Part shown: positions 1 to 64,000 of the stretch, in pieces | Position numbering within the stretch: the first letter of the stretch is position 1 | Layout: each line of letters begins with the position of its first letter | Origin: Alphaproteobacteria bacterium | Lineage (GTDB): Bacteria; Pseudomonadota; Alphaproteobacteria; CAAGCB01; CAG-977 | Direction of reading: 5' to 3' | Assembly (NCBI GenBank): GCA_017616015.1 | Contig: JAFZYY010000024.1 | Coordinates: forward strand, 62,001 to 126,000 | DNA: 64,000 nucleotides | Program-made: the position numbers and the translations under genes | Notes under the pieces: model-generated | Told to the model about the DNA's origin: nothing | The model's database searches: none | What the model saw: only the letters and a program-made list of their open reading frames with translations

Positions 1-2
1 CG

Positions 3-1196
3 TCCGTAGGCGATACGGATCGGATAAAAAATGTCGCTCTGAAAGTCAAAAAAGAAGTTGATGCCGGCAATCAGGTCGTCGTTGTTGTTTCGGCAATGGC
101 CGGCGTGACAAATCAGTTGGTTAAATACTGCGAGGAAATTTCACCCAAGTACGATTTGGAAGAATACGACGTCGTTGTTTCCACCGGCGAACAGGTAACA
201 ATCGGGCTGTTGGCGATGGCTTTGCAGGCAATCGGTGTTCCGGCGCGGTCGTGGACCGGCTGGCAGGTTCCCGTTTTGACGGACAACGCTTCTTCCAAAG
301 CCAGAATAAACCGGATTGACGTTGACGAATTGAACGCGTGTCTGGCGGCGGGCATGGTTCCCGTCGTCGCCGGTTTCCAGGGCGTTAACGAAAACGGGCG
401 CGTGACGACTTTGGGACGCGGCGGTTCCGATACTTCCGCGGTGGCTCTGGCGGCCGTACTGAAGGCGGATCGCTGTGATATTTACACGGACGTGGACGGC
501 GTTTACACGACGGATCCGCGCGTGGTGAAAAACGCCAGAAAATTGGATCGCGTGACGTACGAAGAAATGTTGGAAATGGCTTCTTTGGGAGCAAAAGTTT
601 TGCAGACGCGTTCTGTCGAGCTGGCGATGAAATACCGCGTCAATCTGCGTGTGGTTTCCAGTTTTGAACAAAATCCGGTCGGAACGACCATTTGTGATGA
701 GGGGGATATTGTGGAAAAAGAAATTATCAGCGGCATTACATGCAGCCGTGACGAAGCAAAAATTACTTTGGTCGGCGTTCAGGACAAGCCGGGTATTTCC
801 GCCGCCGTCTTCAACGCGATGGCTCAGGCTAACATCTGCATCGACATGATCGTGCAAAGCGATTCGCCGGACGGCACGCATACGGATATGACGTTTACGC
901 TTAATGAAACCGATTTGGACAGAGCCGTTGATGTTCTTGAAAAGAACAAGGAAAGTATCGGTTACCGTTCCGTTATTTCCGATGCGGACTGTGTCAAAAT
1001 TTCATTGATCGGTGTCGGTATGCGCACGCATACGGGGATTGCTCAGAAAATGTTTGAAGCTTTGTCCGAAAAAGGGATTAACGTTCAGACAATTTCCACT
1101 TCGGAAATTAAGATCAGCGTTTTAATCGCCAGCGAATACGCCGAACTGGCCGTGCGCGCTTTGCATGCGGCGTTCCATCTGGAAGATAAGGAATAA
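3..1196 (+). CDS. lysC: Aspartate kinase (5' end cut by window)
   Basis: Aspartokinase, the first step of the aspartate pathway (ATP + aspartate to aspartyl phosphate), supplying lysine, threonine, methionine and diaminopimelate for peptidoglycan. The frame is open from the window edge. The visible 397 residues start just after the expected N-terminal KFGGTS motif, then show the VVVSAMAGVTNQ segment, the kinase core with GRGGSDTSAVALAA and DVDGVYTTDPR, and two C-terminal ACT domains (the second around VKISLIGVGM), the usual lysine/threonine feedback sites. The internal ATG at 96 is not a plausible start because homology continues upstream of it. A nitronate monooxygenase-like gene follows after 3 bases, so the two are probably cotranscribed. 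Confidence 0.95.
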   Translation, partial: SVGDTDRIKNVALKVKKEVDAGNQVVVVVSAMAGVTNQLVKYCEEISPKYDLEEYDVVVSTGEQVTIGLLAMALQAIGVPARSWTGWQVPVLTDNASSKARINRIDVDELNACLAAGMVPVVAGFQGVNENGRVTTLGRGGSDTSAVALAAVLKADRCDIYTDVDGVYTTDPRVVKNARKLDRVTYEEMLEMASLGAKVLQTRSVELAMKYRVNLRVVSSFEQNPVGTTICDEGDIVEKEIISGITCSRDEAKITLVGVQDKPGISAAVFNAMAQANICIDMIVQSDSPDGTHTDMTFTLNETDLDRAVDVLEKNKESIGYRSVISDADCVKISLIGVGMRTHTGIAQKMFEALSEKGINVQTISTSEIKISVLIASEYAELAVRALHAAFHLEDKE

Positions 1197-1199
1197 AGC

Positions 1200-2225
1200 A
1201 TGCGTTCGAACGATCAGATTTTAGACGATTTCTGGAAAGCCGGACGGACGTTTTTAAATACGCGTTACGTAATTATGGGCGGTGCCATGTCCTGGGTGTC
1301 CGAACATCATCTGGTGGCGGCGATTTCGAACGCCGGCGGATTCGGTGTCATTGCGGGCGGAGCCATGTCTCCCGAACTGCTGAAAAAAGAAATCGAACAG
1401 ACGAAGGCTTTGACGAAAAACAGTTTCGGCGTCAACCTGATTACGATGCACCCGCAGTTGGACGAATTGATTGATGTCTGTATCGAAACCAAAGTCAGTC
1501 ATGTCATTCTGGCCGGCGGCATTCCTCCGGTTCAGGCGGTCAAAAAGTTGAAGGACGCCGGTGTTAAGGTCATGTGTTTTGCGCCGGCGCTGGTGTTGGC
1601 TAAAAGGTTGGTTAAATCCGGCGCGGACGCTTTGATTCTGGAAGGAACGGAAGCCGGCGGTCATATCGGACCGGTGGCGACGAATATTCTTGTTCAGGAA
1701 ATTGTGCCGCATATTAAGGAAGTGCCCGTTTTCGTCGCCGGAGGCATCGGCACGGGCGAAATGATGGCGGCTTTTCTGGAAATGGGGGCGGCCGGCTGTC
1801 AGCTTGGCACGCGTTTCGTTTGTACGACGGAATGCATCGCGCACCCGAATTTCAAGAAGGCGTTCATTCGCGCCAATTCCCGCGACGCTTTGCCGACCGT
1901 TCAGATCGATCCTCGCTTCCCCGTTATTCCCGTTCGCGCGATTACGAATGAGGGAACGAAGCGCTTTATGGAATTCCAGATGGAAACGATTCAGAAGTAT
2001 CAGCGCGGCGAGATGGAACTGAAAGAAGCGCAACTGGCTATCGAACATTACTGGGGCGGGGCTTTGCGCCGCGCCGTGATTGACGGCGATGTCGAAAACG
2101 GTTCGTTGATGGCGGGGCAGAGCGTCGGTTTGGTGAAGGAAGAAAAATCCGTTCAGGCCGTGATAGACGAACTGGTCAGCGATGCCGCCGACGCTTTGCG
2201 GCGGTTAAGCCGGATAACGGCATAA
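1200..2225 (+). CDS. Nitronate monooxygenase / FabK-like flavoprotein
   Basis: A 341-residue TIM-barrel flavoprotein of the nitronate monooxygenase (2-nitropropane dioxygenase) family, which also contains the enoyl-ACP reductase FabK. Visible marks are the N-terminal MGGAMSWVSEHHLVAAISNA segment, the FMN-loop motif EGTEAGGHIG with the family histidine, and the phosphate-binding AGGIGTGEMM and GCQLGTRF segments. The C-terminal part is about 100 residues, usual for the family. It lies 3 bases after lysC and 21 before the RodZ-like gene. Whether it detoxifies nitronates or reduces enoyl-ACP cannot be told from sequence alone; the family call is firm, the substrate is not. Confidence 0.85.
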   Translation: MRSNDQILDDFWKAGRTFLNTRYVIMGGAMSWVSEHHLVAAISNAGGFGVIAGGAMSPELLKKEIEQTKALTKNSFGVNLITMHPQLDELIDVCIETKVSHVILAGGIPPVQAVKKLKDAGVKVMCFAPALVLAKRLVKSGADALILEGTEAGGHIGPVATNILVQEIVPHIKEVPVFVAGGIGTGEMMAAFLEMGAAGCQLGTRFVCTTECIAHPNFKKAFIRANSRDALPTVQIDPRFPVIPVRAITNEGTKRFMEFQMETIQKYQRGEMELKEAQLAIEHYWGGALRRAVIDGDVENGSLMAGQSVGLVKEEKSVQAVIDELVSDAADALRRLSRITA

Positions 2226-2246
2226 TTGATTCAAAGGGGTGATAAG

Positions 2247-3233
2247 ATGACGCAGAATGAAAAAGAGGCGGGCGCTTTAAATCCGGAAAAGCCGGAAAAA
2301 GAAACGGTCGGGGCTTTGCTGCGCCGGACGCGTTTAGCTAAAAATCAGGATTTGCGCGACATCGCTTCTTATTTGTGTATCCGTTATCAGTTTTTGGAAG
2401 CTTTGGAAGACGGACGGTATAAAGAACTGCCGGGCGAAGCTTATGCTAACGGATTTATTCGCAGTTACGCTGCTTATCTGGGATTGAATTCGGCGGATAT
2501 TATTACGCGCTATAAACAAGAATTCTATAGCCAGTCCGAACGTGAAAACAACGCTTATACGGTAATGCCGCAGGAGACGGAAAATATTGTTCCGGCGCCC
2601 AGAGTTTTGATTGCTTCCGTCATCTTGTTGTTGGTCGCGTTCGGGTTGTGGCAGGCGTCTTCCGGGAAAAAAGAAGAAATCGTTCCTGTGAATGTCGAAC
2701 CTGTTGATTCGATTGTGGTCGTAGAGCAATCCTATCCTCTGCCGCCGGAAGAACAGGTCGTTTCTCAGCCGGCGGCGGAAGAAGCTCCCGCAAGCGTTGT
2801 GCCTCCCGTTCCGCCGGTCAAACCGGAATATAAAGAGGAATCAAAAGAGGATTCCGCGGATACCGCAACCTCTTCGTCCGTGCCGGAAGTTCCTTCCGCG
2901 GAACAAAAAACGGAACAACAGCCGGAACCGCGCGTTTACGGACAGAGAAATTACAAACCCAGATTGGTTCTGGTCGCAACCGAAGATGTGTGGATTGAGA
3001 TTACGCGCGGAGAAACGATACTCTTTTCCCGTTTGTTGAACAAAGGGGATCAGTACATGGTTTCTTCCAACAAGCCGGAAGAATTATTCCTGAAAACCGG
3101 AAATGCCGGCGGACTGGAAATTTACTGCGACGGAAAACTGACGCAGGCTTTGGGGCCGAGAGGCTCTTTGCGTTCGAATGTTCCTTTGATTCCCGACGAT
3201 TTCGCCGCAAAAGTTGTTGAAGATATAGAATAG
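2247..3233 (+). CDS. RodZ-like HTH/DUF4115 membrane protein
   Basis: A 328-residue bitopic inner-membrane protein. The N-terminal third is a cytoplasmic Xre-type helix-turn-helix of the HTH_25 kind (around LLRRTRLAKNQDLRDIASYL), then one membrane segment near residues 118-140 (VLIASVILLLVAFGLW), a Pro/Glu-rich linker, and a C-terminal DUF4115-type beta domain (VWIEITRGETILFSRLLNKG). This is the RodZ architecture; RodZ links MreB to the cell-wall elongation machinery. I chose the ATG at 2247, behind AAAGGGGTGA, over an upstream TTG at 2226. The gene sits directly upstream of ispG by 7 bases, a pairing also seen in other proteobacteria. The linker is typical and shows no sign of frame damage. 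Confidence 0.85.
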   Translation: MTQNEKEAGALNPEKPEKETVGALLRRTRLAKNQDLRDIASYLCIRYQFLEALEDGRYKELPGEAYANGFIRSYAAYLGLNSADIITRYKQEFYSQSERENNAYTVMPQETENIVPAPRVLIASVILLLVAFGLWQASSGKKEEIVPVNVEPVDSIVVVEQSYPLPPEEQVVSQPAAEEAPASVVPPVPPVKPEYKEESKEDSADTATSSSVPEVPSAEQKTEQQPEPRVYGQRNYKPRLVLVATEDVWIEITRGETILFSRLLNKGDQYMVSSNKPEELFLKTGNAGGLEIYCDGKLTQALGPRGSLRSNVPLIPDDFAAKVVEDIE

Positions 3234-3240
3234 GTGACCC

Positions 3241-4332
3241 ATGAAAATGCCTGAAATCAAACGCCGTCATTCCAGACGCGTGTATGTCGGATCCGTTGCC
3301 GTCGGTGACGGCGCGCCGATTTCCGTTCAATCCATGACGAACACGCCGACGAAAGATGTTGCCGCGACGGTGGCGCAAATCCGTTCTTTGGAAGCGGTCG
3401 GCGCGGATATCGTTCGCGTTTCCTGTCCCGATGAAGAATCGACGAAAGCGTTAAAGGAAATCGTCAAACAGGTCAAAGTGCCAATCGTCGCCGACATTCA
3501 TTTCCACTATAAACGCGCGATCGAATCCGCCGAAGCGGGTGCGGCGTGCCTGCGCATCAATCCGGGCAACATCGGCTCCGCAGAACGCGTGCGCGACGTG
3601 ATTAAGGCGGCGAAAGACTATAACTGCTCGATGCGCATCGGCGTCAACGGCGGTTCTTTGGACAAGCATTTGCTGGAAAAGTACGGCGAGCCGTGCCCGG
3701 AAGCGATGGTCGAAAGCGCTTTGGAACACGCCAAAATTCTGGAGGACAACGACTTTTTCAATTTTAAGATTTCGGTGAAATCCTCCGACACTCTGATGAC
3801 AATGAAGGCCTACCGTCTGTTGGCGGAACAATGCGATTATCCGCTGCATCTGGGCGTGACGGAAGCCGGCGGTCTGCGTGCCGGTACGGTCAAGTCCGCT
3901 TTGGGCATAGGCTCTTTGCTGATGGACGGTATCGGCGACACTTTGCGCGTTTCCCTGACCGCCGACGTGACTGAAGAAATCAAAGTCGGCTTTGAAATTT
4001 TGCGGACGTTGGGACTGCGCTATCACGGCGTCCGTCTGGTGTCCTGTCCGACCTGCGCGCGTCGCGGCATAGACGTTGAAAAAGTCGTCAAAGAACTGGA
4101 AGTCCGTCTGGAACATATTTCCGAACCGTTGAAAATCGCCGTGATGGGTTGCGTCGTGAACGGTCCGGGGGAAGCCCGCGAATCCGACATCGGCGTGTGC
4201 GGCGGCGGAAACGGCAAGGCTTTGCTGTTTGTCCGCGGTGAGCAAAAAGAACCGATCAACGCTGAAAACGCCGCGGACATCGTGGCTGAACTGGCGGAAA
4301 AAATGGCGGCGGAAAAAAAGGAGGCAAAATAA
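3241..4332 (+). CDS. ispG: 4-hydroxy-3-methylbut-2-enyl diphosphate synthase
   Basis: IspG (GcpE) converts MEcPP to HMBPP in the MEP isoprenoid pathway using a [4Fe-4S] cluster. The 363-residue protein is the short bacterial form. It starts with [15 protein letters not shown] and [12 protein letters not shown], and the cluster ligands are C269 and C272 in SCPTCARRG and C304 in [11 protein letters not shown]. Its stop overlaps the hisS start by one base (TAATG), so the two are translationally coupled. The pathway's first enzyme, Dxs, and the downstream prenyl transferase IspA are encoded separately at 16.9-19.7 kb. Confidence 0.97.
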
Positions 4333-5597
4333 TGAAAATACAGCCGGCGCGCGGAACGCGGGATATTTACGGAAAAGAGTTAAGCGCTTTTCTGTTTGTT
4401 GAAAATACGGCCAGAGCTTTGGCAAAGCGCTACGGTTTCGGCGAAATTCAAACGCCGATCTTTGAGGCGACGGAAGTGTTCGCCCGCGGCGTCGGTGAAA
4501 CCTCCGACATCGTTTCCAAGGAAATGTACACGTTTACCGACCGCGGCGGCGAGAGCTTCACGCTTCGTCCGGAAGGAACGGCCGGCATCGTCCGCGCATT
4601 CATTTCCGAAGGCATGGAACAGAACGTGCCGGTCAAATTATTTTATGCCGGTCCGATGTTCCGTTACGAGCGTCCGCAGAAAGGACGCTACCGTCAGCTG
4701 CATCAGGTCGGAATCGAGATTTTGGGCGCCGCCGTTCCTCAAACCGATGTAGAGGTGTTGTGCCTGGGCTGGGATTTCTTGTCGGCCTTGGGGTTGCAGG
4801 ATCATATCCGGCTGGAACTGAACACGTTGGGGGATACCGAAAGCCGCGCTGCTTACCGCAAAGCGTTGGTCACCTATTTCGAACAGTATAAGGACAAGCT
4901 GTCCGAAGACAGCCTGAACCGCTTGGAAAAGAATCCTCTGCGCATTCTGGATTCCAAAGACGAAGGCGATAAGAAAATCGTCGAAAACGCGCCGGCGATG
5001 ACCGATTACTTAAATGAAGAATCCCGCGCTTTCTTTGAAGAAGTCAAAAACGGGCTGACCGCAATGGGCATTCCTTTTATCGTCAATCCCCGTCTGGTAC
5101 GCGGCTTGGACTACTATCGTCACACCGTTTTTGAATTCATTACGGATTCTTTGGGCGCGCAGGGAACGGTTCTGGGCGGCGGGCGTTATGACGGACTGGT
5201 TGAGGAATTGGGCGGGCCGCAAACGCCGGGGATAGGCTTTGGTGCCGGTATCGACCGTTTGTCCCTGTTGTTGCAGGAAGTCGGCAAACAACCCGCCGAA
5301 CCTCGGCCGATCGCAGTTATTCCCGTCGGCGCGGACACGCTTTTGCCGATCATGCAGGCGGCGCATACGTTGCGTCAGAACGGGTTCATCGTCGACATGG
5401 CGTATTCGGGCAATATGGGCAAGCGCATGAAAAAAGCCAATAAAATCAACGCTTGTGCGGCGGTAATTATGGGCTCCGACGAATTCGCGAAAGGCGTCGT
5501 TACCGTGCGCGATTTGGATTCCGGCGATCAAAGCGAAGTCGCTTTGGCGGATTTGAGCGGCTTTATGCAAAAATACAAGCAATGTCAGGGGGCTTAA
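4332..5597 (+). CDS. hisS: Histidyl-tRNA synthetase
   Basis: Class II aminoacyl-tRNA synthetase that charges tRNA-His. The 421-residue length is normal. Visible motifs are the motif 2 loop [16 protein letters not shown], the histidine-A signature [12 protein letters not shown], motif 3 [11 protein letters not shown], and a C-terminal anticodon-binding domain starting around [12 protein letters not shown]. It overlaps ispG by one base and is followed one base later by prfA. The cognate tRNA-His gene lies at 57.1-57.2 kb in this same window and encodes the G-1:C73 pair this enzyme class depends on. Confidence 0.97.
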
Positions 5598-5598
5598 A

Positions 5599-6675
5599 AT
5601 GAGCTTTGAAGAAAAACTGGACGTCGTTCTGGCTCGTCATGAAGAACTGGAAGCTCTGCTCGGTTCCGGCGAAGGCGTGGACGGCGAAACGTTTGTTAAG
5701 CTTTCCAAGGAACTTGCGGCGTTGAAAGACGTTGTCGTCGTTATTCAGGCGTACAAAAAGGTGTTGTCCGATATGGAAGGCGCGCAGGCTTTACTGGACG
5801 ATCCCGAAACAGACGATGAAATGCGCTCGATGGCGCACGATGAAATTTACGCGGCTAAGGAAAAGTTGCCCGAACTGGAAAAACAGTTAAAGATTCTTTT
5901 GCTACCCAAAAACGCCGTTGACGAAAAGAACGCGATTCTGGAAGTCCGCGCCGGCACGGGCGGGGAAGAAGCCGCTTTGTTCGCCGCCGAGCTGTTCCGT
6001 ATGTATGAGCATTACGCGGCCGTGCAGGGGTGGAAATTTGAAATGCTGTCCGTCAATGACACGGGGCTTGGCGGATACAAGGAAGCCACGGCCAGCGTGA
6101 CGGGACGCAATGTGTTCGAACGTCTGAAGTTTGAATCCGGCGTCCACCGCGTTCAGCGCGTGCCGGAAACGGAAGCGTCGGGACGCGTGCACACGTCCGC
6201 CGCGACGGTCGCCGTTCTGCCCGAAGCCGAAGAAGTCGATCTGAAAATCGATGAAAAAGATTTAAAGATTGATGTGTACCGTTCTTCCGGCGCCGGCGGT
6301 CAGCACGTCAACAAAACGGAATCCGCCGTGCGTATCACGCATATTCCGACAGGTATTGTCGTCGCGTGTCAGGACGAGCGCTCTCAGTTTAAAAATAAAG
6401 ACCGCGCGATGCGTATTTTACGTTCCCGCATTTACGACATGCAGCAAGCGCAGTTGGACAAGGAACGCGCGGTTGACCGCAAGAATCAAGTCGGTTCCGG
6501 CGACCGTTCCGAACGCATTCGCACCTATAATTTTCCGCAGGGGCGCGTGACCGATCATCGTATCAATCTGACTTTATATAAGATAGACGAAGTGATGAAC
6601 GGCACGGCATTGAACGAAATTATCGAAGCGTTGATTGCGGAAGATCAGCTGTCCCGTCTTTCCGAACTTGAGTAA
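5599..6675 (+). CDS. prfA: Peptide chain release factor 1
   Basis: RF1 reads UAA and UAG and triggers peptide release. In the 358-residue protein the catalytic GGQ is at 233-235 ([11 protein letters not shown]). The stop-codon recognition tripeptide appears as PET in [13 protein letters not shown], the PxT form of RF1 rather than the SPF of RF2; PET is usual in alphaproteobacteria. It lies in the hisS-prfA-prmC run with gaps of 1 and 2 bases. PrmC, encoded next, methylates the glutamine of this GGQ motif. Confidence 0.97.
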
Positions 6676-6677
6676 GA

Positions 6678-7541
6678 ATGCAGGTTAAGAAACTTCTTTC
6701 CGAACTGACGGAACGTTTTGAACGGGCGGGGCTGGACGAAGCGCGTGCAGACGCCAGAGTTCTGGTCGCATTCGGAATCAATAAAACGCCTGTTTTTTTA
6801 CGGATAAATCCCGATTTTGAGGTCGAAGCCGACGATTTGGCAAAAATACAGTCCTTTGCCGACCGGCGGCTGAAACATGAGCCTGTTTCAAAAATCACGC
6901 AGACACGCGGCTTTTGGCGGTTGGATTTTAAAGTGACGCCGGACGTTCTGGATCCGCGTCCCGATTCCGAAACGCTGATAGAGGAAGCTTTAAAAATATT
7001 TAGGGATAAGTCGGCTTCTTTAAAAATACTGGATTTGGGAACCGGCTCCGGCTGTCTGGCGCAGGCTCTTTTGTGTGAATACTTTAAAGCAACGGCGGTC
7101 GGATTGGACAGTTCCGGAAAAGCCTTGGCGGTTGCAGCGGAAAACGCGGCGGCAAACGGACTGAAAGACCGCTTTTCAACCGTTTTGGCAGATTGGAATG
7201 ACGACGGTTGGGAAAACGGATTGGGAAAGTTTGATTTGATTGTTGCCAATCCGCCGTATATTGCAGAAAAAGAAAGGGAAACTCTGGCTCCGGAAGTCGT
7301 TGACTATGATCCGGCACAGGCGCTTTTTGCCGGAGAAGACGGTTTGGACGCCTATCGGAAAATCGCGCCCGCTTTGCCGCGTCTGCTGAAAAAAGACGGA
7401 GTCTTTATCACGGAATTCGGCAAAGGACAGGAAGAGGACGTGCGCCGGATTGTTTGTTCCGCCGGTCTGCGTTTCGGAACTTTCGGTGTGGATTTGGGCA
7501 AAATTACGCGCTGTCTGAGCGCTTTTTATGCCGAAATATAA
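6678..7541 (+). CDS. prmC: Release factor glutamine methyltransferase
   Basis: PrmC (HemK) N5-methylates the GGQ glutamine of RF1 and RF2 with S-adenosylmethionine. The 287-residue protein has a helical N-terminal substrate domain and a Rossmann methyltransferase domain with ILDLGTGSGCLAQAL (SAM motif I) and the catalytic NPPY at 191-194 (VANPPYIAE). It follows prfA, its substrate gene, by 2 bases. A possible intrinsic terminator lies about 50 bases past its stop. Confidence 0.95.
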   Translation: MQVKKLLSELTERFERAGLDEARADARVLVAFGINKTPVFLRINPDFEVEADDLAKIQSFADRRLKHEPVSKITQTRGFWRLDFKVTPDVLDPRPDSETLIEEALKIFRDKSASLKILDLGTGSGCLAQALLCEYFKATAVGLDSSGKALAVAAENAAANGLKDRFSTVLADWNDDGWENGLGKFDLIVANPPYIAEKERETLAPEVVDYDPAQALFAGEDGLDAYRKIAPALPRLLKKDGVFITEFGKGQEEDVRRIVCSAGLRFGTFGVDLGKITRCLSAFYAEI

Positions 7542-7593
7542 AAAAAATATTGAAAAATCTTAAAGAGCCATATAGGTTAAGCAAAGACAACAA

Positions 7594-7627
7594 AGCCTTT
7601 ACCGTAAGAAACGGCGGCTGTTTTTTT
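7594..7627 (+). terminator. Probable intrinsic terminator after prmC
   Basis: A stem AGCC...CCGT / ACGG...GGCT with a small internal loop and an AAGAA apical loop is followed by G and seven T. It would close the lysC-to-prmC transcription unit before the DUF4167 gene. The internal mismatch makes this a moderate call. Confidence 0.5.
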
Positions 7628-7653
7628 ATTTCAACAAAGATGAGTATATTTCG

Positions 7654-8238
7654 ATGGGTATGAATCCTCGGGGACGTTCGCGCGGACGCAACCATAACAA
7701 TTTCAACAACAATCGCCGCTTTAACAACGGCCCTAACCGCAATACGGTCTACGACAGCATCGGACCGGCGGGCAGATTGCGCGGAACGGCGTTTCAGTTA
7801 ATGGAAAAATATATGTCCGCGGCCAAGGAATTGATGTCTTCGGATCGCGTTTTGGCGGAAAGTTGTTTGCAGCATGCCGATCACTATATGCGGATAAATG
7901 CTCTGGCCATAGCAGCGGAAGGCATGCGCTTTGCTCCGCAGAATCAGCCGGAAAGCGAACCCGTTGAAAGTGTTGCGGTATCGGAAGGACAGCCCGTGAT
8001 TGAAGAAGCGGCTCCGTTGCCCGCGGAACAGTCGGCGGAAAGAGAACCTGAAGTTCCTGCGGTTGTCCAGATGGATCTCTCCGTTCCCGTCATGGCGATG
8101 GCTGAAAACGAAATGAAAAACCGTCGCGGCCGTCCTGCGATGAAAAAAGATCCGATTCAATCGGAAGAAGGTACAGCGCCTGTTCCGGTCAAACGTCGCG
8201 GCCGTCCGTCAAAGAAAGCCGTTGCGGCGGAAGCTTAA
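7654..8238 (+). CDS. DUF4167 domain-containing protein
   Basis: A 194-residue basic protein matching the alphaproteobacterial DUF4167 family, known for lying between prmC and clpB as it does here. Residues 1-30 are rich in Arg/Asn/Gly (RGRSRGRNHNNFNNNRRFNN), followed by the conserved helical block SIGPAGRLRGTAFQLMEKYMSA and AESCLQHADHYMRI. The C-terminal half is acidic and Pro/Glu-rich, with two AT-hook-like RRGRP segments (KNRRGRPAMKK and VKRRGRPSKKA) that could bind AT-rich DNA or RNA. Function is unknown. Starts at 7654 and 7660 are both possible; neither has a strong ribosome-binding site. Confidence 0.8.
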   Translation: MGMNPRGRSRGRNHNNFNNNRRFNNGPNRNTVYDSIGPAGRLRGTAFQLMEKYMSAAKELMSSDRVLAESCLQHADHYMRINALAIAAEGMRFAPQNQPESEPVESVAVSEGQPVIEEAAPLPAEQSAEREPEVPAVVQMDLSVPVMAMAENEMKNRRGRPAMKKDPIQSEEGTAPVPVKRRGRPSKKAVAAEA

Positions 8239-8281
8239 CGCTTTTTTCTCTTAAAAAAATCGCTATAATCTGAATTGTCTC

Positions 8282-8311
8282 CTTGCTAAAAGGGGAAAGC
8301 GAACCTATATG
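8282..8311 (+). promoter_or_regulatory. RpoH (sigma-32) type heat-shock promoter of clpB
   Basis: CTTG at 8282-8285, an 18-base spacer, then CCTATATG at 8304-8311, about 30 bases before the clpB start. This resembles the alphaproteobacterial heat-shock consensus CTTG-N17/18-CYTATNT. The position in front of the disaggregase gene fits heat-shock control. Confidence 0.7.
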
Positions 8312-8342
8312 CAAAAGAGAAATTTTTATATAGAGGCGTAAA

Positions 8343-11066
8343 ATGAATATAGATAAATTTACGGAAAGAAGTCAGGGCTTTATACAATCAGCCAGAGGCG
8401 TCGCGGAACGCAATGACAATCAATTTTTAACGCCCGAACATTTATTAAAGGTATTGTTGGACGATAACGAAGGCTTGTGCGCCGGACTGATCAAAAATGC
8501 CGGCGGCGATCCGAAAAAAGCCAAAAAAGACGTTGCCGCCGCGATTGACAAGTTGCCTAAAGTATCGGGAAACAGCGTTGAATGCTATCCCAATCAGCAA
8601 TTCGGAAAAGTCATGTCGCAAGCCGAAGAAATTTCGGAAAAAGCCGGCGACGAATACGTCACGGTGGAACGTATGTTGCTGGCGATGCTGATTGTGCCGG
8701 ATACGGAAGTTCACCGCATTCTGACCGATTGCGGTTTAACGGCCATGACTTTGAACAAAGCGATTGAAGATTTGCGTCAGGGACGAAAGGCGACGACCGC
8801 TAATGCCGAAGGCAAGTACAAGGCTTTGAAAAAATATACTTTGGACTATACGGCGCGGGCGCAGGAAGGCAAGCTTGACCCCGTGATCGGCCGTGACGAG
8901 GAAATCCGCCGCGCGATACAGGTTTTATCCCGCAGAACGAAAAACAATCCCGTTCTGATCGGCGAACCCGGCGTCGGCAAAACCGCCGTCGTCGAAGGAT
9001 TGGCTCTGCACATCGTCAACGGCGATGTACCCGAAAGCCTGAAAAACAAAAGGCTTCTGGCTCTTGATATGGGAGCTTTGATTGCCGGAGCCAAGTTCAG
9101 AGGCGAATTTGAAGAGCGTTTGAAATCCGTTCTGGAAGAGATCGAAGCCGCCGAAGGTCAGATTATTTTGTTTATTGATGAAATGCACACGATCGTCGGC
9201 GCCGGAGCTTCGGAAGGTTCAATGGACGCCTCCAATCTGCTCAAGCCCGCTTTGGCGCGTGGCGAAATGCACTGTGTCGGCGCGACGACTTTGGACGAAT
9301 ACCGCAAGTATGTCGAGAAAGACGCGGCGTTGGCGCGGCGTTTCCAGCCGGTCTTTGTCAACGAACCGACGGTTGAAGATACGATTTCCATTTTGCGCGG
9401 CATTAAGGAAAAATACGAACTGCATCACGGCGTCAAAATTTCCGACAGTGCGCTCGTTTCGGCGGCGACTTTATCCAACCGCTATATTTCCGACCGTTTC
9501 CTGCCGGATAAAGCGATCGACCTGATGGACGAGGCTGCCTCCCGTCTGCGTATGGAAGTCGATTCCAAACCCGAAGCTCTGGACGAAATGGACCGTAAGC
9601 TGATTCAGCTGAAAATCGAACGGGAAGCCTTGAAAAAAGAAACGGACGATGCTTCCGTCGAACGTCTGGAAAAATTGGAAAAGGATATTCATGAGCTGGA
9701 AGCGGATTCCGCGCAAAAAACGGCGGAATGGCTGTCCAGCAAAAACGCGTTGTCGAACGCTTCCAAATTGCGCGAACAGCTGGACGCCGCCCGTATCGAA
9801 GTCGATCGGGCTTTGCGCGAAGGACAGTACGAACGCGCCGGCGAATTGCGTTATAAACAGATTCCGGAATTGGAAAATCGTTTGAAACAGGCGGAAGCCG
9901 TCGCGGCATCAGCGCAGGTATCGGCCAGCAAAAACGTGACGACGGAAATGATTGCTTCCGTCGTGTCGCGCTGGACGGGGATTCCTGTGGATAAAATGCT
10001 GACGGGCGAACGCGAAAAGCTTTTGAATATGGAAAGTCATATTCAGGCGCGTCTGATCGGTCAGGACGAAGCGGTTAAAGCGGTGGCAAACGCCGTTCGC
10101 CGTTCCCGGTCGGGGCTACAGGATCCGAACAGACCGATGGGGTCGTTTTTGTTTCTGGGGCCGACGGGCGTCGGGAAAACGGAGTTGGCGCGGGCGTTGG
10201 CGGCCTTTTTGTTTGACGACGAACGGGCTTTGTTGCGTATCGATATGTCCGAATATATGGAAAAGCACGCCGTGGCGCGTTTGTTGGGCGCTCCTCCGGG
10301 CTATGTCGGTTACGAAGAAGGCGGCGTTCTGACCGAAGCCGTCCGCCGTCGGCCGTACCAGGTCATTTTGTTCGACGAAGTGGAAAAAGCCCACCCCGAC
10401 GTGTTCAATATTCTGTTGCAGGTTTTGGACGACGGCCGTTTGACGGACGGGCAGGGACATACGGTCGATTTCAGAAACACTTTGATTATTCTGACATCGA
10501 ATTTGGGCGCGCAGATATTGGCGGAACAGCCTGACGGACAGGAAATCGAAACCGTTCGTCCTCAAGTCATGGAAATTGTCAAAGCTGCTTTTAAGCCTGA
10601 ATTTCTGAACCGTTTGGACGAGATTTTGCTGTTCAGACGCTTAAGCCGTTTGGATATGAACGGCATTGTTCAAATTCAGCTGGCGCGGTTGGATAACCGT
10701 TTGTCGGAACATCACATCAAACTGGATTTGGACGAGCAGGCTTTAAACTGGTTGGCGGACACCGGATACGAGCCGATGTACGGCGCCAGACCGTTAAAGC
10801 GTTTAATCCAGCGCGAATTGGAAAATCAGTTGGCTTTGGCAATTTTGGACGGGCAGGTCAAAGACAATTCCGTTGTTAAAATCCGTGTGGTTGACGACGC
10901 TTTGAAAATCGTGGGATCATCGGAAACAGTAAACGGGCAGGAAGTGCAGGACGCCGAATTTGAAGAAGCCGCGCCGCCGCCTGTTAAAGTCAAAAAACTG
11001 ATTAAGCGTCCCGTCGTGAAACAGCCGGGAAATCCCTCGTTGCCGAAACCGGATATGCCGCAATAA
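8343..11066 (+). CDS. clpB: ATP-dependent disaggregase ClpB
   Basis: Hsp100 chaperone that works with DnaK to resolve aggregates in the cytoplasm. Order of parts in 907 residues: Clp N-domain; AAA-1 with Walker [10 protein letters not shown] from G207 and [12 protein letters not shown]; the ClpB middle coiled coil (about 400-530, rich in Glu/Lys/Leu); AAA-2 with Walker [10 protein letters not shown] from G606 and [11 protein letters not shown]; and the D2 small domain ([11 protein letters not shown]). The C-terminus carries an extra tail of about 45 residues after residue 860, ending in a Pro/Lys/Val-rich stretch ([13 protein letters not shown]) beyond the usual ClpB end. The start has AGAGGCGTAAA upstream and an RpoH-type promoter. 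Confidence 0.97.
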
Positions 11067-11078
11067 AAAGATTTTTAT

Positions 11079-11113
11079 TAAAACGGGCGAAGATTATTCT
11101 TTGCCCGTTTTTT
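11079..11113. terminator. Bidirectional terminator, clpB / lipoprotein
   Basis: A near-perfect stem AAAACGGGC...GCCCGTTTT with T-rich flanks on both strands lies between two convergent genes. It includes the stop codon of the minus-strand lipoprotein gene in its loop region. Confidence 0.75.
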
Positions 11114-12347
11114 GTTTCAGTTCTTTTATGTCTTCGTTGGAAAAGCGCATACCGGTCAACAGGCATGTTTCAATCAGGTTGATATTTGTGCGCGGCATGT
11201 GCATGCCGAATATGGAAGCGCCCGCGAAACGTTTGAAATCCTGAGAGTGAAGCGTTCTTCCCGGGCCTAGAGCAATCCATGCCTGATTGGGCAAAATCGT
11301 GTATTTCAGCGAACTGTAATACTCTAACTGACTGCGTCCCAGAGCTGTTTGCTCGATTCTGGTGTAGTCTCCCGATTTGCCGGTTAAAACAAACGAAGCT
11401 TCCACCAAACCTAAAGACAGAGAACAGCTGTTGATGGTTGTATCGTGCTGCGCATACATATTTTCCAGTATTTTTGTTGTTTGTCTGGCGACGAAATTGG
11501 CAAAAGACAGTTGCTGAGTTGTTTGAAACCGCTGGTTGGCGGCTATCATATCCCATGTATAATCTTCAACGTTTTTCATATAACGGGGCGAATTTAAGAA
11601 ATACGCGTCAATTTGAGGCAGAATTTGATTAATTTCTTTGTCGGACAGATCTATTTGCGTGTACACGGCGAAAGCCTGCCAGATATACGGCATGAACGGA
11701 TTTTGCTGGATCGGTGTTTTTAAAGCTTGTCGGGCGTGATATAGCAAGGCTGTTTTCCACTGTTCCCGAGCTTCGGTAAAAGTTGTGTCGCTGGTAAAGC
11801 TCCAGTATGAAATTTCCGTGATGAAAGCAAAGGCGGTCGCGGCGATTTCGGCTTCCAGCCGCTGAATTTTATGAGCGGACGAGTTTTTTTGCCTTTCCGG
11901 TGAGGAGAGGCCGTTTTTGTTGTAATAAAAAGATACTAATTTTCCCGGCATACTGTTATGTACAACGGACGCCGCCGCATAGCCCCGTAAGGCTTTGGTC
12001 GCAGAAGATAAAACAATGGCGGCCAACTGCGAATCAATATTATTACGTACTAAAAAAGTGTAGTACTGCATCAATGTATAGCCGGCTCGCGTCTGGTGAA
12101 TGACGTTGTCCCAATGGGTATAATTGCCCGTGATGAAGTCGTATTCGTATTTGAAAAAACCGTCCGATTGTTGCTGATTTATCAGAAAGTGTGCGGATAA
12201 AGCCAGATAATCCAATACCTTGTTTGGCTGTTCGACGGGGGCAAGAGCTGTTTTTTCATCAACGTTTGTCTGTTTTTCTTTCAGACAGCCGGACAAAGCC
12301 AAAACAAAACAGCATAAAAAGCAGACGCTTATTTTTCGGATCATCAT
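11094..12347 (-). CDS. Putative lipoprotein, possible alpha/alpha-barrel
   Basis: A 417-residue protein I do not recognise by name. It has a clear lipoprotein signal: positive N-terminus, hydrophobic core, lipobox LSGC with Cys21. The mature part is helical, with regularly spaced aromatic-rich helices. The segment QQQSDGFFKYEYDFITGNYT followed by a helix with HQTRAGYTLMQYY resembles the first hairpin of alpha/alpha-toroid proteins (glycosidase- or epimerase-like folds), so a periplasmic carbohydrate-related role is possible but unproven. I chose the ATG at 12347, preceded by AAAGGAAAACA, over an upstream in-frame ATG at 12401. It is transcribed alone, convergent with clpB. Confidence 0.7.
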   Translation of the reverse strand: MMIRKISVCFLCCFVLALSGCLKEKQTNVDEKTALAPVEQPNKVLDYLALSAHFLINQQQSDGFFKYEYDFITGNYTHWDNVIHQTRAGYTLMQYYTFLVRNNIDSQLAAIVLSSATKALRGYAAASVVHNSMPGKLVSFYYNKNGLSSPERQKNSSAHKIQRLEAEIAATAFAFITEISYWSFTSDTTFTEAREQWKTALLYHARQALKTPIQQNPFMPYIWQAFAVYTQIDLSDKEINQILPQIDAYFLNSPRYMKNVEDYTWDMIAANQRFQTTQQLSFANFVARQTTKILENMYAQHDTTINSCSLSLGLVEASFVLTGKSGDYTRIEQTALGRSQLEYYSSLKYTILPNQAWIALGPGRTLHSQDFKRFAGASIFGMHMPRTNINLIETCLLTGMRFSNEDIKELKQKTGKE

Positions 12348-12491
12348 TGTTTTCCTTTTCTGCAGACCCTTATAGTGTAAAATGGAATAACGCAAAGTCA
12401 AAATGAAAATAATATTTTTGATTATCTCTTGTTAATAAACATGATGTAAGTTAAAAAAATAGATCTGTCTGTTAATCGGAAGAGATCAAAC

Positions 12492-13208
12492 GTGAAAATC
12501 AGGATTTTAAAAAAAATCGGGAAAAGTTCTTTTATCCAGACGATTCTGGGAAAGCTGATCTGTCTTTACGTCCGATTGGTTTACAAAACGTCGCGCTGGA
12601 CGATTGAGGGGCTACGTGACGAATATATCAAAGGCGATCTTTCTTATTTGATCGCTTTTTGGCACGGGCGGAGCATATCCGATATTTTCTTTAAAATGCA
12701 CGAATCTGTGGAAAAAAAAGTTTCCGTTCTGATTTCTTTGCATCGTGACGGACGTATTATGGCGTCGGCGATGGACGGTGTCGGCATCGAAACAATAGAC
12801 GGATCTTCCAAGCGCGGCGGAGCCGTCGCGGCGCTGGATATTATAAAGACATTGAAACAAAAAGCGAATGTCGTCGCGATTGCGCCCGACGGACGCAAGC
12901 CCGGTTATAAAATGACAGACGGTTTGATTTCTTTGGCAAAAAAGTCGCAAAAGCCGATCGTGTTGTCCGCTTTTTCCGTTAAACGGGGGATTTTACTGAA
13001 AACCTGGGACAGATTTCTGGTTCCTTTCCTGTTCAATAAAGGCATCGTTATGCTCAGCGAGCCGATTTATATTCCGGCTGATTTGGATCAGAAAGGCATA
13101 GAAAAGTGGCGGCAAATTTTGGAAGACAGATTGATTGACCTTACGCATGAAGCCGATCAGCGAGTCGGTTTTAAAAGGCGGATTTCTCTGCGCACGGAGG
13201 AAAAATAA
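12492..13208 (+). CDS. DUF374 lysophospholipid acyltransferase (LpxJ-like)
   Basis: A 238-residue DUF374 protein. Family marks are AFWHGRS with H58, the SLHRDGRIMASAMDG block, SSKRGGAVAALD, and IAPDGRKPGYKM. The DUF374 family includes LpxJ, a late lipid A acyltransferase of epsilonproteobacteria, and this copy opens a lipid A/Kdo cluster, so secondary acylation of lipid A is the best guess. Translation likely starts at a GTG behind GGAAGAG. It is followed after one base by waaA. A canonical LpxL/HtrB-type acyltransferase is encoded three genes later, so the cluster holds two unrelated-looking acyltransferases. Confidence 0.85.
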   Translation: MKIRILKKIGKSSFIQTILGKLICLYVRLVYKTSRWTIEGLRDEYIKGDLSYLIAFWHGRSISDIFFKMHESVEKKVSVLISLHRDGRIMASAMDGVGIETIDGSSKRGGAVAALDIIKTLKQKANVVAIAPDGRKPGYKMTDGLISLAKKSQKPIVLSAFSVKRGILLKTWDRFLVPFLFNKGIVMLSEPIYIPADLDQKGIEKWRQILEDRLIDLTHEADQRVGFKRRISLRTEEK

Positions 13209-13209
13209 A

Positions 13210-14481
13210 ATGGATTTGATGTCGGTTTCTTTATATCGCGCGGCAACTTATGTCGGTTATCCGCTGATTGCGGCGTATCTGGCCGTGCGCAAAGCCCACG
13301 GCAAAGAAGATTTGAACCGCTTCGGCGAACGCATGGGGTACGCATCAATGCCCAGACCTGAAGGAAAGTTGGTTTGGTTGCACGGCGCCAGCGTCGGTGA
13401 AACGTTGTCTATGCAGCCGCTGATTCAAAAAATTCAGGAATGTTATCCTTCCGTGCATATTTTGGTGACGTCGGGAACGGTGACTTCGGCGCAGTTAATG
13501 GAAAAAAGACTGTCGGGAAACGCTTTTCATCAATATATTCCTATAGACTGCATGCCGCAGGTAACTCGCTTTGTCGATCATTGGAAACCCGATCTGGCTT
13601 TATGGCTTGAATCCGAATTCTGGCCGAATATCCTTTCCGTTATTTCCGATCGTAAAATTCCTTTGGTGTTGCTTAACGGTCGCGTTTCGGACAAGTCTTT
13701 CGCGCGGTGGAAAAAAATGCCGCGCTTCAGTCGTCAGCTGCAAAGAATGTTCGCAAAATCATTCGGCCAGACGCCGGAAGACGCCGAACGCCTGAAAGAA
13801 ATAGGCGCCGAACATACGGCGTGCTTCGGAAATATCAAATTCGCCGCCGCGCCGTTGCCCGCAGATGAAGACGAGCTTAAACGCATGAAAAAGCAGATCG
13901 GATACAGAGCCTGCTGGACGGCGGGAAGCACGCATGCGGGCGAAGAGGAAATCGTCGTTAATGTTCATAAAGCCGTTAAGGAAAAAATTCCGGATATTTT
14001 GACGATTATTGCGCCGCGCCACCCGAATCGTGCCGACGAGGTCGAGGGAATTCTGAAAAACGCGGGGCTGATGGTCGTCCGCCGTTCGCGCAAGGAAGAG
14101 ATCACAAAAGAAACAGATGTTTATCTGGCGGATACAATCGGGGAAATGGGGCTGTTTTACCGTTTGGGCGACGTTGCTTTTGTCGGCGGGTCAATGGTTC
14201 CGTTCGGCGGTCAGAATATTATTGAACCGGCGCGTTTGGGAAAAGCGGTGCTTTGCGGACAGCACATGATGAACTTCAGGGAAATCGTAGCCCGTGCAAA
14301 AGAAGCGGACGCTTTGTCCGTCGTGGAAAATGAAGCCGAGCTGACTCAGGCGTTGATCAGTTTGCTGACGGATAAAAAATCATTAAGCAAAAAACAAAAG
14401 AACGCGCAGGTTTTTGCTGAAGCCGAATCCAATGTTTTGGATCGTTTGATGCCGGAATTGGACGTTTATTTGAAAGAATAA
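13210..14481 (+). CDS. waaA: Kdo transferase
   Basis: 3-deoxy-D-manno-octulosonic acid transferase (KdtA), which adds Kdo from CMP-Kdo to lipid A precursor at the inner membrane. The 423 residues start with a short membrane-associated helix (SLYRAATYVGYPLIAAYLAV), then WLHGASVGETLS with the catalytic glutamate, the acceptor domain, and the donor-site segments AGSTHAGEEEIV and GGSMVPFGGQNIIEPA. The start at 13210 is set by CGGAGG upstream; the in-frame ATG at 13135 would overlap the previous gene. Next gene lpxK is 14 bases away. Confidence 0.95.
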   Translation: MDLMSVSLYRAATYVGYPLIAAYLAVRKAHGKEDLNRFGERMGYASMPRPEGKLVWLHGASVGETLSMQPLIQKIQECYPSVHILVTSGTVTSAQLMEKRLSGNAFHQYIPIDCMPQVTRFVDHWKPDLALWLESEFWPNILSVISDRKIPLVLLNGRVSDKSFARWKKMPRFSRQLQRMFAKSFGQTPEDAERLKEIGAEHTACFGNIKFAAAPLPADEDELKRMKKQIGYRACWTAGSTHAGEEEIVVNVHKAVKEKIPDILTIIAPRHPNRADEVEGILKNAGLMVVRRSRKEEITKETDVYLADTIGEMGLFYRLGDVAFVGGSMVPFGGQNIIEPARLGKAVLCGQHMMNFREIVARAKEADALSVVENEAELTQALISLLTDKKSLSKKQKNAQVFAEAESNVLDRLMPELDVYLKE

Positions 14482-14495
14482 AAGCAGAGGATAAA

Positions 14496-15482
14496 ATGCC
14501 GTTGAAAGCGCCTGTTTTTTGGCAGAAAAAAAATACTCTTTTAGGGCAGCTGTTGGCTCCTTTAGGGAAATTATACGCTCTGGGCGTACGCTGGCACTTA
14601 AAGAGAACAAAATCGTACGAAGCGAAAATTCCGGTTGTCTGCGTCGGCAATTTGGTTATGGGCGGCGTCGGCAAGACACCGCTGGCCATCTCTATTGCCG
14701 AGTATTTTAAAATGAACGGTAAAAAACCTGTTTTTTTGACGCGCGGTTACGGCGGCGGGTTAAGCAATATTCTGGTTGATCCCGACAAGCATACGGCTCG
14801 GCAGACGGGCGACGAAGCTTTGATTTTAGCCAGAGTCGCGCCGACAATCGTTGACGCGAACAGAGCCAGAGGCGCTAAAAAAGCGGAAATGCTGGGGGCG
14901 GACGTGATCGTTATGGACGACGGTTTTCAAAATTCCCAGTTGGTTAAAACGTTGTCTTTGGTCGTCTTTGACGGGCATTACGGTTGCGGGAACGGAAAAG
15001 TCTTTCCGGCCGGGCCCTTGCGCGAACCGTTGGAAGACGGATTAAACCGCGCCAATGCTTTTATCGTCGTGGGGAAAGATCAAACCGGCGTTCAGGAACG
15101 GGTGGAAAAGCGCTATCGGGAAATGCCTTTTATCGCTATGCATATCGAGCAGGACGTTTCAAAAATCGCTCGGTTGTCCGGACAGAAAGTTTTTGCGTTC
15201 GCCGGTATCGGCTATCCCGATAAATTTTTTAATATGCTGAAAGAATACGGCTGTGATGTTGTTCAAACGCGGTCTTTTCCGGATCATTATCCGTATGAAG
15301 ACAACGATATGATGGAAATGATCTCTCAGGCGGAAGAAGCAAACGCCGTTCTGGTGACGACGGCAAAAGACAACGTGAGGATCCCTTCGCGCTTTCAGCC
15401 GTATGTGCATGTTGTCGAAGCTTATATGGTTTGGGATACGCCGGACATTATGTGTGCCCTTTTAGCCGCTCTGCATAAATAG
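14496..15482 (+). CDS. lpxK: Tetraacyldisaccharide 4'-kinase
   Basis: LpxK phosphorylates the 4' position of the lipid A disaccharide at the cytoplasmic face of the inner membrane. The 328-residue protein has an N-terminal membrane-associated helix, the P-loop MGGVGKT at 55-61, TRGYGGG, MDDGFQN, and VFPAGPLREPL. It is in the middle of the waaA-lpxK-acyltransferase run with gaps of 14 and 11 bases. The product is complete and normal in length. Confidence 0.95.
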   Translation: MPLKAPVFWQKKNTLLGQLLAPLGKLYALGVRWHLKRTKSYEAKIPVVCVGNLVMGGVGKTPLAISIAEYFKMNGKKPVFLTRGYGGGLSNILVDPDKHTARQTGDEALILARVAPTIVDANRARGAKKAEMLGADVIVMDDGFQNSQLVKTLSLVVFDGHYGCGNGKVFPAGPLREPLEDGLNRANAFIVVGKDQTGVQERVEKRYREMPFIAMHIEQDVSKIARLSGQKVFAFAGIGYPDKFFNMLKEYGCDVVQTRSFPDHYPYEDNDMMEMISQAEEANAVLVTTAKDNVRIPSRFQPYVHVVEAYMVWDTPDIMCALLAALHK

Positions 15483-15493
15483 CGAATGAAAAA

Positions 15494-16528
15494 ATGACTA
15501 AGAAAAAAAGAAGTTTAAGATGGCATATTAAAAGGAAATTTTATTTATGCACCCGCTATCCGCTGGAATTGATCGGGACGATTTTCTTTTGCTTTGTTTT
15601 TCGCTTGCTACCGTTGGATTGGGCTTCGGCCGTCGGAGGATTTATCGGACGCCATATCGGGCCGCGTTTGAAAGTTTCCTGGGTGGCGCGCTATAACCTG
15701 ATGAAAGCGTTTCCTGAAAAAACGCCGGCCGAAATCGATCAAATCGTTGTCGCTATGTGGGATAATCTGGTGCGCACGTTTGTGGAATATCCGCATTTGC
15801 GTTATCTGTGCGCGCACTATGACGACAGGATAGAATATGTCGGTTTCGAAGGCATTGAAGCCGTACGCGACGACGGCAGAGCGGGAATTCTGTTTTCGGC
15901 GCATATCGGCAACTGGGAAATTTCTTCCGTCGCCGGCGTCAAAGCGGGAATGCCGCTGCATCGGATTTATCGGTCGGCGAACAATCCTTATGTGGAATGG
16001 CTGTTCCGTTACTTCCGTCAAAAGATTGCCGGCGTTTTGGTGCCCAAAGGCATGAGCGGTTTTCGTCAGATTGTTGATCTGATGCGCAAAAACGGTCATT
16101 TCGCGTTGCTGATCGACCAAAAAATGAACGAAGGGATAGAAGTTGATTTTTTCGGCTATCCGGTCATGACGACGCCGTCCGTGGCTTCTTTGGTCTTAAA
16201 ACACGATTATCCGGCCGTACCGGTTCGTTCTCAGCGGTTGAAAGGGGCTCATTATCGTCTGACGGTTGAACAGCCGCTTCAAATTGAAAAAACGGGAAAT
16301 ACCGAAGAAGACACACGCCGCTTTATGGAAAAAGCCAATCATGTTCTGGAAAAATGGATTCGCGACGATCCGTCTCAATGGCTTTGGGTGCATAAGCGAT
16401 GGGAAGATTCCAAAACGATGTGGAAAGAGCTGTATCGCGAACGTCGCTTGTGGAAAAAGGGGATTAAACCTGAAGCCGTTTTTAATGCCGCAATTCAGGG
16501 GCGGCGCAATTATGTGACAAAAGTATAA
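15494..16528 (+). CDS. LpxL/HtrB-family lipid A acyltransferase
   Basis: A 344-residue inner-membrane acyltransferase of the lauroyl/myristoyl (HtrB/LpxL/LpxM) family, which adds secondary acyl chains to Kdo-lipid A. One N-terminal membrane segment (LIGTIFFCFVFRLLPL) is followed by the catalytic HX4E motif H137-E142 (SAHIGNWEIS), the DQKMNEG segment, and the C-terminal QWLWVHKRW motif. It is the last gene of the lipid A cluster. Which chain and position it uses cannot be read from the sequence. Confidence 0.9.
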   Translation: MTKKKRSLRWHIKRKFYLCTRYPLELIGTIFFCFVFRLLPLDWASAVGGFIGRHIGPRLKVSWVARYNLMKAFPEKTPAEIDQIVVAMWDNLVRTFVEYPHLRYLCAHYDDRIEYVGFEGIEAVRDDGRAGILFSAHIGNWEISSVAGVKAGMPLHRIYRSANNPYVEWLFRYFRQKIAGVLVPKGMSGFRQIVDLMRKNGHFALLIDQKMNEGIEVDFFGYPVMTTPSVASLVLKHDYPAVPVRSQRLKGAHYRLTVEQPLQIEKTGNTEEDTRRFMEKANHVLEKWIRDDPSQWLWVHKRWEDSKTMWKELYRERRLWKKGIKPEAVFNAAIQGRRNYVTKV

Positions 16529-16536
16529 AAAAGTCT

Positions 16537-16567
16537 TTGACCTGACGGCGCTGTTAGTGGTTAAAAT
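16537..16567 (+). promoter_or_regulatory. Possible sigma-70 promoter of xseB operon
   Basis: TTGACC at 16537-16542 and TAAAAT at 16562-16567 with a 19-base spacer, 36 bases before the xseB start. The spacer is slightly long, so this is a moderate call. Confidence 0.45.
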
Positions 16568-16603
16568 TAGAAAAGAGTTTTCTTTAACCGCGAAGGAACA
16601 AAA

Positions 16604-16870
16604 ATGGCCGAAGAACAAATCGCGCAGGCAATCGAAAAAATGAGCTATGAAGAAGCGTTAACCGCTTTGGAAGAAATCGTTCGTCAGATGGAAGCCGGAA
16701 AGGTCAAATTGGACGAAGCGATTGATTTTTACGAACGCGGCATGTTACTTCGCCGCCATTGCGAAAAAAAACTTTCCGACGCGCGGTCAAGGATTGATCA
16801 GATCACGACCTCTTTAAACGCACAGGCCGTGGGCTTCACCCCCGTTGTCATGGAGAATAACGATGTCTAA
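16604..16870 (+). CDS. xseB: Exodeoxyribonuclease VII small subunit
   Basis: XseB partners XseA in the single-strand exonuclease ExoVII. The 88 residues contain the signature SYEEALTALEEIVRQMEAGK and LDEAIDFYERGMLLRRHCE, a helical hairpin. It is the first gene of xseB-ispA-dxs-tlyA, an order common in proteobacteria. Its last 8 bases overlap the start of ispA. XseA is not in the window. Confidence 0.93.
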   Translation: MAEEQIAQAIEKMSYEEALTALEEIVRQMEAGKVKLDEAIDFYERGMLLRRHCEKKLSDARSRIDQITTSLNAQAVGFTPVVMENNDV

Positions 16871-17753
16871 TTTAACCTCTGCTATTAAAGAAACTTCTGC
16901 CGAAGTCAGAGCCGAACTGGATCGCCTTTTGCCCGTTCCGAATACGCCTGAACGCCGCGTCGTCGAAGCGATGCGCTATTCCGTATTGGCCGGCGGCAAA
17001 TGTTTGCGGCCTTTTTTGGTTTTGCAGTGCGCTCAGTTGTTTGGTGTTGAAAAAGACAGGGCTTTGCGTGTGGCGGTTGCGCTGGAAATGGTGCATTGTT
17101 ATTCGCTGATTCATGACGATTTGCCGGCAATGGACAACGATGATATGCGCCGCGGTCAGCCTACTTGCCACAAACAGTACGATGAAGCGACGGCCATTCT
17201 GGCCGGCGACGGACTGCTGACCAGAGCTTTCGGCGTGATCGCCGCGGACGATTGTTTGTTTGAACCGGCTGTTCGTTGCCAGTTGATAGCCGAATTATCC
17301 AAAGCAGCGGGTATGAACGGCATGATTGGCGGGCAAATGTTGGATATTTTGGCGGAAAACGAAGACGATATGGATATGCCGGGGATTATTCGCCTGCAAC
17401 AGATGAAGACGGGGCGTCTGTTTTCTTTCGCATGCGAAGCCGGCGCCATTATGGGAAAAGCATCGTACGAGGAACGGCAGGTTTTAAAGGATTATGCGCG
17501 CGATATCGGATTGGCTTTCCAGATTGCGGACGATATTCTGGACGTGGAAGGCGATGCGGATTCCATGGGAAAGGCTGTGCGTAAGGATTTAGACGCGCAT
17601 AAGGCCACTTTCATTTCTTTGCTTGGACTGGAAAAAGCTAAAGAACAGGCAGACGCTTTGTCCTATCAGGCGGTGGCGTCGTTGGAATGCTTCGACGAAA
17701 AAGCCGATTATTTGCGTGACTTGGCTCGTTTCATTGTGGAACGCCGTTCATGA
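16863..17753 (+). CDS. ispA: Farnesyl diphosphate synthase
   Basis: Short-chain trans-prenyl transferase making FPP (C15) from DMAPP and IPP, for undecaprenyl phosphate and quinones. The 296-residue protein has the first aspartate-rich motif DDLPAMD at 85-91 (DDx4D) and the second DDILD at 223-227. I chose the ATG at 16863, preceded by GGAG, which overlaps xseB; an upstream in-frame start at 16845 would overlap more. Its stop overlaps dxs by ATGA. Chain length is inferred from the family and operon, so GPP or GGPP synthesis is not excluded. Confidence 0.93.
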
Positions 17754-19672
17754 GTCCAAAAAATCAGGCGGTAAAAGACAAGCCGCTGAAAACAGTTGAT
17801 TTTCCTCTGTTGGATTCTATTGAATCTCCTGCGGATTTGCGCAGTCTTCCGCTGGACGATTTGCCGTATCTGGCCGAAGAAATCCGACAGGAAATCATTC
17901 GCGTCGTGTCAACGACCGGAGGGCATTTAGGCGCCAGTCTGGGCGTTGTCGAGCTGACGATCGCTTTGCATTATGTGTTCAATACGCCGGAAGATAAATT
18001 GATTTGGGACGTAGGGCATCAGTGCTATGCGCACAAGTTGCTGACCGGTCGCAAAAAAAAGTTTTGCGATTTGCGCCGGGCAAATGGTTTGTCCGGCTTT
18101 ACCAAACGAAGCGAAAGCGAATATGACCCGTTTGGCGCGGGGCACAGTTCCACCTCTATTTCCGCTGTTGTCGGCATGGCGGCGGGGCGGGATCTGCAAC
18201 ATGGAAAAAATAACGTGATCGGCGTGATCGGCGACGGATCAATGAGCGCCGGAATGGCTTTTGAGGCGATGAACAACGCGGGATCCATGAATTCCCGCAT
18301 GATCGTGATTTTGAACGACAACGATATGTCAATCGCCCGTCCGGTCGGGGCGCTCAGTCATCATTTGTCCCAGTTGATTTCTTCGAAACCGTACATGACC
18401 GTGCGTCAGGTCGTTCTGGATATGGCGGACCGCTTCCCGCAGTTTGTGAAAGACACGGCTTTAAAAGCCGAACGTCACGCAAAAGGTTTTGTCGCCGGCG
18501 GAACGTTGTTTGAAGAATTAGGCTTTTATTATATCGGACCGATTGACGGTCACAGTTTCGAACAGTTGATTCCGATTTTGACAAACGTTCGGGATATGGA
18601 GGAAAACTGTCCGGTTCTGGTTCATGTCGTCACGCATAAAGGAAAAGGCTATGAACCGGCGGAAAAGTGGCCTTCCAAGTATCACGGCGTGACGGGCTTC
18701 GACGTTGAAACGGGGGAATTCGTGCCTAAAAAGACGTCTCGTCCGACCTTTACGCAGGTCTTTTCGGACACGATTGTTTCTTTGGCGCAAAAAGATCCGA
18801 AAATCGCGGCGATTACGGCGGCGATGCCTTCGGGGACGGGGTTGGATTCTTTTGCGGAAAAATTTCCGAATCGTTTCTTTGACGTCGGAATCGCCGAACA
18901 GCATGCCGTCACGTTCGCGGCGGGAATGGCATGCGAAGGAATAAAACCGTTTGTCGCGCTGTATTCCAGCTTTTTGCAGAGAGCGTATGATCAGGTTTTG
19001 CACGATGTGGCGCTGCAAAAACTGCCGGTTCGTTTCGCCATAGACAGGGCGGGTTTTGTCGGCGAGGACGGGGCAACGCATCACGGGGCTTTTGATTTGG
19101 CAATGTTGTGTCCGATGCCGAACATGGTTGTGATGGCGCCGGCGGATCAGGCGGAACTGCAAAGAATGCTTGTGACTATGGCGGAGATGGACGATACGCC
19201 CTCCGCAGTGCGGTATCCGCGCGGGGCAGGCGTTCTTTCCGAACTGCCGGAAGAAATCAAACCCCTGAAAATCGGCAAAGGCCGCATTGTCCGCGAAGGG
19301 AATCGCGTTGCGATCTTAAGTATCGGCACGCGATTGGAAGCGTGTATGGCCGCGGCGGATCTGCTGGCGTTGGAAGGAGTTTCCGCGACGGTTGCGGACG
19401 CGCGTTTTGCAAAACCGTTGGATTGCGAGTTGTTGCGTGAGCTGGTCGAAGGGCATCAGGGGCTTGTAATTGTCGAAGAAGGCGTTCAGGGCGGTTTCGG
19501 ATCGGCGGTTATGATGTGGCTGGCAAATCGGGGATTGCTTGAAAAAACGAAAGCGCGTTCGTTGACAATGCCGGATTCATTTATTGAGCAGGCGTCTGCG
19601 GAACGGCAGTATCAACTGGCGGGATTGGACGCGCGTTCAATCGCGGACGTTGTCATGTCGGTGGTTAAGTAA
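17750..19672 (+). CDS. dxs: 1-deoxy-D-xylulose-5-phosphate synthase
   Basis: Thiamine-diphosphate transketolase-fold enzyme that joins pyruvate and glyceraldehyde 3-phosphate, the first and usually rate-setting step of the MEP pathway. The 640-residue protein shows [14 protein letters not shown], the ThDP-binding [18 protein letters not shown], the [18 protein letters not shown] segment and a C-terminal transketolase domain ([16 protein letters not shown]). It is coupled to ispA by an ATGA overlap and followed by tlyA after 3 bases. Complete. Confidence 0.97.
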
Positions 19673-19675
19673 AGC

Positions 19676-20431
19676 ATGAAACAGCGCGCCGATCTTCTTT
19701 TGGTTGAACAGGGGTTGGCCGAAAACGTGTCCAAAGCGCAGGCGCTGATTATGGCCGGCGCCGTTTTGTCCGGCACAAAACGAATCGATAAAGCCGGAGA
19801 AATGTTAAAGCCCGACACCATGCTGACGGTTAAAGGAAAAGAGTTCCCGTGGGTGTCGCGCGGCGGCTTAAAGCTGGTTAAAGGACTGGACGATTCCGGC
19901 ACAGATCCGACGGGTATGGTATGTTTGGACGTCGGGTGCTCGACGGGAGGCTTTACGGACGTTTTACTGACTCGCGGCGCAAAAAAAGTGTACGCGGTGG
20001 ACGTGGGATACGGTCAGTTGGCGCAAAAATTAAGAACGGACGGCCGTGTCGTTGTCTTAGAGAGAATGAACGCGCGTTATTTAACGCCGGAACATATTCC
20101 CGAAGAAATAGATTTAATTGTGTGTGACGCAAGTTTTATCCGGTTGGAAAATGTTTTGCCGAAACCGATGAGCTTTGCGAAAAAAACGGGAGCGCGTCTG
20201 ATTGCTTTGATTAAGCCGCAGTTTGAAGTCGAAAAACATCAGGTCGGAAAAAACGGCGTTGTGCGCGATCCTCTTTTGCACGAAAGCGTTTGCGCGCATG
20301 TTCGGGAATGGCTGAATTCTTTACCCGGTTGGACGGTTAAAAATATTTGTCCCAGTCCGATTAAAGGTCCCGAGGGCAATATCGAATTTTTGATTTCGGC
20401 GGATTTTTTGCTTTTGGAAGCACGCGAATAG
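19676..20431 (+). CDS. tlyA: TlyA-type rRNA 2'-O-methyltransferase
   Basis: A 251-residue protein with an N-terminal S4 RNA-binding domain (RADLLLVEQGLAENVSKAQA) and an FtsJ/RrmJ-type SAM domain (CLDVGCSTGGFTDVLL, followed by KPQFEVEK). TlyA methylates ribose of rRNA in bacteria where it has been studied and was historically annotated as hemolysin A. Here it closes the xseB-ispA-dxs operon. The next gene, the autotransporter, starts 66 bases on and probably has its own promoter in an A/T-rich leader. Confidence 0.92.
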   Translation: MKQRADLLLVEQGLAENVSKAQALIMAGAVLSGTKRIDKAGEMLKPDTMLTVKGKEFPWVSRGGLKLVKGLDDSGTDPTGMVCLDVGCSTGGFTDVLLTRGAKKVYAVDVGYGQLAQKLRTDGRVVVLERMNARYLTPEHIPEEIDLIVCDASFIRLENVLPKPMSFAKKTGARLIALIKPQFEVEKHQVGKNGVVRDPLLHESVCAHVREWLNSLPGWTVKNICPSPIKGPEGNIEFLISADFLLLEARE

Positions 20432-20497
20432 TAGCATTTCTTTAATATTTCTTTCCTAAAATACAAACCGTATGCCCCTATTTTAAGGATTTTGTCC

Positions 20498-23400
20498 ATG
20501 CGGTTTCATAAAAATTTTTATAAAAACAAATTGCTGATTTCTACGACGCTGGCGGTTGCTTTACTGACAGCTCCGTTTTCCGCCGAAGCAAATTGTGTGC
20601 TGAATGGAGAAGGGGTGTATATCTGCTCCGGAATATCGAATGTAACGAATATTATTGATTCAGGCAAATATACGTTTGAATCGGGACTGAATGCCGGTAT
20701 AGATATCGACATTTACATTCCGTCTTATACCTATAACAGTCTTGAGTATAACGGCGACCTGAGAACGGCTTTCGGAAGCAATGATAGTACCACATATCTT
20801 CCTTACGGCTTATATCGATTCGGTGCCAACGGCATAGAGATTAAAAGCACGGGAGTTCCGCCGCTTCTTTATTTTGAAAGTCCGGCCGGCGATAACGAAA
20901 AAGCGGTTATCTGGGACGCTTCCTCATATACTACTCTTCCTAATGGCGCAAGGGTGCGTATAGGCGGTGTTTCTTTGGATTCAACGCCAATTTCCGGAAA
21001 TATATTCATTCATGCCGGGACTTTTACCGGCGCCATCGATATACGTAAAGGATCATTAGCACGGGAATATACTTATACGCCGACTCTTGGCACTGCGCAA
21101 ACCGCAACAATCTCTTCAGAGGGAAATATCATTATTGCCGGCGGAGATTTTTATGCAAATGCAGATTCGCAGATCGTAATGTACGGTAATAATGAAGGCT
21201 CGATTTCGATTATGGGCGGTCACTGGAACATCGGTCGGGCGTATAAACCAACCGGGCAAGGTAATCCTTACGGCGAAGATCACAGCGCAACAATGCATAT
21301 TTCCGGCATAGGAAAAACTCCGGCAGAAGGAAAAGAAATTAACGTTACCGGCGGACAGTTTGATATCGGCGCAGACAGTACTTTATGGCTACAAGGGGCT
21401 TCGGGAAAAATACAAAGCGCTGCGGGAACAATGACTTTTTCGGGTCAGGGGGAACTGAAGCTGGATTTCTCAAACTCTTTTTTAATTCAGACCCCGATTT
21501 CCTGGACAAGCGGAATAATATCGCAGGATGGCGGCGGAACATTGACGATCTCTCAGCCGGTTACGGTTAAAGAATTCCATCAGGACAGCGGTTCTTTGGT
21601 GATATCGTCTACTTTATCGATTACGAACGATATTCATATTGACGGAAATCTGTCGGGAGCCGGAACATTGTATTTGGCCGAAACAGCCAGCGCGACCTTC
21701 GGGTATTTGTCTAATTTCGGAACAGTTACTTTGGGGCGCGGCAATTTGATATTTTCAACGGCTCTTCCTTCCGATGATGTTCAGTTGCTCATTCTGAACG
21801 GCACGCCTTCAGAAGTTGAGCCGGATGAGGGTAATATTACTATCATAGCCAGAACACGCATAGATACGATCAATTTGGGATATTCGAAGCTGTTTATTAA
21901 AGAAGGCGGAGAATTGATCGTCAGTGCGCTACATTTCGATCACGGCAAGGTCATCTTTTCCAAGGATGCGGGAGGATCGCAAAGTGACTTACAGCCGCTG
22001 ACGTTGTCTAATGACGCAACGTTATGGACTACGATGGAAATTTTGACAGGGGACGGTACCGGCGCTCAAACGTTTAACAATGATCCGGACATTATTCTCT
22101 TTCCGGGTATGATTACGGTCAAAGACGGCAAGACGCTGACGTTTGCTGACGATCCGGACGATCTTACCCCCAGTTTTTCAAGCCCTTATCTGACGATTTC
22201 TGTTGAAAACAGCGCTGCAGCGGTTTTTGAGGCGACAGAGGTTTCCATACGGGATTTGAAGATGACGTCAGGATCGGCTTCGGTCAACGCCGGCATCTTA
22301 AACGTTAATGAGATTACGGTCGGCGAAAGAACGCAGGGGACGGGACAATTTACCGTCGGCACGGGAACAACTGTTTACGCAAACCAATTGCAGGCGGATT
22401 ACGGATCGACAGTGCAAATCGACGGAACTCTGAATGTTGCGACTCTTAATGCGTTGGGAGCTTCAAATCAGTATTCCGTAATGTCCGGTGACGGAACTTT
22501 AACAATAACGAGTTCAGCAACATTTGCAGGAAAAATAACCGGTCTGAATACCTTGGAGTTTGTAAACGCTACCGGGACTTTTTCGCGCTCGACTGCCGGC
22601 AACGACTTAATCACGAATTTGTCGGTGGAAAACAGTACGGTTACGATTACTTCCGGCGTATTACAGTTGGATCGTCTGGATTTAAGCGACGGCGTGATTG
22701 TTCTGCAACAAGAGACATCAACGCTTGCGTTGAAATTCGTGCCCGAGAATGTTTCGGAATCAGGGAATTCTATTTCCGGACAGGGAACGTTGCAGTTGGT
22801 TGACAATGCCAGTATCAGTTTCGGCGGCGGCAATGCCGGTAGCGGTAGCGGCATCGGATATTTAGGCGGTCTGAAAATCGGCAAGGGAACGGCTACGATT
22901 ACCGGAACGAGCCCGACGATTTTGGGCAGTCTGACGTTTAGTGAGAGCAACGGCGGAAATCTTGTCATTGAAGAAAACGCCACTCTTCAGCTCAGTGAAG
23001 CGGGCGGAAGTTGCGGTGTGGGCAGGACGGATCACTGCCGGATTGTAACAAAAGCGGGAAACACGGTTTCAGGCTTGGGAACATTAACGCTTGTCGATGG
23101 AGACGGTTCTGAATTTGCGGGGCATGTCGATGGCTTGGGAACATTGAATTTCGGCGCGGCAAACGGAACGATTACCTTTTCTTCTACGGGCACATCTACA
23201 ATCGGTACGTTTAACGTAAATGGCGCCGGCGCCAACGTTTTGGTTAATGGCGGCGAATTATCGATCACAAACAATTTCGGTAATGCGAATACTCTTGTTT
23301 CTGGTACGGGAACGTTAAAACTGAACAGCGGAAGATTTAAAACAGGAGCAAACGAATTAAATACGCTTAAAATCGGAACCGGAACCGTTATTATCGCGGG

Positions 23401-26400
23401 GGATTCGAATTTTCAAAAGATTATTTTCTCAGAAGAAAACGCCGGTGTTTTATCGATTACGGGCACAACGGTGATCAGTGATTCGATTTCCGTCGGGGAA
23501 AACAATACGGTTTCCGGAACGGGAACGTTATCTTTGTCAGACGCAACGGGAACATTCGTTTCCGATTTGTCCGGACTGGCGGCTTTGCAGGTTTCCGGCA
23601 ATTCTGTCGTTTATATCAATGCTGATTCTCAGGTTAATGACGGCAGCGGTTTGGCGTTATCCGATACCGCTTCTTTAAACATTGCCGAAGGAGCTGTTTT
23701 TTCGTTTCAGGGAACGTTGGGCGAGGACGCTTCAACACAGACTTCTGTCGCCGGAGCAGGCACTCTGAGCTTGTCCGGAGCCGGAACGAATGTATACAGC
23801 GCGCTGACAGATTTGAACACACTGAAGGGCGCGGGAGGAAGCGTATTTATACAAAAGCCCGTTTCTGTCACGAATTTGAAGGTTGAAACCGGTGCGGCTC
23901 TGACGCTGAATAGTGACGGGCATAGCGTTAATCAGATTTTCATCGGAACTTCGGGGAATTCTTCTTCTGATGCAACATTGACAATCGGTGGCAATACAAG
24001 CGTTTCCACTGTTACTTTTAACAATGATACAAAAGGCGTGCTGAATATCAACGACGGAAAAACGTTGTCCGTTACAAATCTGATAAACGTAACCGGTACG
24101 AATAAATTGGGCGGTGAAGGAAAAATATTGCTGAGCGGCAACGCGGAAGGCTATTTCTCCATGAATCAGGCGTTTGACGGTACCATAGAAGTGGATCACG
24201 GAACAGCTCATATTCAGACGAATTCCGCTATCGGAAGATTTAATTTCGCAAATACGACGGGCGGAACTTTGGATATAGCCGAAGGAAAAGTATTAACGGT
24301 GGGAACGATCGTTACGTATGGGCAAAACATCATTACCGGCGGCGGCACACTGAATATCAACGCGGACGGATCCGAGTTCCACGCGCCGATCGGCAACTTG
24401 GCAAAATTGAAAATTTCCGGAGGTTCCGCCACTTTTTATAATAATGTCAATATAGGAGAACTGACCTTTAACGACGGAGGCGCCGTTACATTGATGTCCG
24501 GGACGACGTTGACAGTTTCCGATTTGATTCAAACGACGGAAAACGCGGGCATAGTGAAAGGAAACGGTTCTTTCGTCGCCGGATCAAGCTCAATTCCGTT
24601 TTCAACCGGCGGAGAATATTTGGCAAGCGCGACAATCGGTTCGGGAACGTTGAATTTTGTGGGAGATTCCAACGTCGGTTCTTTAAGATATTCTTCCGTT
24701 AACGGTACCATCAACATAAATCCTTCCGTTACCGTGTCCATTAATTCCAATTTTTCGGGAATAGGGCGGCTGACCGGTGATGCTTCTTCGGTTTTATCGC
24801 TGCAAGGCAATGCGAATGCGACATTTAATCAATCCAACGATTATGCCGGAACGATTAATGCCGAAAGCGGCTCTCTGACGTTTTTATCAACGGCTGATTT
24901 TTCAGAATTGTCGCTGGCTTCCGCCACTGCGACATTCAAAGATACGGCAACCATAGGCGCGGTATCTGTTGCTTCCGGTTCGATTGATTTTAAAAAGAAC
25001 GCGGACATCGGCGTAATGGATATCGGATCCGGCAACGTGCATTTTAGTTCGTCGGCAACGCTTGATACGCTGAATGTTGCTTCCGGGAAAGCTTCTTTTA
25101 CGACAAACAGCACGATTTCGGGCGGAGGCAGTGTCGGAAACAGAGGGACGATAGATATTGACACAAATACCCTGACGATAGGAAGCGGCAGACTGGTGTT
25201 TGATGACGGATCGAATTTTTCGATGCGTATTTCACGTAATGCGACGAATGCCGTCGGAGCGTTGCAAGGATCCGGTTACGGACGTTTGGTTATGTCTGAG
25301 GGCGCCGAATTGGAAATCCGTTCGTCTACTCTTGATTTAAAAATTGATTATGGTTTGCAGGTGGGGCAAAACGGAACCCTTTTCCCGTTAATAGAGGGAA
25401 GCTATATCACGGGCGGTCGTTTTTCTTTCTCGAACAATCGTTACAGTATGGAAGAAACGGAATGCCCGTTGGGAACGAACGGCGTTTGCTATTTGCTTAA
25501 ACAGACGTCAACGGGCGGTCAGCTTGCGGCCAATGAATCGGGCAATCAGAATCAAGTCGGTACGGCGTCGGCCTTTTTGGACGGCGAATTGTTTGACTAC
25601 GGAACACCGATATATAATGTGGCCGAACATTTGGACGCTTTGTCTCAGACGGGAGCGGCGGGTGCTTATTTGAATGCGTTGACGGCTTTGGCTCCGGACG
25701 TGACAAACGCGATGTCGAATCAGCCGATAACGTTGCAGTCAAAAATTTCAAACACGTTATCAGGACGCATGAACGGATTGATGGGCAATCTGGGGCATTC
25801 TTCCAGAACGTATCGGGATATTCAAAGAATATACGGCCGTTCAGGCGGGTCGCCGTATCGGACGCGCTTTATGCGCTCTTCGGATTATTATCGGCGCGCG
25901 GGATATTACGATCAGGAAAATCAGCCTACGCCCAGAGCCCGTCCGTCTTATCAGCGCCGGATAGCCAGAGATTCGGAAGAAGGTCTGGAACAAACGAGCG
26001 AACGGAAGCGGTGGGCTAAAAGAAATCCATCTCAGAGCAAACCGAAAGAATTCGGCGCATGGGCTCAAGCGTTCTATAACATTTCCGAATATTTATCCTC
26101 TAAAAAGCCGGAAGGATTTTCGGGCAATACGACGGGAATTGCTTTTGGTGCGGACGTTCAGATGCTGGACGTTTTGGCTTTGGGAATAGGATACGCTTCA
26201 ACTTCTTCAACGGTTGACACGTTGTCGCGTTCGACGGACGTTGACGGTCATTCGTTCTTCTTGTACGGCATGTATAAACCGTCAACATGGTTCATCAGCT
26301 CCGTGCTGAACACGGCTTCCATGTCGTATCAGGAATCAAAGAATGTTGCCGGTCTTATGCTTAAGGATAAATATAACGGTTCATCGTTCGGCGCTTCCGT

Positions 26401-26854
26401 TATGGTCGGAAAAGAGCTGAAATCGTGGACTCCCGCTGTCGGAGTGCGCTATGTAACGTCAAAACGCGATGCGCATCAGGACGAAATCGGACAAAGGATT
26501 TCCGGTATTTCGACGAACGTTATGACGCTGGTTGCGGAAGGACGCATGAACAAGGATTGGTCTAAATCGGATACGTCCGATACGTCGTCCGACAAGTCTT
26601 CGTGGCACAGCGAATTTGCGGCGGCGCTGACTTATGACCTGTCCGCATCAAGCGAAGACGCGACTGTAAACCTGCCGAACGGCAGTTCATATACGGTCAG
26701 AGGGGAAGACTTTAAAAAGATAGGTGTCGAGCTGGGCGGAACGCTTTCCTGGCTGTACGGGGAACACATTGATGTTTCCGCCGGATACAATCTGGAATGG
26801 CGGCCGGATTATTTATCGCATACGCTGACGGCAATGTTCAGATACACGTTTTAA
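20498..26854 (+). CDS. Giant autotransporter with repeat passenger
   Basis: A 2118-residue type V secreted (autotransporter) protein. A signal peptide (residues 1-31, ending AEA) precedes a long Gly/Ser/Thr-rich passenger predicted to form a beta-helix. From about 386 to 1470 the passenger holds roughly eleven degenerate units of about 100 residues, each opening with an SGxGTLxL-like motif and a following F/Y, then a LxxLxxGxGxxxI segment. A linker rich in Arg, Tyr and Pro (about 1785-1850) leads to a C-terminal beta-barrel of about 268 residues from EFGAWAQAFY to the terminal FRYTF. The only cysteines I find form three close pairs (33/43, 839/847, 1656/1664). I chose ATG 20498 with AAGGA eight bases upstream, not the TTG at 20492. 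Adhesion or surface display is inferred. Confidence 0.92.
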   Translation: MRFHKNFYKNKLLISTTLAVALLTAPFSAEANCVLNGEGVYICSGISNVTNIIDSGKYTFESGLNAGIDIDIYIPSYTYNSLEYNGDLRTAFGSNDSTTYLPYGLYRFGANGIEIKSTGVPPLLYFESPAGDNEKAVIWDASSYTTLPNGARVRIGGVSLDSTPISGNIFIHAGTFTGAIDIRKGSLAREYTYTPTLGTAQTATISSEGNIIIAGGDFYANADSQIVMYGNNEGSISIMGGHWNIGRAYKPTGQGNPYGEDHSATMHISGIGKTPAEGKEINVTGGQFDIGADSTLWLQGASGKIQSAAGTMTFSGQGELKLDFSNSFLIQTPISWTSGIISQDGGGTLTISQPVTVKEFHQDSGSLVISSTLSITNDIHIDGNLSGAGTLYLAETASATFGYLSNFGTVTLGRGNLIFSTALPSDDVQLLILNGTPSEVEPDEGNITIIARTRIDTINLGYSKLFIKEGGELIVSALHFDHGKVIFSKDAGGSQSDLQPLTLSNDATLWTTMEILTGDGTGAQTFNNDPDIILFPGMITVKDGKTLTFADDPDDLTPSFSSPYLTISVENSAAAVFEATEVSIRDLKMTSGSASVNAGILNVNEITVGERTQGTGQFTVGTGTTVYANQLQADYGSTVQIDGTLNVATLNALGASNQYSVMSGDGTLTITSSATFAGKITGLNTLEFVNATGTFSRSTAGNDLITNLSVENSTVTITSGVLQLDRLDLSDGVIVLQQETSTLALKFVPENVSESGNSISGQGTLQLVDNASISFGGGNAGSGSGIGYLGGLKIGKGTATITGTSPTILGSLTFSESNGGNLVIEENATLQLSEAGGSCGVGRTDHCRIVTKAGNTVSGLGTLTLVDGDGSEFAGHVDGLGTLNFGAANGTITFSSTGTSTIGTFNVNGAGANVLVNGGELSITNNFGNANTLVSGTGTLKLNSGRFKTGANELNTLKIGTGTVIIAGDSNFQKIIFSEENAGVLSITGTTVISDSISVGENNTVSGTGTLSLSDATGTFVSDLSGLAALQVSGNSVVYINADSQVNDGSGLALSDTASLNIAEGAVFSFQGTLGEDASTQTSVAGAGTLSLSGAGTNVYSALTDLNTLKGAGGSVFIQKPVSVTNLKVETGAALTLNSDGHSVNQIFIGTSGNSSSDATLTIGGNTSVSTVTFNNDTKGVLNINDGKTLSVTNLINVTGTNKLGGEGKILLSGNAEGYFSMNQAFDGTIEVDHGTAHIQTNSAIGRFNFANTTGGTLDIAEGKVLTVGTIVTYGQNIITGGGTLNINADGSEFHAPIGNLAKLKISGGSATFYNNVNIGELTFNDGGAVTLMSGTTLTVSDLIQTTENAGIVKGNGSFVAGSSSIPFSTGGEYLASATIGSGTLNFVGDSNVGSLRYSSVNGTININPSVTVSINSNFSGIGRLTGDASSVLSLQGNANATFNQSNDYAGTINAESGSLTFLSTADFSELSLASATATFKDTATIGAVSVASGSIDFKKNADIGVMDIGSGNVHFSSSATLDTLNVASGKASFTTNSTISGGGSVGNRGTIDIDTNTLTIGSGRLVFDDGSNFSMRISRNATNAVGALQGSGYGRLVMSEGAELEIRSSTLDLKIDYGLQVGQNGTLFPLIEGSYITGGRFSFSNNRYSMEETECPLGTNGVCYLLKQTSTGGQLAANESGNQNQVGTASAFLDGELFDYGTPIYNVAEHLDALSQTGAAGAYLNALTALAPDVTNAMSNQPITLQSKISNTLSGRMNGLMGNLGHSSRTYRDIQRIYGRSGGSPYRTRFMRSSDYYRRAGYYDQENQPTPRARPSYQRRIARDSEEGLEQTSERKRWAKRNPSQSKPKEFGAWAQAFYNISEYLSSKKPEGFSGNTTGIAFGADVQMLDVLALGIGYASTSSTVDTLSRSTDVDGHSFFLYGMYKPSTWFISSVLNTASMSYQESKNVAGLMLKDKYNGSSFGASVMVGKELKSWTPAVGVRYVTSKRDAHQDEIGQRISGISTNVMTLVAEGRMNKDWSKSDTSDTSSDKSSWHSEFAAALTYDLSASSEDATVNLPNGSSYTVRGEDFKKIGVELGGTLSWLYGEHIDVSAGYNLEWRPDYLSHTLTAMFRYTF
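21650..24910 (+). repeat. Degenerate ~100-residue coding repeats in the passenger
   Basis: About eleven imperfect protein repeats inside the autotransporter. Motif instances include SGAGTLYL, SGDGTLTI, SGQGTLQL, SGLGTLTL, SGTGTLKL, SGTGTLSL, AGAGTLSL and GGGTLNI, spaced on average about 300 bases. They are too diverged at DNA level to recombine easily, which suggests old duplication followed by divergence rather than a recent expansion. Confidence 0.7.
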
Positions 26855-26856
26855 CG

Positions 26857-26889
26857 AAAAAGGCGGCTTTTGTTAAGGCCGCCTTTTTT
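26857..26889. terminator. Bidirectional terminator after autotransporter
   Basis: A perfect stem AAAAAGGCGGC / GCCGCCTTTTT with T runs on both strands lies between the convergent autotransporter and DHFR-like genes. Confidence 0.85.
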
Positions 26890-27373
26890 GATAATAATAA
26901 ACCGAAGTTTGTTCTGACAAACGGTCTGTTTTTTCCAAAATAAAATCCGGCTGAAAGCGTGAAAAATCCAAGCTTTTTCCCCTGTAAAAGCGTATCCGTT
27001 CAACCGTTAGAACGGCTCGATCGACTTTTCTGTTTTCCAAAAAATAAGCGTACGTTTCCGCGCCGCCCAATAAAGCGGGCGCATGAAGGCCTTTTATTTC
27101 TAAAAGATTTTCCAAGTCATCAAAGTCTTTGAAAAACAATTTATTTTGTTCTGTCAAACGAGGGGCACGCGTTAAAATCAAGAGGGGTTTGAACGTTAAT
27201 TTATCCTGAAATTCTTCAGCGGTTTTGCGTCCGCAGATAAAACAGTCGCATTCGGTGCTTTTAAGAAAAAAGCGCAGATGAGCTTTGTCTTCCGGACTGG
27301 AAAAGTTGCCGTTTCCCATGTCGTCCGCGATAAATCCGTCCGAAGAAATTGCCGCTAATAAAGTTATTTGCAT
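26873..27373 (-). CDS. DHFR/RibD-C-fold reductase
   Basis: A 166-residue NADPH-dependent reductase-fold protein of the RibD C-terminal/dihydrofolate reductase superfamily. Marks are the N-terminal MQITLLAAISSDGFIAD, FICGRKTAEEF, LLILTRAPRL and the nucleotide-binding LLGGAETYAYFL near residue 100. There is no deaminase domain, so it is not a full RibD. Its start overlaps the 3' end of the CofE-like gene upstream by 10 bases, so the two are translationally coupled. Dihydrofolate or a pterin is the substrate suggested by that partner, but this is inference. Confidence 0.8.
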   Translation of the reverse strand: MQITLLAAISSDGFIADDMGNGNFSSPEDKAHLRFFLKSTECDCFICGRKTAEEFQDKLTFKPLLILTRAPRLTEQNKLFFKDFDDLENLLEIKGLHAPALLGGAETYAYFLENRKVDRAVLTVERIRFYRGKSLDFSRFQPDFILEKTDRLSEQTSVYYYQKRRP

Positions 27374-28089
27374 TCCATCACCGATAACAAAGGCGTGTAA
27401 AGGTCTTCTTCGGGACTGATTTTAAAGTCCCGCATCGACGCTTTTTCATTGAACACGATTTTATCCCAGTCACGCAATAAAACAATAGGCGTGCATTCGT
27501 CGGATTCGCCCATCAGCAAAACGGCCATGGAAGCCAATGCGTCGATCTGATTGACTTGCGTTAATTCCAGTTTGCGCCCGAACAGGTCTTTTTGTCCGCG
27601 GAAATCTTTTAAAGGTTCGACGCCTGCCAATCCGACGGAAATCCCCGTTACGCCGTAGCGCAGAGGCGTCGTGTGGCTGTCGGTGGCGACAATGCCTAAA
27701 TCTTTTATATTGTTCTTTTCGCACAGAAAGGAGCGGATTTCAGCGCATAAACCGTCGGTATTTTCCGGCCACATGATGTAATAGCCGTCCGCGTTGCTGG
27801 CGTCGATGCCGGCGGCGGGAATCAGCACATTATCCGTGACTGTCAGATTGACGTTAAAACCGCTCGGGTGTTTGTAGGACAGAAAGCGATCCGCCTCTTG
27901 TTTGATTAATTCCGTTTTGTCCGTTTGATCACAACGTACACAGCGCCCCTGATGAATCCCCAGGATTTTGGAAGTGATAAAGACGATGTCTTTTTCCTTT
28001 AAAGGCGGCAGAGCGTTCAGAATATCGTAAATATCGTCTTTGGGCGGGTGAACCAAGCGGGTTTTGATGGGGGTAAAACTGAAAGTCAT
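27364..28089 (-). CDS. CofE-family (F420-0:gamma-glutamyl ligase-like) protein
   Basis: A 241-residue protein of the CofE/FbiB ligase family, whose founding member adds glutamates to coenzyme F420. Visible marks are DIVFITSKILGIHQGRCV, TDNVLIPAAGIDASNADGYY, IVATDSHTTPLRYGVTGISV and a conserved DLFGRKL. The start has AGGAGAA upstream. No other F420 genes are in the window, and alphaproteobacteria mostly lack F420. A CofE paralogue (FolC2) serves as a folylpolyglutamate synthase in Chlamydia, and the coupled partner here is a DHFR-fold protein, so folate polyglutamylation is a reasonable alternative. Confidence 0.82.
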   Translation of the reverse strand: MTFSFTPIKTRLVHPPKDDIYDILNALPPLKEKDIVFITSKILGIHQGRCVRCDQTDKTELIKQEADRFLSYKHPSGFNVNLTVTDNVLIPAAGIDASNADGYYIMWPENTDGLCAEIRSFLCEKNNIKDLGIVATDSHTTPLRYGVTGISVGLAGVEPLKDFRGQKDLFGRKLELTQVNQIDALASMAVLLMGESDECTPIVLLRDWDKIVFNEKASMRDFKISPEEDLYTPLLSVMECK

Positions 28090-28202
28090 GATGTTCTCCT
28101 GTCGGTTGGCAGTGTAACACGTACAATCGGGACTGGCATCACCTTTTTATCGGATTGACCGGCTGTTAAAGTCGGTCTTAGGGTAAGCCGAAAGGAAAAA
28201 TC

Positions 28203-28949
28203 ATGTCGTTTTTTGATCGTTTTTTTTCATCGGAAAAGGAAGCCTCGTTTAAAACGGCCGCCGTGAACAGTTTCAATTTGTGCTATCTGGTTTCTTTGTT
28301 GATTCTGTCTTTGTTTTCCCGCCAGATTGCTTTGTTGTTCGCGCCGAACTATTACGTTTATTTTTATGTGCTATTGCCGGTCGTCAACGGCGTTTTGTCC
28401 TGTAGTGTGATCGCTTTATTCTTTAAAGTGATGAAGCGTCACGGGGCAGGACGCTTTCAACGTGAAAACAGAGTGCTGGCAATCGCTTTTCTGACGGGCG
28501 TGCTGACGATTTACGCCGCCGGTTCTCAGATTGTTTCTTTCGGCGTTTTTTTAACGGTAATGTACGTTACTTTGGTCAATCTGCGGGATTTCATGCGTCG
28601 GCTGTGGGTGTATCTGCAGCCCGACAAAGTGATGACGAAAGAAGATTTGATCAATTTTTCGTCGTTTTTCATGTCATTGATAACTGCTTTTATCGTTTTG
28701 AATCTGACGGTTTCTTTTCTGCACGATTTTTTCGGCAATTCGCCAGCGTTTAATTTCAAACCCGGCATAGAGGGAATTCTGGACGCGGTTTATTTCACCT
28801 TCATTTCGATGACGACGGTCGGATTCGGGGACGTTGTGCCGCTGACTCCGTTTGCGAAAGTCATCGTGTCTTTCGAATGTGTCAGCAGTTATGTGATGCT
28901 GGCGTTGTTCATCGGCGTCATTAACCGCGGCGTGGTAAAAAGCAAATAA
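28203..28949 (+). CDS. Potassium channel protein
   Basis: A 248-residue inner-membrane channel. It has a pore loop with the K+ selectivity filter TVGFGD at 205-210 (SMTTVGFGDVVPLTPFAK), flanked by the outer helix FMSLITAFIVLNLTVSF and an inner helix ending at VINRGVV. Three or four additional hydrophobic segments precede it, so it looks like a six-segment channel, but without an obvious arginine-rich S4 voltage sensor. No RCK or cyclic-nucleotide domain is fused. The gene is divergent from the CofE-like gene and stands alone or with sdaA downstream. Confidence 0.85.
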   Translation: MSFFDRFFSSEKEASFKTAAVNSFNLCYLVSLLILSLFSRQIALLFAPNYYVYFYVLLPVVNGVLSCSVIALFFKVMKRHGAGRFQRENRVLAIAFLTGVLTIYAAGSQIVSFGVFLTVMYVTLVNLRDFMRRLWVYLQPDKVMTKEDLINFSSFFMSLITAFIVLNLTVSFLHDFFGNSPAFNFKPGIEGILDAVYFTFISMTTVGFGDVVPLTPFAKVIVSFECVSSYVMLALFIGVINRGVVKSK

Positions 28950-29013
28950 GCTTCTTTGTTATTAAGGAAATTCAGTATAGACTGGATAAGATTGATAAAA
29001 AGGGAGCTCTATC

Positions 29014-30204
29014 ATGCAATCTTTGCGGGAACTTTACAGAATCGGCATGGGACCGTCCAGCAGTCATACGATGGCGCCGCGCAAGGCGGCTCAGCGGTTT
29101 TTGGAAGACAATCCGACGGCCGCTTCTTACCGCGTGACGCTTTACGGCAGTCTGGCCGCGACGGGGAAGGGGCACTTTACCGATCGGGCGATTCAGGAGG
29201 TTCTCGGCGCGGACAAAACGCAAATCGTCTGGCTGCCGGAAACGGTTCTGCCCTATCATACGAACGCGATGAGATTTGAAGCCTTAAACGATAAAGGCGA
29301 CGCCGCGGTTCAATGGACGACGTACAGCGTCGGCGGCGGCGCTTTGCGGGACGAAGGCGAAAAGCCGGCTCAGGAAGTCTACGCGTTTAAGGATTTTTCC
29401 GAAATCGTTTCATGGGCGCAGGATCAGGGGCGGCCTTTGTGGGCGGCGGCCGTGGAATGCGAAGGCGAAGAAATTTTATCCTATCTGACAACCGTTTGGA
29501 ATCAGATGCAATCGTGCGTGCGGCGCGGTCTGGAACACGAAGATGTTCTGCCCGGCGGTTTGCGTCTGGCGCGCAAAGCGTATTCCTTTTATAAAAAAGC
29601 ATTGGCGCAAAGGCAGGAATTGGCGCGCACGGGATTGTTGTCGGCTTATGCTCTGGCGGTCAGCGAGGAAAACGCCGGCAGAGGCATTGTCGTTACGGCG
29701 CCGACGTGCGGCTCCAGCGGTGTTGTGGCGGGTGTTTTGTACTATCTGAAATATCATCAGAAAGCGACGGACAGGGAGATCGTCAACGCTTTGGCAACGG
29801 CGGGGTTGGTCGGTAACACGGTCAAGCAGAACGGTTCCGTTTCCGGCGCGGAGGTCGGCTGTCAGGGTGAAGTCGGCGTGGCGTGCGCGATGGCTGCCGC
29901 TGCCGTCGCTCAACTGTTCGGCGGGACGATTTCTCAGATAGAATACGCGGCCGAAATCGGACTGGAGCATTTTTTGGGGCTGACCTGCGATCCGGTGATG
30001 GGGTTGGTGCAGATTCCGTGCATCGAGCGCAACGCGATCGCCGCCAACCGCGCGGTCGCTGCGGCGGAATACGCGCTTTACACGGACGGAAAGCACCGCG
30101 TTTCCTTTGACGACGTTGTTCAGGCGATGATGGAGACGGGACATGATTTGCCCCCGTTATACAAAGAAACGGCTCAGGGCGGATTGGCGACGCTTTATAA
30201 ATAA
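29014..30204 (+). CDS. sdaA: L-serine dehydratase (Fe-S dependent, single chain)
   Basis: Converts L-serine to pyruvate and ammonia. Both alpha and beta regions are in one 396-residue chain. The N-terminal motif GMGPSSSHTMAP and the alpha-domain TAPTCGSSGVVAG are present. The three cluster ligands are C283, C325 and C336 with the family spacing of 42 and 11 residues. The protein is shorter than the 450-residue E. coli forms, mainly in the beta domain. This oxygen-sensitive cluster type fits an anaerobic lifestyle. A good ribosome-binding site (AAAGGGAG) precedes the ATG. Confidence 0.93.
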   Translation: MQSLRELYRIGMGPSSSHTMAPRKAAQRFLEDNPTAASYRVTLYGSLAATGKGHFTDRAIQEVLGADKTQIVWLPETVLPYHTNAMRFEALNDKGDAAVQWTTYSVGGGALRDEGEKPAQEVYAFKDFSEIVSWAQDQGRPLWAAAVECEGEEILSYLTTVWNQMQSCVRRGLEHEDVLPGGLRLARKAYSFYKKALAQRQELARTGLLSAYALAVSEENAGRGIVVTAPTCGSSGVVAGVLYYLKYHQKATDREIVNALATAGLVGNTVKQNGSVSGAEVGCQGEVGVACAMAAAAVAQLFGGTISQIEYAAEIGLEHFLGLTCDPVMGLVQIPCIERNAIAANRAVAAAEYALYTDGKHRVSFDDVVQAMMETGHDLPPLYKETAQGGLATLYK

Positions 30205-30247
30205 AACGCTTGACTTAAAGTCAGGTTTAAGCGTTATCCTTTTTTCA
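30205..30247 (+). terminator. Possible weak terminator after sdaA
   Basis: A 7-base stem AACGCTT / AAGCGTT with a 17-base loop is followed by ATCC and six T. The loop is long and the T run is separated by four bases, so some read-through into the next gene is likely. Confidence 0.35.
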
Positions 30248-30272
30248 GATGAAGCTGAAAAGGAGAAACGCC

Positions 30273-30797
30273 ATGACGGAAAACCTGACATTCAAATACG
30301 GCAAAAATTACTTTTTTATTGTCTTCGGAATAGGCGAAATCCTGCTGTCAATGCTTTTGATTCTGCCGTTTGTTATCTGCCATTGCTGTTGGCGATGGGC
30401 GATCTTTTCGTATTGGTGGTATTTGTACGTTTTTCCGTTGCTTATCGGATTTATTTTACTGCGCGGCGGATTGGTCAATTTGCATTTCTGGTTTGCTCAC
30501 GTCCGCAAAAAGCCCTATCTGACGATCACGGACGACATGATTCTGATTGACGCTGAAACGGATATAAAAATTGCGGACATCGTTTCGATTGCCCCCTGCG
30601 GTATGCTCGGGTGCACAATGCTGTGTCTGGAACTGAAAAATCCGCAGGATTACAAGCTGTCCTGGCGATTCAGAGCGGACAAAATCTTTCATAAGAAATA
30701 CGACGCGTTTGTTTGTCCGGGACTGGTTGCTTCGGATCAAAGGCAAGCCTTTATGGAATGGTTTGAAAGCCGATTCCCGAAATCGGATAAAAAATAA
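30273..30797 (+). CDS. Small membrane protein, possible PH-like C-terminal domain
   Basis: A 174-residue protein that I cannot name. Two hydrophobic segments (residues about 11-35 and 40-65) make an inner-membrane hairpin. They are followed by a soluble part reminiscent of bacterial PH-like domains: LTITDDMILIDAETDIKIAD, then a cysteine-rich turn, then a helix with MEWFESRF. I chose the ATG at 30273, behind AAGGAGAAACGCC, over an upstream in-frame ATG at 30249. It is convergent with mutL, one base apart. Confidence 0.6.
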   Translation: MTENLTFKYGKNYFFIVFGIGEILLSMLLILPFVICHCCWRWAIFSYWWYLYVFPLLIGFILLRGGLVNLHFWFAHVRKKPYLTITDDMILIDAETDIKIADIVSIAPCGMLGCTMLCLELKNPQDYKLSWRFRADKIFHKKYDAFVCPGLVASDQRQAFMEWFESRFPKSDKK

Positions 30798-30798
30798 C

Positions 30799-32628
30799 TT
30801 ATTCCCGACGGCCGAACAGTTTTTCGATGTCTTTCAGTTTTAATTCGATGTAGGTCGGGCGGCCGTGAATACATTGGCCGGAGTAGGGAACCGCTTCCAT
30901 TTGCCGCAACAGCGCATTCATTTCCGAAACGTTCAGCTTTCTGCCCGCGCGCACGGAGCCGTGGCACGCCATCGTTGCGGCGATCTTTTTGATCCGTTCT
31001 TTGAGCGACAGGCTGTCTCCGAATTCGATCAGCGTGTCGGCAACGTCCAGCATCAGCTGTTTCGCGTTGACTTCGCCCAATACGGCAGGTGTCGCGCGTA
31101 TGACTACCGAGTCGCCGCCGAACAAATCGAAAAGCAGTCCCGTTTTTTCCAACTCTTCTTTTTGCTTTAAAACGGCTTCCTGTTTTTCCGCGTTTAAATC
31201 GACGACTTCCGGCAACAAAAGGTATTGCGCCGCCGCGTCGCCGCTTTCCATGTTTTGCTTGATTTTTTCATACGTCAGCCGTTCATGCGCGGCGTGCTGA
31301 TCGACGATGACGATGCCGTCCTGCGTCTGCGAAATGATATACGTCTTGTGCAGCTGCGCCCTTGCCAGTCCCAACGGCGGAAAAGCGTCGGGATCTTCAA
31401 CGGGAGCGTCGGCGATGACATGGTCGATTTCTTCGCTCAGGTCGGGGGCAATCGGCGCGGAAAAGGCTTCGTTCGCCCGAAACAGCGCGCGCGTTTCGTT
31501 CAATGTCTGCGTGCGATTCGGCCGGTAGGACGGAAATTTCGGCATCGAAAAAGAGGAAGTGAACGCCGGTTTTGAAAAAACGGATTCGGATACCGAAAAG
31601 TCAAGCGCTTCGTCGGCTAATGTCGTGGACGTGCGATGTCCGGAGCTTACCAACGCCTGACGGACGGCGGTCACGATCATGCCTCGCACCATTTGTGCGT
31701 TGCGGAAACGGACTTCGGCTTTTGAAGGGTGGACGTTGACGTCGACTTCTTCGGGCGGCAGATGCAAAAACAAAACGACGGCGGGAAAACGATCGGCGGC
31801 CAACAATTCCTGATAAGCGCCTTTCAACGCGCCCAACAGTACTTTATCACGCACGGGGCGGTTGTTCACAAAGAAATATTGCGCGGCGGCGGTTGCCTTG
31901 TTGAACGTCGGCAATCCCGCAAATCCGGTCAATTTGATTCCGTCGCGTTCGGCATTGACTGACACGGCGTTTTCCGTAAAGTCATCGCCGATGACTTGTG
32001 CCACGCGTTTGATTTCTTCGGTCGGAGAAACGGGTTTGAAATCCAGTCGTTTTTTCTTTTCGTCAGAGAGGGTAAACGCGACGGACGGAAAAGCCAGAGC
32101 CAGCTTTTCGATCATATCCTGAATGTAGCCGGTTTCCGTTTGCGTCGTTTTCAGAAATTTCAGGCGCGCGGGAACGGCATAGAATAAATCCCTGACTTCG
32201 ACGCGCGTGCCGACGGGGGCGGAAGCCGGTTCCAAATCGTGTTTTTCGCCGCCCTCGATGAACAAAGACCACGCCGAATCCGCGTCGGCCGTGCGGGACG
32301 TAATCGTCACCCGCGCGACGGAAGCAATTGAAGGCAGAGCTTCGCCGCGGAACCCTAAAAAGCGAATGTCGAATAAATCGTCGGAAGGCAGTTTCGATGT
32401 CGCAAAGCGTTCGACGGCCAGCTTCATTTCGTCGGGCGTCATGCCTTTGCCGTTATCAATAACGGTCAGAGACGCTTTGCCGCCTTCGTTCAAAATGACG
32501 TCGATTTTCGTCGCGCCGGCGTCCAGAGCGTTTTCGACCAGTTCCTTTACCGCCGACGCCGGCCGCTCGACCACTTCTCCGGCGGCGATACGGTTGACGA
32601 GAGTCGGCGGTAAAAGACGCAAAGTCAT
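30799..32628 (-). CDS. mutL: DNA mismatch repair protein MutL
   Basis: MutL couples MutS mismatch recognition to strand incision. In 609 residues the GHKL ATPase is N-terminal (RIAAGEVVERPASAVKELVEN, DNGKGM, GFRGEALPSI), and the C-terminal dimerisation domain carries the endonuclease motif DQHAAHERLTYE, which fits DQHAX2EX4E. The protein is therefore a nicking MutL, as expected where MutH is absent. I chose the ATG at 32628; an in-frame codon further upstream would overlap pgi. It follows pgi by 4 bases in the minus-strand run. Confidence 0.95.
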   Translation of the reverse strand: MTLRLLPPTLVNRIAAGEVVERPASAVKELVENALDAGATKIDVILNEGGKASLTVIDNGKGMTPDEMKLAVERFATSKLPSDDLFDIRFLGFRGEALPSIASVARVTITSRTADADSAWSLFIEGGEKHDLEPASAPVGTRVEVRDLFYAVPARLKFLKTTQTETGYIQDMIEKLALAFPSVAFTLSDEKKKRLDFKPVSPTEEIKRVAQVIGDDFTENAVSVNAERDGIKLTGFAGLPTFNKATAAAQYFFVNNRPVRDKVLLGALKGAYQELLAADRFPAVVLFLHLPPEEVDVNVHPSKAEVRFRNAQMVRGMIVTAVRQALVSSGHRTSTTLADEALDFSVSESVFSKPAFTSSFSMPKFPSYRPNRTQTLNETRALFRANEAFSAPIAPDLSEEIDHVIADAPVEDPDAFPPLGLARAQLHKTYIISQTQDGIVIVDQHAAHERLTYEKIKQNMESGDAAAQYLLLPEVVDLNAEKQEAVLKQKEELEKTGLLFDLFGGDSVVIRATPAVLGEVNAKQLMLDVADTLIEFGDSLSLKERIKKIAATMACHGSVRAGRKLNVSEMNALLRQMEAVPYSGQCIHGRPTYIELKLKDIEKLFGRRE

Positions 32629-32632
32629 ATAA

Positions 32633-35708
<3,076 letters not shown>

Positions 35709-35712
<4 letters not shown>

Positions 35713-37022
35713 GGCGTGTTCTCCGGCATCAGGTAAGTTGTTACGGACGGAGCCGTCAGCATGTCCTTATACGCGTTTTGAACGTCGGCTAAAGAGACTT
35801 TTTCAATATTTGACGGCCAGTTCTTTAAATCTTCGATCGTCATGCCCAACGCGTAAAAACGCCCAATCAGATTAGCCGCCGTTTCCGGATTGTCGTTCAG
35901 GTATTCCAGATCGGCGACCAAACGTTTCTTCGCTTTATCCACATCTTTTTGCGTGACGGATTGCGGCGACAAAAACAGATCGAGCTCTTTTTCCAGTTCG
36001 GATAGCGATTTGTTTTCCCGCGCGGTGAGAGTCAGCGTAAAAGTTCCTCTATCCAGCATAAATCCCAAATAGCTGACATTTGTTATGCGCGCCGTTTTTT
36101 TATCGGAAACAAAATGCTTGTACATTTTTCCCAGCTGGTACGACCCCAGAATTTCCTCCAGAACGGAATACGCGAAACTTTGCTCTTTCTTTTCGGACAG
36201 ATAGGACGGAACAATGTAAGTGCGCTGCAGAGAATGCAGCCGAACCTGCGGGTGACGCATTTCAATTCTGGAACGCACGGGATAAGGCAGAGTGTATTGC
36301 TTTTTTTCAGCGGCAGTCCGACTGGGCGGAATTTTGCCGTAATATTTTTCGGCCAGAGGTTTTAATTCTTCGGCGGTGATGTCGCCGGCGACAACCAGAA
36401 TGGCGTTATCCGGCGCATAATGCGTCTGATAAAACTGTTTCGCGTCGTTTAAAGTTAAAGCCGACAATTCTTTTTTTGTGCCGATGATCGGACGGCCGTA
36501 CGGGTGATCGCCCCATAAAAAGACATTCTTTCTTTCATTCAGCAAAGCCGCCGGATTGTTTTCGATACGCATCAGACGTTCTTCTTTAACGACTTCCAGT
36601 TCGGGATCAAAATCTTTTTGCAGAAAGCGCAGGTTTTTCATGCGGTCGGATTCCAAAAACATGACCAATTCCAAACGATCCCGCGCGATGCTTTGGTGAT
36701 AAGCCGTATAATCATTGCCGGTAAAAGCGTTTTCCGATCCGCCGTTGCGCGCGATAATCTGCGAAAACTCGCCGTTCGGAACGGCGGCCGTTCCTTTAAA
36801 CATCATGTGTTCCAGAACATGAGCGATTCCCGATTTTCCCAAAGGATCGTTTATCGCGCCGACTTTATACCAAATCATCTGCGTCACGATCGGCGCGCGA
36901 TGATTTTCAATGACGACAACCTGCAGGCCGTTGCTTAAAGTAAAGGTTTCCGCTTCAAAAACGGAAGCGTGCAGAGTTGTCGTCTGCAATAAAAGAACAA
37001 ACAGAATCGCTAATAAACGCAT
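35709..37022 (-). CDS. M16 zinc metalloprotease, active subunit
   Basis: A 437-residue pitrilysin-family protease with a signal peptide (first ~19 residues) and the inverted zinc motif HVLEH at 68-72 (GIAHVLEHMMFKG), with the distal glutamate in the EEVVKEER-like helix (ELEVVKEERL). With its inactive partner encoded next, it probably forms a heterodimer that degrades peptides in the periplasm. The two genes plus the DUF3035 lipoprotein upstream and lspA form a set often kept together in alphaproteobacteria. Its start overlaps the lipoprotein stop by one base. Confidence 0.92.
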
Positions 37023-37282
37023 TATTCCTCCGTTTTTTGGGGAGTTGTTTCTTCCTGTTTGTTATCGGAGTTGTTCTGCGAATTTTTTTCTTTTTCAACA
37101 GCTTGTTCTTTCCGTTCAACGGGCTGTTTCGGCTCCGGCGCGCGCAGCATATAATCCGGCGGCAGGCTGAGCGGGTGTGTCGTAACGATGCCTTTCGGAT
37201 CGGGACCGCGTTTTTCGTCAAGAGAATAACGATCTCCGCAACCTGTTAAAAATAAAAGCAGCAAAACACAGAAAATCTTCAT
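37022..37282 (-). CDS. DUF3035-like small lipoprotein
   Basis: An 86-residue lipoprotein with lipobox LTGC (Cys15). The mature N-terminus contains PDPKGIVTTHPLSLPPDYML, which matches the DUF3035 pattern of alphaproteobacterial lipoproteins, then a long Lys/Glu/Gln-rich tail of low complexity. Function is unknown. It is the gene before the two M16 genes, with a one-base overlap, and 11 bases after the isochorismatase-like gene. Confidence 0.75.
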   Translation of the reverse strand: MKIFCVLLLLFLTGCGDRYSLDEKRGPDPKGIVTTHPLSLPPDYMLRAPEPKQPVERKEQAVEKEKNSQNNSDNKQEETTPQKTEE

Positions 37283-37293
37283 CTTTTATATCC

Positions 37294-37923
37294 TTATTTT
37301 TCGAAGGGAAGAGACATAATGTCGGCAAGGGACAGCACCTGAGCGTAATTGTCCGCGATATTGGCTAAAGCCGTTTCCTGCATTTTGGAAGCGGGAATAA
37401 CGCGGGATCCGTCCCATGACATAATGTCCCGGGAAGCGGTTAAATCTGCGGCGACCAAACATTTATATCCTAAAATACGAGCGTCGTGGGCGGTCGTCGT
37501 TATCCCGGACGACGTTGCTATTCCGCCCAGAATTAACGTGTCGATGCCTTCCGTCTGCAACGTGGTATGCAAAGAAGACCCCGAAAAAGCGCTGGTCGCG
37601 TATTTTATTTGCACCAGATGTTTTTTTCCGGGAAGTATCGGCGGGTGAAATTCAATACCTTTGCTTTCCGGAGCAAAAGCCAGACTGGCGGGACTTTTCG
37701 CCTGATGGAAAATATGCACGGTTAAAAGTTTGTTTTTATCCGCCCAATCCATAGCATTGAGAGCCGCGGAAATTAAAGCTTCCTGATTTTCAACGGGCAG
37801 AGCGCCGGTGAAGTGCTCTTCCTGAAATTCAATCAGCAGCAACGCCGTTTTCTTTTTTGGCAGGCGCGTCAGATCCGGCGTGCCCGATAATCTGCGAAAA
37901 ATATTGGGCATCGATGTCGTCAT
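37294..37923 (-). CDS. Isochorismatase-like protein lacking the catalytic cysteine
   Basis: A 209-residue isochorismatase-fold hydrolase. The fold is clear from ALLLIEFQEEHF, KYATSAFSGSSLHTTL and LGGIATSSGITTTAHDARILGY. The place of the family's catalytic cysteine reads GIATSSGI, with Gly where active cysteine hydrolases have Cys, and the usual Asp of the N-terminal IDxQ motif is Glu (IEFQ). It may therefore be inactive or use other chemistry. The start at 37923 overlaps the lspA stop by ATGA. It appears inserted between lspA and the DUF3035 gene. Confidence 0.82.
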   Translation of the reverse strand: MTTSMPNIFRRLSGTPDLTRLPKKKTALLLIEFQEEHFTGALPVENQEALISAALNAMDWADKNKLLTVHIFHQAKSPASLAFAPESKGIEFHPPILPGKKHLVQIKYATSAFSGSSLHTTLQTEGIDTLILGGIATSSGITTTAHDARILGYKCLVAADLTASRDIMSWDGSRVIPASKMQETALANIADNYAQVLSLADIMSLPFEK

Positions 37924-38414
37924 TGCTTGTTTTCCTTTTGAGGTTCGGAAAGCTTTTCCGTCGGAGCAAAGAATAAATTCCAAATCAGAATGGCGCCCGC
38001 GCCGATACAAATGGCGCTGTCACCGACATTAAAAGCCGGCCAATGATACGTGTCGATATGAAAGTCCAGAAAATCAACGACGGCTTTAAAACGTATGCGG
38101 TCAAGAACATTGCCCAGCGCGCCGCCTACAATCAAGCCGAAACAACAGATTGTCGCTTTGTTTTTTTCAACGCTCATCCAGTACAGAATGACAGCGCAGA
38201 TCAGCAGGGAAACGGTGACGAAAACCCAGGGCATCGCGGGGTGGTTTGAATGAAACATCGAAAAGCTGACGCCTTTGTTCCAAGCCAGAACAAAGTTAAA
38301 AAAAGGCGTTACCCGCACCGGCGAAGAATGATTGGCAAAGTAGGATAAAACCCATGTTTTGCTGAGTTGATCCGCCAAAAAAACAATCAATGCGCAGAGT
38401 AACCCTTTTTTCAT
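37920..38414 (-). CDS. lspA: Lipoprotein signal peptidase
   Basis: Aspartyl membrane peptidase that removes lipoprotein signal peptides. The 164-residue protein has four hydrophobic segments and the two catalytic aspartate motifs, GNVLDRI and FNVGDSAICIG. Its substrates in this window include the lipoproteins at 11.1, 37.0 and 42.8 kb. It is coupled by ATGA overlaps to ribF upstream and to the isochorismatase-like gene downstream. The gene ileS, which in many proteobacteria lies between ribF and lspA, is absent here. Confidence 0.95.
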   Translation of the reverse strand: MKKGLLCALIVFLADQLSKTWVLSYFANHSSPVRVTPFFNFVLAWNKGVSFSMFHSNHPAMPWVFVTVSLLICAVILYWMSVEKNKATICCFGLIVGGALGNVLDRIRFKAVVDFLDFHIDTYHWPAFNVGDSAICIGAGAILIWNLFFAPTEKLSEPQKENKQ

Positions 38415-39328
38415 CTGGAAATCCTTTCCGCTATTTCAGAGTCTTTCATGATTTGAGTTTTTAATTCTTCAATCGATCCGAACCGGACTTCGGGGCGGAT
38501 AAATGTTTGTAACCGAACGCGCAGGCGCTGACCATACAAATCGCCGTCAAAGTTTAAAATATGCGCTTCCAACAATACGCCCTGGCCGTTAACTGTCGGC
38601 CTGAAACCGATGTTGGCGATTGCCCGGAAGTCTTTTCCGTCAATGTTAACGCAAGCGGCATAAACGCCTATTCGGGGCAGAATCGAATCGCCGGGAATGA
38701 TGTTAATGGTCGGGAAACCGATTTTTCGCCCTAATTGCGATCCGTGGATAACATAACCTTCCATTTCAAACGGGTGTTCCATTAAACCGGTCGCTTTTTC
38801 GATTTCTCCGTCGCGCAGAAAAGCCCGTATCCGTGACGAAGAAATGATTTCTCCGTTTTGATCACGCAGTTTTTTGACGGTTGTTACCGGCAAATCCGGA
38901 TATTTTTTCCTCATATAAGCGGCGTCGCCCTGGCGGTTTTTGCCGAAGCCGTAATCTTCGCCGACGACAATATGCGCCGCGTGCAAACCGTTTATCAAAA
39001 CGTTTTCAACAAAATCGTCCGCGCTCATGTCGGCAAAAGTTCTGTTGAAATTGAAGACGAAAAAGCCGTCAATCGGCAGTTGGCAAATGGCTCTGACTTT
39101 AGAACGGATAGGCGTGATTCGAAATGTTCTGCCGCCCGGGCGGAAAAAACCGCTGGGGTGCGGTTCAAACGTCATCAGGACAACAGGACGGTTTTCCCGG
39201 CGCGCGATTTCCACGGCTTGTTCGACAACGGCGCGGTGTCCTTTATGGAATCCGTCAAAGTTGCCTATGGCGACGACGGCGTTTTGGTAGGCCGGCGGTA
39301 TCTTTTGCCAGGAATGAAAAAATCTCAT
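38411..39328 (-). CDS. ribF: Bifunctional riboflavin kinase / FAD synthetase
   Basis: Makes FMN and FAD from riboflavin. In 305 residues the N-terminal FAD-synthetase domain shows VAIGNFDGFHKGHR and VGEDYGFGKNRQGD, with ISSSRIRAFL, and the C-terminal kinase domain shows GRKIGFPTINI and ANIGFRPTV. It is the first gene of the minus-strand run ribF-lspA-...-mutL and is divergent from the GDPD gene, with 66 bases between. Confidence 0.95.
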   Translation of the reverse strand: MRFFHSWQKIPPAYQNAVVAIGNFDGFHKGHRAVVEQAVEIARRENRPVVLMTFEPHPSGFFRPGGRTFRITPIRSKVRAICQLPIDGFFVFNFNRTFADMSADDFVENVLINGLHAAHIVVGEDYGFGKNRQGDAAYMRKKYPDLPVTTVKKLRDQNGEIISSSRIRAFLRDGEIEKATGLMEHPFEMEGYVIHGSQLGRKIGFPTINIIPGDSILPRIGVYAACVNIDGKDFRAIANIGFRPTVNGQGVLLEAHILNFDGDLYGQRLRVRLQTFIRPEVRFGSIEELKTQIMKDSEIAERISR

Positions 39329-39394
39329 TTCAAAGTTAGTCCCGAAAATATATATTCAAGCGGTACTATATTACATTATTTTAAAAGGTGAAAG

Positions 39395-40114
39395 ATGACT
39401 TTCGTTCTTCCGCTGATTTTAGGACACAGAGGCGCCCGCGCCGTTAAAACGGAAAATACGTTGGAAGCTTTCCGTTATGCCTGTCAGGCGGGCATTAAAT
39501 GGGTTGAATTGGACGCGATGCTGTCTGAAGACGGCGTCGTTATGGTTTTTCATGACGAAACGTTGGAAAGATTGACCGGCAAGGTCGGACGATTGGACGA
39601 AATGACGGCGGAAGAGCTTCAAAAACTGTCTTTGAAATCCGGCGGAAAAATTCCGACTTTGGCGGAGGTGCTTGACGTTTTGAAAGAATTCGGGGCTTGC
39701 GCGAATATTGAAATCAAGCCGTCGCGATCCGAATTGGCGCGGGAAACGGCGCGCAAAATATGGCAGACGGTTTGTGAAAAAGGCTTTGATGATCCCGATC
39801 GGTCGTTTTTTTCAAGTTTTGCCTGGGACGCTTTGGAAGAAACGGCCGCTTTGGCGCCGCAAATCAGGCGCGGAGTTTTAGTCGGAAAAAAATCCGGCGA
39901 TTGGCGATCCGCAGCTGAAAAGGTTAAAGCGTATTCGATCAATTACGACGCGGATTTGCTAGCGCCGGAGCTGATCGCCGAAATTAAAAACCGCGGGTAT
40001 CGTCTGATGGCGTATACGGTGAACGATCCCGACAGGGCAAAGCAGCTGCGTTCCGCCGGCGTCGAATCGTTTTTTTGCGACGATCCCGCCGCGATGAGAA
40101 AAGCGCTTTCTTAA
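39395..40114 (+). CDS. Glycerophosphodiester phosphodiesterase
   Basis: A 239-residue cytoplasmic GDPD (UgpQ-like) TIM-barrel enzyme that hydrolyses glycerophosphodiesters to glycerol 3-phosphate and an alcohol. Marks are LGHRGARAVKTENTLEAF, WVELDAMLSEDGVVMVFHDE with the catalytic His and metal ligands, and IEIKPS. No signal peptide is present. The start is preceded by AAAAGGTGAAAG. It is convergent with the methyltransferase gene, one base apart. Confidence 0.92.
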   Translation: MTFVLPLILGHRGARAVKTENTLEAFRYACQAGIKWVELDAMLSEDGVVMVFHDETLERLTGKVGRLDEMTAEELQKLSLKSGGKIPTLAEVLDVLKEFGACANIEIKPSRSELARETARKIWQTVCEKGFDDPDRSFFSSFAWDALEETAALAPQIRRGVLVGKKSGDWRSAAEKVKAYSINYDADLLAPELIAEIKNRGYRLMAYTVNDPDRAKQLRSAGVESFFCDDPAAMRKALS

Positions 40115-40115
40115 A

Positions 40116-40856
40116 TTAACGTCTCTGAGCGATAACGCACTGATACATATTGCCGAAGAATGTTTTTTTGTTCCAAACCAGGTTGTCTGTTTTAGGGGCA
40201 AAGTCTTTGATTTCATTATACCACAGACTTTCGGCAAAAGGCTCGAACAGACGATTGAACATTTTGATCTGATATTTTAACGGGTGAAATCTTTTCGGCT
40301 GAGCATAGTCGATAAAGACCATTTTTCCGCCCGGTTTTAATGCGCTGACAGCTCGTTTCAAAGCGGCGCGCTTACGTTCGTCCGGCAATTCGTGCAAAAC
40401 GAAATATCCGATAACGACGTCATAGCGTTCGTCGTTGGAGCGCGTAAAATCGCGTTCTTTGACGGACAGGTTGACCCATGGCGCGATGCGTGTTTTGATA
40501 AGTTCAATCTTTTGCTGAGAAATATCTTCGATATGGTATTCCCCTTTAGAATCCAATTTTTCCGCGATTTTGCGTTCAAATAAGCCGGAAGCGATTCCCA
40601 GTTGCAAAACCATATCGCCTTGGGCGATTTCGTTCGTGACCATTTTCGTCATTCTTCCGTCCATAAAGAAAGAACCGAAGCGGGCAATCCATTCGTTATC
40701 AAACAATTTTGAATAAAACGGGCGAAAATACCGCCGGTTATAAACGGTTTTCAGGTATTCCGGAATAGCGTGTCCCTCTCTGGTATAGATATTTCTTTGA
40801 ATGGGAGGCGTATCCAGACGAATCGTACGGATAGTGTTTTTTCCTTTTTGAGTCAT
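40116..40856 (-). CDS. SAM methyltransferase, possible RquA (rhodoquinone synthesis)
   Basis: A 246-residue class I SAM-dependent methyltransferase of UbiE-like type. The SAM site is degenerate compared with UbiE (MVLQLGIASGLFERKIAEKL instead of the DxxxGxG form), followed by VVIGYFVLHELPDERK, LKPGGKMVFIDYAQP, and a C-terminal block FEPFAESLWYNEI ending in KKTFFGNMYQ. These features resemble RquA, the protein needed for rhodoquinone synthesis in Rhodospirillum, from my memory of that family. It follows a response regulator by 14 bases on the same strand. If it is not RquA, it is an uncharacterised UbiE-like methyltransferase. Confidence 0.6.
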   Translation of the reverse strand: MTQKGKNTIRTIRLDTPPIQRNIYTREGHAIPEYLKTVYNRRYFRPFYSKLFDNEWIARFGSFFMDGRMTKMVTNEIAQGDMVLQLGIASGLFERKIAEKLDSKGEYHIEDISQQKIELIKTRIAPWVNLSVKERDFTRSNDERYDVVIGYFVLHELPDERKRAALKRAVSALKPGGKMVFIDYAQPKRFHPLKYQIKMFNRLFEPFAESLWYNEIKDFAPKTDNLVWNKKTFFGNMYQCVIAQRR

Positions 40857-40870
40857 TTTGTTTCTTTTCG

Positions 40871-41497
40871 TTAATCGATTAAGCCCATTTTTTTGCCGGC
40901 AATCACGGCGCCCGTGCGGTTTGTGACGTTCAAAGCTTTTAAAATCGCGGTGACGTGCAATTTAACGGTTCCTTCCGACAAATCAAGCTCGCGCGCGATA
41001 ATTTTGTTCGGTTTGCTTTGTCCCATCAGCCTTAAAACGTCCAGCTGCCTATGCGTCAGCGGCCCTTTGTTTTCCGGAGCGGCCTCTTCCTTTTCTGTCA
41101 GATTCAACAGCTCGGAAGGCAGGTAAAGTCCGCCCGACAGCACTAAATGCAAAGCGCTGAGAATCAGCTTGCTTGAGGAGGTTTTCGGAATAAAGCCGGA
41201 CGCGCCGATGTCAATCGCCTGCAAAACGTTTTCCGGCTCCGTCACGGCCGACAGAATTACAATCGGCGTGTCGGGGTAATGTTCTTTCAGCAGACGCAGG
41301 GATTCGTGCCAGCTTAATCCCGGCATGGCCAAATCGGTTAAAATCAGATCGTAAGGCGTCGTTCCGTCCGCTTTTTCCTGTAATTGTTTGTGATCGCGAA
41401 CAGTATCAATAGAAAGGTCTTCGTCAAGATCCGATAAAACCAAGCGCAGACCGTCAAGAAAAAGCTCGTGGTCGTCGGCAATCAGAATTTTCAGCAT
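40871..41497 (-). CDS. NarL/LuxR-family response regulator
   Basis: A 208-residue two-component regulator. The receiver domain has the acidic pair D8-D9, phosphoacceptor D55 (LILTDLAMPG), and a conserved Lys in FIPKTSSSK. The C-terminal LuxR helix-turn-helix is seen at LTHRQLDVLRLMGQSKPNKI and LDLSEGTVKLHVTAILKALNV. No histidine kinase gene is adjacent, so its partner is elsewhere. It precedes the RquA-like methyltransferase by 14 bases and is divergent from the RNA methyltransferase gene. A GGAGAG ribosome-binding site is visible. Confidence 0.92.
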   Translation of the reverse strand: MLKILIADDHELFLDGLRLVLSDLDEDLSIDTVRDHKQLQEKADGTTPYDLILTDLAMPGLSWHESLRLLKEHYPDTPIVILSAVTEPENVLQAIDIGASGFIPKTSSSKLILSALHLVLSGGLYLPSELLNLTEKEEAAPENKGPLTHRQLDVLRLMGQSKPNKIIARELDLSEGTVKLHVTAILKALNVTNRTGAVIAGKKMGLID

Positions 41498-41558
41498 TGG
41501 ACTCTCCTTTCCATTTAAGTATAGTGTAGCGGAAATTTTCTTTAAAAACAGGAAAAAA

Positions 41559-42809
41559 ATGTCACAGGGAAAAGTTTTTGATCTCGGCCGTCAGGGAGAC
41601 GGGCTGATAAAGCATGAAGGGCAAAATATTTTTGTTGCCGGCGCTCTGCCCGAAGAATCGATTCGGTACCGTTTGACAACGAACGGCCGCGCCGAATTGG
41701 AGGAAGTCCTTTCGGTTTCCGCCGACAGGACGACGCCGGTTTGTCCGTTTTTCGAACAGTGCGGCGGGTGCGCTTTGCAGCATTTGAGCGACGGGCTGTA
41801 CCGGAAATTCAAACTCCGTTATTTCAAGGAGCTTTTTCCCGCCGAATGGAACGTTTCTTTTGACGAACCGGTTTTTATTCCGTTTAAAAGCCGCCGCCGC
41901 GCGACATTTGCCGTTTTCTGGAACGGAAATTCGCGTAAGTTCGGCTTTAACGCGAAACGGAGCAATAAAATCGTGGAAATCGACTCTTGCGCCGTTTTGA
42001 CGGAACCTCTGGAAAAACTGATTGCGCCATTGCGGCGTTTCGTCTGTGATAAAAAGCGGTTTTATCCTAAAAAGAAAGGTGTCGGCGACGTATCCGTTTT
42101 AATGACGCAAACGGGGGCGGACGTGTTGCTGACTTTACCTTTTGCGCCGGATTTCGACTGGCGGCAAAGCGCGGCGGATTTCGCGGCGGAAAACGGTTTG
42201 GCAAGGATTTCATGGAGAACGTCCGAACAAGAAGAGCCGGAACCTCTCGCCGTTTTACATACGCCGGAATTAAAAGTCGGGGACTTTATATTGAAACCGC
42301 CGGCGGGAGTCTTTTTGCAGCCTTCCGTTGAAGGGCAGGAGGCTTTAACGCAAACGGTTGCCGAATATGTCGGCAAAGCTAAAAAAGTGATGGATCTGTT
42401 TTGCGGCGCGGGGACGTTTTCTTTGCCGCTTTTACAAAAGAAAAGAATCATCAAAGGGGCGGACAACGCGCCGTTTGCTTTACAGGCGTTAAAAGAGGCT
42501 TCCGCCGGCAGAATCGAAACACAGGAAAGGGACTTGTTCAAAACGCCGCTTTATCCCGACGAGTTGGACGGTTTCGACTGCGTGATCTTCGATCCGCCGC
42601 GCGCGGGGGCGAAAGCCCAATGCGAACAGATCGCGGCGTCCGGCGTTAAAAAAGTCGTTGCCGTTTCCTGCAATCCCGTCAGCTTTGCGCGCGACGCGGA
42701 AATTCTGGTCAACGCGGGCTTTAAATTGGAAAGAATCCGTCCCGTCGATCAGTTTGCTTTTACGCCGCATTTGGAATGCGTCGTGAAACTTACTCGAGCC
42801 GGGGCGTGA
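41559..42809 (+). CDS. RNA m5U methyltransferase (RlmD/TrmA family)
   Basis: A 416-residue class I RNA (uracil-C5) methyltransferase. A [4Fe-4S] cluster site is formed by C62, C68 and C71 (CPFFEQCGGC) plus a likely fourth ligand C144. The SAM motif is DLFCGAGTFSLPLL, followed by DPPRAGA, and the nucleophile lies in AVSCNPVSFARD. The N-terminal region (FDLGRQGDGL) is a short TRAM-like domain. rRNA (RlmD/RlmCD) is the more likely substrate than tRNA, but this is not decided by sequence. Confidence 0.9.
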   Translation: MSQGKVFDLGRQGDGLIKHEGQNIFVAGALPEESIRYRLTTNGRAELEEVLSVSADRTTPVCPFFEQCGGCALQHLSDGLYRKFKLRYFKELFPAEWNVSFDEPVFIPFKSRRRATFAVFWNGNSRKFGFNAKRSNKIVEIDSCAVLTEPLEKLIAPLRRFVCDKKRFYPKKKGVGDVSVLMTQTGADVLLTLPFAPDFDWRQSAADFAAENGLARISWRTSEQEEPEPLAVLHTPELKVGDFILKPPAGVFLQPSVEGQEALTQTVAEYVGKAKKVMDLFCGAGTFSLPLLQKKRIIKGADNAPFALQALKEASAGRIETQERDLFKTPLYPDELDGFDCVIFDPPRAGAKAQCEQIAASGVKKVVAVSCNPVSFARDAEILVNAGFKLERIRPVDQFAFTPHLECVVKLTRAGA

Positions 42810-42843
42810 CTATGGAAAAACGGATTTCGGGAGGAAAAAGCAG

Positions 42844-43596
42844 ATGATTTCAAAGATGACAAGGAATGCGCTGTTTGCACTGCTTTCAGTCATAATGATG
42901 GGTTGTTCAACAGTTGAAAAAACAGGAACGACAGAAGCAGGAAAAACAGTCGAGAAAAGCAGACAAGGCTTTTCTGTTCGGGAAATCTCGGACGACCTCT
43001 TTGACCGAATGAAAAGGGGAAATACATATAAAAAGGATTGCATCGTACCGCGGGAAGATTTGCGTTATCTGCTGGTTCTGCACAAAGATAAAGAGGGTAA
43101 TACGCATCAGGGGGAAATGGTCGTTCACAAATTAATCGCAAAAGATGTTTTGGAAATCTTTGAAAAGCTTTATGATGCGGGATACCCCATAGAGCGAATG
43201 GTGCTTCCGGATAACTATCTGGCCGATGATGAAATCATGATGCGTGACAATAACTCGTCAGGCTTTAATTTCAGGTTTATATCGCATACAAACAGAATAT
43301 CAAAACACGGTCTGGGAATGGCCGTGGATATCAACACGCTGTATAATCCGTACCATAAAATCGTGAAGAATGATGACGGCACGACGACAGAAGTAATAGA
43401 GCCTGCAACGGGAGCGGCTTATCTGGACAGGACACGGGACTTTGATTACAAAATAGAAAAAGGAGATCTGAGTTATACGCTCTTTACCGAGAAAGGATTT
43501 GAGTGGGGCGGCGATTGGCAGGATCGGAAAGATTATCAGCATTTCGAGCTGCCTACGGATATTACGGAGAAGTATTCCGAAAAGTATTCACGATAA
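42844..43596 (+). CDS. M15-family D-Ala-D-Ala carboxypeptidase-like lipoprotein
   Basis: A 250-residue lipoprotein with lipobox MMGC (Cys21) and a C-terminal M15 (VanY/VanX/L,D-endopeptidase-type) zinc peptidase domain. The zinc motif SKHGLGMAVD at 153-162 fits SxHxxGxAxD, and the second histidine lies in DYQHFELP. It would act on peptidoglycan stem peptides from the outer or inner membrane. A strong GGAGG ribosome-binding site lies 8 bases upstream. It opens the accessory block 42.8-48.1 kb. Confidence 0.88.
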   Translation: MISKMTRNALFALLSVIMMGCSTVEKTGTTEAGKTVEKSRQGFSVREISDDLFDRMKRGNTYKKDCIVPREDLRYLLVLHKDKEGNTHQGEMVVHKLIAKDVLEIFEKLYDAGYPIERMVLPDNYLADDEIMMRDNNSSGFNFRFISHTNRISKHGLGMAVDINTLYNPYHKIVKNDDGTTTEVIEPATGAAYLDRTRDFDYKIEKGDLSYTLFTEKGFEWGGDWQDRKDYQHFELPTDITEKYSEKYSR

Positions 43597-43628
43597 AAGC
43601 GGTTTTGTTAAATCGGAAATATAAGAAA

Positions 43629-44333
43629 ATGCTGACGGACGAAATACAGAAAAATCTGTTCCTGTTTCAGGATATAAAATACCGCGATTTTCAAAGCAAG
43701 TTGTTGCCGACGGTCGATCCAGCTTCCCTCATCGGCGTCAGGACGCCGGAACTTCGGAAATATGCCGGACGGCTTATCAAAACGGGAGATTACGCGGATT
43801 TTATCAAAGTCCTGCCTCACCGCTATTTTGACGAAAACCAGCTGCACGCATTCATCGTTTCCGGAATAAAAGACTATACCTGTTGCATAAAGGAGGTGTG
43901 CCGCTTTCTGCCTTACGTCGACAACTGGGCGACCTGCGACCAGATGTCCCCGAAGGTTTTTAAAAAGCATAAGAAAGAGCTGCTTTTGTACGTTAAAGCG
44001 TGGATAAAATCTTCCGAAACGTATGCCGTCAGATTCGGAATCAAGATGCTGATGGAGCACTTTCTTGAGGAAGATTTCGACGCCTCTTTTCCCGAAACGG
44101 TGGCCGAAATTCGGTCGGAAGAGTACTATGTCAATATGATGATCGCCTGGTATTTCGCGACGGCGCTTGCAAAGCAATACGATGTTATTCTTCCGTTTGT
44201 TGAAAACAAAAGGCTTGATGTCTGGACGCATAACAAAGCAATTCAGAAAGCGGTTGAAAGTTATCGGATTACGGCGGAACAAAAGGAATATCTGAAAACG
44301 CTTAAAATCAGGGGGAACAATGGCGTCAAGTAA
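43629..44333 (+). CDS. DNA alkylation repair (AlkD-like) HEAT-repeat protein
   Basis: A 234-residue alpha-helical protein of the DNA alkylation repair (AlkD) family, which excises bulky or positively charged alkylated bases. Visible family segments are GVRTPELRKYAGRLIKT, VDNWATCDQMSPKVFKKH and SSETYAVRFGIKMLMEHF. I chose the ATG at 43629; an upstream in-frame ATG at 43503 would lie inside the M15 gene. The ribosome-binding site is weak. Its last 14 bases overlap the TfoX-like gene, so the two are coupled. Confidence 0.82.
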   Translation: MLTDEIQKNLFLFQDIKYRDFQSKLLPTVDPASLIGVRTPELRKYAGRLIKTGDYADFIKVLPHRYFDENQLHAFIVSGIKDYTCCIKEVCRFLPYVDNWATCDQMSPKVFKKHKKELLLYVKAWIKSSETYAVRFGIKMLMEHFLEEDFDASFPETVAEIRSEEYYVNMMIAWYFATALAKQYDVILPFVENKRLDVWTHNKAIQKAVESYRITAEQKEYLKTLKIRGNNGVK

Positions 44334-44634
44334 GGAATATCTGGACTTCGTTCTGGAACAGTTGTCGGATCCGGACGGGATAACGTATCGGGCGATGATG
44401 GGCGAATACGTCCTTTATTACCGCGGCAAAGTTTTCGGCGGCATTTACGACGACCGTTTTCTCGTCAAGCCCGTCAAAGCCGCCGTGGCGATGATGCCGG
44501 ACGCGCAAAGGGAATTGCCGTACGAGGGGGCAAAAGAAATGTTGCTTGTAGATGATATTGACGACAGGGCGTTCCTGCGCGATCTTTTGAACGCGATGTA
44601 TGACGAACTTCCCGAACCGAAGAAGAAAAAATGA
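44320..44634 (+). CDS. TfoX N-terminal-domain protein
   Basis: A 104-residue stand-alone TfoX/Sxy N-terminal domain. Marks are ITYRAMMGEYVLYYRGKVFGGIYDD and the MMPDAQRELPYEGAKEM segment. Stand-alone copies beside AlkD-like genes are common in Firmicutes and other gut bacteria; whether it has any link to competence is unknown. It ends in a Lys-rich tail. Overlaps the preceding gene by 14 bases. Confidence 0.85.
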   Translation: MASSKEYLDFVLEQLSDPDGITYRAMMGEYVLYYRGKVFGGIYDDRFLVKPVKAAVAMMPDAQRELPYEGAKEMLLVDDIDDRAFLRDLLNAMYDELPEPKKKK

Positions 44635-44645
44635 GAAGAGGGAAC

Positions 44646-44765
44646 ATGTATATAGAACTGCAAAAATGGTCGGAAGAAAAGAAAGCGGATCTGATAAAAA
44701 TTTGCAATGAAGCGGATCGTTCATGGCTTTCAAACCGCATGCCGTTTCCCTACACGGAAAACTGA
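44646..44765 (+). pseudogene. Truncated GNAT acetyltransferase remnant (N-terminal fragment)
   Basis: A 39-codon reading frame begins MYIELQKWSEEKKADLIKIC and ends at TGA after RMPFPYTEN. Its sequence matches the conserved first 40 residues of a GNAT-type acetyltransferase subfamily, including the usual LSxRxPxPYTE segment, but the rest of the gene is missing. Downstream, with 6 bases between, starts a complete and different GNAT gene. It is therefore a decay remnant, or the leftover of a recombination between two acetyltransferase genes. It could still be a small translated peptide. Confidence 0.6.
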
Positions 44766-44771
44766 AAAACG

Positions 44772-45227
44772 ATGATTGAAACCAAACGACTGAATATATA
44801 TCCCGCGTCGTCGGAGCAGATGAAAACACTCATTGCCGCCGAAAGAAACGAAGAGCTGAAGGCGGCATATACTGAGATGTTGGAAGGCTCTCTGGTTAAT
44901 CCCGATCAAAGGGAATGGTACGCGCTGTGGATTATCGATCTGAAAGACGGAACTTCTGTTGGCAATTTATGTTTTAAGGGCTTGGTAAACGGTGTTGCGG
45001 AAATCGGATATAGTATTTCAGAAACGCATCAGGGGCGAGGCTATGCGACGGAAGCGGTTGATGCGGCGGTAAAATGGGCTTTGAAGCAGTCCGGCGTCAT
45101 TCGCGTGGAAGCTGAAACGGATCCGGATAATGCGGCTTCCCGTCGCGTCCTTGAAAAATGCGGTTTTATTCCGACGGGAACAATCGGCGAAGAGGGGCCG
45201 CGTTTCGTGTGCGGAGGAACTCTATGA
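44772..45227 (+). CDS. GNAT-family N-acetyltransferase
   Basis: A 151-residue GNAT acetyltransferase (RimJ/RimL-like). It shows AEIGYSISETHQGRGYATEAVDA, with the acetyl-CoA pyrophosphate loop QGRGYA, and ETDPDNAASRRVLEKCGFI. The substrate is not predictable. It is coupled to the P-loop kinase gene by an ATGA overlap and follows the truncated GNAT fragment by 6 bases. Confidence 0.9.
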   Translation: MIETKRLNIYPASSEQMKTLIAAERNEELKAAYTEMLEGSLVNPDQREWYALWIIDLKDGTSVGNLCFKGLVNGVAEIGYSISETHQGRGYATEAVDAAVKWALKQSGVIRVEAETDPDNAASRRVLEKCGFIPTGTIGEEGPRFVCGGTL

Positions 45228-45748
45228 TTATTTTAATAGCCGGAGCGTCACACACAGGTAAAACCGTATTGGCGCAAAGAATGCTTGAAAAGTATCAATA
45301 TCCGTATCTTTCCATAGATCATTTGAAAATGGGACTGATCCGCAGCGGCAATACCGACCTGACACCGCAAGATGATGACAAGCTGACCGGATACCTTTGG
45401 CCGATCGTTCGGGAAATGATCAAAACCGCGATCGAAAACCGGCAAAACCTGATCGTCGAGGGGTGCTATGTTCCGTTTGATTGGCGAAAGGATTTTGACG
45501 ATCGGTATCTGAGTTCGATCCGGTTTGTCTGCCTCGCGATGACGGAAAACTATATCGACGATCATTTTGATGAAATCAAAAAACATGCTTCCGATATAGA
45601 GTCCCGACTGAACGAAGACGATTGTTTTATTGATAATCTGAAAACGGATAACCGGTTTTATATCGAAGGTTTCCGACACGCCGGCGAACAGGTTGCTCTG
45701 ATTGATTCGGAATATGAGCGTGTAATCCGAGGGCTTTTAGAGAAATAA
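45224..45748 (+). CDS. P-loop kinase-like NTPase
   Basis: A 174-residue NTPase of the small-molecule kinase type (AAA/2-phosphoglycerate-kinase or shikimate-kinase-like). Walker A is GASHTGKT at 7-14, followed by LSIDHLKMGLIRSG and LIVEGCYVPFDW. The start at 45224 overlaps the GNAT stop. The substrate is unknown; a zeta-toxin-like reading is possible, but I see no antitoxin partner. Confidence 0.75.
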   Translation: MIILIAGASHTGKTVLAQRMLEKYQYPYLSIDHLKMGLIRSGNTDLTPQDDDKLTGYLWPIVREMIKTAIENRQNLIVEGCYVPFDWRKDFDDRYLSSIRFVCLAMTENYIDDHFDEIKKHASDIESRLNEDDCFIDNLKTDNRFYIEGFRHAGEQVALIDSEYERVIRGLLEK

Positions 45749-45790
45749 AGACAATATAAAACGGAAAGCTGCCTCTTGTTTCTTTATCCG

Positions 45791-45824
45791 ATCGGCGATA
45801 AATAAAAAGGATATGATAAATCGC
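45791..45824 (+). promoter_or_regulatory. Inverted repeat before the permease-GGDEF gene
   Basis: CGGCGAT at 45791-45797 and ATCGCCG at 45818-45824 form a 7-bp inverted repeat with a 20-base AT-rich loop. It ends just before the ribosome-binding site AAGGAG (45826-45831) of the fusion gene. It could be an operator or a translation-control hairpin; the loop is long, so it is only suggestive. Confidence 0.35.
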
Positions 45825-45840
45825 CGTAAGGAGAGAAAGT

Positions 45841-48084
45841 ATGGATAAGACGACAACCGTTACAGGCAATACAACAAAGTTGCAACCGTATCTTTCACAG
45901 TTGGCTGTTTGGGCGCTGTCCGTAGGGACCGCTATCGGCTGGGGATCTCTTGTCGTTACCAGCAAAACCTATCTTTCTCAGGCGGGGCTGTTCGGTTCCG
46001 TCATAGGGCTTCTGATCGGTTTTGTCCTTATGCTGGCGGTTGCCGGCCACTATCATTTTCTGGCCAACCGCTATCCCAGTACGGGCGGGCTTTATAACTA
46101 TGTGAAATACATTTTCGGCTATGACCGCGCCTTTCTGGTGGCCTGGTTCATGTTCCTTGTCTACATTTCGATTTTCTGGGCCAACGCGACAAGCATTCCT
46201 CTGTTTGCGCGATATTTTCTGAGGAATATGTTCGGTTTCGGCTATCTCTATACGGTGTTCAACTATAAGGTTTATCTGGGGGAAGTGCTGGTAACGCTGG
46301 CGGCCATCATTCTTGTCGCTCTGTTGTGCATGAACAGCAAACGGGCGACTGCCGGAACGATGGTGGGACTGGTGTTGCTTTTTACGGTCGGCATTACGGT
46401 TTGCTTTGCGGCGGCCATGGCAGGACATGGCAATACGGAAATGACGATGGAACCGGCTTTTATTCCGGATAAAAGCGCTTTCCGGCAGATCATGCGCATC
46501 GTCTTTATTTCGCCGTGGGCGTTTATCGGTTTTGAAACCGTATCTCATTCCGCCGCGGAGTATCGGTTTAAACACAGTAATATGTTTCGTATTCTTGTCG
46601 CTTCTCTGATTGTTACGACAGCCTTGTATATTTTCGTGATTTTGTTGAGCGTTTCCGCCTATCCCGCAGGCTGTTCAAGTTGGCTGGATTACATTCGCCG
46701 TCTGGACGAATTTGAAGGAATAGAAGGGATCCCCGCCTTTTTTGCCGCCCGCTATTATCTGGGAAATGCCGGCATCTATATTCTGATGGCGTCTTTGATG
46801 GCGTTGGTGCTGACCAGTCTGATCGGCAATTTGCGCGCCGTCAGCCGTCTGTGTTACGCCGTGGCGCAGGACGGCATTCTTCCTGAGCGTTATGCCGGCC
46901 TCAGCAACAAACAGATACCGGTCAAAGCCATTTTTTTGCTGGTTTTTGTTTCTTTGCCGATTCCTTTTCTGGGCAGGACGGCCATCGGTTGGATTGTGGA
47001 CGCGACGACTATCGGAGCGGTCATCATTTACGGTTTCGCCTCTGCCGCCGTTTCTAAAGCGGCTAAGCGGGAAGGGCTCAAAAAGGTCAGTGTTCTCGGC
47101 GGCGTTTGTCTGGCCGTTTGGATCGTCTTTTTGGTATTTCTGCTTTTTCCGGGCGTTTTTTCCGATCATACCATCGAAACGGAAACCTATGCTCTTATAA
47201 CGGCATGGTCCGTGTTCGGCCTGTTCTTTTTCAACAAAGTCATTCGGAAAGATCATGCAAGAAATTTCGGTAAAGCCATTATTGTCTGGGTCGCTTTGCT
47301 GGCTTTTATCGTTCTGATGGCGATGACATGGGCGGAGCGGGAAATCGAAGCCGAAGAAAACGCCGTTGTGGAAGATATTTACACTTATATGGACGGTACG
47401 GCGAGCGGTGACGTGCTTGCAATGGACAAAAGGGTGTTTCTTGACGTTCAGCTCGAACGGCTCCATACGGCAGACTATACTAATATTGTAGTGATTACCG
47501 CGCTGTTCGGCATATCGCTCGCCGTTATGCTCGCCAACTATTTTTCCATTCGGAAATGGGAAGAAAAAGCGGAGAAAGAGAGAGATCAGGCACAGGCGAC
47601 CGCCTTTACGGATTCCCTCACCGGCGTCAAGAGTAAGCATGCCCTGGCCGTGCAGGAGGGTATGTTGGAAACGCAGATCATAGACGGCGAAGCGGAGGAA
47701 TTCGGTATCGTTGTCTGCGATGTGAACGGTCTCAAACACATCAACGACACGCTGGGCCATTCGGCCGGTGACGAGTATATCCGTTCCGCCTGTCGTATGC
47801 TGTGCGAATTTTACGATCACAGTCCTGTTTTCCGCATCGGCGGCGACGAATTCGTCGTTCTGTTGCAGGGGCGCGATTATCAGGCACGCAACGAAATCCT
47901 GCATAACATCAACGCGAAGATCGAGGAAAACATCGGCAAAGGCAGGGTCGTCGCTTCTTTGGGTATGGCGGAATTCAGAAAGGGCGTCGACGCTTCGATC
48001 CATGAAATCTTTAAAAGAGCCGATGCTCTGATGTACGAACGGAAGATGATGCTTAAAGGCATGGGCGCCGTTACGAGAGATTAA
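45841..48084 (+). CDS. APC amino-acid permease fused to a GGDEF diguanylate cyclase
   Basis: A 747-residue fusion in one uninterrupted frame. Residues 1 to about 500 are an APC-superfamily amino-acid permease with about twelve hydrophobic segments and the family's first-helix motif ALSVGTAIGWGSLV. Next comes an extra segment, a loop of about 50 residues (about 500-550) rich in Glu/Asp, and a final membrane helix (NIVVITALFGISLAVMLANY), then a charged coiled coil. The C-terminal GGDEF domain starts at DSLTGVKSKH (residue 591) and has R665-I-G-G-D-E-F671, so it should be catalytic. The RxxD inhibitory site upstream of GGDEF is not present. It looks like a transporter-type nutrient sensor with cyclic-di-GMP output. 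A good RBS (AAGGAG) precedes the start. Confidence 0.92.
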   Translation: MDKTTTVTGNTTKLQPYLSQLAVWALSVGTAIGWGSLVVTSKTYLSQAGLFGSVIGLLIGFVLMLAVAGHYHFLANRYPSTGGLYNYVKYIFGYDRAFLVAWFMFLVYISIFWANATSIPLFARYFLRNMFGFGYLYTVFNYKVYLGEVLVTLAAIILVALLCMNSKRATAGTMVGLVLLFTVGITVCFAAAMAGHGNTEMTMEPAFIPDKSAFRQIMRIVFISPWAFIGFETVSHSAAEYRFKHSNMFRILVASLIVTTALYIFVILLSVSAYPAGCSSWLDYIRRLDEFEGIEGIPAFFAARYYLGNAGIYILMASLMALVLTSLIGNLRAVSRLCYAVAQDGILPERYAGLSNKQIPVKAIFLLVFVSLPIPFLGRTAIGWIVDATTIGAVIIYGFASAAVSKAAKREGLKKVSVLGGVCLAVWIVFLVFLLFPGVFSDHTIETETYALITAWSVFGLFFFNKVIRKDHARNFGKAIIVWVALLAFIVLMAMTWAEREIEAEENAVVEDIYTYMDGTASGDVLAMDKRVFLDVQLERLHTADYTNIVVITALFGISLAVMLANYFSIRKWEEKAEKERDQAQATAFTDSLTGVKSKHALAVQEGMLETQIIDGEAEEFGIVVCDVNGLKHINDTLGHSAGDEYIRSACRMLCEFYDHSPVFRIGGDEFVVLLQGRDYQARNEILHNINAKIEENIGKGRVVASLGMAEFRKGVDASIHEIFKRADALMYERKMMLKGMGAVTRD

Positions 48085-48141
48085 ACGAAAACATACGTTA
48101 ACAAACGTGCTTTCGCATTCGCAGGATCGCGATTAAAGGGC

Positions 48142-48175
48142 TTGCGCAAAGTTCGTAAAGTTTTTATTTTATTCG
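48142..48175 (+). promoter_or_regulatory. Possible adhE promoter
   Basis: TTGCGC with a 17-base spacer to TATTTT lies about 30 bases before the adhE start region. The wider CTTGCGCAA also occurs in front of the iscX-like gene. The -10 element is weak, so this is tentative. Confidence 0.35.
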
Positions 48176-48202
48176 CATCACTCTGGAAAAAGGAAAAGAC
48201 TT

Positions 48203-50794
48203 ATGGAAAACGAAGTCAAAACGGCCGAGGATCTGGAACGGATCATCGCAAAAGCACACGAGGCACAGGCAATCTACGCGACTTTTACGCAGGAGCAGGT
48301 GGATAAAATTTTCCGTGCCGTTTCTCTGGCGGCCAACAAAATGCGCATTCCTCTGGCGCGCATGGCGGTCGAGGAAACGGGTATGGGAGTTCTGGAAGAC
48401 AAGGTCATCAAGAACCATTACGCTTCCGAATATATATATAATAAGTATCGCGATATGAAAACGTGCGGCATTATCGAAGAAGACCGCGGAAACGGTATTA
48501 AAAAGATTGCCGACCCCGTCGGTGTCATTGCCGGTATCATTCCGACGACGAACCCGACGTCAACCGCGATTTTCAAAACATTAATCGCTTTGAAAACGCG
48601 CAACGCCATTATCTTTTCCCCGCACCCCAGAGCCAAGAAATGTACGATTGAAGCGGCTAAAATCTGTCTGGAAGCGGCAGTGAAAGCAGGCGCGCCGGAA
48701 GGTATCGTCGGTTGGATCGACGAACCGTCCGTTGAGCTGTCGGATATTTTGATGAAGCACCCGCATGTCGACATGATTCTGGCGACCGGCGGTCCCGGCA
48801 TGGTCAGAGCGGCTTATTCTTCCGGAAAGCCCGCGTTGGGCGTCGGTCCCGGAAACACGCCCGTCGTGATTGACGAAACGGCGGACGTTAAAACAGCCGT
48901 TTCCTCCATTTTGTTAAGCAAGACTTTCGACAATGGCGTTGTCTGCGCTTCCGAGCAGTCGATCATCGCCGTCAAGGACGTTTACGACGAAGTCAAAGAA
49001 GAGCTGAAGTTCCGCGGCGCTTATGTCCTGAACGAGGAAGAGCGCAAAAAAGTCGCCGCCATTATCCTGACCCCGCGCGGCGTCAATCCGGAAATCGTCG
49101 GACAGCCGGCGTACAAAATCGCCGCTTTGGCGGGAGTCGAAGTTCCCGAAACGGCGAAAGTGTTGGTCGGCGAAGTTACGGACGTAACGCCGGCGGAACC
49201 ATTCGCGCATGAAAAGCTGTCGCCCGTGCTGGCAATGTACCGCGCCGAAAATTTCGAGGACGCGATGGACAAGGCTTATACGCTGGTCGATCACGGCGGC
49301 GCGGGGCATACCTCTGTTCTTTATACCGACGCGCGCAAAGACGACCGGATTAAAACGTTCGGCAAAAAGCTGCATACGGGGCGCGTTCTGATCAACTCTC
49401 CGGCGGCGCAGGGGGCAATCGGCGATTTATTCAATTTTAAACTGGAGCCGACTTTGACGATCGGGTGCGGTTCCTGGGGCGGCAACGCGACCAGCGAAAA
49501 CGTCGGCCCCAAACATCTGCTGAACATCAAAACCGTTGCGGAAAGGAGAGAAAATATGCTCTGGTTCAAAGTTCCTCCCAAGGTGTACTTCAAACGCGGC
49601 GCGATTGATTTGGCTCTGCGCGAATTGAAGGGTAAAAAGAAAGCCTTTATCGTCACTGACAGGTACTTGTTTGATTCCGGCATGGTCAGCAGGATTACCG
49701 ACGTTCTGGAGGACATTGACGTTGATTTCCAGATTTTCTTTGACGTCAAGCCCGACCCCGATTTGTCGACGATCAACACGGCGTTCACGATGGTGAAAAC
49801 CTATCAGCCCGACGTGTTTATTTCGATGGGCGGCGGGTCGCCGATGGACGCGGCGAAGATTTTGTGGCTGATGTATGAACAGCCGGAAATCAGCTTTGAA
49901 GACGTGGCGATGCGCTTTATGGATATCCGTAAAAGAATTTGCGATTTGCCCGCTCTGGGACAGAAAGCGGATATGGTCGCCATTCCGACAACTTCGGGAA
50001 CGGGATCCGAAGTCACGCCGTTTGCTGTGATTACGGACGATAAAACGCATGTCAAATATCCGATTGCCGATTACGCTCTGACGCCGACAATGGCGATCGT
50101 CGATCCTGATTTGGTGGATTCGATGCCGCCGGGACTGTGCGCGGCGGGCGGCATAGACGCTTTGGTGCACGCGATTGAAGCGTATGTGTCGATCATGGCG
50201 ACGAACTTTACCAATTCGATGGCGTTGGAAGCGGCGAAAAAAGTCTTTAAATATCTGCCGCGTTCCTATCGCGAAGGCAGAAACGATCCGCTGGCCAGAG
50301 AAAAAATGCACTATGCGGCGACGATTGCCGGCATGGCGTTTGCGAACGCTTTTCTGGGATTGTGTCATTCGATGGCGCATAAACTCGGTGCGGCTTTTAA
50401 CATTCCGCACGGAATAGCCAACGCGCTTTTGATTTGTCAGGTGATTCGCTACAACTCGTCCGACGCGCCGGTCAAGCAAGCGGCTTTCGCGCAGTATGAA
50501 TATCCGAACGCGAAAGAACGTTACGGACAGATTGCCAACCAGCTGAAATTGGGCGGCAAAAACGACGATGAAAAAGTCGATCTTTTAATCGAAGCGATTC
50601 AAAACCTGAAAAAAGAAGTCGGCATTCCGTTGTCAATTAAAGAGTACGGCATATCCGAGCAAGATTTTAACGCTAAACTGGATACGTTGGTCGAAATGGC
50701 TTTTGACGATCAGTGCACCGGCGCCAATCCGCGCTATCCGTTGATGAAGGAGATTAAAGAACTGTATCTAAAAGCTTATGAGGGTATCGTTTAA
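48203..50794 (+). CDS. adhE: Bifunctional acetaldehyde-CoA/alcohol dehydrogenase
   Basis: AdhE reduces acetyl-CoA to acetaldehyde and ethanol, re-oxidising NADH in fermentation. The 863 residues comprise an N-terminal CoA-acylating aldehyde dehydrogenase with catalytic C248 (NGVVCASEQS), a linker near residue 450, and a C-terminal iron-dependent alcohol dehydrogenase with GGGSPMDAAK, GTGSEVTPF and the iron-site segments HAIEAYVS and HSMAHKLGAAFNIPHG. Both halves are complete. An AAAAAGGAAAAG ribosome-binding site precedes the ATG and a strong terminator follows. Confidence 0.97.
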   Translation: MENEVKTAEDLERIIAKAHEAQAIYATFTQEQVDKIFRAVSLAANKMRIPLARMAVEETGMGVLEDKVIKNHYASEYIYNKYRDMKTCGIIEEDRGNGIKKIADPVGVIAGIIPTTNPTSTAIFKTLIALKTRNAIIFSPHPRAKKCTIEAAKICLEAAVKAGAPEGIVGWIDEPSVELSDILMKHPHVDMILATGGPGMVRAAYSSGKPALGVGPGNTPVVIDETADVKTAVSSILLSKTFDNGVVCASEQSIIAVKDVYDEVKEELKFRGAYVLNEEERKKVAAIILTPRGVNPEIVGQPAYKIAALAGVEVPETAKVLVGEVTDVTPAEPFAHEKLSPVLAMYRAENFEDAMDKAYTLVDHGGAGHTSVLYTDARKDDRIKTFGKKLHTGRVLINSPAAQGAIGDLFNFKLEPTLTIGCGSWGGNATSENVGPKHLLNIKTVAERRENMLWFKVPPKVYFKRGAIDLALRELKGKKKAFIVTDRYLFDSGMVSRITDVLEDIDVDFQIFFDVKPDPDLSTINTAFTMVKTYQPDVFISMGGGSPMDAAKILWLMYEQPEISFEDVAMRFMDIRKRICDLPALGQKADMVAIPTTSGTGSEVTPFAVITDDKTHVKYPIADYALTPTMAIVDPDLVDSMPPGLCAAGGIDALVHAIEAYVSIMATNFTNSMALEAAKKVFKYLPRSYREGRNDPLAREKMHYAATIAGMAFANAFLGLCHSMAHKLGAAFNIPHGIANALLICQVIRYNSSDAPVKQAAFAQYEYPNAKERYGQIANQLKLGGKNDDEKVDLLIEAIQNLKKEVGIPLSIKEYGISEQDFNAKLDTLVEMAFDDQCTGANPRYPLMKEIKELYLKAYEGIV

Positions 50795-50819
50795 CCCCTT
50801 TTAAAATACCCTCCTTAAG

Positions 50820-50856
50820 AACAGGTTCCGTTTTTTTTCGGAGCCTGTTTTTTTTC
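50820..50856 (+). terminator. Intrinsic terminator after adhE
   Basis: Stem AACAGGTTCCG / CGGAGCCTGTT (one G-U pair) with a T-rich loop and eight or more T after it, 25 bases past the adhE stop. Confidence 0.85.
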
Positions 50857-50887
50857 AGAAAGAAAACGGAGAATCGGCATAAAATAT

Positions 50888-50915
50888 AGACAAAACAGAA
50901 TGTTGTCTTTTTTTT
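50888..50915 (+). terminator. Weak second hairpin with T run
   Basis: AGACAA / TTGTCT stem with a short loop and nine T following, 33 bases past the adhE terminator. It may be a back-up terminator or the end of a short transcript. Confidence 0.35.
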
Positions 50916-51007
50916 AGATTTTTGTTGACTTTTTTAAGTATATGAAAACAAATGATTTTTTTGATTAACGGGAATGAATTTTTTTGTCAAAAAAATGTGA
51001 AAAAGAC

Positions 51008-51039
51008 TTGCGCAATACGAATAACTTCGTTACTATAAT
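51008..51039 (+). promoter_or_regulatory. Probable promoter of iscX-like/RNase J unit
   Basis: A consensus -10 TATAAT at 51034-51039. The best -35 candidate, TTGCGC at 51008-51013, is 20 bases upstream, a long spacer, so an activator may be needed or another -35 used. The leader to the start is about 55 bases. Confidence 0.5.
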
Positions 51040-51096
51040 CTTAATACGGAGCGTTCGGCTCTAAATCATTTTAACCAATTAGGGTATATTCGGGCG

Positions 51097-51333
51097 ATGG
51101 GATTAAATTGGTCTGATATTGATAATTTAGCGCAGGAATTGGAAAAACGTTATCCCGAAACGGACTTGTCCGTTTTGGAACATGACGAATTGCGTAAACT
51201 GGTTGCCGGTATCGACGAATTTGACGATAAAACAGTACCTGATGACGACACAATGGAATCTGTGATCAGAGCTTGGATTTATATCCAGTTTCCCGAAGAA
51301 CCGGAAAAAGTCGGTTCGGGCAACATAGATTAA
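51097..51333 (+). CDS. IscX-like Fe-S assembly/acidic protein
   Basis: A 78-residue acidic protein resembling IscX, the small modulator that binds the cysteine desulfurase IscS. It opens MGLNWSDIDNLAQEL, close to the IscX start MGLKWTD, and has YPETDLSVL, FDD, and a C-terminal SVIRAWIYIQFPEE helix, matching the usual pattern of the family. It is not next to any isc or suf gene here; the RNase J-like gene follows by 16 bases. Expected role is regulation of Fe-S cluster assembly, but the context does not confirm it. Confidence 0.75.
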   Translation: MGLNWSDIDNLAQELEKRYPETDLSVLEHDELRKLVAGIDEFDDKTVPDDDTMESVIRAWIYIQFPEEPEKVGSGNID

Positions 51334-51349
51334 AGGAGGGGTATGCGTA

Positions 51350-53173
51350 ATGGCTGAAAGTGTTACATCATGGAAATCTGCCGGCGGCAATAATCCGGAT
51401 CATATTGGCGGGAACGGGTACGAGTTTTCTTATACTGACGGGGAAACCGGCGAAAAGAAAACAATTCAGGTGGACTACGGTTCTTTATTCTGCGATAAAA
51501 AACAAACCGGGTATGACTGCTTTATTCCGACATTGCCGAACTGCGACGATATTCTGATTACCCACGGCCATGAAGACCATATCGGCGGCATTGCCCATCT
51601 GATGAACTTGAGACGTAAAGAACTTGAGGAAAAAAGAGCCAGAGGCGAAAACCTGACAATTCACTGCACGCCGTTTGCCCGCGAAATGATTAAAAAGGAT
51701 TTGCAGGGCAACGGTATTCCCAAAGAAGAATGGCCTGTTTTTGATATTGTGGAACCGGGTAAACCGTTTGAAGTCAATGGATTCAAAATCGAACCGTTCG
51801 CGATTTCCCACTCCATTCCCGATGCGGTCGGATATGTGATCGAAAGCCCGGACGGCACCCGCATGATGACGACCGGCGACTTTAAGACGGCTCAGGTGCC
51901 TTTGGGACAAGGCTGGGACGATAAACAGATTGCCGAGTTGGCCAAAAAGGGAATCGATTATTTGTTTATCGATTCAACCTCTTCCATTCAGCAGGGCGAA
52001 ACAATCGGCGAAGCGGAAGTCAAAACGGGGTTGAAAGAAATCTTAAAACAGTCTCAGGGCGGTCCCGTTATTTCCGGCGTTATTTCGTCCTCCTGTCACC
52101 GTTTGCACACGATAGCGCTCGCGTTGGCCGAGGAAGCTATAGAACGCGAACAAAAATTCAGAGAAGAAGGTTGGCCTGCTGCCGAACCTCAGCCGCGCGT
52201 AATGATTTTGGACGGCGCTTCTCTGCTTCTTGCCCGCCGCGCGATGAACGCCTGCGGTTATAAATTGGAAGATATTATTAAAAAAGAAACGGGCGTCGAT
52301 ATTAAAATTGTCGCGTCCAATTCAAAGACGGCGCACCGGACTCCGCCCGATCAGAGATTCTATGTCTGCACCGGCACACAGGGCGAGGAAGCTTCCCTGC
52401 TGAAAATCGCCGAAGGACGCAATAAAGAAATTTCTTTGGACGAAATGCGCGCCGTCGGCGGTGAGGATATGCCTATTTATGTTTACGATTTGCAGTCCTG
52501 CATTCCGGGTAGCGAAGCAAAACATCAGGCTTTGGAAGAAAAATTCAAACAGGCCGGTTGCAAGACGTATTTCCCCAGTCGCTATAAACCGAATGAATAT
52601 ACGGTTCACGCTTCCGGTCACGCCAGCGCGGGCGATGTGGCGAAAATCTGCAAGATTTGCGCTGAAAATTCTCCTCGTCCGACAATGGTTGTGCCTATTC
52701 ACGGGGATCCGCAGCAACGCCGCAACGTGATGAAAATCGCGCAGGAAAACGATTTAACGGCGTGCATTTTCCCGAATATGGTGGAAATGAATTCGTTGGG
52801 TAATAAAGTCATCAGTTGGGAAGTCGCGGATAAATCGGAAGAATGGATCGGCGTAAACGATCTGAACAATGATTTCCGCCGTCCGTATTATATGTATGAC
52901 AAGGTTGAATACGATGCGGAAACAAAGCAGCGGATAAAAACCGATACCTATAAATACAAAAAAGCTCCCAGAAAACCGAAAGAAGAAGAAAATGCGGACG
53001 CGCCGAAAGAAGAAATAAACGAAACAGAGAAGAAAAATGTTTCGGCCAGAAAGAAAGCGGAGCCTAAGCGTTCCGAAAAAGATGACGCGAAAGCTCAGCC
53101 GAAGGCAGACAAAAATAATGCCGACGTCATTGCGCAGGAAGTTATGAAGAGAAAACGCGCAAAAGGCAAATAA
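51350..53173 (+). CDS. Ribonuclease J-like metallo-beta-lactamase nuclease
   Basis: A 607-residue RNase J-family protein. The zinc site has HGHEDH at 72-77 (ITHGHEDHIGG), a later SHSIPDAVGY, TGDFKTAQVP, and the beta-CASP part with the HASGHASAGD signature. RNase J acts in 5'-3' and endonucleolytic mRNA decay. The N-terminal half differs from standard RNase J (the usual GGLGEIG start reads GGNGYEF and the region is rearranged), and the C-terminus has a Lys/Glu-rich tail of about 75 residues that looks disordered. AAAGGAGGGG precedes the start. Confidence 0.85.
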   Translation: MAESVTSWKSAGGNNPDHIGGNGYEFSYTDGETGEKKTIQVDYGSLFCDKKQTGYDCFIPTLPNCDDILITHGHEDHIGGIAHLMNLRRKELEEKRARGENLTIHCTPFAREMIKKDLQGNGIPKEEWPVFDIVEPGKPFEVNGFKIEPFAISHSIPDAVGYVIESPDGTRMMTTGDFKTAQVPLGQGWDDKQIAELAKKGIDYLFIDSTSSIQQGETIGEAEVKTGLKEILKQSQGGPVISGVISSSCHRLHTIALALAEEAIEREQKFREEGWPAAEPQPRVMILDGASLLLARRAMNACGYKLEDIIKKETGVDIKIVASNSKTAHRTPPDQRFYVCTGTQGEEASLLKIAEGRNKEISLDEMRAVGGEDMPIYVYDLQSCIPGSEAKHQALEEKFKQAGCKTYFPSRYKPNEYTVHASGHASAGDVAKICKICAENSPRPTMVVPIHGDPQQRRNVMKIAQENDLTACIFPNMVEMNSLGNKVISWEVADKSEEWIGVNDLNNDFRRPYYMYDKVEYDAETKQRIKTDTYKYKKAPRKPKEEENADAPKEEINETEKKNVSARKKAEPKRSEKDDAKAQPKADKNNADVIAQEVMKRKRAKGK

Positions 53174-53176
53174 ATA

Positions 53177-53207
53177 AAAAAGCCGGATATTTTATCCGGC
53201 TTTTTTT
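53177..53207. terminator. Bidirectional terminator, RNase J / DUF3800
   Basis: AAAAAAGCCGGAT / ATCCGGCTTTTTTT with T runs on both strands, between convergent genes. Confidence 0.85.
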
Positions 53208-53218
53208 ATGACTCCCTT

Positions 53219-54073
53219 TTAACCGATTTCCTTAAACATGGCGATCGCATTTTGTTTCTGCAAAGGATCGGAAACAACGATGCCGCCCATATTGAATCCG
53301 TCTTTGTTTGTAAAACGATGCTGCAATTCGCGCAGGCGGTGACCGTAGCGTTCGCGCAATTCCAAAGCGGCGGGTTGCACATGAACGTTGATGACGTTGT
53401 GGTGGCAATAAACATAACTGGCGATCGGAAATAAAAAGGCGGAGCAAAGAATATCGCATAATTGCAGTCCGGCCAGATTATTGCTGTGTCCGAAGCACGG
53501 CATTTCGACAATGTTTTGGTACAAAGGATAAAGTTGTCGGAATTTTTGAGTAAACACGGAATGGGACAGGTTAATGTTTTTCATATAGTCCCGGCTGTCC
53601 GCAATGACAATGCCGTAATCGCTTTCCTGCTGCAAATAGTTGTCAAAGTAAGTGTATATGCTTTGAATCGAAGACGTGTAAACAGCCTTGCCGTTAAACG
53701 CTTTGCCGGGAATTTTTACCCAAATCCGGCCGACGATGCGAATATTGTATTTATAGAACAGATCAACAACCCGGTCTAAAAAGCCGATTGCGTGCCGTTT
53801 GATTTTTTTGCTGCCGCGCATGGCGTTGCGGCGCAGGTCGGCGCCTTTGATTTCGGGAATGATGCGATCCAAAAATTTATCCGTCGGATAATTCAATCCG
53901 GGATAATAGCGATGCTTCAGTTTGATAAAGTCGTGCGTCAGACTGTATAAATCTTCATGGTCGATAAAAATGCCGGCAATGGCCAACACAGGCTGATGAT
54001 TGTCTTTGGGCGCGGAGTTGACCGGCAAAGTTCCCAAATCGCCTGATTCATCAATATAACAGATCTTGACCAA
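53219..54073 (-). CDS. DUF3800 domain protein
   Basis: A 284-residue DUF3800 protein. Marks are the N-terminal CYIDESGDLG and the C-terminal SNNLAGLQLCDILCS, with an internal IADSRD. The family has a RNase H-like nuclease appearance and is often found in defence islands or near mobile elements, but no activity is established. I chose the TTG at 54073 behind GGGAGG; an upstream TTG at 54091 is in frame and would add 6 residues. A 20-base palindrome lies just upstream. Confidence 0.8.
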   Translation of the reverse strand: MVKICYIDESGDLGTLPVNSAPKDNHQPVLAIAGIFIDHEDLYSLTHDFIKLKHRYYPGLNYPTDKFLDRIIPEIKGADLRRNAMRGSKKIKRHAIGFLDRVVDLFYKYNIRIVGRIWVKIPGKAFNGKAVYTSSIQSIYTYFDNYLQQESDYGIVIADSRDYMKNINLSHSVFTQKFRQLYPLYQNIVEMPCFGHSNNLAGLQLCDILCSAFLFPIASYVYCHHNVINVHVQPAALELRERYGHRLRELQHRFTNKDGFNMGGIVVSDPLQKQNAIAMFKEIG

Positions 54074-54094
54074 AAAGCCCTCCCGACACAACTA

Positions 54095-54114
54095 AGGCCA
54101 CCGATCGGTGGCCT
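54095..54114. promoter_or_regulatory. 20-bp perfect palindrome upstream of DUF3800
   Basis: AGGCCACCGATCGGTGGCCT is fully self-complementary (8-bp stem with a GATC loop if folded). It lies 22 bases before the DUF3800 start and about 90 before the HATPase gene on the other strand. It may be an operator for a dimeric repressor or a leader hairpin. No T run follows, so it is not a terminator. Confidence 0.55.
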
Positions 54115-54205
54115 CAGGATTTGACAGCCATATAGGACTGCTGAAAAAAATTACTTGATTAGGATACGAAAAAACGCCTTTAATGTCAAGAACAAAGGTC
54201 TGAAA

Positions 54206-54544
54206 ATGGAATGGAAACTCCGGTTGAAGCTTGATTTTGAACGGGACTGCGCTTTAATCGTTATGAATGAAGCGCAAAAGCATTTTTCGTTTTCTCCGTC
54301 CGAACTGATGACGCGCCGTCTGGCCGTGCACGAAGCGGTGACGAACGCTTTGAAATACGGCGGCGAAGCGGCTTTAACCGCTGTCGGAAACGGAAATAAG
54401 ATGCGGGTGGAAATCCGTCAGAAAAATAAAATTGTTTTTCCTGCAGATCCGTCGTCTTTCAGGGGAACGGCTTTGATTCGACGTTATGCCCGGGAAACGG
54501 AAATATCGGACGACGGACGGACGTTAATTCTGCGCTTTTATTAA
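54206..54544 (+). CDS. Small HATPase-type ATP-binding protein
   Basis: A 112-residue protein with the GHKL/HATPase_c_2 N-box HEAVTNALKYGGEA and a short FRGTALIRRYA part corresponding to the G-box region. It resembles the anti-sigma/serine-kinase fold (RsbW/SpoIIAB), shorter than usual, with no sigma factor or anti-anti-sigma gene adjacent. I chose the ATG at 54206 with AAAGG upstream. Function is unproven. Confidence 0.7.
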   Translation: MEWKLRLKLDFERDCALIVMNEAQKHFSFSPSELMTRRLAVHEAVTNALKYGGEAALTAVGNGNKMRVEIRQKNKIVFPADPSSFRGTALIRRYARETEISDDGRTLILRFY

Positions 54545-54579
54545 AATTTTTTTAGAGTTTGTCTGATAAAATCATTCCT

Positions 54580-55299
54580 ATGAATCAGATAAAGCACCCT
54601 CTTAAAGCGTTTTGCACGACAAAGCCGATGCCGTGCGATTATTTCCCCGATCGTTTGGAATCCAAAACGGCGGCGGATTTAAACGGGCCGGCGGCGCAAA
54701 CGTGGGCGAATGTTCTTTCGCGCGCGGGGTTCAGGCGATCGCACGGTCTGTGTTATATTCCGTCCTGTCCTGTCTGCCGCGCATGCGTTTCCGTGCGAGT
54801 TCGCGTTCAGGACTTTATTCCTTCCAAAACAATGAAAAAAGTTTTGCGACGCAATCAGACCGCGCATTTGTCCGTTGTGCCGAACGTGGCGACGGCGGAA
54901 CAGTATGAACTGTTTAAAGCTTATCTGTCGGCGCGTCACGCGGGCGGAGAAATGGAAAAAATGCAATACGAGGAATATCGCGCGATGGTCGAAGAATCGC
55001 CGATCGAAACGGATTTGCTTGAGCTGCGGGAAGAGGGAAGATTAATCGCCGTCATGTTGGTTGATTCTTTTGATGACGGCTTTTCGGCGGTTTACAGCTT
55101 CTTTGAGCCGTCTTTAAAGAAGAGAAGTCTCGGCACATTTATGATTCTGGAAATCATTCGGCAGGCAAAAGAAGCTCATAAGCCGTATGTCTATCTGGGT
55201 TACTTGATTAAAGGGCTGTCCAATATGGCGTATAAGGAACGGTTTGCGCCGTTGGAATATTATCGGGCGGGCGAATGGATCGGTTTACTCGCCGATTAA
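54580..55299 (+). CDS. Aspartate/glutamate leucyltransferase (Bpt-type)
   Basis: A 239-residue aminoacyl-tRNA-protein transferase of the ATE1/Bpt family, which adds leucine (Bpt) or arginine to N-terminal acidic residues for the N-degron pathway. Marks are a CxxC-like IPSCPVCRACVSVRV, and the C-terminal GYLIKGLSNMAYKERFAPLEYY. The start is uncertain: ATG at 54580 or TTG at 54559, both with weak ribosome-binding sites. It is convergent with yjbQ, overlapping by 15 bases. Confidence 0.88.
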   Translation: MNQIKHPLKAFCTTKPMPCDYFPDRLESKTAADLNGPAAQTWANVLSRAGFRRSHGLCYIPSCPVCRACVSVRVRVQDFIPSKTMKKVLRRNQTAHLSVVPNVATAEQYELFKAYLSARHAGGEMEKMQYEEYRAMVEESPIETDLLELREEGRLIAVMLVDSFDDGFSAVYSFFEPSLKKRSLGTFMILEIIRQAKEAHKPYVYLGYLIKGLSNMAYKERFAPLEYYRAGEWIGLLAD

Positions 55300-55704
55300 A
55301 TGCAGAACGATGTGCCGGATATGCGCCTGATCGCGGTGTTCGCACAAATAAACCGCCTGCCAGGTTCCCAAAGCCGTTCTTCCGTTCGTAACGGGAATGT
55401 TCAGGCTGACGTTCGTCAACGCCGTCCGGATATGCGCGGGCATGTCGTCTTTGCCTTCGTAGGTGTGGACGTAAAGGGAATTGTCCTGCGGAACGGCGCG
55501 GTCGAAGAACCGGCGCAAATCGGATAAAACGTCGGGGTCGGCGTTTTCCTGAATGATCAGACTGGCGGAAGTGTGTTTGATAAAAACGGTCAGCAACCCC
55601 GTCTGAATACCGGAGTTATGCACGCACCGCTCTATCGCGGGAGTGATATTGGTAAATCCCGCCGGCGTGGATTGAACGTCAAGAGTGAACTGAGCCTGCT
55701 TCAT
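55285..55704 (-). CDS. YjbQ family (UPF0047) protein
   Basis: A 139-residue protein of the YjbQ/UPF0047 family, reported to have thiamin-phosphate synthase-like secondary activity in E. coli. Marks are HTSASLIIQENADPDVLSDL and the LGTWQAVYLCEHR segment. It overlaps the 124-residue hypothetical gene upstream by 4 bases (ATGA), and its 3' end overlaps the Bpt gene on the other strand. Confidence 0.88.
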   Translation of the reverse strand: MKQAQFTLDVQSTPAGFTNITPAIERCVHNSGIQTGLLTVFIKHTSASLIIQENADPDVLSDLRRFFDRAVPQDNSLYVHTYEGKDDMPAHIRTALTNVSLNIPVTNGRTALGTWQAVYLCEHRDQAHIRHIVLHLIGE

Positions 55705-56075
55705 TTATATAAATTTCTTTCGTCGATTTGTTTGGCTTCCTCTTCTTTCAGCAGAGGTTTGACGCCGGCTTCGTCAATCGGCAGGTTTTTGACGTGTTTG
55801 CAGGACGCCATGTATTCGCGTTTTACCTGATAATCTTTTGTTTCGGCGATCAGGACTTGTTTGGCTTTTGACAGAAAAGGACGGACATCGGGGTGGATAA
55901 AGTCCAGCAAAACGGACGATTGCGGCGTTCTGTACAGCAAAGCGTGCTCGCCGCCGTCATAAATTAAAACGGGCGAGCTCGGTTCATCTTCTCTGGCGTG
56001 CATGGAAATCATCAATTCGTCGTATTTGTTCAGATGGACTTCGTAAAAAGATTCTTGTTCCGGTTTTTTGGCCAC
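55701..56075 (-). CDS. Hypothetical protein coupled to yjbQ
   Basis: A 124-residue mixed alpha/beta protein that I do not recognise. It has no signal peptide or membrane segment. The N-terminal half is VHLNKYDELMISMHAREDEP and PVLIYDGGEHALL; the C-terminal part is charged and helical with LLKEEEAKQIDE. Translational coupling to yjbQ suggests a shared task, but no function is supported. AAAGGA is seen near its start. Confidence 0.7.
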   Translation of the reverse strand: MAKKPEQESFYEVHLNKYDELMISMHAREDEPSSPVLIYDGGEHALLYRTPQSSVLLDFIHPDVRPFLSKAKQVLIAETKDYQVKREYMASCKHVKNLPIDEAGVKPLLKEEEAKQIDERNLYK

Positions 56076-56214
56076 GATTATTGTCCTTTCAGGGATTAAC
56101 TGAAAGTCAGTATAGCTTTTTCGAATTTTTCCCGCAAGTCAACTTCGGTCTTTCATTCCTGATTTGGCATGATATTATGAAGGCAGGAATTTTATTTTTT
56201 CAGGAGGTTGATCC

Positions 56215-56769
56215 ATGCACCCATGGCATGACGTTGAGCTGATCGGCAAAGTCCCGCAATTCGTTCCGGCGGTGATTGAAGTCCCCAAGGGATCAAAGTA
56301 TAAATACGAGCTGGATAAACCCAGCGGTCTGATTCGCGTCGATCGAGTGCTTTATTCCAGTGTTCACTATCCCGCGAATTACGGTTTGATTCCCCGCACA
56401 TACTGCGAAGATCACGATCCGTTGGATATTCTGGTGCTGGGACAGGAAGCCGTTTTTCCGCTGACGATTATGGTGGCGCGTCCGATTGGCGTGATGAAGA
56501 TGGTCGATCAGGGCGAAGCGGACGATAAAATTATCGCCGTTCATGCCGACGATCCGGAATACGCGCACTATTCTTCGATTGACGAACTGCCGCCGCACCG
56601 CATGATCGAAGTGCAGCGCTTTTTTGAAGACTATAAAAAACTGGAAAACAAAAAAGTCGTCGTCGAAGGCTTTTTAAATCAGCACGAAGCTTTTAACGTG
56701 ATTATGAAAGCTGTTGCCGAATACGAAAGAATAAAAACGTCTTTGCCCGGCTATAAGGTGAAAGTCTAG
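56215..56769 (+). CDS. ppa: Inorganic pyrophosphatase
   Basis: Family I soluble pyrophosphatase, 184 residues. Marks are the substrate-binding [37 protein letters not shown] with the metal-binding aspartates, and [13 protein letters not shown]. The ribosome-binding site AGGAGG is strong. Followed by a bidirectional terminator. Confidence 0.97.
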
Positions 56770-56785
56770 AATTCTGACAGTCATA

Positions 56786-56822
56786 AAAATACTGCCGGAG
56801 CAAAACGTCGGCAGTATTTTTT
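56786..56822. terminator. Bidirectional terminator after ppa
   Basis: AAAATACTGCCG / CGGCAGTATTTTTT with an 11-base loop, between convergent ppa and the TSCPD gene. Confidence 0.85.
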
Positions 56823-56825
56823 ATG

Positions 56826-57101
56826 CTAAATCTTTAAAGCGGGCTTCTTTTCGTTTTCCAACGCCTGCGTGATTGCTATGGAAAGCTGATCCGCGCAGGA
56901 AGTGCCTTTTCCGGCGCAGTCCGTTCCTTTTAATATTTCAACTGTTTTGACCGCGTCCGCGCCTTCCAGCAAACGGCCGATCGCCGCCAGATTGCCGGGA
57001 CAGCCGCCCATAACGCGGACATTGTGCAGTTTGCCGTCTTCAATGTCGAACGTCATTAAACGGGAGCAAACGCCGCGGGGGGTATAAGTATAATTTGTCA
57101 T
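56826..57101 (-). CDS. TSCPD-domain protein
   Basis: A 91-residue protein of the TSCPD-domain family (TIGR03905-like), related to a C-terminal domain of some class II ribonucleotide reductases. Marks are TYTPRGVCSRLMTFD, VMGGCPGNLAAIGRLLEG and GTSCADQLSIAI, with four conserved cysteines suggesting metal binding. Stand-alone function is unknown. The true start is 57101; the longer frame upstream merely reads through tRNA-His. Confidence 0.85.
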   Translation of the reverse strand: MTNYTYTPRGVCSRLMTFDIEDGKLHNVRVMGGCPGNLAAIGRLLEGADAVKTVEILKGTDCAGKGTSCADQLSIAITQALENEKKPALKI

Positions 57102-57115
57102 TGTTTCTTTCCTAT

Positions 57116-57139
57116 AAAAAAAGCCCCGCGCGGGGCTTA
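57116..57139 (-). terminator. Terminator of tRNA-His
   Basis: On the minus strand AAGCCCCGCG / CGCGGGGCTT is followed by seven T, directly downstream of tRNA-His. Confidence 0.75.
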
Positions 57140-57147
57140 AATTCAAA

Positions 57148-57225
57148 TGGGGCGAAAGATGAGATTCGAACTCACGACATCCGGAACCACAATCCGGCGC
57201 TCTAACCAACTGAGCTACTTTCGCC
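57148..57225 (-). tRNA. tRNA-His (GTG)
   Basis: A cloverleaf on the minus strand with acceptor GGCGAAAG / CTTTCGCC, including the extra G-1 opposite C73 that marks tRNA-His, D-arm AGCTCAGTTGGTTAGAGC, anticodon GTG (GGATTGTGGTTCC), T-arm GAGTTCGAATCTC, and an encoded CCA end. It is the only tRNA I find in the window. Confidence 0.97.
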
Positions 57226-57253
57226 GCCGTAACGTCTTATCTACTGTTTTTAA

Positions 57254-57685
<432 letters not shown>

Positions 57686-57706
57686 TTTTAAAAAAGGAAT
57701 AAAAAA

Positions 57707-59125
57707 GTGAAGGATATTAAAGACGCAGAAGGTTTATTACAGTTCATAGCCGAAGAATCAATCACTTACGTTGATTTTCGTTTTACGGATTATAAAGGGA
57801 AGTGGCATCACGTCAGCTATCACCAATCCGTACTCGACGAAGATTTTCTGGAGGACGGATTGCTGTTCGACGGTTCTTCTATGCCCGGGTGGTGCATCAT
57901 CAATGAATCCGATATGCTTTTGAAACCGGATTATACCACAACGGGAATAGATCCTTTTGCGGCTCAGAAAACGGCGTTTGTCATCTGCGATATTCTGGAT
58001 CCCATTACGGGACAGGCGTATCCCCGCGATCCGCGCTCCACGGCGAAAAAGGCGGAAGCTTATCTGGCTTCAACCGGCGTGGCGGATGCTGTTTATGTCG
58101 GGGCGGAAGCGGAATTTTTTGTTTTTGACGATGTAAAAACGTGCGTTTCGCCCGAAAAAATATCCATTGAAATCAATTCAATCGAATCCGACAGCATGGC
58201 GGACAAGGACATTGTCGGCGGTAACACCGGTCACCGTCCGGGAGTCAAAGGCGGTTATTTCCCGTTGCCTCCGATTGATTCGGCAAACGATCTGCGCGCG
58301 GAAATGCTGACGGTGATGGCGCAGCTTGGACTGCCGGTCGATAAGCACCATCACGAAGTCGCCGCGTCTCAGCAGGAGCTTGGTTTCGCGTTCGACAGAA
58401 TGATTAAAACGGCCGACAATTTGCAATTATACAAATACGTCGTCCGCAACGTCGCCGACCAATACGGCAAGACGGCAACCTTTATGCCGAAACCCGTCAT
58501 GGGTGATAACGGTTCGGGCATGCACACGCACATGTCGTTCTGGAAAGGCGACAAACCTTTGTTCGCCGGAACGGGCTATGCCGATCTGTCCGACAAGGCG
58601 CTTTACTTCATCGGCGGCATTATCAAACACGCCCATGCGGTTAACGCGTTCACCAACCCGACGACCAACAGCTACAAGCGTCTGGTTCCCGGTTTTGAAG
58701 CGCCCGTATTGCTGGCGTATTCGGCGCGCAACCGCTCGGCCGCCTGCCGGATTCCGTACGGTTCCGGTCCGAAAGCCAAGCGTGTGGAAATCCGTTTTCC
58801 CGATCCGACCGCTAATCCGTATCTGTGCTTTGCCGCTTTGATGATGGCGGGGCTGGACGGCATTGAAAACAAGATCAATCCGGGCGAACCGATGGACAAA
58901 AACCTGTACGATCTGCCGCCGGAGGAACTGAAAGACGTTCCGTCCGTCGCGATTGATTTGCGGCAGGCTCTGGACGCTCTGGACGCCGACCGCGCTTTCC
59001 TGAAAAAAGGCGACGTGTTCACCGACGAGCTGATCGATTCGTATCTGGAAATTAAGCGTGCGGAGCTTAAAGAATTCGACAGGACTCCGCATCCGCTTGA
59101 ATACAAAATGTACTATTCGCTTTAA
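57707..59125 (+). CDS. glnA: Glutamine synthetase type I
   Basis: GSI of 472 residues, making glutamine from glutamate and ammonia as a dodecamer. Marks are [12 protein letters not shown]-like substrate segments, [15 protein letters not shown], and the adenylylation site Y401 in NLYDLPPEE, so it is the beta type controlled by GlnE. The start is a GTG behind AAGGAATAAAAAA. It is followed one base later by the M48 gene. Confidence 0.97.
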
Positions 59126-59126
59126 T

Positions 59127-60479
59127 ATGATGCGCCGCGCCGTTCTGATACTAGGGATTGTTTTCTGGCTCTGTATCGGAGCGGCGCGCGCCGAATCGCT
59201 TTCTTTGGTGCGTGACGAGGAGATCGAACGCGCCATTTCTTTTTATCTGACGCCGCTGTTTGAACAGGCCGGATTGGATCCGAAAGCAATGGAAATCCAT
59301 CTGGTCAAAGACGATACGATTAACGCATTCGCGGCCAAAGGGTTGCATGTTTTCATTCATACGGGACTGATTTTAAAAGCGGACAACGCGCAGGAAATCA
59401 TTGCCGTTTTAGCCCATGAAACGGGGCATATCTCGGGCGGGCATATCGTCCGATTGTATGAAAATATGCGAATCGCTCAGCGCAATATGCTTCTGTCGAT
59501 GATTTTAGGCGCAGTTGCGGCGGCGGCGGGCGGCGGAGCCGATGTGGCCGTCGGAGCCGTGCTAGGCGGTGCCAATACGATGCAGAGCGCGTTTGCCGCT
59601 TACCGTCGGACGGAAGAAAACGCCGCCGATCAGACTGCCGTTTCTTTGTTACAAAAAACGGGGCATGATCTGTCCGGTCTGGAAACGATTATGCGCAAAC
59701 TGAAGGCGCAGGAAAGCTATCAGGCGACGGACGATTTTGTGCTGTGGCGTTCGCACCCCGCGGCAAAAGAACGCTTGGACATCATCTTAAATCAGCAAAA
59801 GACGAAATTTTCCCCCGATCAAAAAAGAATGAAAAAGGAAAACGCTTTGTTTGATCGGATTAAGGCAAAATTGACGGGATTTTTATATCCGACCAAAAAA
59901 ACTCTGGAGCGTTATCCCAAAACGGATACCGGCTTGCCGGCTCGTTATGCCCGCGCGATTGCCGCGTATAAAGACGGTTTGTTTAAAGACGCTCTGGTGC
60001 AAGCGGACTCTTTGATTTTCGATTATCCCGACGATCCGTATTTTTACGAGCTGAAAGGACAGATTCTGTTTGAAACCGGTAAAGCGGCGCAAGCTGTCGA
60101 ACCGTATCAAAAAGCCGTTTCTTTGTTGCCGGATTCCGCTTTATTACGGCTGGGATTGATTCAGGCGCAAATCGAAAAGGACGATGCCGACGCTTTGATC
60201 GAGGCCGAGAAAAGCCTGTCTCTTTTCACAAACATGAGTCATGAAATTCCGCTGATTTGGCGATTGCAGGCCGTAGTATACGGCCGCACGGGGCGGCAGG
60301 GGCTGGCTTCGTATGCGTTGGCGGAATACAATCTGGCTTTGGGGAATAAAAAACAGGCGGAAAGCTTTGCCAGACGCGCAGCGGAAACGTTGCCAGAAGG
60401 AATGCCGGCGCAGTTAAGAGCGCAGGATATACTCCACAGCCTTCAGGATAAAAAATCGAAAAATAATCCGAAAAGATAA
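59127..60479 (+). CDS. M48 metalloprotease with TPR region (BepA-like)
   Basis: A 450-residue periplasmic protein with a signal peptide (MMRRAVLILGIVFWLCIGAARA), an M48 zinc domain (HETGH at 97-101, VLAHETGHISGGH; distal glutamate in RRTEENAADQ) and a C-terminal TPR region of about 150 residues. This is the layout of BepA (YfgC), an outer-membrane protein assembly and quality-control protease. It could help the autotransporter and LPS assembly, which is inference. Confidence 0.9.
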   Translation: MMRRAVLILGIVFWLCIGAARAESLSLVRDEEIERAISFYLTPLFEQAGLDPKAMEIHLVKDDTINAFAAKGLHVFIHTGLILKADNAQEIIAVLAHETGHISGGHIVRLYENMRIAQRNMLLSMILGAVAAAAGGGADVAVGAVLGGANTMQSAFAAYRRTEENAADQTAVSLLQKTGHDLSGLETIMRKLKAQESYQATDDFVLWRSHPAAKERLDIILNQQKTKFSPDQKRMKKENALFDRIKAKLTGFLYPTKKTLERYPKTDTGLPARYARAIAAYKDGLFKDALVQADSLIFDYPDDPYFYELKGQILFETGKAAQAVEPYQKAVSLLPDSALLRLGLIQAQIEKDDADALIEAEKSLSLFTNMSHEIPLIWRLQAVVYGRTGRQGLASYALAEYNLALGNKKQAESFARRAAETLPEGMPAQLRAQDILHSLQDKKSKNNPKR

Positions 60480-60550
60480 TTGTTTTAAAAAAACTGTTTT
60501 TAGTGTATTATCCTTAACTTAGAGTTTCTATAAGAGAGGGTAAAACTGTT

Positions 60551-61297
60551 ATGTTACGTAAAACGTTAGTATTGTTGGCATTAGTTGCCGCTGTTATTCC
60601 GGCTTCGGCTCAGGCTAAATTTCTTCAGTTTGGTATGAATGAGGAAGAAGTGAAGGCGGTTGTTAAGGATTATCTGCTGAAGAATCCTGAAATCGTTAAA
60701 GAAGCGATGGATAATTATGCCGCTAAAGAAGCGGAAATGAAAAAGCAGGCGGCCATTGCCAAATTAAAAACGCATCGCGCGGCTTTGGAACGCGATCCGA
60801 AGACTCCTGTTCTGGGAAATCCGGACGGCGACATCACGATTGTTGAATTTTTTGATTATAACTGCGGTTATTGCAAGCTGATGTTCCCGAAGGTGTGGGA
60901 GTATGTTCAGAACGACGGCAATATTCGTTGGGTGCTGAAAGATATGCCGTCTTTGGGCGAAACCTCGACATCTGCCGCTAAAGCCGGTTTGGCCGCTGAA
61001 AAGCAGGGCAAGTATTTCGAAATGCATCAGGCGATGATTACGCATAAGGGATCTCTGACGGAAGAAGACATCGTTGCTTATGCCAAACAAGTCGGCCTGG
61101 ATATGAAGAAATTTGAAGCTGACCGCAAAGATAAAGCTTTGGACGGCATTCTCAGAGCTAACAGAACTCTGGCCGGCAAGTTTGAATTTTTCGGCATTCC
61201 CGATTTCATCATCGGCGACTTCATTTCTCACGGCGCTATGATGGGCGACGAATTGGATACCAACGTCACCGCCATTCGTGAAAAAGCCGCGAAATAA
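60551..61297 (+). CDS. DsbA-family periplasmic thiol oxidoreductase
   Basis: A 248-residue secreted thioredoxin-fold protein with a signal peptide ending ASAQA and an N-terminal helical segment, then the active site C105-G-Y-C108 in FDYNCGYCK. The cis-Pro lies in EFFGIPDFI, with the preceding residues as in DsbA/Com1-like proteins. It may oxidise or isomerise disulfides; the closely spaced cysteine pairs in the autotransporter are plausible substrates. Followed by a strong terminator. Confidence 0.92.
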   Translation: MLRKTLVLLALVAAVIPASAQAKFLQFGMNEEEVKAVVKDYLLKNPEIVKEAMDNYAAKEAEMKKQAAIAKLKTHRAALERDPKTPVLGNPDGDITIVEFFDYNCGYCKLMFPKVWEYVQNDGNIRWVLKDMPSLGETSTSAAKAGLAAEKQGKYFEMHQAMITHKGSLTEEDIVAYAKQVGLDMKKFEADRKDKALDGILRANRTLAGKFEFFGIPDFIIGDFISHGAMMGDELDTNVTAIREKAAK

Positions 61298-61316
61298 ACA
61301 GAATAATTAAAAAGAC

Positions 61317-61348
61317 AAAAAAACGCCGGATTTTTCCGGCGTTTTTTT
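61317..61348. terminator. Bidirectional terminator, DsbA / AsmA-like
   Basis: AAAAAAACGCCGGA / TCCGGCGTTTTTTT with T runs on both strands. Confidence 0.85.
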
Positions 61349-61369
61349 ATGCGTCCGTTTTATGAATTT

Positions 61370-64000
61370 TTATTCGTGCTGCAATTCCTCGTCTTTTATT
61401 TCCGTTTGCAAAGAAGGATCCAACGGTTTGAATTCTTCTTTTTTCGGCGCTTCTTCAACGGCTTTCCCGTCCTCTTTGCTCAGGTCTCCTTCATCACGGG
61501 TCATCATTCCGAACATGGAACGGATTGCGCCCGGAGCCAAAGCCGAAAAAGCGTTTACCGAAACGTCCGGAGAAGGCAGTTTCCCCTTGATCGTATATGT
61601 CGGCGCAATCAGGCCGCCGCCTTTTTCGCCGGAAAACAGCCCGCCGATCAAAGGAATTTTTCCCAAAAGGCTGTTTACCGAATAAAACGGAACAATGGAG
61701 CCGTATAAGTTCATATAACCTGTTTCGCGATAATATTTTCCGTTTAAAGTAATGCCTAAAGAGGAGCCGGAAACAAGTGCGGATTCTATCGTCAGGCTTT
61801 CATTGTCGGTCGTAAAGGGGATTTCTCCTTCGTCAAAAAACAAGCCTTCTCCGCGCAGAGTATCTAAAATTCCCGTCAAAGACGTCATTTGCAGGATTTT
61901 TATCAGCATTTGATCGTTTTCTATATAAAAATCGGAAATGTTCAGCGCCCCTTTTGTTCCGATTCCGGGGGTATAAAAGCCGTTTAATTTCAGTTGTCCG
62001 CCTTTGACTGTGGAAATATAATCCAACGCTTTCAGAATATATCCGGCGTCTTCTGACGTCATGGAAATGACGTAAAGGCCTTCTTTATCCGCAGGACTGA
62101 GTGTCAGATGCTGCGGGACTTTTTTCTCTCCGACATATCCGTCTGCCTTTATATTTTTCCACTCGTTCTGATAAAAAGCCGAAAAGGAATTGTTTTCCGA
62201 ATACCCTTGTTCGCTTAACCACAGTTTATCGATAAAAGCGCTGATTCGTATCGTAACGGGAGTTTCTGCCGCAGTCTCTTCTTTCGGGCGGATATTTAAA
62301 GATGTTCCCTGCTTTATCAGGCGGGAAATGTCTAAATCGCTACCGCCGAATTCAATGGAAATATCACTGTTTTTTTCAAAAGCGACTTTTATGTTCGCTT
62401 TTGTGCGTTCGGCCTTGATGGATTCTATATTGAGGTCTTTTATTTTTCCTGCGTCAAAGTCGATATGACCGCTGATTTCGCAGTTCTGTTCGTCTGATAC
62501 GGAAAGCGTAGGCGCTACCGTTGGCAAACCGTCTGCCAATTCCAGCTTAAAAGCGCCGCTTCCCGGAATTTTAGCGGGTTTCAGCCAGCCGATTTCGCGC
62601 AAATCGATTTCGGCGTTTGTTAAGTCGGTCGTAATGTTTAAAGTACCTGTCTTATCATTTTTTAAAATCAGGCTCAGCTCTGTCGGCATGACGCCTGAAA
62701 CGGCAGGCGCCGTAAAGAAAGGATAGTTCAAGTACTCTCGCGCTTTGTTGTTCAGATTAACATGCAGCTGAATATTCGTTTGTGTTTTTTTTGAGTGATC
62801 GAAAGTGTGAGCCAAAGTATATTTTGCGGTTGCTCCGTAGAATAAAGCCGTTCCGTTTAAATCCAAATCCCGACCCTCTATTTTGACTTTCAGAATGGCG
62901 TCCTGCAGTCCTAATCCTAAAGCAATATCGTCGATGTCGGCATTCCGGACGTTCGCATCGACTTTGACATAGATTTGATCGGAAGATTGAAAGGCGTCTC
63001 CCATAGGGAAATACAACTGTAAATTACCCCGGGCTATTCCTGTCGTTTTATCGGGATTAAGACCGATATCCCTTGTCAGCTCTAAAGCCGGATAGTCCAA
63101 AACCTCTAAAATATCCGGAACCCGTCCGTTTAAGTTCATGTCCAAAGCGGCCGTCGTGATCGGCTGTTGCATGTCAAGAATGGAAAAAGTCCCGCCGGCT
63201 TGCGCGGTTATGTTATGGGAAGACGCTCTTTTGACCGTAACGATTAAATCGTTCAGTGTTAAATGAACCTGACCGGACACGTCGTCAATAGGCGGCATGT
63301 CGTCCAGATAAACAACTTGCGTTCCTGTCACGTTGATAATACCGTCCACCATGTCGGCATCAATGCCGGGTTCGTTTTCCAATCCTTTGAAATGTAAGGT
63401 AAAGGTGCTGTCGTCAATCATGCCGCCGCGCAAATTCCGTTTTACCCAGGCGTGCACGTCCGGTCCGAGGGAAGCAGGCCAATAAGAAGGCAGCATATTC
63501 ATGGGAATATTAAGCGTTTTTGCTTTCAGTTCGGCCTGAACGTTTTTCCAATTTCCGGTATCGAACAGTTCACCTAATCCGGAAACGGTCATGCTTCCTT
63601 GCGCTTCGCCTTTGTTTTGCAGCACAAGATGAAAGTTTGTAATGTCGAAATTATCCGCCGAACCATACATGATTCCGTCAATTTTAAAATTTTCCAGATC
63701 ATATCGGGCAATGACGGGATCGGGTAAATTGATGATTCCATGTCCTCCGATGATTTCGAAATTTACTTTATCAACGGCTTTGCGCCAATAAGGCAGTGTG
63801 GAAGTTTGCATTAAAGGCGACGGATCCAGTTGCGTTTTTACGGTCAGGCTGACAGGCGTGGTAAAATTTTTTAAGTAGGGATATTTTTGTGCCGGAATCA
63901 GACGAGTCAAATCCAACTGGTCTGTTTTAAAAATCAACGGAATGGTTTTATCTTTCTTTTTCCAGCTTCCTTTTAACCGGAATGTTTGGTCGTTTTTATC
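61370..64000 (-). CDS. AsmA-like/YhdP-type large envelope protein (5' end cut by window)
   Basis: The frame stays open to the window end, so about 877 C-terminal residues are seen. It has the long beta-rich repeats of AsmA-family proteins with DUF3971/YhdP-type features. The C-terminal AsmA-like domain shows LLGKIPLIGGLFSGEKGGG, APTYTIKGKLPSPDVSVN and ALAPGAIRSMFG. Such proteins are proposed to carry phospholipids between membranes. The final 25 residues are acidic. The 5' part, including any membrane anchor, lies outside the window. Confidence 0.88.
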   Translation of the reverse strand, partial: DKNDQTFRLKGSWKKKDKTIPLIFKTDQLDLTRLIPAQKYPYLKNFTTPVSLTVKTQLDPSPLMQTSTLPYWRKAVDKVNFEIIGGHGIINLPDPVIARYDLENFKIDGIMYGSADNFDITNFHLVLQNKGEAQGSMTVSGLGELFDTGNWKNVQAELKAKTLNIPMNMLPSYWPASLGPDVHAWVKRNLRGGMIDDSTFTLHFKGLENEPGIDADMVDGIINVTGTQVVYLDDMPPIDDVSGQVHLTLNDLIVTVKRASSHNITAQAGGTFSILDMQQPITTAALDMNLNGRVPDILEVLDYPALELTRDIGLNPDKTTGIARGNLQLYFPMGDAFQSSDQIYVKVDANVRNADIDDIALGLGLQDAILKVKIEGRDLDLNGTALFYGATAKYTLAHTFDHSKKTQTNIQLHVNLNNKAREYLNYPFFTAPAVSGVMPTELSLILKNDKTGTLNITTDLTNAEIDLREIGWLKPAKIPGSGAFKLELADGLPTVAPTLSVSDEQNCEISGHIDFDAGKIKDLNIESIKAERTKANIKVAFEKNSDISIEFGGSDLDISRLIKQGTSLNIRPKEETAAETPVTIRISAFIDKLWLSEQGYSENNSFSAFYQNEWKNIKADGYVGEKKVPQHLTLSPADKEGLYVISMTSEDAGYILKALDYISTVKGGQLKLNGFYTPGIGTKGALNISDFYIENDQMLIKILQMTSLTGILDTLRGEGLFFDEGEIPFTTDNESLTIESALVSGSSLGITLNGKYYRETGYMNLYGSIVPFYSVNSLLGKIPLIGGLFSGEKGGGLIAPTYTIKGKLPSPDVSVNAFSALAPGAIRSMFGMMTRDEGDLSKEDGKAVEEAPKKEEFKPLDPSLQTEIKDEELQHE

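Follow-up and report, generated by a model that had tools for sequence, protein, structure and literature searches.

The 64,000-nt stretch analysed here (the window; assembly GCA_017616015.1, contig JAFZYY010000024.1, positions 62,001–126,000, forward strand) comes from a gut Alphaproteobacteria bacterium (CAG-977), and one of its genes encodes an APC-type permease that continues into a predicted GGDEF diguanylate cyclase domain. What does such a protein do, and how did its gene come to stand in this genome?

A permease and a GGDEF domain in one frame

The open reading frame starts with ATG and runs through 747 codons with zero internal stops. A sequence-only reading of the window had proposed a single uninterrupted permease–GGDEF frame, which is borne out in full: the same fused frame recurs in 23 homologues, and therefore neither chance nor a joining frameshift, which that reading had named as the event that might split the protein into two genes, explains the fusion. 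Feature coordinates are collected in Table 1; a promoter scan returned nothing exceeding chance.

Table 1. Features of the permease–GGDEF locus, in window coordinates (aa, residues of the fusion protein)
Feature	Position	Strand	Basis
Tract inserted relative to congener G006 (L082)	45749..48134		tblastn and flank alignment; left boundary approximate
Shine-Dalgarno-like AAGGAG	45828..45833	+	read from sequence; 7 bases 5′ of ATG
APC permease–GGDEF fusion gene, 747 aa	45841..48084	+	single open frame; Pfam; fusion shared by 23 homologues
APC core, 12 helices, aa 18-468	45892..47244	+	Pfam, AF2, Foldseek
TM1 GTAIGWG, aa 29-35; TM6 PWAFIGFE, aa 225-232	within APC core	+	conservation in 44 fused relatives
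TM13, aa 473-499	47257..47337	+	AF2, alignments
Acidic extracytoplasmic loop, aa 500-547	47338..47481	+	alignments
TM14 (aa ~548-570) and coil (aa 571-587) into GGDEF	47482..47601	+	AF2, alignment
GGDEF diguanylate cyclase domain (predicted), aa 588-740	47602..48060	+	Pfam, alignment
GGDEF active-site motif, aa 667-671	47839..47853	+	sequence, alignment

Two Pfam families match far above cut-off: AA_permease_2 at aa 18-451 (E 5.9e-27, profile positions 1-420 of 427) and GGDEF at aa 588-735 (E 2.3e-20). AA_permease also matches the permease core (E 3.1e-13), whereas the intervening aa 452-587 carry zero Pfam domains, and none of the NCBIfam equivalogs matched the protein at cut-off. An AlphaFold2 (AF2) model of moderate quality (24 sequences, pLDDT 72, pTM 0.58), read together with family hydropathy, gives 12 APC helices, then TM13 and TM14, then a helix continuing into the GGDEF domain. 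The best Foldseek matches to the core are AdiC, GkApcT and LAT1-type permeases (TMt about 0.6-0.78), and the core has the LeuT fold with broken TM1 and TM6 that carry glycine motifs (G29, G33, G35 and P225-E232 are conserved). By Pfam profile and fold, the core thus belongs to the APC permease family (TC 2.A.3), and it may transport amino acids or amines. The permease of about twelve helices, the added helix and the acidic outer loop described from the sequence are all borne out, with their coordinates, the 48-residue loop containing 12 D/E against 4 K/R.

Close relatives and two forms of the protein

The sequence-only reading had proposed searching for this architecture in other gut genomes, and the search was productive. 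When a single genome per GTDB species was scanned, 30 loci were obtained. Of these, 29 are closely related to the window gene in the permease part, at 64-75% identity; ruminant-gut Clostridia account for almost all of them, and two loci bear a Coriobacteriia label and one a Flexilinea label. The 23 homologues that were aligned with the window gene, again nearly all from ruminant-gut Clostridia, are 64-74% identical to it and have the GGDEF domain in frame in every case. The Flexilinea-labelled locus (L041) and a Clostridia locus (L037) encode closely related long forms under Chloroflexota and Bacillota labels, respectively, a likeness that would reflect either transfer in the recent past or the mis-binning of a contig.

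The family occurs as a short form of about 745 aa that ends after the GGDEF domain, and as a long form of 1322-1461 aa that adds REC, a second, degenerate GGDEF and EAL. The tree divides the family into two clades: the one with the window protein is fully supported and consists of 12 short forms, and the other comprises 11 long and 3 short forms. An EAL domain is present within the same chain in 11 of 26 relatives in the tree. Some short forms have these parts nearby. Immediately upstream of the permease–GGDEF gene in L050 and L055, and in the same orientation, stand a REC-GGDEF-EAL gene and a small gene, and L057 has a REC-GGDEF-EAL gene just downstream, so that components joined in one clade are encoded by adjacent genes in part of the other. 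The order REC-GGDEF-EAL, small protein of ~110 aa, permease–GGDEF (L050:2907-4977 and L055:412-2453) has the appearance of a phosphorelay operon built around the short form. The small protein has an Hpt domain in L055 (E 4.3e-6) and no Pfam match in L050, the L050 neighbourhood additionally holds a hybrid kinase, and L063, where the contig end leaves only a permease fragment, matches this gene order by position.

Exchange of outputs on the permease module

When the permease with TM13 and TM14 is treated as a module (aa 8-585), six outputs are found attached to it: GGDEF; GGDEF-REC-GGDEF-EAL; PAS-GGDEF; HisKA-HATPase-REC(-REC); PAS-HK-REC-REC; and HD-GYP. The window protein fits the plan common to these relatives, namely APC core, TM13, outer loop, TM14 and cytosolic output. 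When the tree is built from the permease module alone, L087 (GGDEF), L088 (PAS-GGDEF) and L089 (PAS-HK-REC-REC) form one group with 100/100 support and short branches. Outputs thus vary on a constant permease module, the pattern expected for a sensory input. Source genomes hold up to about five paralogues each.

Several loci deserve separate mention. A Clostridiales genome carries tandem, same-strand permease–GGDEF paralogues (L087:2735-5038 and 5913-8168) whose permease domains share 75% and 43% identity with that of the window gene, which suggests local receptor duplication. L106:856-3234 and L107:736-2961 join an APC permease to an HD-GYP-type phosphodiesterase (Pfam HD_5), a predicted c-di-GMP activity opposite to that of the window gene. 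At L059:873-3740, a 956-aa protein joins a second APC permease to HK-REC; its gene lies ~1.2 kb upstream of the permease–GGDEF gene, in the same orientation.

Conservation of the pocket motifs, junction and GGDEF domain

Mean pairwise identity is highest in TM13 (81%), followed by the APC core (75%) and the GGDEF domain (64%), and lowest in the outer loop (44%). Positions at least 95% conserved in 44 fused relatives are the TM1 glycines, A114-N115 in TM3, P225-W226-A227 and G230-F231-E232 in TM6, and W384/D387 in TM10. Among relatives, loop length ranges between 14 and 54 aa; on these alignments the loop is dispensable. Conserved pocket motifs beside a shrinking, variable loop make the pocket, rather than the loop, the likely input. 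Two of the three unfused relatives (L109 and L099) stop near TM12 and lack TM13 and TM14, which argues that the two helices came with the signalling role. The W226-xFIGxE232 stretch of TM6 resembles the AdiC gate residues W202/E208, a likeness that we take as a lead only.

Within the GGDEF domain, D627, K632, N635, D644, G667-F671, K735 and K739 are invariant in the alignment of 24 sequences, and this full set of catalytic residues predicts a diguanylate cyclase. The same alignment has zero gaps over aa 540-604, from TM14 into GGDEF, which suits a signalling helix of fixed register. Both the intact R-I-GGDEF (665-671) and the missing RxxD site noted from the sequence were found again. RxxD is absent throughout the GGDEF domain, its place being taken by YDHS here and by FKHS, FQHS and the like in relatives. 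The RxxD product-inhibition site is optional in the GGDEF family, and membership does not need it. Since 0 of 24 aligned members have the site, its absence is a family state and not a lesion of the window copy, and the "loss of feedback site" that had been proposed is no loss. Nor does it follow that the output is unrestrained by product, given an EAL domain within the chain in some tree relatives and encoded by an adjoining gene in others.

A probable permease-derived receptor and its alternatives

We consider it likely that the protein is a permease-derived membrane receptor whose predicted cyclase activity would be governed by the core, through occupancy by a putative ligand or through putative transport cycling. 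In this model, the ligand would be a small molecule, most probably an amino acid or an amine related to one. It would bind the central pocket between TM1 and TM6, and its occupancy or transport cycling would shift the APC core. TM13 and TM14, as placed in the structural model, would relay this shift to the coil, which would fix the relative orientation of the paired GGDEF domains in a dimer and hence the rate of cyclic-di-GMP synthesis. The ligand class, dimerisation, response direction, retained transport and cyclase activity are parts of the model that we infer. The transceptor originally proposed, which would turn amino-acid uptake or binding into cyclic-di-GMP, is therefore strengthened as a permease-derived receptor by the six outputs and the conserved pocket, while its coupling to amino-acid binding or uptake is still a prediction.

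Whether the permease part also transports is a question internal to this model. A pure binding sensor that has given up transport, as proposed for yeast Ssy1, is a serious contender to which we give somewhat less than even chances. Ssy1 itself offers a precedent for a receptor-only permease (PMC12958826), many paralogues per genome suit a receptor role, W34 stands where the usual TM1 motif has a small residue, and the TM5 lysine used by GkApcT appears as T182 in the family, a tentative assignment from a HMMER alignment of low local reliability. Against it, all hallmark APC motifs are retained, the unfused L109 shares GWG in TM1 and PWAFVGF in TM6, and CbrA performs both transport and signalling (PMC7918813).

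Coupling could also run in reverse, with the GGDEF domain governing the activity or location of an otherwise ordinary transporter. Among the Foldseek matches is KimA, a permease of the APC superfamily whose structure was determined in complex with c-di-AMP. This reading is nevertheless improbable, as related permease modules bear kinases with receivers, GGDEF, EAL and HD-GYP, a range that points to an input module, and as the GGDEF domain retains its synthesis residues and has no RxxD product site. A further alternative is that the extracytoplasmic loop between TM13 and TM14 does the sensing, while the permease serves passively as an anchor or acts as a co-receptor: the two-helix hairpin and outer loop resemble simple periplasmic sensors in AF2 and hydropathy topology. 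We regard this as quite unlikely, because the loop is the least conserved segment and is only 14-24 aa long in a number of fused relatives, whereas the pocket motifs are nearly invariant.

A broader version of the receptor model is tentative, and we would wager slightly against it as a whole: an undescribed, modular family of APC-permease receptors in the gut and rumen, its module swapped among GGDEF, EAL/HD-GYP and HK-REC, with amino-acid (or amine) uptake, and not just binding, coupled to output, and with the window copy having passed from Clostridia to an alphaproteobacterium.

Comparison with known transporter-linked signalling proteins

Among the closest known systems are the SLC5-STAC-histidine kinases of the CbrA/CrbS type, which likewise link a LeuT-fold transporter to a bacterial signalling output (PMC13022988, PMC7918813); CbrA has been described as a rare transceptor (PMC13022988), and histidine transport has been demonstrated for it (PMC7918813). 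Those proteins combine an SSS/SLC5 transporter (TC 2.A.21) with STAC and a kinase, in contrast to the APC family (2.A.3), two extra helices, 17-residue coil and cyclase seen here. Specifically, Pfam gives only AA_permease families and no SLC5/SSS domain in the window protein, and Pfam, AF2 and alignment reveal no STAC domain, ~17 residues separating TM14 from GGDEF. Amt-GGDEF (PDB 8qj3/8qj4/8qpf) is also a transporter fused to GGDEF, and aa 614-695, within the GGDEF part, match the PDB chain; it is an ammonium transporter of the Amt/Rh fold, and the permease part described here has no sequence match to it. KsAmt5 (Amt-HK) similarly joins a transporter of the Amt/Rh fold, for ammonium, to a signalling output, in this case a kinase (PMC10433425).

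Yeast Ssy1, an amino-acid receptor derived from transporters (PMC12958826), and Gap1 (as cited in PMC11109136) share the use of an amino-acid transporter fold as receptor or transceptor. Both are eukaryotic, and Ssy1 acts through partner proteins, unlike the fused enzyme here. The 5TMR/S-component-like receptors (PMC11109136) resemble the present family as a transporter-related module with GGDEF, EAL, PAS, HK and REC outputs, but have the ECF S-component fold, which is unrelated to the LeuT fold. GkApcT (PDB 6f34/5oqt) and AdiC (5j4n, 3l1l) share the permease fold and the TM1/TM6 motif pattern, but are unfused 12-helix transporters with 15-19% identity over the structural alignment. None of CbrA, KsAmt5, Amt-GGDEF and Ssy1 is an APC permease joined to c-di-GMP enzymes via two extra helices. 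Literature searches found no publication on an APC (2.A.3) permease–GGDEF protein or fused APC transceptor; subscription papers and domain databases lay outside their scope, so the architecture may be catalogued somewhere, though not studied.

Arrival of the gene in the alphaproteobacterial host

The host tmRNA is of the alphaproteobacterial type. At the thresholds used, relatives were found in 0 of 11 other genomes of the host order and in none of the others in a 398-genome sample of the phylum. Samples centred on two source genomes contain relatives in at least 8 of 391 and at least 5 of 199 genomes, both lower bounds since scoring covered the top candidates per genome. In congener G006, the upstream AAA gene and adhE (74% and 94% identical to their host counterparts, respectively) are immediate neighbours without a permease gene between them, constituting an empty site; in the host, the 2.24-kb gene stands between the two, and homology with G006 resumes at ~48135, just before adhE. 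The empty site, together with the lack of relatives in the order and phylum sample, indicates that the gene arrived by horizontal transfer. The donor group was probably rumen Clostridia, judging from a tree in which the window protein nests among Bacillota sequences. The GC content of the gene (0.506, against 0.491 for the window) is host-like and uninformative as a transfer signal. That the gene is an assembly, frameshift or binning artefact is barely credible: the host assembly is a draft of 34 contigs and the gene is missing from the host's relatives, but the equal fused frame in 23 homologues refutes a frame artefact, and flanks matching congeners at 74-94% protein identity on both sides, with the empty site in G006, lead us to reject a binning artefact.

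The small P-loop protein encoded directly upstream (window 45158-45748), which is AAA/zeta-toxin-like below the Pfam cut-off, is kept beside adhE in the congener. An operon link between the permease–GGDEF gene and adhE is not supported, as adhE adjoins the AAA gene in G006 without a permease.

The host gene is a lone acquisition, without EAL or Hpt neighbours. The host genome encodes five GGDEF and three EAL proteins and no PilZ proteins, and given this lack of PilZ the permease–GGDEF gene could be idle there.

Implications

Transporter-derived receptors are already known (CbrA, Amt-HK, Amt-GGDEF). Bacterial transporter-receptors have been described as rare, with few cases such as CbrA and KsAmt5, and the APC family offers dozens of members. 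Its interchangeable outputs on closely related permease modules constitute natural chimeras for asking whether binding or transport cycling generates the signal. To our knowledge, few c-di-GMP inputs have been described for rumen bacteria; if the receptor model is true, the family would be a direct nutrient input to c-di-GMP in these organisms. The window copy shows that a single gene for such a predicted receptor can cross between phyla.
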